Of a DNA stretch of 23,358 nt, positions 1-23,358 are shown one piece after another (position 1 is the first letter of the stretch; each line of letters opens with the position of its first letter). Location of the stretch: IMG/VR virus record IMGVR_UViG_3300045413_000094, positions 1-23,358 of that record. One strand, 5' to 3'. The translations under genes and the position numbers were made by a program. The notes under the pieces are model-generated. The model did no database searches and was not told the DNA's origin. It saw nothing but the letters and a program-made list of their open reading frames with translations. The stretch comes from a virus.

Positions 1-223
1 GCCAGAGTTGCATATGCGGCCCGTCCGCGTGCATCCACCTGTTCGTAAGCTCGTCGAAGAGGTCTTCCTTCGAGTGTTGACCAAAAGAGCCCCGAAGGGC
101 ATCCTCAATCAGGTCCTCGATATACGACCAGAGCCCAGGGATATCGCTCGACTGATATCCCGTAACCGTTAGCTCACTACGGCCCTGTCCGTCACTCGGC
201 GCCAGTTTGTTCCGTCGCTCCAT
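1..223 (-). CDS. Hypothetical phage protein, 3' part beyond the window
   Basis: An open frame runs from an ATG at 223 to the left edge without a stop, giving 74 visible residues. The start is supported by a strong ribosome binding site, GGGGAGG followed by seven bases before the ATG. The visible part is acidic (SYIEDLIEDALRGSFG, then KEDLFDELTNRW) and ends at a QLW motif. That pattern recalls small phage proteins with an acetyltransferase-like fold, in which 'MQLWLA' begins a beta strand, but too little is visible to assign this. The first 55 bases overlap the end of the upstream 90-residue gene in another frame, so the two are probably translationally coupled. It is the last gene of the late minus-strand operon in the window. 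The gene is well supported; its function is not known. Confidence 0.7.
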   Translation of the reverse strand, partial: MERRNKLAPSDGQGRSELTVTGYQSSDIPGLWSYIEDLIEDALRGSFGQHSKEDLFDELTNRWMHADGPHMQLW

Positions 224-441
224 GCTGGAACCTCCCCTCCGCTCTCATCGAGCACGACGACCATGACACCTCGCGAACGATCCGCTGCTGGAAGCCGCGC
301 GAGAGTTACCCTTGGAAGCGCGATGAGCCCCTGATCCTGCTTCGCTAACGAAGCGACGAGCGCTCGTGCCCATCCGAGCGAGTTCCACATCCAACCCGCT
401 CGGTCAGCGCCCGCGTAGAAATCTGGCTGCGGGACTTCCAT
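169..441 (-). CDS. Small conserved phage protein with WRRVTDRAVVS C-terminus
   Basis: This 90-residue protein starts at an ATG that overlaps the endolysin stop (ATGA). Its C-terminal half (VMVVVLDESGGEVPAWSDGT, then NWRRVTDRAVVS) matches a module that I recall at the end of many small or fibre-associated proteins in phages of alphaproteobacteria, where a short beta segment reads 'DESGG...FSDGTNWRRVTD'. The N-terminus has no signal peptide or membrane segment. Its place between the endolysin and an unknown gene, distal to the tail fibres, fits a minor virion or fibre-associated protein, but this is inference. The last 55 bases overlap the next gene in a different frame. Confidence 0.75.
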   Translation of the reverse strand: MEVPQPDFYAGADRAGWMWNSLGWARALVASLAKQDQGLIALPRVTLARLPAADRSRGVMVVVLDESGGEVPAWSDGTNWRRVTDRAVVS

Positions 442-989
442 CAGAGGTAACTCACATACTTGAGAAGCTCGCTATCGCGAAGGAGCCAGCCAGCGATGTT
501 CGCGAGCTGAGCAGGGTGCTTGCGGATAACCCTTCTCCGCTTCGCGAGCCGCAGCCCCGCTACCTCAAGAACCATCGAATGCGGCTCGAACCCCTTAATC
601 GCGGAGAGCGTCTTCGGCCCGAGAAGCCCATCGACCTTCAGGCCTCCTATTGCCTCCTGAAGCCACTCGATACCTTCCCAACCTCCCGAAACGTCCCCGC
701 CTCCGAACTGCACGCACGAGTCAAAGAGGAACATTGCCAGGGCACGGCTCTCGATTAGGTCCAGCTTCGGCTTCAGGACGAAATCGCGCCGGTAAATCTC
801 CGTCGCTTCGTCCACCTCGAGGTTCTGAACTTCTTCTGGCGTCGCGGCTCGTGAAAGCTCTCGAGCCCGTCCTAGCGTCGCCGCTGTGATGCCGTACTTC
901 GTCGGGCCGCCGAGGTCATTCGGGTTGTTCCCGTTGTACCCGCCCTCGATCTTGACGAGCCACGCTATGTCCGAAAGCGTCAGCATCAT
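441..989 (-). CDS. Endolysin, GH108-type N-acetylmuramidase with peptidoglycan-binding C-terminus
   Basis: The 182-residue protein should cut peptidoglycan glycan strands at the end of infection. The N-terminus carries the glycoside hydrolase 108 signature: E15-G-G-Y with E15 as catalytic acid, then ND(L)GGPTKYGIT at about 24-35. The C-terminal part, around LQEAIGGLKVDGLLGPKT, matches the peptidoglycan-binding domain that usually follows GH108 (PG_binding_3 type). There is no signal peptide, so export should need a holin. A longer in-frame reading to 1151 exists, but the ATG at 989 is preferred: it has GGGAG seven bases upstream, overlaps the stop of the preceding membrane protein gene, and begins exactly at the domain. 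The length is typical for the family. Confidence 0.92.
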   Translation of the reverse strand: MMLTLSDIAWLVKIEGGYNGNNPNDLGGPTKYGITAATLGRARELSRAATPEEVQNLEVDEATEIYRRDFVLKPKLDLIESRALAMFLFDSCVQFGGGDVSGGWEGIEWLQEAIGGLKVDGLLGPKTLSAIKGFEPHSMVLEVAGLRLAKRRRVIRKHPAQLANIAGWLLRDSELLKYVSYL

Positions 990-1240
990 TGACCTGCTCC
1001 CTTCAAGCCGAGCACCGTCGCGTAGATCTGCCAGACCCTCGTATCGAGCGACTGCACTACGACGCGCAAACTGTCGATCTTCTCGTTCGTAACCCTCTGC
1101 GCTTCCTTCCGAGCTTCGATCTCTGCCGTCAACGTAGCGCGCTGTTCCCACGCAAAGCCAAGCCCTCCGATAAGCACGGAGATCGCTACTACGACGTGGC
1201 CTACGTTAATCGTAGGATCGAATTTCGGCAGCGGAGGCAT
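986..1240 (-). CDS. Small membrane protein with coiled coil (holin- or spanin-like candidate)
   Basis: This 84-residue protein has one membrane segment near the N-terminus (about 14-31, VGHVVVAISVLIGGLGF) followed by a charged helical region with heptad-like spacing (about 33-70). The next gene is the endolysin and the two overlap at ATGATG. Similar small proteins with one membrane helix and a coiled coil occur beside phage endolysins, where they are annotated as holin-like, haemolysin XhlA-like or inner-membrane spanin subunits. A two-helix holin candidate exists elsewhere in this operon (13939-14109), so an accessory lysis or i-spanin role is plausible here. The assignment rests on topology and neighbourhood only. 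Confidence 0.8.
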   Translation of the reverse strand: MPPLPKFDPTINVGHVVVAISVLIGGLGFAWEQRATLTAEIEARKEAQRVTNEKIDSLRVVVQSLDTRVWQIYATVLGLKGAGQ

Positions 1241-2065
1241 TCAGTAGTATTCAAACCTGACGGCGCCATTGCCGCCAGTCCCGCCAGTTCCATTTTGCGA
1301 GCCGCCTCCACCACCGCCCCAGGCTCCACCCGTGCCTCCATTGGCCGTAGTTGTAGTCGCAACATTGCCTCCGTCCGTTCCAGTCGGATCATTGATAGCT
1401 GATCCCGTGGTAATCGCGCTAACGCTAGCACTGCCAGCCACCATGCCGCCTCTACCTCGAAATCCGCCGCCGCCAGCGCCAGCATTGCCAGCGCCTGACG
1501 AGCCTCCCGCACCGCCACCCGGTACGGAGCCCGATCCGCTGGCACCGTTAGCGCCCGCACCTCCAGCCGATTGATCGTTGCCGCAGCCTCCACCGCCACC
1601 GCCCTCGTTGCCGCTACCGTTGCCTCCCGCGCCACCGGCTCGACGGAGAACCAAGGATGAGCCCCCGGAACCGCCGGTTCCTCCGGCTCCGCCGGTGCTG
1701 CCGGACCCGGCAGACCCTCCGTTCGCGGTAACGGTGCCTGTGGTTGGGAGTACCGCAGTCGTATTGCCTCCGGCATTGCCCGGCGTTCCTCCAGAGCCGA
1801 CCGAGCCCGTGATAGCCTGACCAACCCACGAAGAATTGGCGACAAGGCTCAGAACCTCACGCACATACTCTCCAGCTCCACCACCGGCACCGTTGGCTGC
1901 GGAGGTGACGCCTCCACCGCCCGCTGCGATGATGCGGACGATGAGGACGGTATAGCCGGAGAGAATTGTGTGAGAGTAGGCGCCGGTCGCCGTGACATCG
2001 ACAACTGTGCCTAGTGTAGTCGATCCGCTCACACTACTCACCTTTGCCGGAGCTGGAACTCTCAT
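1241..2065 (-). CDS. Glycine-rich tail fibre tip / adhesin-like protein
   Basis: The protein is 274 residues. The first ~65 residues are a normal beta-type domain (VVDVTATGAYSHTILSGYTV). From about residue 55 to the end it is dominated by glycine runs (GAGGGAG, GNEGGGGGGCGN, GAWGGGGGGSQ) and closes with GNGAVRFEYY. Glycine-rich tracts followed by a short strand resemble the Gly-rich domains of phage fibre-tip adhesins; in T-even-type gp38 adhesins such tracts form packed polyglycine-II helices that present variable receptor-binding loops. It follows the tail fibre gene directly, so a host-recognition role is likely. The opposite strand is open over long stretches only because GGN codons read as proline codons there. 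Function is inferred from composition and place. Confidence 0.8.
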   Translation of the reverse strand: MRVPAPAKVSSVSGSTTLGTVVDVTATGAYSHTILSGYTVLIVRIIAAGGGGVTSAANGAGGGAGEYVREVLSLVANSSWVGQAITGSVGSGGTPGNAGGNTTAVLPTTGTVTANGGSAGSGSTGGAGGTGGSGGSSLVLRRAGGAGGNGSGNEGGGGGGCGNDQSAGGAGANGASGSGSVPGGGAGGSSGAGNAGAGGGGFRGRGGMVAGSASVSAITTGSAINDPTGTDGGNVATTTTANGGTGGAWGGGGGGSQNGTGGTGGNGAVRFEYY

Positions 2066-2072
2066 AGCAGCC

Positions 2073-3146
2073 TCACGTATCGTTTCTGGCGTTGATGGTG
2101 AAGTTGATCTCGACGTGCGTCATGTTGTAGTGGCCGGACAGCGTATCCGTACCCGAGCCCGCCACGCGGTACAGATCGAGGCAGATCCACTTCTCACCTG
2201 CCGGACTATTCGCGATAGTGATCGCAGCTGACGCCGCGCTTCTCTTCGGCGCCGTCGTAGAGCAGCTACTCGTCAGCGCGCTCTGTGCCGTCCCGAAGTC
2301 TCCACCATCGTATGCGTCACCGCTCGCGAACGCACGGCCCTTGAGGTTCAGCAGCGCATCGCCCGAGCCACTCGCTGCGAAGCCCCAATGACGGAAGGTG
2401 ATCGTACCACCGTCCCAAGACTTCGGCATGAGGATGTTAAGCTGAGCGTGAGTCGTGCCGCTGGACGAGAACTGTATGTACGGAACGTTGATCTTGTAGG
2501 TTGCGCCTTCCGTTCTACTTGCGCTCGCGCCGGCCGTTGTCGTCGGGTCCCACGCTCCTGCCCCGTAGCAGAACGTCTGAATGCCCTGGCCGAGGCTCTT
2601 CGCCGCCCCGAGGAAAATCTGGTAGTTCGTCCCGTCCGAGTAGATCAAGACGCCTTGATCCGTGCCGACCGCAAACGATGAGGCGCCGTTGATCGTGCTC
2701 GTCGTCGGCGTAATCGTCAGGAGTCCCGCGCCCTTGTTCTGCACCCAACAGTACCAGTTCGCAGGGCAGACCGTTGAGGAAATCGCCGGCAGCGTCGCAG
2801 CGATAGCGCTCGCATTCGAGAACGTGAGGAACTGCCCATAGTCCGCGTTCAGGATCGACTCGCTCGTGCCCGTTCTCGCGTCCACGTCGCCGTAGAGGCG
2901 CATACCGCCGAGTGCCGCTGCACCGACGTTCATATAACCAATCGTGATCCACGTCGTCGTGGCGAGGACGTAACGCTTCAGCAGCGTCGGCGTGGCGCTG
3001 TTGTCGAGCCAGAGCTGCCCGTCGTATGGCGTCGCTGGTGCGGACGCTCCGACGTTCGTGCTCGCTAGCGCTTGAAGCGCAGAGTTCAGATCGCTCCGAA
3101 AGTTCGGAAAGGTCTGATTGGCAATATCCATATCATGCTGTGACAT
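2073..3146 (-). CDS. Tail fibre protein
   Basis: The 357-residue protein starts MSQHDMDIANQTFPNFRSDL and continues with ALQALAS and PYDGQLWLDNS. This N-terminal module is common in phage fibres and likely attaches the fibre to the tail. A middle segment (about 80-190) with YGQFLTFSNASAIAATLP and LLTITPTTSTINGASS is typical of trimeric beta-rich fibre shafts. The last ~170 residues form a separate domain, apparently a beta-sandwich or carbohydrate-binding-like head, with SWDGGTITFRHWGF and ending in a strand (HVEINFTINARNDT). It begins one base after the upstream stop and is followed by the Gly-rich protein, so the two may form one receptor-binding assembly. Confidence 0.85.
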   Translation of the reverse strand: MSQHDMDIANQTFPNFRSDLNSALQALASTNVGASAPATPYDGQLWLDNSATPTLLKRYVLATTTWITIGYMNVGAAALGGMRLYGDVDARTGTSESILNADYGQFLTFSNASAIAATLPAISSTVCPANWYCWVQNKGAGLLTITPTTSTINGASSFAVGTDQGVLIYSDGTNYQIFLGAAKSLGQGIQTFCYGAGAWDPTTTAGASASRTEGATYKINVPYIQFSSSGTTHAQLNILMPKSWDGGTITFRHWGFAASGSGDALLNLKGRAFASGDAYDGGDFGTAQSALTSSCSTTAPKRSAASAAITIANSPAGEKWICLDLYRVAGSGTDTLSGHYNMTHVEINFTINARNDT

Positions 3147-3443
3147 TTAGACCCCTCCAGGTTGAACGAACAGACAAACGTAAGCTTTCTTCCTCTCGTC
3201 CCAACAGCCCCAAGGCTGCCAGTCCCGAGACCGATAAAGACCAGGCTGGCCTTCCGTGAAGACTTGCCCGGTGCTCAGCACGAGCCATCCCTGCGCCGTT
3301 TCTCTAACTGCCTCGTGCGGTAGCGGCTTGCAATGCTCCTTGCCGCAGCAATGCAGTCCGTCAGCGCTCTTGTAAAACTGGTTGTTCTGTATCCAGTCAT
3401 GGTCCTGTACGAGCAGGATCGCTAGCGCAAGCACGTTTATCAT
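3147..3443 (-). CDS. Small secreted cysteine-containing protein
   Basis: The start is the ATG at 3443, which overlaps the upstream stop as ATGA and has GGAGG seven bases before it; the longer reading to 3494 lacks these. The 98-residue product begins with a short hydrophobic segment (MINVLALAILLVQ), likely a signal peptide or anchor. Next comes a DHDWIQ motif and a cysteine cluster (HCCGKEHC, about residues 32-39), then a beta-rich domain with two late cysteines (GCW, VCLF). Small exported proteins with 'DHDW...CCG..DC' are familiar from rhizobial genomes and their phages, but I know of no established function. Its place between the nozzle candidate and tail fibre suggests a virion or infection-related role. 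The export signal is oddly short. Confidence 0.82.
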   Translation of the reverse strand: MINVLALAILLVQDHDWIQNNQFYKSADGLHCCGKEHCKPLPHEAVRETAQGWLVLSTGQVFTEGQPGLYRSRDWQPWGCWDERKKAYVCLFVQPGGV

Positions 3444-4969
3444 ATCGTGCCTCCGTCGCGAGTCCCGAAGATTTTGAAGCCCGTTAACGTCCACCTATCG
3501 TTCGCGTTCGAGGACGTATAGCGAAGCGAGATGAACACGCCAGACACGCGCGCATATGCGCGATGCTGCTCGTCCACGACCGTCTCCGCCGTCGTCCAAG
3601 TGATCGCATCCGCGAGCGTTTTCTGCCAGCCGATCTCAATCGTCGGCCCGTTCCCTTCCTCGATGTTGATCTCGCTCTCGACGTAATCGACGTACTTCCA
3701 CTGAGTCCGAATGCCACAGTCAAGCGGCTTCGTCTGTAAGACTCGCGAGACGCTAGAGCCGCGAAGCGAAGCGCCATACTGCGCGTAGAGCACCGCACCA
3801 GCATTCGAGCCAAGCAACGGATACTGGAAGGTATCCTTCGGGAAGGACGAGTAGTACGCCGAGGGGCCACGGCTAATCGAGTTGGTAGCGTAGTTGTAGA
3901 CGATCTCGCCGTTGTTGTCCACGCTACCGACGAGCGGCACCGACCAGCGAATTTGCTTAACGTCGATGGCGTGGAACCCTGTGATCTTCGCTCGTTGATC
4001 CCAGTTGATGTTCTGTTCGAGCCATGTCCCAAACGCAGGATAATCGACCCACGAGACTGAGAAACCGTCAGTTTTGAAAATGCCCTGCTTCAGGAGCCCA
4101 TAGTGGACGCCGTTCGCATCCACGATAGACGCCTTGCTCACCGCGCCGCAGCCCGAGACCGGAGGCCCATCCGTGCCAAAGATGAAAGCGTTAGGCCGAT
4201 AGACGAGGCGGATAAGCTGGTTCTCCGAGTAGATCGCGAGGAAGTTCGCCAGGGGCGCAGCGGCAACAGGGTCCGATACGAGATCCCTAAGTAAGAGGTT
4301 GCCTGCCGTATTGCCTGCTGCTGGCGTCCACGTTGTCACGCTATCGTCCGAGCACCACTCAATGAGCTTCTTCCCGTTGCTCGTGTTGATCGCGATTACA
4401 TAAGGTCCGTACTTCGCGAGTAGCTCCGCGTAGGTAAACGTTGTACCGCCGAGGTCCACCCACGTTCCAGCGGTCCTAATCTTCGCCGCCTCGATCCCGT
4501 TGCTCGCGATGATCCAGTCCCCGACCGTTATCATGCTCCACTTAGTCGCGCGAGTGGTTCCGGCCGAGTCCTTCACGCCGGTAAATGTCGTCGAGGACGT
4601 ATCGACCGTAGAGCCGTCGAAACCGTAGAGCTTGTCCCGCGTGCCGAAGACGACGAGCTTCGTCCCGGTGCTGCGGATGACGGACGTCACTCCGACGACT
4701 TCCTTGTTGCTCGGCGGGACGATAGGCGCAGCGCCACTAAGCTCGTCGAAGAGTCCACTTGCCGAGTCGAAGTTTCCCGAGGCGCTATCGAAGAGGAACA
4801 CGTCGTAGTCGAGCAGAGTGTTGCCCTTGCACGTCGCAGCACCGAAGCCGCCGAAGTCCATCGCCGTCGCGCTCTTCCAAAGCGGCACCGCGAGGTCCGA
4901 TAGGCCGGGGAACAAGCCCGAGCCTACGAGCTTCAAATCAGCCTCGAAGATGGGAGTATCGAGCGTCAC
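3440..4969 (-). CDS. Tail nozzle / stabilization-type structural protein
   Basis: The 509-residue protein is rich in short beta strands with repeated blade-like phrases (LVVFGTRDKLYGFDG, WIIASNGIEAAKI, PYVIAINTSNGKKLIEW, NFLAIYSENQLIRLVY). It ends RVSGVFISLRYTSS, then DRWTLTGFKIFG. This fits beta-propeller tail nozzle or packaged-DNA stabilization proteins of podoviruses (P22 gp10 and SU10 nozzle type), which close the tail below the adaptor. The order adaptor, small proteins, this gene, then fibres agrees. Residues 60-80 contain three copies of a seven-residue repeat, FDSASGx, shared with the preceding gene product. The nozzle call is inferred from fold-like pattern, size and synteny; 'structural tail protein' is safer. 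Confidence 0.78.
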   Translation of the reverse strand: MTLDTPIFEADLKLVGSGLFPGLSDLAVPLWKSATAMDFGGFGAATCKGNTLLDYDVFLFDSASGNFDSASGLFDELSGAAPIVPPSNKEVVGVTSVIRSTGTKLVVFGTRDKLYGFDGSTVDTSSTTFTGVKDSAGTTRATKWSMITVGDWIIASNGIEAAKIRTAGTWVDLGGTTFTYAELLAKYGPYVIAINTSNGKKLIEWCSDDSVTTWTPAAGNTAGNLLLRDLVSDPVAAAPLANFLAIYSENQLIRLVYRPNAFIFGTDGPPVSGCGAVSKASIVDANGVHYGLLKQGIFKTDGFSVSWVDYPAFGTWLEQNINWDQRAKITGFHAIDVKQIRWSVPLVGSVDNNGEIVYNYATNSISRGPSAYYSSFPKDTFQYPLLGSNAGAVLYAQYGASLRGSSVSRVLQTKPLDCGIRTQWKYVDYVESEINIEEGNGPTIEIGWQKTLADAITWTTAETVVDEQHRAYARVSGVFISLRYTSSNANDRWTLTGFKIFGTRDGGTI

Positions 4970-5313
4970 GGATCGAGGTCCGCGAACGGAGCAGGAGCGA
5001 CCGGATCGTTATCCACGAATGTGCCCTGAGTGCCGAAGACAAGCTCGTGAGATTGAACAGCGCTACCCGAGAAGGTGAGGTTGAGGTTGCTCGTGCGCGG
5101 AGTAGGGGCGGCGGTTACGCCGCTCGTAGCGCTTGTCATGGCGAGGTTTAGCAGCGCGGCTGCTGCGGGCATCCAAGCCTGAACGCTCGCTGCCTCGGCC
5201 GACATAGCGCAATTGAGTGAGCCTTGCGGCAGAAACGGATCGTCGAAATTCCCCGAGGCGGAGTCGAAGTCCCCACTCCGCGAGTCGAAGAGGCTTTCGA
5301 CGATATACGTCAC
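4966..5313 (-). CDS. Small structural protein with FDSxSG repeats
   Basis: The 115-residue protein overlaps both neighbours by four bases. Residues 9-25 hold repeats FDSRSGD, FDSASGN and FDD, the same heptapeptide as in the following nozzle candidate. The rest is an Ala-rich helix (about 40-65) and a beta-type end (NLNLTFSGSAVQSHELVFGT). I do not recognise a family. The shared repeat and tight coupling suggest that the two proteins meet in the virion, perhaps through the same binding surface, but this is inference. No membrane segment or signal peptide is evident. Confidence 0.75.
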   Translation of the reverse strand: MTYIVESLFDSRSGDFDSASGNFDDPFLPQGSLNCAMSAEAASVQAWMPAAAALLNLAMTSATSGVTAAPTPRTSNLNLTFSGSAVQSHELVFGTQGTFVDNDPVAPAPFADLDP

Positions 5314-5690
5314 GAGGGAACCAGCGTAAGTTGAACCTCAAGCTGCCAACTCTGCGCCGAGGTCTTCGTCCCGAGGGACTCCACAACCCGCGCTAGCATC
5401 GTGCCAGAGGACGAAGCGTTGAACACGCCCCACTCCTGCCACGCATAGTTGGCTGAGCTGGTGCCGAACGTAGCGCGCCACGTTATGGTTCGAGTGGATC
5501 TCGTCGGGTACGACGAGTCCATTCCCTGGCGCGCCTTGTTGCTCGCCGCCTGGAGGTCCGTCTGCGCGACCGCGAATGCGGTGTTGGAGTCTCCGACGCC
5601 AAGATAGGCGTTCGCGGCGTTGAAGACGGTGACGGACTCGCCGAGAATTGCCTGCGCGACGAACGTACCGCCCGCATTAGTCATGCCCAT
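5310..5690 (-). CDS. Virion-associated beta-sandwich protein (conserved in phages)
   Basis: The 126-residue protein contains NAANAYLGVGDSNTAFAVAQ, then TDLQAASNKARQGMDSSYP, and YAWQEWGVFNASSSGTMLAR. This arrangement (GVGDS, TDLQ, K..MD, W.E.G.FNA, GTML.R) recurs in small structural proteins encoded between adaptor and tail genes in many podo- and siphoviruses; some are annotated as tail-collar- or fibre-like proteins. The start ATG at 5690 has AAAGGA eight bases before it; a second ATG two codons later is possible. It overlaps the preceding gene by 14 bases and the next by four. Family membership is recalled by pattern, and the exact role is unknown. Confidence 0.83.
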   Translation of the reverse strand: MGMTNAGGTFVAQAILGESVTVFNAANAYLGVGDSNTAFAVAQTDLQAASNKARQGMDSSYPTRSTRTITWRATFGTSSANYAWQEWGVFNASSSGTMLARVVESLGTKTSAQSWQLEVQLTLVPS

Positions 5691-5865
5691 GAGCGTGTCC
5701 TTTCTTCGGGAGGTCTGCGAAGAGCGCCTTCACCTCGTCCGCGGTAAGCTCGCTGACGGTCTCGACCGTTTCCTTCGCCTTCATGCCTTCCTTATACTCG
5801 CCGTCGAACTTGCGAAGGGTCGTCTTGATCCAAAGCTTTTGCTCCACATCACCAGGTTTGGCCAT
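5677..5865 (-). CDS. Small hypothetical protein, His-rich end
   Basis: A 62-residue charged protein begins 17 bases inside the end of the adaptor gene and overlaps the following structural gene by 14 bases. It has a basic N-terminal half (KLWIKTTLRKFDGEYKEGMK), a predicted helical segment (SELTADEVKALFADLP) and a histidine-rich tail (KKGHAHGHD). I do not recognise the family. The tight overlaps on both sides and absence of frame breaks support a real gene; a small connector or accessory head-tail protein would fit the place. Confidence 0.7.
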   Translation of the reverse strand: MAKPGDVEQKLWIKTTLRKFDGEYKEGMKAKETVETVSELTADEVKALFADLPKKGHAHGHD

Positions 5866-6502
5866 ATTTCATCGCCTCCGAGCGGTTGTCCTGCCGAGCC
5901 TCTTCGTCCGCTTGCAGCAAGGTCTTTAGCTGCTCGCCGCGCAGTTCCTTGTAGAACTGCAAAATCTCTCTGTTCCTCATCCACGGCGCCATATGGATCA
6001 TGGTCTCGCAGAGAAGGAGCCCATTGGCGCGCGTGATAAGCCAATGGTTATCGCTCGCACCAAGCGATGCGATATCCGAGTATTTGTTAAACAGCATCTC
6101 GCCATCGTATTCCTCATCTGGTTCGCGGTCGAACCAGAGGTACGACTCCCCATCGAGCCAATAATGATCTGGCCGCCCCCCGTCGAAATACTTCGAGTCC
6201 TGCGGGTCAATCTGCGTAAGAAAATGGAAGTTCGTCTCGTCGGTCGAGTCGTCCTCCTCGACGATACGAACGAATATGATGCTCTTGCAGAAGCCAGAGC
6301 CAGGGAAGCTAAGCGCACGCGGCTCAGCGAGCGCCGGGTCAAGCTGGAACGTTACGAACCGTTCCATATACTTGAGATTGTTGTTCTGCTCGATGAACTC
6401 GACGGCGTGCTGAACGGCGTAAGGAATCGTCGAGTCAAGACTAGTGCCTCGATTGATTACATTCGAGACCATAGCTTTGAATTGCGTATAGGTCTGTGCC
6501 AT
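5849..6502 (-). CDS. Head-to-tail adaptor protein
   Basis: The 217-residue protein fits the adaptor that forms a ring under the portal and connects it to the tail (SU10 adaptor / gp4-like group). It is mostly helical, starting MAQTYTQFKAMVSNVINRGT with NNLKYMERFVTFQLD following. The central part (about 100-150) has RPDHYWLDGESYLWFDREPD, typical of the WL-DG...L.F...P pattern in adaptors, and the C-terminal helix reads QFYKELRGEQLKTLLQADEE. It is the first gene after a hairpin, and its start codon lies inside one of the 29-bp dyad elements. No strong ribosome binding site is seen (ACGG about 10 bases upstream), so expression may be limited or controlled there. Confidence 0.85.
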   Translation of the reverse strand: MAQTYTQFKAMVSNVINRGTSLDSTIPYAVQHAVEFIEQNNNLKYMERFVTFQLDPALAEPRALSFPGSGFCKSIIFVRIVEEDDSTDETNFHFLTQIDPQDSKYFDGGRPDHYWLDGESYLWFDREPDEEYDGEMLFNKYSDIASLGASDNHWLITRANGLLLCETMIHMAPWMRNREILQFYKELRGEQLKTLLQADEEARQDNRSEAMKYGQTW

Positions 6503-6527
6503 ACGTTGGACCGTTCAATATATGGCG
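6499..6527. promoter_or_regulatory. 29-bp dyad element, copy A
   Basis: This is an imperfect 29-bp palindrome. The left half is GCCATACGTTGGA and the right half TCAATATATGGC. Nineteen of its 29 positions are invariant in the copies at 15475 and 20179. The adaptor start codon (6500-6502, minus strand) lies inside it and its right end overlaps the first bases of the hairpin at 6523. It may be a binding site for a dimeric phage regulator or recombinase; function is unknown. Confidence 0.7.
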
Positions 6528-6557
6528 GGGTGCTCGCTTTCTACCAGCACCCCGCCA
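6523..6557 (-). terminator. Hairpin between decoration-like and adaptor genes
   Basis: A perfect 12-bp stem (TGGCGGGGTGCT pairing with AGCACCCCGCCA) encloses an 11-base loop, 17 bases after the stop of the decoration-like gene. On the minus strand it is followed by ATATATTG and not by a clean U-tract. It may be a weak terminator, an attenuator that lowers tail gene expression relative to capsid, or an mRNA-processing or stability hairpin. Confidence 0.65.
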
Positions 6558-6573
6558 CAAGTTTCACCGCCCC

Positions 6574-7074
6574 TCAAAGATGCGGAACGAACACGCCGAG
6601 CAGCGTGATGGTTCCGGTCGAGCACGTCGTACCCGTGCCGAACGAGACGCGAGTATTTGCAGCGATGCTGATACCCGTGTTCGTGGACGAGTCGTAGCCG
6701 GTCACGTCCGCCATGAAGTCGAACGTAGTGCTGATCGTAGTGCCGGCTGTGATCGCGCGGCTCAGATACGCCGTTGCCGAGGTATCATTGCCGAACTTGA
6801 TCGTACCGTCGAGGCCCGTTCCGACCGTGATGCTGAGGATGCCGCGAAGGCCCACGAGAATGGTCTTGAACGGGAACAGCACCGGCGCGATGAGCGTCTG
6901 GTTGCCGGAGGCCATGTTGACGCCACCGCTACTCACGAAGATCGGAGGCCGATCCGCGCGCAGAGCGATGGTTGTACCGCCGACCTTGACGGAGCCGGTT
7001 GCGAAGCCGGGAATGCCGACGTGCGCTCCATCGGCGCCGATGGCAGAGGCAACGCCTTCTTCGAGCTTGCTCAT
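6574..7074 (-). CDS. Capsid decoration-like protein
   Basis: The 166-residue protein is encoded one base after the major capsid gene. It is rich in Thr, Gly and hydrophobic beta strands (GSVKVGGTTIALRADRPPIF, FKTILVGLRGILSITVG, STTFDFMADVTGYDSS, GTITLLGVFVPHL). It has no signal peptide or membrane helix. A beta-rich protein immediately downstream of the capsid gene, followed by a hairpin that ends the gene pair, is the usual arrangement for head decoration or head-stabilising proteins made in large amounts. I do not recognise a specific family, so the role comes from composition and synteny. Confidence 0.75.
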   Translation of the reverse strand: MSKLEEGVASAIGADGAHVGIPGFATGSVKVGGTTIALRADRPPIFVSSGGVNMASGNQTLIAPVLFPFKTILVGLRGILSITVGTGLDGTIKFGNDTSATAYLSRAITAGTTISTTFDFMADVTGYDSSTNTGISIAANTRVSFGTGTTCSTGTITLLGVFVPHL

Positions 7075-7075
7075 G

Positions 7076-8281
7076 TTAGTCCGCCTTTCCTTCGACGAGG
7101 CCCTTGATGAGGAAGTGCGCCGTCGGATGGTGGATTTCCAATCCGGCTTCCGTTAGATAGCCGGATTTCATCCCGTCGAGGCCATTGGCCTGTAGCGAGG
7201 CCTCGTACTTCGTATCGTCGAGCGGACGATACACCAGCTCCGCCGTGTCCACGACGAGCATCCACGACGTCATGCCGTAGTAGGCCGTGCCGCCGGTGGT
7301 CGAGCCCGTCACCTGGTTGAACAGAGGATGCGTCTTCAGGATGAGGTCGCCGAACGGGCAGGTGAGCCTGTTGACGTTCATCCCGAACTCCTTCAGCCCA
7401 ACCTGGATGTTGAGATGGGAGTTCTTGCGCACCGCCTGCTGGATCGTCAGCGCCGCGAGATTGCCGAGGAAGGCGACCTTCTCGCTGCTGCCGTAGCGGA
7501 ACATGCGTTCCAGCCAGCCCTCAAGAACGAGCATCGAGACGGTCGCGCCTGCCTGATCGACGATGTTGCCCGAGTCGATGTTCGTGATGATGCCGCCCGT
7601 AGTGCGGATCGGGTTGCCCTCGTAGGTGGTCTCTTTCTTCTCGCCGAGGATGAACGCGCGTTCCATCTCGATCGAGTGGTACTCGAGACATTCCCGCTTG
7701 GCCTCCTTCACCGCGTCGCCCGTCCGCAGCCTTGTCCGCTGCGCGGTACGCGTGATCTCGAGCGTGTTGCGGAAAATCTGCGTGTAGTTGGTGAGCTTCG
7801 TCGGGTCGTAGTTGATGCCGGTCGGCGCGTCCGAGCCTTCCTTGTGCGCCGAGCCGATCACCTGAAGGTTGGGGTTCGCGCCGGCAGAGGCATAGGCGAT
7901 GGCCGCTGCCGAGGTCGTACCGAATGCTCTGCTGACGTTGATGCTCGTGTCCGTCGATGGATCGGCCGTGACGAGCACGACTTCACCAGTGTTCTCCATT
8001 CGGAGCGTATGCCCCTTCTTGAGCGCCAGCGCGCCGCTGCTCACAGACAGCGTGGTGTCCGCCGCCGCCACGTTCGCGCTCAGAGCGAGCCGCTGCGAAG
8101 CGAGCGACTTCGTCCACCAGTTGAACTCTGGATCGTCGGTCGCCTTGGTCTTCATGAGCGACGTTAGCGCCGTGAGTGGCGCCTTGCCGTTCGGGTAGAG
8201 AAGGAGGATCGTTTCGCGCCAATTCTTCGGGCGCTGATCCGTGACGAAGTTGGTGGTATCGCGTAGGCCCTGAATGGCCAT
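7076..8281 (-). CDS. Major capsid protein, SU10/DUF5309 type
   Basis: The 401-residue protein should form the icosahedral shell. The N-terminus (MAIQGLRDTTNFVTDQRPKN, then TILLLYPNGKAPLTALTSLM) with a following FNWWTKSL motif is characteristic of the SU10-like HK97-fold capsid family (DUF5309). Other features of that group are a small inserted beta segment (about 65-125, LSANVAAADTTLSVSSG), an RNTLEITRTAQRT segment, the CLEYHSIEMERAFILGEKKE helix, and the C-terminal GMTSWMLVVDTAELVYRP with YLTEAGLEIHHPTAHFLIKG. The length is usual for the family. It follows the scaffold candidate by 13 bases and precedes the decoration-like gene by one base. Confidence 0.93.
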   Translation of the reverse strand: MAIQGLRDTTNFVTDQRPKNWRETILLLYPNGKAPLTALTSLMKTKATDDPEFNWWTKSLASQRLALSANVAAADTTLSVSSGALALKKGHTLRMENTGEVVLVTADPSTDTSINVSRAFGTTSAAAIAYASAGANPNLQVIGSAHKEGSDAPTGINYDPTKLTNYTQIFRNTLEITRTAQRTRLRTGDAVKEAKRECLEYHSIEMERAFILGEKKETTYEGNPIRTTGGIITNIDSGNIVDQAGATVSMLVLEGWLERMFRYGSSEKVAFLGNLAALTIQQAVRKNSHLNIQVGLKEFGMNVNRLTCPFGDLILKTHPLFNQVTGSTTGGTAYYGMTSWMLVVDTAELVYRPLDDTKYEASLQANGLDGMKSGYLTEAGLEIHHPTAHFLIKGLVEGKAD

Positions 8282-8294
8282 TGGTTTGGTTCCC

Positions 8295-9209
8295 TCAGTT
8301 CTTCAGCATGTCCAGCATTTGCTGCTCATCACTCGGCAGCGCGACCGGAGCAGGACGAACGCCAGGAGCGGGCATGATCGGCGCATTAGGAGCCGGCATC
8401 TGAGGCACCGGGGACCTAAACTGCGCGATGAAGGCATTCACGCGAAGCGCCAACTCGTCACGAAGCTCCGGGGACCAACGCGAAGCCTTCCTCTCCTGTG
8501 CTAGCTGCCCGGCCAGTTCTCGAATGATTGGGTGCAGCGCAGGAACGTCATGCTCCTTGTATTTCCCGAAGTAATCCGTGCGAACATCGTGCGCGACCTG
8601 CCGCTGCTCGAGCACGCCTCGGACGTAGTTCTGCATGACAGTCATAAACTCTTGCCGAAGCTGAGTCACGACTGTACGATGCAGCGCCCGATGCGAGCCT
8701 TGCAGAAGCACCTGAATGCCCTGCTTACGCTCCGCCGGAACTTCAGAGCCTATCGCGGCCATGATCTGATCCGGCACGTTGAACTCATACGATGGCACGT
8801 CGTCCTGCTGCGGAACGCCTCTACCGTTCTGAGCGCCCGCAGGAGGTTGAGCCAGCGCATCGGCAACGGCGCGCAGAGCATCGCTGTTCTGCTCGACGAG
8901 TGCCGCTAACGCTGGATCGGTGGGTGTCGGACTTCTGGCACCTGCCGGCGGAGGCGTTCCCTGGGCCGGAGCCGGAGTCTCACTACCAGGGGCCGGACTA
9001 GCCGGCGCTGCTGGCGTAGCGCTCGCGGGCGGTTCCACGGGGCCGAATGGGTCGTAGTCGAGTATCTGACTCGGAGTAGGGGCGGCGGCTGGCGAGGGGG
9101 AGGAGCCCGAAGGACCCCCTGGGCCAGCCGCCGGCGGAGCAGCACTCGACGGCGCGGGAGGCGCGGCTGAAGGCGCTGCTGGCGCGGGTGTTGCGATCTG
9201 AGTGCTCAT
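8295..9209 (-). CDS. Pro/Ala-rich probable scaffold protein
   Basis: The 304-residue product has a disordered first third made mostly of Pro, Ala and Ser (for example APAAPSAAPPAPSSAAPPA). A helical, charged region follows at about 140-265 (AERKQGIQVLLQGSHRALHR, QLRQEFMTVMQNYVRGVLEQ, LAGQLAQERKASRW). After a second Pro-rich linker the protein ends SDEQQMLDMLKN. A flexible region, long helices and a short charged C-terminal helix, encoded just before the capsid gene, are what scaffold proteins look like; the last helix would bind capsid protein. No protease motif is seen. The scaffold role is inferred from synteny and architecture. Confidence 0.8.
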   Translation of the reverse strand: MSTQIATPAPAAPSAAPPAPSSAAPPAAGPGGPSGSSPSPAAAPTPSQILDYDPFGPVEPPASATPAAPASPAPGSETPAPAQGTPPPAGARSPTPTDPALAALVEQNSDALRAVADALAQPPAGAQNGRGVPQQDDVPSYEFNVPDQIMAAIGSEVPAERKQGIQVLLQGSHRALHRTVVTQLRQEFMTVMQNYVRGVLEQRQVAHDVRTDYFGKYKEHDVPALHPIIRELAGQLAQERKASRWSPELRDELALRVNAFIAQFRSPVPQMPAPNAPIMPAPGVRPAPVALPSDEQQMLDMLKN

Positions 9210-9523
9210 CTTCCGGGCTCCTTAGCTAAATTCCAAAAGTTATCGAGTGCTGAAATATTCGCCTTGACTTGCTGCTGCGCGTCAATAGCGCGCTGAAGGC
9301 CCTCCGGCGTCCGCAAGTCGAGGTGTAGCACGGCGCGCGTCCGAGCCTCACTATCGTTGACGAGGATCGCGCAGGCACGAATGAAGACCGGGGCATGAAT
9401 GAGCCCAAGCAGCGCATCACGCTCGTCGTCGCTAAGTCGCGCCGTGCTCGCAGCGGAAATCTTGGCGTCCCACTTTTCGTAGGTCCGCTCAAGGTCTTCC
9501 TTATTCGGAGCTTCGCCGGTCAT
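9206..9523 (-). CDS. Hypothetical protein between portal and scaffold
   Basis: The 105-residue, mostly helical and acidic protein overlaps the portal stop (ATGA) and the scaffold candidate start by four bases each. It begins MTGEAPNKEDLERTYEKWDA and includes LSDDERDALLGLIHAPVFIR and a LHLDLRTPEGLQRAIDAQQQ segment. The family is not recognised with certainty; short helical proteins at this place are common in phages with this capsid type and may assist head assembly. No membrane segment is seen. Confidence 0.78.
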   Translation of the reverse strand: MTGEAPNKEDLERTYEKWDAKISAASTARLSDDERDALLGLIHAPVFIRACAILVNDSEARTRAVLHLDLRTPEGLQRAIDAQQQVKANISALDNFWNLAKEPGR

Positions 9524-11550
9524 TGCGGAATTGTCGCTGGCATTCGCGGCTTTGTCAAGGGCACTAATCGGCCCTTTTCCGCTGCCTCGCCGACCTGTTC
9601 ATTGGGCTGCATATTCACTCGGCCCATTGCTGGCATCATCGGAGGCGGTGGCGCCCCGTCGAGGTTCATCTTGAACTGCTGAATGTTCCGCGCTCCGCCG
9701 AGTTCCGCCAGATACTCGAAAATCTTGATCGGATTGTAGCTCTGCGCGAGCAGCGGGTCCTTCGTGACCGCGATCCAGATCTCCTTCCAGACATCCAGCA
9801 GCGCTACGCGGTCAAGCGGCAGAGTCCCATCGTTAATCGGATAGTTGAAATCACCGGAGAGGTCCTCCGGTCGGATGAGCATGTTCTGCGGCTCCATGCC
9901 GCTTTGTCCGACGATCCGAATGTAGAACTCCTCGTCGAGGAACTGCTGAATGTTGAGGCTCATCTGTTCCGTTAGGTCCACGACGCCCTGCGCCGAGATG
10001 ACCTTCGCGTGTGACGCGAGCCGAGAGCCGGCGCTTTCGCCGCTGGTACGAACCTCCGTCGCGGTCTTCCGCCCGCCGCCATCCTGCACGCCCATCACAT
10101 TCTCAGTCACCGCTGAGAGTATCTGGCCGATCTTGAGGATAACCTGCAAGTCGCCAATGTGCCCTCGTGTCACGTCGCCAACCTGAAGCTGCTGGAGCAC
10201 CGTCCGAACATCCTGCCCATACGCGGCACGCTTCAAGCGGATGAGCTTGCCGGGATCGGGGTTCTTCAGGTCCTGCATCTCGACCATGCTCGGATCGACC
10301 ACGAACATATTGTTGAGTGCAGTTCGAATGTTGTAGATATGCGAGTTGATAAGCCACGAGAGAGTGTCCTGGATCGGGCCGAGCATATCGGCCATGCCGA
10401 TAGCACCGAAGCCGTAGCCGAAGCTGTAAGGCTCCGTGACGACTACCGGGTGCATCCCGTGATCGAGGTCGATCGGCTCCGCACGGACGATCTGGTTCTT
10501 GTTGAGGATCGTGAACAGCCAGCTCTCGACGTTCGTGCTGTCGCCGAGTCCCCACTCGCGCGGGATTAGCTTCACGACGCCCTCGTCAGACTGGTACGCA
10601 CTCGGGATGCTTCGACCAGAGCCGTCCTGCCAGGCCGGGTACGCGCTACCCTCAGCCTTGAGCGTCCGCTCACTCTGGTTGTTGTCGCCTGAGAACTGGT
10701 TCGCCGGCAGCTTCGGGGCAGCGCTGTCAACCCACATGAACGGAGAGTCCGGCTGCGCCATGAGTTCCTTGAAGATATGCTTCCCGTCGTAGTTCCGCCA
10801 GAACACGAACTCTCCGCGTCGCGCCACGTCCTTCATCGGCACTCGCGGGTCAGGGAAGAACATGAAGGGGTCCTGAGAGTAGACCACGTTGCCGCTGTAG
10901 ACGAGCATCCGCTCGCGCGTCGTTACGCGCATCCCGCCGAGGGACTGTCCCATGAGGTTGAACTTCGGCTGGACGATACGCTTAGTGCGCTTCGAGTAGT
11001 CCTTCTTCCACGCGGTTCGCAGCACTCCGAGCCCGTAAATCTCCATGTCTTGGAACCACTGGAACATCTGCGAGATCAAGCGAGTGTGGTCCGCGTTATA
11101 CTGGAGCACCAGTTCCATCTTCTGCGCCCGCGACACATCCTCGTTCTTGTACGAGGAAACCTGAAGCATAGGCTTCCGACCGCAGAAGGTATGGAGCATG
11201 TAGGTGACGATTGTGTTGATCGTCGCGAACGAGTACGGGACTGTGATGCTGACGACCTGCGGAGGCTTCCCTTCGTCGTTCATGTCCTTGAGTTGCTGCT
11301 CGTAGTCGGGCAGCGTAATGTACGCTTGGACTCGCTTCTCGAGTGAGCGCCAACGATTGTAGAACATCGCCATTTTCTGCTCGGAGAGCTGAATACGCTG
11401 AAGAAGCTGGTCGAGGACGATCCGGTGCGCCTCGCTACCAGGGGCAAGATGCTGAATGGGGCGAATGCCCTTCTTCGGCGGCGCTGGCCACTCAGAACTC
11501 GGCTGGTTCGTTAGGCCGGGGGTCCCTGGGTTCTCCGTTTCCGTGCTCAT
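9520..11550 (-). CDS. Portal protein
   Basis: The 676-residue protein should form the dodecameric DNA channel at one capsid vertex. Visible features are a long N-terminal helical region (HRIVLDQLLQRIQLSEQKMA, YNRWRSLEKRVQAYI), a YGLGVLRTAWKKDYSKR clip-adjacent motif near 170, a PFMFFPDPRVPMKDVARRGE segment, and the wing/stem helices around GMADMLGPIQDTLSWLINSH and NMFVVDPSMVE. Near 490 it has GRKTATEVRTSGESAGSRLA, a pattern typical of podoviral portals in which the ATEV segment starts the long crown-side helix. It directly follows the large terminase gene (stop then ATG with no gap) and overlaps the next gene by four bases. Length is in the normal range for podovirus-type portals. Confidence 0.92.
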   Translation of the reverse strand: MSTETENPGTPGLTNQPSSEWPAPPKKGIRPIQHLAPGSEAHRIVLDQLLQRIQLSEQKMAMFYNRWRSLEKRVQAYITLPDYEQQLKDMNDEGKPPQVVSITVPYSFATINTIVTYMLHTFCGRKPMLQVSSYKNEDVSRAQKMELVLQYNADHTRLISQMFQWFQDMEIYGLGVLRTAWKKDYSKRTKRIVQPKFNLMGQSLGGMRVTTRERMLVYSGNVVYSQDPFMFFPDPRVPMKDVARRGEFVFWRNYDGKHIFKELMAQPDSPFMWVDSAAPKLPANQFSGDNNQSERTLKAEGSAYPAWQDGSGRSIPSAYQSDEGVVKLIPREWGLGDSTNVESWLFTILNKNQIVRAEPIDLDHGMHPVVVTEPYSFGYGFGAIGMADMLGPIQDTLSWLINSHIYNIRTALNNMFVVDPSMVEMQDLKNPDPGKLIRLKRAAYGQDVRTVLQQLQVGDVTRGHIGDLQVILKIGQILSAVTENVMGVQDGGGRKTATEVRTSGESAGSRLASHAKVISAQGVVDLTEQMSLNIQQFLDEEFYIRIVGQSGMEPQNMLIRPEDLSGDFNYPINDGTLPLDRVALLDVWKEIWIAVTKDPLLAQSYNPIKIFEYLAELGGARNIQQFKMNLDGAPPPPMMPAMGRVNMQPNEQVGEAAEKGRLVPLTKPRMPATIPQ

Positions 11551-13122
11551 CTATGGTGCTCCAACAGCGAAGCTAGGTTCATCGTACTCGTCGTCTTCCG
11601 GCGTCTTATCCCCGCGCTCAAGCGCAAGCGAGGCATGAGGATCGAGAAGCTCAATCGCTCCGCATACGGCGTCGGGATAGTCGTTGTGGTGCCCCGGAGG
11701 GTTCCAGTCCAGAAGCTGTGTCTCGAGCTTTGAGAAGACGCGAACATGCCGGACGTAGCCCGCTGCGTACCGGGGCTGCAAGATAAGCTCGACTCGTTCG
11801 TCCGTCGAAGCGCGAGAGCCATGCACGATAGGCTCGATCTCGAAGTATTGCTTCTTGCGGAACATTTCCTCGCGCATGATATGAACGAGAGCTTTCTGGA
11901 AAGCGTTCGCTTCGACTCCGCGTCGACGCGGCTCATACACGCGATCGAAGAGGAAGAATTGGTCGATGATCTCGCGAGGCGTAGCGCCCTGCTTGCCCCA
12001 AATATCGAGGACGTAGAACTCGCCTCTCTCGCTCATCCCGACGACAGCGATCACGGCATCGTCCGCTTTCTTCTTCTCACTGACCGCCGGATCGCAGTAG
12101 ATGGCCGTTACGAGCGTCTTGTCCCCTGGGGGCTCGTGACGAATATACTCGGGTCGGAATTTCATACCTTCCGGCACGCGATATTCGTTGTAATACTCCA
12201 TGTAGAACGTGTGCAGGAGCCCCGCGCGGACGTAGGACGCTTTCTTCTCCGCGAGTTTCTTCTCATCGGCGGCGAGAGGCCAGAGGAGGTCGCCCTGGCG
12301 ATCATGCGCGCCGAAGCGAACCACGGTAAACTGCGGATCGGCCTCCCAAACCTGCAAGAGGGCCTCTGGATGGAGCAGCGTGCCGATAGCGAACAGCGTC
12401 GCCTTGCCGGAGATTTCGTCAATCGCGGGCATTAGCTCGCCGAAAGCCCATTCTCGTGTCTTCGCGCGCTGTTCATCGTTCTTGACGCTCTCGCGGTCCT
12501 CGATATCGTCGCAGATTATGCGCAGAGGGCGGTTGCCTTTGTGGTTTAGGCCGCGAATTTGGCCCCCTCGGCCGCGGGCAATCATGCTCATGCCCGTTGT
12601 AGTCTCGAAAAAGCCTTCATTCCACTTCAGGCCCGAGGAAAGCGAGGGTTTAAGCTCACCGAAGACGGAGATAATCCGGCGATTTGTCTCGAGTTCGTAC
12701 TTGATCGTCGTGAGTTGGCGCTCCGCATGGTCCGAGGCTTCAGAAACATAGGCTCCGAAGGGCAAAAGCTGGTAGAGAATGTCTCGGAGCGACGCTGCTG
12801 TGCCGACGAGAGTGGTCTTCGAGAAGCCTCGAGGGAGCTTCACGAGCATGAAGCGGGTTGTGCGAACGCAGAGAGTGCCTTTGTCGTCCCAGTAGAACAG
12901 CGAGCGCTTCGTTCTGTCCTCGTTCTCGACCGTAAAGTTCGAGATTATCTTGTCGATCTCGCCGTAGCGCTCGAGGAAGTCGGCGCGGCCCGCTAAGAGT
13001 GCCCATATTCCGCGATGCACCCAGGGAATGTCATTCGGGAAGAGTCTCGGCAGGAAGATTTTGCAGAAAGCTATCGGGTCGCGATAGCCTTCCGCTGCCA
13101 GTTCTGCTCGGTCGTCCTTCAA
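11551..13122 (-). CDS. terL: Terminase large subunit (ATPase and nuclease)
   Basis: The 523-residue protein packages DNA into proheads. The ATPase domain has a Walker A-like motif KLPRGFSKTT at 95-104, Walker B RIICDDIED at 201-209 with the following acidic catalytic residue, and a coupling motif GTLL near 247. The C-terminal RNase H-like nuclease has IYCDPAV (D344), GVEANAFQK (E404) and NDYPDAV (D481/D484) as likely metal-binding residues. This layout fits the terminases of podoviruses and related phages. The start is a TTG at 13122, preceded by AAGGA about eight bases upstream that overlaps the stop of the Gly-rich gene; no other start lies close. It is next to the portal gene. Confidence 0.95.
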   Translation of the reverse strand: MKDDRAELAAEGYRDPIAFCKIFLPRLFPNDIPWVHRGIWALLAGRADFLERYGEIDKIISNFTVENEDRTKRSLFYWDDKGTLCVRTTRFMLVKLPRGFSKTTLVGTAASLRDILYQLLPFGAYVSEASDHAERQLTTIKYELETNRRIISVFGELKPSLSSGLKWNEGFFETTTGMSMIARGRGGQIRGLNHKGNRPLRIICDDIEDRESVKNDEQRAKTREWAFGELMPAIDEISGKATLFAIGTLLHPEALLQVWEADPQFTVVRFGAHDRQGDLLWPLAADEKKLAEKKASYVRAGLLHTFYMEYYNEYRVPEGMKFRPEYIRHEPPGDKTLVTAIYCDPAVSEKKKADDAVIAVVGMSERGEFYVLDIWGKQGATPREIIDQFFLFDRVYEPRRRGVEANAFQKALVHIMREEMFRKKQYFEIEPIVHGSRASTDERVELILQPRYAAGYVRHVRVFSKLETQLLDWNPPGHHNDYPDAVCGAIELLDPHASLALERGDKTPEDDEYDEPSFAVGAP

Positions 13123-13133
13123 AGGCTCGATCC

Positions 13134-13595
13134 TTAGCTGTAGCCGAAGGAGCCGAAGCCTGGGCCGCCAAACGCGCCTCCAAGCCCACCGCTGAAGCCT
13201 CCCCCGGTGCCGCCTGAGAATGCGTCGCGGATGGCATCGAAGATGCCGCCTCGTGCCGGCGCTGGCAGCCCCTGGAACCCGGTCATCGGATGGGTGTACT
13301 CGTCCGGCAAATTGGAGGGCGCGAACGGTGAAACTCCGCTCCCAAAGGCGTTCCTGCCGATGGATAGCCCCGTCCCGAGAAGGCTAGGGCCGCCGGGGAG
13401 CGCTGCTGAGCCGCCGAGCGATAAGCCGTGCCCGAGAGCGCGGGCGAAGTCCCCGATGGTTTTAGCCTCCGGGATTGCCGGATGACTGTCGGTGCCGCGC
13501 GTAAAGCCGTCCCCTCGCATATCGACCGCATAGGGACCGGCTCCCAGGCCGAATAGCCCCGGAGAGTAGCCGAAAGCCATATCGTACTGTTTCAT
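13134..13595 (-). CDS. Gly-rich hypothetical protein before the large terminase
   Basis: The 153-residue product starts MKQYDMAFGYSPGLFGLGAG at an ATG with AGGGG eight bases before it. It is low in charge and rich in Gly, Pro and Ser, with a C-terminal tail of Gly-Phe repeats (FSGGTGGGFSGGLGGAFGG). A short helix may lie at TIGDFARALGHGL. I do not recognise a family. Its stop codon overlaps the ribosome binding site of the terminase, so translation of the two is probably linked. It could be a virion protein with a flexible tail; this is not supported by any motif. Confidence 0.7.
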   Translation of the reverse strand: MKQYDMAFGYSPGLFGLGAGPYAVDMRGDGFTRGTDSHPAIPEAKTIGDFARALGHGLSLGGSAALPGGPSLLGTGLSIGRNAFGSGVSPFAPSNLPDEYTHPMTGFQGLPAPARGGIFDAIRDAFSGGTGGGFSGGLGGAFGGPGFGSFGYS

Positions 13596-13596
13596 C

Positions 13597-13803
13597 TTAG
13601 TGCCCCTTCCAGCAGCCGCGCCGCTCCCCGTGCTCGTTGTGCGCGATGATCTCTGCTTCTGTAGCGGGGCTCTCCCCGCCGCGTAGCAGGATCATGCGCC
13701 AGCCCGAGCACGAGTCAGCGACCGGCATTCCACTTCCGACGAAGCCGCAGCCGCTCAGCATCGCTAGCAGCAGCAAGCTGAGCTTCGAGGTTCTTACGTT
13801 CAC
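13597..13803 (-). CDS. Outer-membrane spanin-like lipoprotein (Rz1-type)
   Basis: The start is a GTG at 13803 with AAGGAGG seven bases upstream, one of the best ribosome sites in the operon; a longer reading to 13893 has no such support. The 68-residue product has a basic N-terminus, a hydrophobic stretch (LSLLLLAML) and a lipobox LSGC with C19 as the lipidation site. The mature part contains SCSGW and AEIIAHNEHGERRGCW; the 'I.AHNE' phrase with flanking cysteines is one I recall from small lipoproteins near phage lysis genes. Its first 89 bases overlap the end of the coiled-coil gene in another frame, as in Rz/Rz1 pairs. It would disrupt the outer membrane at lysis. Confidence 0.8.
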   Translation of the reverse strand: MNVRTSKLSLLLLAMLSGCGFVGSGMPVADSCSGWRMILLRGGESPATEAEIIAHNEHGERRGCWKGH

Positions 13804-13942
13804 GTTCGACCTCCTTGTCGCGCTCGAGGTCCGCGACACGCTGCTGATCTCGCCCCGCTTGCCGGTCTCGCTCCCGCTGGAACGCCTCGACAAGACGATT
13901 GAAGAGTTCCGCTACAGCGGAAGCGAGGCGTGCCCAACTCAC
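13715..13942 (-). CDS. Coiled-coil protein, probable i-spanin partner lacking a clear membrane helix
   Basis: The 75-residue protein starts at a GTG that overlaps the holin stop as GTGA. From about residue 20 to 68 it is a charged helix (QRERDRQAGRDQQRVADLER, DKEVERERKNLEAQL), very likely a coiled coil, and it ends NAGR. The overlap with a lipoprotein gene in another frame is the classical Rz/Rz1 layout. However, the N-terminus (SWARLASAVAELFNRLVEAF) is at best amphipathic, whereas an i-spanin normally has a true membrane helix there. It may be a divergent spanin, a peripheral protein or another coiled-coil factor. Confidence 0.75.
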   Translation of the reverse strand: MSWARLASAVAELFNRLVEAFQRERDRQAGRDQQRVADLERDKEVERERKNLEAQLAAASDAERLRLRRKWNAGR

Positions 13943-14109
13943 TTCCTGGCTTCCGGCAGGAAGACGGCTGCGCCACCAGCGAGTGCCACGGCGATGTTCA
14001 CGATGGCCGACGTTGCCTCGGGCGAGATTGCAACGCCGAACGCGGCGAGCAACGCTGCGAGTCCGGCATAGGTCGATGGTTCACGAAGACGAGCGATGAG
14101 GTAAGACAT
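13939..14109 (-). CDS. Small two-helix holin
   Basis: This 56-residue protein starts at an ATG at 14109 with GGAG about seven bases upstream and reads MSYLIARLREPSTYAGLAAL at its start. Two hydrophobic segments are visible, about 14-29 (YAGLAALLAAFGVAIS) and 35-51 (AIVNIAVALAGGAAVFL), followed by a short charged tail (PEARK). The LREPSTYAGLAALLA beginning is a pattern I recall from a family of very small phage holins. It would make inner-membrane lesions that release the endolysin. Its stop overlaps the GTG of the coiled-coil gene, giving a holin and spanin cluster. Confidence 0.8.
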   Translation of the reverse strand: MSYLIARLREPSTYAGLAALLAAFGVAISPEATSAIVNIAVALAGGAAVFLPEARK

Positions 14110-14121
14110 CAGAGTGCTCCG

Positions 14122-14319
14122 TTAGAGGCCGGAGTCCGTCCGGCGCGGTACTTGGGGCTCAGATTGACCGCTAGAGCCTCCGCTAATGGCGCTGCCTAGG
14201 CCGCTGCCGTAGGAGGGGCTGGTCGGCTGAGAATACATGACTGGTATCTTGAGCGCCAGCAACTCAATCGCTGTTGCGAGCCGATTGATGCCCTGGGCAA
14301 GCCTCTCCATATCTGTCAT
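14122..14319 (-). CDS. Small hypothetical protein
   Basis: The 65-residue product overlaps the stop of the nuclease gene (ATGA), and AAAGGA lies seven bases upstream of its ATG. A helix (DMERLAQGINRLATAIELLA) is followed by a Ser/Gly/Pro-rich tail (SQPTSPSYGSGLGSAISGGS). No family is recognised. A short helix with a disordered tail next to the lysis genes could be a virion or lysis-associated protein, but nothing in the sequence decides this. Confidence 0.68.
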   Translation of the reverse strand: MTDMERLAQGINRLATAIELLALKIPVMYSQPTSPSYGSGLGSAISGGSSGQSEPQVPRRTDSGL

Positions 14320-14756
14320 GAGCGTCCTTTCCAGTGGTAGTCTACAACGGTCAGTGGAGCCTCTGCGCGCCGTAGAGCGTCAGCAGGGCTCGACACAAGA
14401 GGCCAGTCCTGCGAGCCAGCCCAGAACTTGCTCGCGGCGATGAGGACCCAAGAGGAAATGGCCGGGAAGAGGTGTGCGCAGAGTGGATAGTATAAACGCA
14501 GAAGTTGCTCTCTAGCGTCGGCGCAGCGGGTCCGCTTGGCTTCGACGATGAGCCCGATGCCTGCGCTCGTGAGCGCGACGTAATCAGGCTGAGCGAAGCC
14601 GTAGCCGCCAGCGTCCCCGTACTCGATCCAAGGGCCAATGAAGTGCGTAGTGCCCTGTGGGAGCGAAGCGACGAAGTGCTTGGCGACCTTGCGCTCATAC
14701 GCGCGGCCCTCCGCCTTCGTTCCCCTTGTCCGCGAGGCCTTGACCGTTCGCGCCAC
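14316..14756 (-). CDS. PD-(D/E)XK nuclease / resolvase-like protein
   Basis: I take the GTG at 14756 as start, giving 146 residues and a 62-base overlap with the small terminase gene; a longer open reading reaches 14846 but adds a non-conserved, out-of-frame copy of the terminase end. The product has a basic, helical N-terminus with GTKAEGRAYERKVAKHF (E16, E21), then QPDYVAL (D58) and GLIVEAKRT (E72, K74). The E, D, ExK order is the PD-(D/E)XK nuclease signature seen in Holliday-junction resolvases and VRR-NUC-like enzymes. Between the terminase subunits it may trim or resolve branched DNA before packaging. The ribosome site for the GTG is weak (GCGGA), so the start is uncertain. Confidence 0.8.
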   Translation of the reverse strand: MARTVKASRTRGTKAEGRAYERKVAKHFVASLPQGTTHFIGPWIEYGDAGGYGFAQPDYVALTSAGIGLIVEAKRTRCADAREQLLRLYYPLCAHLFPAISSWVLIAASKFWAGSQDWPLVSSPADALRRAEAPLTVVDYHWKGRS

Positions 14757-15435
14757 GATCCGCGCTAACGTCAACGGCGGTTGCACTAAGCGTCTTCCCG
14801 GCGTCAGGAGCAAGAGCGTGCTGCTCCCGGATAGAGCGGATTTCATCGGGGCTCAACCCCATGTTCACGTTGAGGTTCTTCTGCACCGGGCTAAAGCCGG
14901 CCCGGTCGAGCATGTCCGTGCCGAGCTTCCGCAGGGTGTCAATCGGGAGCACTTCACCTTCCGCTGCGAGCCGATTTCCGATGATGAGCAGCACGTCGAG
15001 GGCCGTTTCCTTCAGCTTCGCGCTGATCCCGAGGGCTTGATCGTCCCGCACGCGCATATAGTGCATGAGGAGCTGCTGGAACGCGGGCGAGCGCTGAAGG
15101 AGACCAATAGTGGCCTCGCTCATCCGCATAACCTGCGCGACCTCGCTGCGCTTCGCGCCAGCGGCAAGAAGCCGAGCAACTTCGTGATGCCGAGCGCGGA
15201 TAACGCCAAGCTCCGCGATGGGCGCCTGCGCGTAGGACTTCGGCCTTACCGCTGCCGCTTCGACCTCCGTCAGCTCCCGTACTTCGAGTATGCTCGGCTC
15301 CGCGCTAAGCGGACGCGGCGAGTTCCACGCCTCCGGCCCCTTGAGCGGGAGGTCCTTCACCGTGATAACGGGCCGGTCGAGGATCTTCCCGATCGAGGTC
15401 GTGCGACCGCCGGGGGAGAGTTGAGCAGAGGACAT
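14695..15435 (-). CDS. terS: Probable terminase small subunit
   Basis: The 246-residue protein opens the late operon. Residues about 77-118 form a helix-turn-helix-like block (HHEVARLLAAGAKRSEVAQV, then MSEATIGLLQRSPAF), followed by a long helical region (LKETALDVLLIIGNRLAAEG, LRKLGTDMLDRAGF) and then a motif SPVQKNLNVNMGLSPDEIRS. A DNA-binding N-terminus, an oligomerisation helix and the 'GF.P...N.N...LS..E' end are typical of small terminases in phages with this terminase type. The C-terminal tail is disordered. There is no good ribosome binding site before the ATG at 15435, so it may be poorly translated, leaderless, or start elsewhere. Neighbouring nuclease and large-terminase genes support the role. 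Confidence 0.75.
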   Translation of the reverse strand: MSSAQLSPGGRTTSIGKILDRPVITVKDLPLKGPEAWNSPRPLSAEPSILEVRELTEVEAAAVRPKSYAQAPIAELGVIRARHHEVARLLAAGAKRSEVAQVMRMSEATIGLLQRSPAFQQLLMHYMRVRDDQALGISAKLKETALDVLLIIGNRLAAEGEVLPIDTLRKLGTDMLDRAGFSPVQKNLNVNMGLSPDEIRSIREQHALAPDAGKTLSATAVDVSADRGANGQGLADKGNEGGGPRV

Positions 15436-15441
15436 GATGGA

Positions 15442-15470
15442 AGGATGAAGGATGCGAATGGGATTGTCAA
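15442..15470 (-). promoter_or_regulatory. Possible late promoter, strong -35 and poor -10
   Basis: A perfect TTGACA lies at 15470-15465 on the minus strand. At 17 bases spacing only CATCCT is found at the -10 position. If used, transcription would begin at or near the small terminase ATG (15435), which has no ribosome binding site, so the mRNA would be leaderless. It may need an activator bound to the dyad element just upstream (15475-15503). Confidence 0.3.
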
Positions 15471-15474
15471 GGGT

Positions 15475-15503
15475 GCCATACGTTGGATGGTACGAGGTAT
15501 GGC
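15475..15503. promoter_or_regulatory. 29-bp dyad element, copy B
   Basis: The left half is GCCATACGTTGGA and the right half TACGAGGTATGGC, with a three-base centre. It lies 40 bases upstream of the small terminase start, directly beside the TTGACA hexamer. An additional right half-site core, GTATGGC, follows at 15511-15517. It is the best of the three copies to imagine as an operator of the late operon. Confidence 0.7.
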
Positions 15504-15655
15504 GAGATTTGTATGGCAGTAAAAACTCGTGCGCAAATTATGTTGTGGGACCCCCGGCGGCGGCAGGGCGGGGGCCGAGTCGTAGGGGGGGGGCGTGGGT
15601 TCCAGATCAGGGGGCCAGCGTAACAGCCAGGGCCGGCCCCGAGTCACAGTGCGAC

Positions 15656-15799
15656 TGCTAGTCAATTGCAATGCACCATTAACTCATTGAGATCATTGAG
15701 TCTTTCCGGGGTCAATACATTTTCTACATAGAAAATGTATGGAAAGCGAAAAGACTCAATGATCTCAATGAGTTAGTTGCGTGTTGCAATTGACTAGCA
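15656..15799. repeat. Nested long inverted repeat (cruciform-capable)
   Basis: Three stems nest within 144 bases. The outer stem has 16 bp (15656-15671 with 15784-15799, TGCTAGTCAATTGCAA). The middle stem has 26 perfect bp (15680-15705 with 15750-15775), made of two tandem CTCAATGA-type units per arm. The inner stem has 12 bp around a CA centre (15715-15726 with 15729-15740, ATACATTTTCTA). A further CTTTCC/GGAAAG pairing (15702-15707, 15741-15746) flanks the inner stem. It contains no gene. Such a structure could be an origin, a regulator-binding array or a structured RNA. Confidence 0.88.
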
Positions 15800-15818
15800 A
15801 ATGCAGGCTTGCTTCAAA

Positions 15819-15840
15819 ACTCAACGATTTCAATGAGTTA
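15819..15840 (+). repeat. Third copy of the CTCAATGA iteron element
   Basis: This 22-base element begins ACTCAACGAT and ends CAATGAGTTA. It matches 20 of 22 bases of the right arm at 15754-15775 and lies 65 bases after it in the same orientation. It is outside the inverted repeat, so the sequence itself seems to be kept and not only the stem. Confidence 0.8.
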
Positions 15841-15851
15841 GACGATTTTAC

Positions 15852-15875
15852 CACATTTATTCCAGAATAAATGTG
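15852..15875. promoter_or_regulatory. 24-bp palindrome, ACATTT-type operator candidate
   Basis: Two 11-base arms (CACATTTATTC and GAATAAATGTG) surround a CA centre. The inner stem at 15715-15740 has the same plan: ACATTT, four bases, CA, four bases, AAATGT. Two sites of the same form 137 bases apart suggest one dimeric DNA-binding protein. Confidence 0.65.
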
Positions 15876-15882
15876 ATACCAC

Positions 15883-15951
15883 CTCTAGTTCGCCAGCAAC
15901 TAGAGCCTGTATCACGAAACTGTGATAGCGCTCGCCCACATAGGGCTATCA
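15883..15951. repeat. Cluster of short inverted repeats
   Basis: CTCTAGTT (15883-15890) pairs with AACTAGAG (15898-15905). TATCAC (15910-15915) pairs with GTGATA (15922-15927) over a six-base spacer, and another GTGATA lies at 15873-15878. TGATAGC (15923-15929) pairs with GCTATCA (15945-15951). The overlapping TATCAC/GTGATA motifs look like operator half-sites upstream of the early operon. Confidence 0.6.
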
Positions 15952-15969
15952 GGATAAGGCCGAGTCCTG

Positions 15970-15975
15970 TATGAT
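15970..15975 (+). promoter_or_regulatory. Possible -10 hexamer for the early operon
   Basis: TATGAT matches the sigma70 -10 consensus at five of six positions, about 100 bases before the first early gene. No good -35 is seen; the best nearby hexamer is CTATCA, inside the upstream palindrome cluster. If used, the transcript would carry the DnaA-box sequence and the hairpin at 16001-16046 in its leader. Confidence 0.3.
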
Positions 15976-15993
15976 ATTCATGCTGTTTCTCAT

Positions 15994-16002
15994 TGTGGAT
16001 AA
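15994..16002 (-). promoter_or_regulatory. Perfect DnaA box (TTATCCACA)
   Basis: TGTGGATAA on the plus strand is the complement of the canonical DnaA box TTATCCACA. A nine-base match can occur by chance, but its place in the palindrome-rich control region makes host DnaA involvement in phage replication or early transcription plausible. No second perfect box was seen nearby. Confidence 0.5.
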
Positions 16003-16046
16003 CCCGCGGGCACGCGCAGCGCGTGGCGTGCCATAGCGCGCGGGTT
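16001..16046 (+). promoter_or_regulatory. Leader hairpin before the first early gene
   Basis: AACCCGCG (16001-16008) pairs with CGCGGGTT (16039-16046). Inside it GGCACGC (16009-16015) pairs with GCGTGCC (16026-16032). A competing palindrome, CACGCGC and GCGCGTG around one base, lies at 16011-16025. The structure ends 30 bases before the ATG and is followed by TCTATTC, so it may be an attenuator or an RNA-stabilising leader. Confidence 0.55.
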
Positions 16047-16076
16047 CTATTCACGCGCACAACCTAGGAGTCCGTT

Positions 16077-16571
16077 ATGTTCAATATGACCGCAATCGAA
16101 CTAACCCTAAACGATCAGGTCTACACGGTTCCAGCCACGGAACTTAGGCCGGAACAGGTCGAACACATGATCCGCTATGCGGTGCGCGTGCGACTCGATC
16201 GGGCAGCTGCCGGGCTGGCCGATGATCCGGCCAAGGCGCGGGAAAAGCGCCTTGCCAGGATCAAGACGGTCTACGAAATCGAGGCTGTTCAGGAACGCGC
16301 CGCTAAGCGTGATCCGCTGGAAGTCGAGATTGTCAACATGATGCACAAGTGGCTGCGCGACAACCACAACGAAAAGTCCGCCGTGTTGCGCGACTCGACA
16401 ACCATCAATGCGTGCGCGGCTCTTGCCGCAAAGTACCTGAAGGATGATCCGACCCTTGGCACTTCTGAGCAGCGAGTCGCGGGATGGATCAAGCACTTCA
16501 GCGAACAGGCTGCGACCGTGGTTGCTGCCGCTGCGGCAGCTCTTGCCGCTTCGAAGAACGTCAAATTCTAA
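16077..16571 (+). CDS. First early protein, unknown function
   Basis: The 164-residue protein starts at an ATG with AGGAG eight bases upstream. The N-terminus (MTAIELTLNDQVYTVPATEL) looks beta-type, and the rest is helical: RPEQVEHMIRYAVRVRLDRA, a charged segment around residues 50-80, RDSTTINACAALAAKYLKDD, and an Ala-rich end (AATVVAAAAAALAASKNVKF). No membrane segment or catalytic motif is recognised. It is the first gene after the control region and is followed by a strong hairpin, so it is probably expressed early and separately, as host-takeover or regulatory proteins often are. The last 13 bases of its reading frame including the stop (CGTCAAATTCTAA) recur at the end of the gene at 19058-19372. 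Confidence 0.8.
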   Translation: MFNMTAIELTLNDQVYTVPATELRPEQVEHMIRYAVRVRLDRAAAGLADDPAKAREKRLARIKTVYEIEAVQERAAKRDPLEVEIVNMMHKWLRDNHNEKSAVLRDSTTINACAALAAKYLKDDPTLGTSEQRVAGWIKHFSEQAATVVAAAAAALAASKNVKF

Positions 16572-16577
16572 CCGCGC

Positions 16578-16604
16578 AAGGGCCAGCTAGAAAGGCTGGC
16601 CCTT
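16578..16604 (+). terminator. Hairpin after first early gene
   Basis: AAGGGCCAGC pairs perfectly over 10 bp with GCTGGCCCTT, with a seven-base loop, seven bases after the stop. It has no T-run (CAGCTCTAC follows), so it may be a processing or stability hairpin and not a full terminator. Confidence 0.55.
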
Positions 16605-16627
16605 CAGCTCTACACGGAGTCCTATCC

Positions 16628-16846
16628 ATGGAACCCACACTTGCCGAAATCTATGGACTGCGCGACGAGTCGCAGTCCTATCCGCCGACCGTGACGGAAA
16701 TCAAAGAGTTGATTGTCCGCATGGCTGTCGCCCAGGACCCGCGAACCTTCGAGGTCGCGCGGACCTACGGTAAACATCAGGAAGCGCTTATGGCCCTGCA
16801 ACGGGCTAAGGCTGATCTTCGCTACTGGTTCGTTCCCCGCGACTAA
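16628..16846 (+). CDS. Small early protein, unknown
   Basis: I prefer the ATG at 16628, preceded by the GGAGTCCTATCC leader, over an in-frame start far upstream inside the previous gene. The 72-residue product is helical and mixed in charge (MEPTLAEIYGLRDESQSYPP, TVTEIKELIVRMAVAQDP, QEALMALQRAKADLRYWFVP). No family is recognised and there is no signal or membrane segment. It lies alone between two hairpins and shares its translation leader with the next gene, so the three first early genes look like a modular series. Confidence 0.78.
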   Translation: MEPTLAEIYGLRDESQSYPPTVTEIKELIVRMAVAQDPRTFEVARTYGKHQEALMALQRAKADLRYWFVPRD

Positions 16847-16853
16847 CCCTTAG

Positions 16854-16885
16854 GAAAGGGCCGACCTGCAAGGGCCGGCCCTTTC
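16854..16885 (+). terminator. Hairpin after second early gene
   Basis: GAAAGGGCCG pairs with CGGCCCTTTC over 10 bp with a 12-base loop, eight bases after the stop. TCTCTAACT follows, a weak U-rich tail. It resembles a partial intrinsic terminator. Confidence 0.6.
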
Positions 16886-16906
16886 TCTCTAACTGGAGTC
16901 CTATCC

Positions 16907-17137
16907 ATGTCTGACCTGTCGCGCTACACGCTAGCAGTCCGCTACCGGGACGAAAAAGCCTTCACAGAGCACGATTTGGGAACCGACGAATCCGCCGCTA
17001 TCCTGGCCGCTTACAAATTCGACTATGAATCGCGCCCGTTCGCTGATCTGCTGTATCATCAATTCTTCCTACTGCGCGGTGACTCCATCGTGTACGGAGT
17101 CAACGCGGACTACAACGTTTCCGTTGTTTTCGCGTAG
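16907..17137 (+). CDS. Small early protein, unknown
   Basis: The 76-residue product (MSDLSRYTLAVRYRDEKAFT at its start) is acidic and seems alpha/beta, with a tail of beta strands (FFLLRGDSIVYGVNADYNVS). The ATG has GGAGTCC ten to sixteen bases upstream, in the same GGAGTCCTATCC leader as the preceding gene. I do not recognise the family. A strong terminator-like hairpin follows, separating this three-gene set from the helicase unit. Confidence 0.78.
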   Translation: MSDLSRYTLAVRYRDEKAFTEHDLGTDESAAILAAYKFDYESRPFADLLYHQFFLLRGDSIVYGVNADYNVSVVFA

Positions 17138-17155
17138 TAGTTCGCCAGCACTCAA

Positions 17156-17178
17156 CCGGCCCCCCTATCGGGGGCCGG
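17156..17178 (+). terminator. Intrinsic terminator of the first early unit
   Basis: CCGGCCCCC pairs with GGGGGCCGG over 9 bp around a five-base loop (CTATC), 18 bases after the stop of the gene ending at 17137. CTTTGCTTTGG follows and supplies a moderate T-rich tail. Confidence 0.75.
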
Positions 17179-17225
17179 CTTTGCTTTGGGGCGAGTCGCG
17201 GGGCTGGCGGGGACCTGGGTCCTAT

Positions 17226-17300
17226 CCAGATACGCCCAGGAAGCGCCCAGATACGCTTAGGGGCCAGGCCAGGGCAGGGACAGCCAAGACACGCCCAAGG
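17226..17300 (+). repeat. Short iteron-like direct repeats
   Basis: CCAGATACGCCCAGG (17226-17240) and CCAGATACGCTTAGG (17247-17261) start 21 bases apart, about two helical turns. A weaker copy, AAGACACGCCCAAGG, is at 17286-17300. They may be binding sites or remnants of local duplication. Confidence 0.5.
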
Positions 17301-17511
17301 CACGCCAGCGACCGCCCCACGGGCAGCTAGCCTCGGGACCTCTATTTTCGCTAACGCCTATTTCCTTACCCCCATGCCCTGGCTGAAAAAATAGACCGCA
17401 TTTGAAAAAAAAAAAATTAAAACCCAACAAACCATACGAGGAGGACGGGGTGTCAAAAAATAGGAAACCAGCAAAAATAGCGTTCTTACACCAAACCGCC
17501 ACACTTTCCTC

Positions 17512-17540
17512 TTGGCACCCCCACCGAAGCCCTTTAGAAT
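17512..17540 (+). promoter_or_regulatory. Sigma70-type promoter of the helicase gene
   Basis: TTGGCA (17512-17517) and TAGAAT (17535-17540) are separated by exactly 17 bases; each matches the consensus at five of six positions. Transcription would begin near 17547, leaving a short leader that contains AGGGGAG before the ATG at 17571. Confidence 0.7.
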
Positions 17541-17570
17541 AAAAGGCACAACAAGGGGAGTCCTCCGCGC

Positions 17571-19055
17571 ATGATCGACACACCTCAACAGCGAGCCTTC
17601 AAAGAAGCGCTCCGCAGCTCAGCCTCGTCCATCGCGCTTATCGCCAGGGCGGGTTCCGGTAAGACGACCACCATGGTCTCCGGCGCTAAGGAAGCGGACC
17701 TGACCGGGCTCGCCGTCGCCTTCAACAAGAGCATCGCGGTCACGCTGGAAAAGCGTATGCCTTCCACCGTGGTCTGCAAGACGCTGAACGGTCTCGGTCA
17801 CACGACCTGGGGCCGGCACCTGTCCAAGCGCCTGATCCTCAACAACGAGAAAATCTTCCAGCTTGCCGGCAAGCACGTTCCCGGCGACCTGAAGCGGGCC
17901 TACCAGGCCGAATGGATGCGCCTCGCGAACATGTTCCGCACGCTTCCGATCCTCCCCATCGGCGCACCTGGCGTCCGTGGTGAAGACTCCGAGGAAGTCT
18001 GGCGCGACCTAATCGACGAGTTCGACTGCGACTTCGGCGACCTGCGCCTGAGCCTAGTCATCGACGTGGCGCGAAAGATCATTCTGGACTCGATCAAGCT
18101 TGCGTGGCAGGGCGAGGTCGACTTCACCGATCAAATCTACATGCCCGTGGTCTATCGCTCCGCGTTCGAGCGCTTCCCGGTCGTCCTGGGCGACGAGGCT
18201 CAGGACTGGTCCCTGCTTCAGCACGAGATGATCGCCCGTAGCACTGGCGAACGCCTGCTCATGGTCGGCGACCCCCGGCAGGCAATTTACGCTTGGCGTG
18301 GCGCGTCCAGCGAGAGCATGGCCATTATGGGCACGCGCATGAAGTGCGTCGAGATGCCCCTCACGGTATCCTTCCGCTGCGCGAAGGCTGTCATTCGCGC
18401 AGCGCAGCGCTACGTTCCAGACATCGAGCACACCGACAACGCCCCCGAAGGTTCCGTCCTCGGCGTGGCCCCCTGGTCCAAGCGCGTGCCTCAGTCCGGT
18501 GACTGGGTTGTCTGCCGCAACAATCGCCCGCTAGTCTGGGCGTTCTTCCAGCTTGCCAAACAGGGCATCCCGGCCCTAATCCGGGGCCGTTCCATCGGCA
18601 TCAGCCTCGCCAAGCTTGTCGATAAGATCAAGGCGTGCGACAGCGAGCTTCCGCTGAACGAGTTCAGCGCCAAGCTTTCCGAGTGGCGCCAGCGCTGGAC
18701 GAGCCACTATGCCGCCCAGGGCAAAGACGCCAAAGCTGCCGACTGCAACGACCGCGCGGAAGTCCTCGAGTGCCTTATCGAAAACGCGACCGGGACGGGC
18801 TACACGACTCAGGACCTGAAAAACCGTATCCTGCGCTTGTTCAGCGACGAGAACGGCGCACCCGTCACCCTGTCCACCATCCACAAGGCTAAGGGACTCG
18901 AAGCGAAGCGCGTCCACTTCCTGGACTCGCACCTTCTCCCCTCGAAGTGGGCCAAGGGCGACGCCCTGAAGCAGGAAGACAACCTCGCCTACGTCGCCAT
19001 CACCCGCGCCCAGGAAGAACTCTCGTACCTGGACACCGAGGACGATAGGAGCTAA
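17571..19055 (+). CDS. SF1 DNA helicase, UvrD/Dda-like
   Basis: The 494-residue enzyme should unwind DNA using ATP. The superfamily 1 motifs are visible in order: Q-motif TPQQRAF (4-10), Walker A AGSGKTT (27-33), TLNGLGH (71-77), Walker B DEAQD (208-212), motif III GDPRQAIYAWRGA (233-245), motif IV SFRC (267-270), motif V TIHKAKGLE (436-444) and motif VI YVAITRAQEEL (474-484). All catalytic residues seem intact. It is much shorter than UvrD or Rep (about 670-720) and close to T4 Dda in size, so accessory subdomains 1B/2B are reduced. It has its own promoter and opens a run of small genes. A role in phage replication initiation or protein displacement is likely; recombination is an alternative. 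Confidence 0.93.
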   Translation: MIDTPQQRAFKEALRSSASSIALIARAGSGKTTTMVSGAKEADLTGLAVAFNKSIAVTLEKRMPSTVVCKTLNGLGHTTWGRHLSKRLILNNEKIFQLAGKHVPGDLKRAYQAEWMRLANMFRTLPILPIGAPGVRGEDSEEVWRDLIDEFDCDFGDLRLSLVIDVARKIILDSIKLAWQGEVDFTDQIYMPVVYRSAFERFPVVLGDEAQDWSLLQHEMIARSTGERLLMVGDPRQAIYAWRGASSESMAIMGTRMKCVEMPLTVSFRCAKAVIRAAQRYVPDIEHTDNAPEGSVLGVAPWSKRVPQSGDWVVCRNNRPLVWAFFQLAKQGIPALIRGRSIGISLAKLVDKIKACDSELPLNEFSAKLSEWRQRWTSHYAAQGKDAKAADCNDRAEVLECLIENATGTGYTTQDLKNRILRLFSDENGAPVTLSTIHKAKGLEAKRVHFLDSHLLPSKWAKGDALKQEDNLAYVAITRAQEELSYLDTEDDRS

Positions 19056-19057
19056 CG

Positions 19058-19372
19058 ATGCCACGCCGCCGCCTTCCACGAGACTTCGGGACGCGCCTTG
19101 CGCCCGAGTCCGCTTGCGACCCCAAGGGCATCTGGCACCCTGGGCTCAAAGCCTACTTATCAGTCTCCGAAGTCAAACGCGGCGCAGAGACTCGAATGAA
19201 CGCTCTTGACTCGCTCTCTCCCACGGAGCGGCAGCTTGTCAAAGCTTACTGCGATACGATAGACAAGATCGACACGCTCCTATGGAACTATGGTCGATCC
19301 GGCAAGCCCAAAGATCGCAAGGACTTGCTGACGGCCATCTACCGCGCAACCTACAAAGGCGTCAAATTCTAA
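19058..19372 (+). CDS. Small basic hypothetical protein
   Basis: The 104-residue product starts two bases after the helicase stop, with AGGAG before the ATG. The N-terminus is basic (MPRRRLPRDFGTRLAPESAC), a short middle segment reads GIWHPGLKAYLSVSEVKRGA, and a helical C-terminal half (SLSPTERQLVKAYCDTIDKI, then RKDLLTAIYRATYKGVKF) may bind nucleic acid. The family is not recognised. The end of the gene shares CGTCAAATTCTAA with the first early gene. Tight linkage suggests co-expression with the helicase. Confidence 0.75.
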   Translation: MPRRRLPRDFGTRLAPESACDPKGIWHPGLKAYLSVSEVKRGAETRMNALDSLSPTERQLVKAYCDTIDKIDTLLWNYGRSGKPKDRKDLLTAIYRATYKGVKF

Positions 19373-19386
19373 GAGGAGACAAAACC

Positions 19387-19650
19387 ATGCCAAAGCCTAA
19401 CAAAATCACGTTCCGAGTCGTTGGGGCTCGTCCCTTCCCGATGGATATGCTCCGTTACGATGCCTGTTATCCCGCTACGTCCGACGACGCCGCCGAGATA
19501 GCAACCAGCCTCGACCGCTATGACGAGCGCTTCGAGATCAAGCTCGTTAGCTGGCACCCGATGGTTGTCGAGCGTGGCCCGACCTGTGGCCGCTGGTCCT
19601 CGTTCCTGTGGTCCGTTGACCCCGACTCCATCATCAAGGAAAGGAGCTAA
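19387..19650 (+). CDS. Small hypothetical protein
   Basis: I choose the ATG at 19387, preceded by AGAGGAG eight to nine bases away, and not an upstream in-frame start inside the previous gene. The 87-residue protein has a beta-alpha-beta look: KITFRVVGARPFPMDMLRYD, SDDAAEIATSLDRYDERFEI, KLVSWHPMVVERGPTCGRWS and a final strand. Small phage proteins with a Ser/Asp-rich turn before an 'E-A..I....RYDERFEIKL' helix-strand occur in early regions, but I cannot name a family. No membrane or catalytic motif is visible. Confidence 0.75.
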   Translation: MPKPNKITFRVVGARPFPMDMLRYDACYPATSDDAAEIATSLDRYDERFEIKLVSWHPMVVERGPTCGRWSSFLWSVDPDSIIKERS

Positions 19651-19652
19651 TC

Positions 19653-19877
19653 ATGCCGTACCATCACTTCAACCCCGAGCGCGTGTACGATCCGCTCGCG
19701 ATCCCCAACCTCGAGGTCTTCTTCGCTCAGGAAGGCGAACTCTACGGCGACGACGACGGGCCGCTCCCTCGAGGCTGGTATTGGTGGGCCTGCTTCCCCA
19801 ACTGCCTGCCCGACAGCGACCCTCATGGCCCGTTCGCCTCCGAACAGGCCGCCCTCGAAGACGCCCGCGAATACTAG
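19653..19877 (+). CDS. Conserved small phage protein, GWYWW...DARE type
   Basis: The 74-residue protein has GWYWWACFPNCLPDSDPHGP followed by FASEQAALEDAREY. The phrase GWYWW.CFPGCLPD..P.GPF.SE..AL.DAR is one I recall from many small phage and prophage proteins; the last part is a short helix. Function is not known. GGAG lies before the ATG, and only two bases separate it from the previous gene. It has no signal peptide despite the aromatic-rich middle. Confidence 0.82.
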   Translation: MPYHHFNPERVYDPLAIPNLEVFFAQEGELYGDDDGPLPRGWYWWACFPNCLPDSDPHGPFASEQAALEDAREY

Positions 19878-19889
19878 GAGTACCAACCC

Positions 19890-20177
19890 ATGAAGCTCGA
19901 CGAATACATCAACATGCTCGCGAGAGCCCCGTCCCTGCGCGACCTGATCGACGCTTGCACCGAGCATCGCATCCCCGACTGCATCGCGAAAACGGCCATC
20001 AAACGCCACGTCGCCAAGGCCGTCCTCATCGCCTACATCGACCAGATTACCAAGGGCACCAAGTCCTTCGAGGACTGCTGCCTCGAACTCGCACCCATCG
20101 TCAAGGCCGAGTACGAACGCGGCCTTCAGGACGAGGACACCAAGGCGGTCTTCGAGCAGATGGGCGGCGAGCGCTAA
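19890..20177 (+). CDS. Small helical hypothetical protein
   Basis: A 95-residue, entirely helical-looking protein with AGGAG upstream. It begins MKLDEYINMLARAPSLRDLI and continues CIAKTAIKRHVAKAVLIAYI and FEDCCLELAPIVKAEYERGL. It contains four cysteines (DACTEH, PDCIA and a CC pair) but no zinc-binding spacing that I can defend. No family is recognised. It is the last gene before dyad element C and a hairpin, so it may end a transcription subunit. Confidence 0.76.
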   Translation: MKLDEYINMLARAPSLRDLIDACTEHRIPDCIAKTAIKRHVAKAVLIAYIDQITKGTKSFEDCCLELAPIVKAEYERGLQDEDTKAVFEQMGGER

Positions 20178-20178
20178 G

Positions 20179-20207
20179 CCATACATCGGACAATGCAACG
20201 TATGGCA
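20179..20207. promoter_or_regulatory. 29-bp dyad element, copy C
   Basis: The left half is GCCATACATCGGA and the right half TGCAACGTATGGC around a three-base centre. It starts two bases after the stop of the preceding gene and is followed 18 bases later by a hairpin. It is the only copy within the plus-strand operon. Confidence 0.7.
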
Positions 20208-20225
20208 ACCGCCTAACCGCAACCG

Positions 20226-20251
20226 GAAGAGCAGGCGAGCGCCTGCTCTTC
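20226..20251 (+). terminator. Hairpin after dyad element C
   Basis: GAAGAGCAGGC pairs perfectly over 11 bp with GCCTGCTCTTC, with a four-base loop GAGC. The 3' side is CTCTTCTAG, so the T-rich tail is weak. It sits in the largest gap of this operon (20178-20298) and may be an intrinsic terminator or attenuator. Confidence 0.65.
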
Positions 20252-20298
20252 TAGATGCGTAGGCAATCCCGCCAGCATCAAGCAGGAGCTAAAAGCCC

Positions 20299-20499
20299 AT
20301 GCTCATCATCAAGGAATGCCCGCAGGGCACCCTCATCGTCGCCGGCAACAAGCAGTTCCTCGTTCAGGAACTCGTCTCCAGCGTCGCCTCCAACCCCGGC
20401 GCCCTCACGACCCACGTCACCGAGACGCTGATCCTCGGCGGCGCGTCAGTCGCGGTGGAGTACGCCTCCACCACGTCGCCTCGCCGCAGGGTGGCCTAG
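20299..20499 (+). CDS. Small hypothetical protein
   Basis: The 66-residue product has AGGAG before its ATG. It begins MLIIKECPQGTLIVAGNKQF and continues with a Val/Thr-rich beta-type segment (THVTETLILGGASVAVEYAS) and a basic end (SPRRRVA). It has no clear membrane helix. The stop is followed at once by the ATG of the next gene, so translation is probably coupled. No family is recognised. Confidence 0.72.
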   Translation: MLIIKECPQGTLIVAGNKQFLVQELVSSVASNPGALTTHVTETLILGGASVAVEYASTTSPRRRVA

Positions 20500-20724
20500 A
20501 TGCCAAGCAAAACCACCTGGGCCACCGTGCAGGGCCACATCTCGACTGCACGTTCCGATCTCGAGACCGTCCGGGACGACCTCCAGGACGAGTACGACGA
20601 GAAGTCAGACAAATGGCGGGAAGGCGAGGCCGGCGAAGCCATGGCCGACCTGCTGTCCGAACTCGAAGACTCGATCATCGAACTCGAAAAGATCGAGGCG
20701 CTGATCGAAGAACAACTTAACTAG
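20500..20724 (+). CDS. Small acidic coiled-coil protein
   Basis: The 74-residue protein is strongly acidic and helical: ISTARSDLETVRDDLQDEYD, EKSDKWREGEAGEAMADLLS and ELEDSIIELEKIEALIEEQL. Heptad spacing in the last third suggests a coiled coil. The ATG abuts the stop of the previous gene, with AGGGTGG as ribosome site. A similar 'W..VQ..I..A...LE.....L..E....' layout is common in small phage proteins of unknown function. The high acidity could also fit a DNA-mimic-like inhibitor, but there is no motif to support that. Confidence 0.75.
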   Translation: MPSKTTWATVQGHISTARSDLETVRDDLQDEYDEKSDKWREGEAGEAMADLLSELEDSIIELEKIEALIEEQLN

Positions 20725-20733
20725 GAGCCCATC

Positions 20734-20925
20734 ATGCAGAACAATCCCGACCTGAACCTCCTCCGGCAGCGCTTCGAGTCCGCGAAGCGCGTCAAGCGTG
20801 GGACCGAGACCAAGCTCTCCCATGCTCAGTCCGCCGACAACAACGCTGCCCGCGAACTGGCCGAGGCTCGCAAGGTCTACGAGCAGGCACTCGGCGCGCA
20901 GATCGCGGAAGCCAGCCGAGTCTGA
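20734..20925 (+). CDS. Small coiled-coil protein
   Basis: The 63-residue protein is one long charged helix (NLLRQRFESAKRVKRGTETK, ARELAEARKVYEQALGAQIA). AGGAG lies before the ATG. Opposite net charge to the acidic coiled-coil protein encoded just before it might allow the two to pair; this is inference. It is followed by a bulged hairpin (20935-20963). No family is recognised. Confidence 0.74.
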   Translation: MQNNPDLNLLRQRFESAKRVKRGTETKLSHAQSADNNAARELAEARKVYEQALGAQIAEASRV

Positions 20926-20934
20926 ACGAAACCG

Positions 20935-20963
20935 GGCTAGGGGCCAGCATTGGCCCCCTAGCC
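20935..20963 (+). terminator. Hairpin after coiled-coil genes
   Basis: GGCTAGGGGCCA pairs with TGGCCCC and TAGCC, leaving one bulged C, over 12 bp with a GCAT loop. It lies nine bases after the stop and just before the GGAGTCCC leader of the next gene. There is no T-run, as for other hairpins of this operon. Confidence 0.55.
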
Positions 20964-20982
20964 GCTCACTCAGGAGTCCCAC

Positions 20983-21261
20983 ATGAAAAAGATCGCCGTC
21001 GTTGTCACAACGCTGCACCGGGGCGTGTTCTTCGGATACGCCTCAAAGACCAGCAGCAAGACCATCAACCTGACCAAGGCTCGCAACTGCCTCTATTGGC
21101 CGAACGAGAACCAGGGCTTCCTCGGCCTCGCAGCCACGGGGCCAGTGCAAGGCGCTCGAGTCGGCCCGGCTGCCGACATCACGCTGCACGACGTAACGTG
21201 CGTCGCTCGCTGCACCCCCGAGGCCGAGGCAGCTTGGGGAGCCGCGAAATGGAAGGGCTAA
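20983..21261 (+). CDS. DUF6948-like phage protein
   Basis: The 92-residue protein reads MKKIAVVVTTLHRGVFFGYA, then INLTKARNCLYWPNENQGFL, GLAATGPVQGARVGPAADIT and LHDVTCVARCTPEAEAAW. The order 'HRGVFFG...L..ARNC.YW....G.LGLA..GP..GCRVGP......L..VT.V..CT.EA...W' fits a small, widespread phage family (DUF6948) of unknown function. The usual length is preserved. A GGAGTCCC leader precedes the ATG. The protein is likely cytoplasmic. Confidence 0.87.
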   Translation: MKKIAVVVTTLHRGVFFGYASKTSSKTINLTKARNCLYWPNENQGFLGLAATGPVQGARVGPAADITLHDVTCVARCTPEAEAAWGAAKWKG

Positions 21262-21788
21262 CCGACCTCATCCTCTGGGGCGAGCCTATCCCGGAGCCTT
21301 TCTGCTCGGGAGTCGGCGACCAGACTTACGGCTCCACCTCCAGATACGGCTCCGGCGAAGGCTTCGGCCGCTACGGAGACACGACTCTATGTGGCGATGG
21401 CATGAGCAGCGACGAGTCGCCTGAGTTCGAGGCATACTGGCAAGCGGGCATCGACACCTTCGCCAAGAACTGGCCCGAGTATCAGCGCCAGCGCCTCGCG
21501 GCAGTCCGTCAGGAAGGCGCAGTCCTCGCATTCTGGTGGTCCGACTCTAAAGGCCATCCCTGCAACGGAGGCTTCTACGACGCGCCAGCCTATCCGGGAA
21601 TGTTCCAGGTGGTCGAGGGACCACTTCGGCTCTGCTCAGAACGCGCCTTGCACGCCACGATGGCTCCGCCAGGGCGCTACAACGGCACTCGCTTATGGGT
21701 CGTCGCCCTCCACGGCGAGACTCGGCGCGTCCACGACGGCAAGATCGGCGCCCTCCAGCGTGAGATCCTCGGGGAATGCGTCGAGTAA
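21249..21788 (+). CDS. Early protein with a phage domain resembling DUF7666
   Basis: I use the ATG at 21249, with GGGGAG seven bases upstream, which overlaps the previous gene by 13 bases; an earlier in-frame start would read through that gene in another frame. The 179-residue protein has a Gly/Ser/Tyr-rich N-terminus (GVGDQTYGSTSRYGSGEGFG), a central helix (WQAGIDTFAKNWPEYQRQRL), then VLAFWWSDSKGHPCNGG. The C-terminal part, LRLCSERALHATMAPPGRYN followed by LWVVALHGETRRV, resembles a domain found in phage and bacterial proteins as 'L.LC..GLHA......Y.....L..VEL.GE'. Function is unknown. The N-terminal repeat-like tyrosines are unusual. Confidence 0.76.
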   Translation: MEGLTDLILWGEPIPEPFCSGVGDQTYGSTSRYGSGEGFGRYGDTTLCGDGMSSDESPEFEAYWQAGIDTFAKNWPEYQRQRLAAVRQEGAVLAFWWSDSKGHPCNGGFYDAPAYPGMFQVVEGPLRLCSERALHATMAPPGRYNGTRLWVVALHGETRRVHDGKIGALQREILGECVE

Positions 21789-21997
21789 TCACCATCACGT
21801 CAATCTCGCTCCACCCGGAGGGGGTACACCTTACGTTCAGTACCCCCTCCGGGTATCGAAGCAACGCGATTATTCGTCCCGACATGCCTCTCGTAGGCGT
21901 CCTCGCTCGTTGGGCGAAGCATTTGGGCCTTGCCTCAGATGCTTCGCTTAGCGACGTGATCTTATCTCTCCACCCTAACATGGAGCTTCCAACATGA
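21776..21997 (+). CDS. Small hypothetical protein containing a 15-bp hairpin
   Basis: The 73-residue frame overlaps the stop of the preceding gene and ends with ATGA on the start of the next, which supports it. The product reads MRRVITITSISLHPEGVHLT, then GVLARWAKHLGLASDASLSD and VILSLHPNMELPT. No family is recognised. A 15-bp perfect hairpin (21813-21854) is buried in codons 13-26. The codon choice (TTA, TTG, ATT pairs) is less GC-rich than in neighbours. The ribosome site is poor: GGGGA lies directly against the ATG. The region might instead be a non-coding hairpin with an accidental open frame. Confidence 0.55.
   Translation: MRRVITITSISLHPEGVHLTFSTPSGYRSNAIIRPDMPLVGVLARWAKHLGLASDASLSDVILSLHPNMELPT
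21813..21854 (+). repeat. Perfect 15-bp inverted repeat inside a small gene
   Basis: ACCCGGAGGGGGTAC pairs exactly with GTACCCCCTCCGGGT around a 12-base loop. It is the longest GC-rich perfect hairpin in the plus-strand block. No T-run follows. It could limit translation or transcription, or act as a DNA-level site. Confidence 0.8.
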
Positions 21998-22194
21998 TCA
22001 AAGAAACGCTCGAGGTTGACCTCAACGAGTTCTTCGCCAAGGTCAACTACCAGCACAACGCCATCATTGGCGAACTCGTCATTGCGCTCGTCTCTATGCG
22101 CAATATCATCTATCTCACCGGCGAACCCCTCGCCGCAGAGAAGGCTCGCTTCGACGAGGCTCTCTGCAAAATCCCCGGCGTATGGAAGAAGTAG
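21994..22194 (+). CDS. Small hypothetical protein
   Basis: The 66-residue product starts at an ATG with GGAG nine bases before it. It is helical (MIKETLEVDLNEFFAKVNYQ, HNAIIGELVIALVSMRNIIY) with a hydrophobic middle that is too interrupted for a clear membrane helix, and ends LCKIPGVWKK. No family is recognised. The four-base overlap with the previous frame supports coupling. Confidence 0.72.
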   Translation: MIKETLEVDLNEFFAKVNYQHNAIIGELVIALVSMRNIIYLTGEPLAAEKARFDEALCKIPGVWKK

Positions 22195-22206
22195 GAGGCC
22201 GACATC

Positions 22207-22416
22207 ATGCCAGGCTTGACCGTCGAGACCATTCGGCGCAAGGTCGCCGACATCGAGGCCAACAAGCACGACGACGAGTACGCCCATGGCCTCGAAGACG
22301 AGCTTTGGGAGCTGGTCCTCTCCGTCATCGCCACCGGCGACTGTGACTCGCCTACCGACCTGGCCCGCGAGGCTCTCAAAACGCGCGACATCAAGTTCTC
22401 TCGGTGGCGCGCATGA
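22207..22416 (+). CDS. Small conserved-type early protein
   Basis: The 69-residue protein has GGAGG eight bases upstream. It reads MPGLTVETIRRKVADIEANK, DDEYAHGLEDELWELVLSVI and LAREALKTRDIKFSRWRA. The layout 'D.E.AH..ED.L...VL..IA.G...P..LA..ALKT..I.F.RW' is one I recall from small phage proteins of unknown function. It is probably a compact helical bundle in the cytoplasm. Its stop overlaps the ATG of a 24-residue membrane micropeptide. Confidence 0.83.
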   Translation: MPGLTVETIRRKVADIEANKHDDEYAHGLEDELWELVLSVIATGDCDSPTDLAREALKTRDIKFSRWRA

Positions 22417-22487
22417 GACAAGAAACCTTCGTCTACATCGGCTTCGTCCTCATCTTCATGCTGCTTCAAGCAGCCTTCGGCGACTGA
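22413..22487 (+). CDS. 24-residue membrane micropeptide
   Basis: The ATG at 22413 overlaps the stop of the previous gene as ATGA. The peptide has a short hydrophilic start (MRQET), a hydrophobic stretch (FVYIGFVLIFMLLQAAF) long enough to cross a membrane, and ends GD. The ribosome site is weak (GGTGG), so translation would depend on coupling. It is short enough to be spurious, but the overlap and membrane character make it credible. Confidence 0.5.
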   Translation: MRQETFVYIGFVLIFMLLQAAFGD

Positions 22488-22501
22488 AAGGAGCCCTCGT
22501 C

Positions 22502-22615
22502 ATGTTTGAAGAACGCCTGATAGCTATCTCCCTGGCGCTAGTCCTCGGGAGCATCTCAACGCTGATCCTCATCGTGGCCTACAGGGTCCTGATGAGTGCC
22601 AAGTTCCTCACATAA
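22502..22615 (+). CDS. 37-residue single-pass membrane protein
   Basis: An ATG with AAGGAG eight to nine bases upstream encodes MFEERLIAISLALVLGSIST, followed by LILIVAYRVLMSAKFLT. One membrane helix (about 6-28) is flanked by an acidic N-terminus and a basic C-terminus, predicting N-out or mixed topology. A longer in-frame reading starts inside the previous gene and is not preferred. Small membrane proteins in early regions often modify host membrane functions or exclude other phages; no motif decides. Confidence 0.68.
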   Translation: MFEERLIAISLALVLGSISTLILIVAYRVLMSAKFLT

Positions 22616-22629
22616 AGGAGCCCCCTACC

Positions 22630-22896
22630 ATGTATAAGATCGAGAAGAACGTCCCCATTCCTCCGAAAGCGGATTGCCCGTTCTCGAGGAACAGGCCCCG
22701 ATACGGCTTCAAGTATATGCGAGAGGTCGGCGACAGCATCTTCGTCCCGGTAGAGGGAGAGAAGACCGTCGCTGAACTACAGCGGAGCCTCAGCGCCATG
22801 GTCGCCGGTGCCAAGCGACGCCTCGGCTACGAGTTCACGACACGCCAAACGCTCGAGAAAGGCATCGCTGGCGTTCGCATCTGGAGGACAAAATGA
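22630..22896 (+). CDS. Conserved small phage protein, VRIWRTK type
   Basis: The 88-residue product starts MYKIEKNVPIPPKADCPFSR, has YGFKYMREVGDSIFVP in the middle and ends EKGIAGVRIWRTK. I recall this plan, 'IEKN.P.P.......YPF..M.VGDSFFVP......A.K..G..F.TR....GVRVWR', from many small phage and plasmid proteins of unknown function. It is alpha/beta and cytoplasmic by appearance. AGGAG precedes the ATG. The stop overlaps the next start (ATGA). Confidence 0.88.
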   Translation: MYKIEKNVPIPPKADCPFSRNRPRYGFKYMREVGDSIFVPVEGEKTVAELQRSLSAMVAGAKRRLGYEFTTRQTLEKGIAGVRIWRTK

Positions 22897-23180
22897 AAGC
22901 CGTACCCGAGCAGCACCGCAAGCTATGGGAGTCCGCCGCTACAAGCGAGCGCGGAGTCGAGATCGACGTCTCATCCTACAGCGCGGCCCAGGCGTTACGA
23001 CACGCCCTCTACCGCGCCCGAAACAACGAGCGCAAGAACGCGGCCACCGCCATGGGAGGCGATATCTCAATCGACTGGGACAACTACCTCATCCAGATCG
23101 AACGCCTCCCAAGCGGAGCCGCCAAGCTACGCATAACGAAAGAGGACCGTAAAATCGTGGCCGTGAGGCCAATACCATAA
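22893..23180 (+). CDS. Small hypothetical protein
   Basis: The 95-residue protein has GGAGG before its ATG. It starts MKAVPEQHRKLWESAATSER, continues VEIDVSSYSAAQALRHALYR and NNERKNAATAMGGDISIDWD, and ends with beta strands (YLIQIERLPSGAAKLRITKE). The tail resembles a small 'L.I....G..L.I......' beta hairpin often found in phage proteins, but no family is named with confidence. It is co-transcribed with its neighbours by spacing. Confidence 0.76.
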   Translation: MKAVPEQHRKLWESAATSERGVEIDVSSYSAAQALRHALYRARNNERKNAATAMGGDISIDWDNYLIQIERLPSGAAKLRITKEDRKIVAVRPIP

Positions 23181-23191
23181 GGAGTCGTACC

Positions 23192-23358
23192 ATGGAAAGA
23201 CGGATAGAGATCCTCGGGGGCTATGACCTGACACGTCCCGAGCCGCAGCGAAACTACGGCGTTTGCGCCTGTAAAATTTTCTTCTACGTCATAGGCCCCG
23301 AAGGAGCCGTGCAATTCCTCCTCTACACGGACTGGTATCCCGAGGCCTCGCAGCACCG
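23192..23358 (+). CDS. Hypothetical phage protein, 3' part beyond the window
   Basis: An ATG at 23192 with AAGGAG eight bases upstream opens a frame that reaches the right edge without a stop (55 residues). The visible part begins MERRIEILGGYDLTRPEPQR, then NYGVCACKIFFYVIGPEGAV and QFLLYTDWYPE. 'FYV.GP.GAVQ......W..P' is a pattern of small phage proteins of unknown function that I recall in this setting. It is probably complete only beyond this window. Confidence 0.75.
   Translation, partial: MERRIEILGGYDLTRPEPQRNYGVCACKIFFYVIGPEGAVQFLLYTDWYPEASQH

Follow-up and report, generated by a model that had tools for sequence, protein, structure and literature searches.

A nested inverted repeat (IR) of 144 bases lies in the divergent control region of a 23,358-nucleotide viral DNA (IMG/VR record IMGVR_UViG_3300045413_000094, positions 1 to 23,358; hereafter the window). 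The repeat is real, under selection and lineage-specific. Judged from sequence, its best explanation is a DNA-level array of putative protein-binding sites in the late/early control region, probably for a host-encoded binder, to which we give a probability of about 45%. The original prediction had named an operator array among three options, and this option gains support from three directional copies of a 21-bp motif in the window and from clusters of the same motif in unrelated phages.

Architecture of the nested repeat and its surroundings

The repeat search identifies two arms of 71 nt each (15656-15726 and 15729-15799) that are 86% complementary and separated by 2 nt. Perfect stems of 16, 26 and 12 bp alternate with paired unmatched spacers of 8 and 9 nt around the 2-nt centre (Table 1). 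This is exactly the nested structure that had been predicted, and it stands far above chance. In a gapless scan of the 23-kb window the IR scores 41; the runner-up, which is built from the same 21-bp motif, reaches 16, and Markov shuffles of the window give 11-15. Single-strand folding of the DNA yields z = -14. The GC content of the region is 37-39% vs about 60% for the window, in agreement with the AT-rich siting described earlier.

The arm-to-arm alignment contains 10 mismatches in two blocks, leaving the perfect runs of 16, 26 and 12. All 10 fall within the 17 spacer positions and none in the 54 stem positions; three perfect runs this long would arise with P = 0.0026 if the mismatches were placed randomly. 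Perfect stems with mismatches confined to the spacers are as expected of selection on stems with free spacers, and the blockwise pattern thus bears out the earlier remark that such a stem is rarely kept without selection. An assembly fold-back is dismissed because it would give a perfect palindrome, not 10 clustered mismatches. The 26-bp stem was also said to be made of tandem CTCAATGA-type units, and these are indeed present as TCAATGA-N2-TCAATGA.

The IR sits in a 641-bp gap between the leftward TerS/late genes and the rightward early genes. The same gap contains further repeats and a single perfect DnaA box, for which the chance expectation in this region is about 0.5%. Positions 15849-15927 form overlapping hairpins with a common half-site, TATCAC/GTGATA, the nested repeat at 15873-15915 among them. 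Further into the early region, a 51-nt repeat (16580-16630 and 16859-16909, 75% identical) precedes two early genes; in each copy a hairpin comes first, and after it a ribosome-binding site and start codon (GGAGTCCTATCCATG). The first early gene, E1, was considered as the motif binder and set aside, as it gave no convincing family match.

Table 1. Coordinates of features in the window, and of A-/T-tract elements in other loci (own numbering of each locus)
Feature	Position	Strand	Source
TerS (small terminase) homologue, first late gene	14695..15435	-	family comparison
C9 run, TerS strand	15585..15593	-	comparison of 13 divergent gaps
Outer stem, left arm TGCTAGTCAATTGCAA	15656..15671	+	repeat search, arm alignment
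Unmatched spacer, partner 15776-15783	15672..15679	.	arm alignment
Middle 26-bp stem, left arm; contains motif copy 1 (15680-15700, minus strand)	15680..15705	+	arm alignment, motif matrix
Unmatched spacer, partner 15741-15749	15706..15714	.	arm alignment
Inner 12-bp stem, left arm ATACATTTTCTA	15715..15726	+	repeat search, arm alignment
IR centre CA	15727-15728		repeat search, arm alignment
Inner 12-bp stem, right arm	15729..15740	-	repeat search, arm alignment
Middle 26-bp stem, right arm; contains motif copy 2 (15755-15775, plus strand)	15750..15775	-	arm alignment, motif matrix
Outer stem, right arm	15784..15799	-	repeat search, arm alignment
Motif copy 3 CTCAACGATTTCAATGAGTTA, outside IR	about 15820..15840	+	repeat search, arm alignment, motif matrix
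Second short IR, 14-nt arms, CA centre	15849..15878	.	repeat search
Third IR, also nested: GTGATAC-cac-CTCTAGTT-n7-AACTAGAG-cct-GTATCAC	15873..15915	.	repeat search
Perfect DnaA box TTATCCACA, sole one in window	15994..16002	-	box search
First early gene E1, positional homologue across family, function unassigned	16077..16571	+	family comparison
A-/T-tract element, L190	1684-1935
A-/T-tract element, L183	4886-5122
A-/T-tract element, L191	2378-2600
A-/T-tract element, L194	8183-8194
A-/T-tract element, L202	3486-3498
A-/T-tract element, L206	4557-4724
A-/T-tract element, L207	1224-1232
A-/T-tract element, L213	2951-2960
A-/T-tract element, L053	43141-43152

The 21-bp motif in the window and in other genomes

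The two arms of the middle stem carry a directional, near-palindromic 21-bp motif, CTCAATGATYTCAATGAGTTA, in inverted orientation. Written in one orientation, the three copies in the window read CTCAATGATCTCAATGAGTTA, CTCAATGATCTCAATGAGTTA and CTCAACGATTTCAATGAGTTA; neighbouring copies are about 75 bp (7 helical turns) and about 65 bp (6 turns) apart. The third lies outside the IR and was not listed in the original prediction. A motif matrix made without the window assigns these copies 30-32 bits, the next window match 12.7 and Markov shuffles 9.8 at most; the matrix was assembled from matches that the window's own motif had retrieved, which weakens it as evidence for a binding-site array.

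When viral contigs were scanned for the inner 18 bp of the motif, 119 loci matched; 5 of these carry clusters of at least three copies. Clusters of 2-4 copies are found in unrelated viruses (L072, L089, L090, L104, L143, Rhizobium phage N65 and Myxococcus phage Mx1), and T4-like contigs are among the unrelated carriers. A flanking TTA outside the search pattern accompanies 15 of the 119 viral matches (4.7 expected, P = 7e-5) and recurs in clusters as it does in the window. N65 has two copies among ATCTCCGCC repeats, beside helicase/primase and between convergent genes; Paracoccus R3 has a single copy among CCATTATACT repeats near a primase gene; and in Mx1 two copies alternate with ATCCGTTATAGTGGATTA. 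Single copies occur in Rhizobium TRX32-1 and Palo, and the 16-3 attP region contains a partial match. In L104 and L143 the array, as read by eye, lies between divergent promoter-like sequences. In L089 (5632-5846) the motif belongs to a longer unit of about 40 bp that is directly repeated every 63-65 bp, upstream of packaging genes. The exact 20-mer found no match in viral contigs, and a text search of the literature for the motif letters found none either.

The motif is present in a few bacterial genomes, and most others have none. A myxobacterial genome, G010 (L297, L299-L309), has 12 dispersed copies with at most 2 mismatches, against 0 for the reversed-pattern control. In the genome-contig set, TTA flanks 8 of 49 near-exact matches (6.2 expected, P = 0.28); because the flank is not enriched, most of these matches are attributed to chance. 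Counting exact matches only, the motif occurs in 1 of 385 Alphaproteobacteria genomes, a rarity that would be surprising for a general host factor and argues against one as the binder.

No protein family is common to more than 3 of the 13 motif-bearing phage records, several of which are partial, and the one family found in three is TerL. As the phages have no common protein family other than ordinary structural genes, the binder is probably encoded by the host, an argument from absence. A broader proposal, which we consider possible but doubtful, is that the 21-bp motif is the unnamed putative site of one conserved host protein, recruited by unrelated phages to origins and divergent control regions and multicopy in some bacterial genomes; the nested IR would then be its most elaborate arrangement here. 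If the motif is indeed such a site, shared by phages and bound by a host factor, a single gel shift would be enough to name a protein that several unrelated phages need at their control regions, and an otherwise puzzling palindrome would be explained. The settings of the motif elsewhere vary (the 16-3 attP, convergent genes in N65), so it may not have one common function.

Related phages and competing explanations

The window is a fragment from a podophage family in which Caulobacter phage Kuura, with a TerL of 38% identity, is the only named member found. Single-protein searches yielded no close relatives of the window; the family was reached by TerL alignments only, which added about 35 more IMG/VR loci to the Kuura-like group. 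The relatives that are long enough and readable share one layout, with TerS/late genes running one way, a divergent gap and early genes opposite. The fast-evolving E1 comes first among the early genes, which include a UvrD-like helicase. None of the relatives' divergent gaps, that of Kuura included, contains a comparable nested IR. They have short inverted repeats at most: a perfect pair of 14 bp around a 2-nt centre (G001), a 16-bp pair (L215) or several (G006), and in most others inverted repeats are at or near shuffle level. None of the Kuura-like relatives sampled carries the 21-bp motif, which counts against a binding-site array as well, and no DnaA box was found in the relatives' divergent regions. 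Conservation among related phages, for which the original prediction had suggested looking, is therefore not seen in these gaps, and since they have neither such an IR nor the motif, the IR is taken to be lineage-specific. Only the gaps of G001 and G006 feature near-perfect matches to sigma54 promoters, three each and in both directions (L190 730-781, L191 1563-1654); the window has no such strong matches.

Under the origin cruciform reading offered earlier, the motif copies would be iterons, the AT-rich stretch 15650-15900 an unwinding element and the IR a candidate for cruciform extrusion, and host DnaA would assist at its box. The base composition and the nearby perfect DnaA box are consistent with this, as are the N65 copies among phage-specific short repeats beside helicase/primase and the R3 copy near primase. 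The relatives' divergent regions, however, have no such IR, motif or DnaA box; no initiator gene adjoins the IR, and none was recognised among the flanking genes. In their early regions the relatives also share a different element that resembles an origin: an A-tract with inverted arms on either side, frequently accompanied by tandem units (z 5-16). It is seen in Kuura, G001, G002, G004, L202, L206, L207 and L213, and G006 has the same large inverted repeat, but around a short T-tract. A weaker counterpart with CTATTT/AAATAG units is present in the window at about 17.34-17.49 kb, around 17405-17416 (P about 0.002 with gentler gap costs, 0.08 with strict ones). Because the window has this counterpart, the nested IR is less likely to be the primary origin. 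The DnaA box and the clusters beside primase genes still favour the cruciform reading, which is nevertheless weakened, and we regard it as rather unlikely. The arms of the A-/T-tract elements are long and of lineage-specific sequence (17337-17487 in the window). Packaging could offer another role for the IR, which, inside a direct terminal repeat (DTR), would aid the terminase in recognising or duplicating the repeat. Hairpins are thought to act in this way at T7 concatemer ends. The Kuura genome has 606-bp DTRs (PMC9959647), located upstream of TerS at a place equivalent to the window gap, and should the window be organised like Kuura, the IR would fall within the terminal repeat. Each of 13 divergent gaps examined in the family, the window's among them, contains at least six consecutive C on the TerS strand, and this run lies 77-317 nt upstream of TerS (P about 1e-11 from shuffles, combined); in Kuura it is just inside the DTR end. 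Yet no comparable IR is present in the DTR region of Kuura or in those of other relatives, and the motif also occurs far away from packaging genes, both in phages and at bacterial loci, which makes a packaging element quite improbable.

The remaining explanations concern the hairpin itself. What speaks for a structured RNA, or a long hairpin in a 5' leader serving for example as an RNase III or regulatory site, is the fold energy: -98 kcal/mol with z about -15.5 (z = -15.6 as weighed for this reading), similar on the other strand and with symmetric internal loops. An Rfam scan gave no match, motif copy 3 lies outside the hairpin and the copies elsewhere are not in such a hairpin, so that the structured RNA once envisaged for the repeat is very unlikely. 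Its 16-bp perfect terminal inverted repeats and AT-rich, foreign-looking composition would suit a palindromic MITE-like mobile element inserted in the control region. This is even harder to credit, given that no target-site duplication is apparent by eye, that the outer stem has 10 single exact matches in viral contigs, judged near chance, and that no DNA similarity to the IR region was found in phages and plasmids. A protelomerase site (hairpin telomere) is suggested by the concentric inverted repeats, which are also a feature of the N15 tos site. We practically discount it: PF16684 is absent from 8 records (the window, six relatives and Kuura), although the window is a fragment and the gene could lie outside it; Kuura has direct terminal repeats; and the IR centre is not a perfect palindrome. 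The IR may serve as a worked case of a striking hairpin for which duplex binding sites are a better explanation than a cruciform or an RNA.

Candidate binders and comparison with known systems

For the binding-site array we infer a binder, DNA bending and a regulatory consequence. A single sequence-specific protein, for which the host is a likelier source than the phage, would occupy the mirror-image motif pair and the third copy, which form the core of the array in the divergent TerS/early control region. With the sites about 75 and 65 bp apart, the DNA could fold into a compact nucleoprotein complex, which would set the activity of the control region bidirectionally. Further symmetric sites may be provided by the outer and inner stems, and the hairpin potential would be a by-product of the mirror-image arrangement.

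The motif may be a bending site of the IHF (DNABII) type, with an AT tract, 8 nt and a WATCAANNNNTTR-like core. The lambda H' site likewise has an 8-nt gap between A-tract and core. Each of the three window copies matches 12 of 13 positions of the IHF consensus WATCAANNNNTTR (PMC10380432), and of 49 motif copies in all, 10 match fully, 34 have one mismatch and 5 have two. The AT fraction in the roughly 6 nt 5' of the motif is 0.6-0.8 vs a background of 0.38-0.48, an enrichment confined to that side. That all three window copies miss one consensus position counts against the assignment, and IHF as putative binder is a lead only, based on resemblance. The near-palindromic core and its CTCAATGA half suggest a dimeric helix-turn-helix protein as the main alternative.

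Among known systems, phage operator arrays such as lambda OL/OR, with three operators between divergent promoters, also combine a divergent control region with three sites that are nearly palindromic. Their sites are close together, whereas those in the window are 65-75 bp apart; moreover, no repressor gene was found in the window, and its motif is common to unrelated phages without a common protein. Iteron origins (lambda ori, plasmid oriV) are similar in their repeated sites of about 20 bp (three here), AT-rich DNA and one DnaA box, but no initiator adjoins the IR, and the relatives, in which it is not conserved, have another origin-like element in common. N15-type protelomere sites (tos/telRL) have the concentric inverted repeats, but differ in the imperfect centre of the IR and in that no protelomerase was detected. 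IHF sites (oriC, attP, sigma54 promoters) resemble the motif in 12 of 13 core positions, in the 5' AT tract with about 8 nt spacing, and in attP-like, origin-like and promoter-like intergenic settings. Position 2 of the IHF core is A, however, where the window copies have T or C, and the motif conserves a CTCAATGA half and TGA(G/C) positions that the IHF consensus does not require. Unlike IHF sites, the motifs in the window form a mirror-image array inside a nested palindrome.
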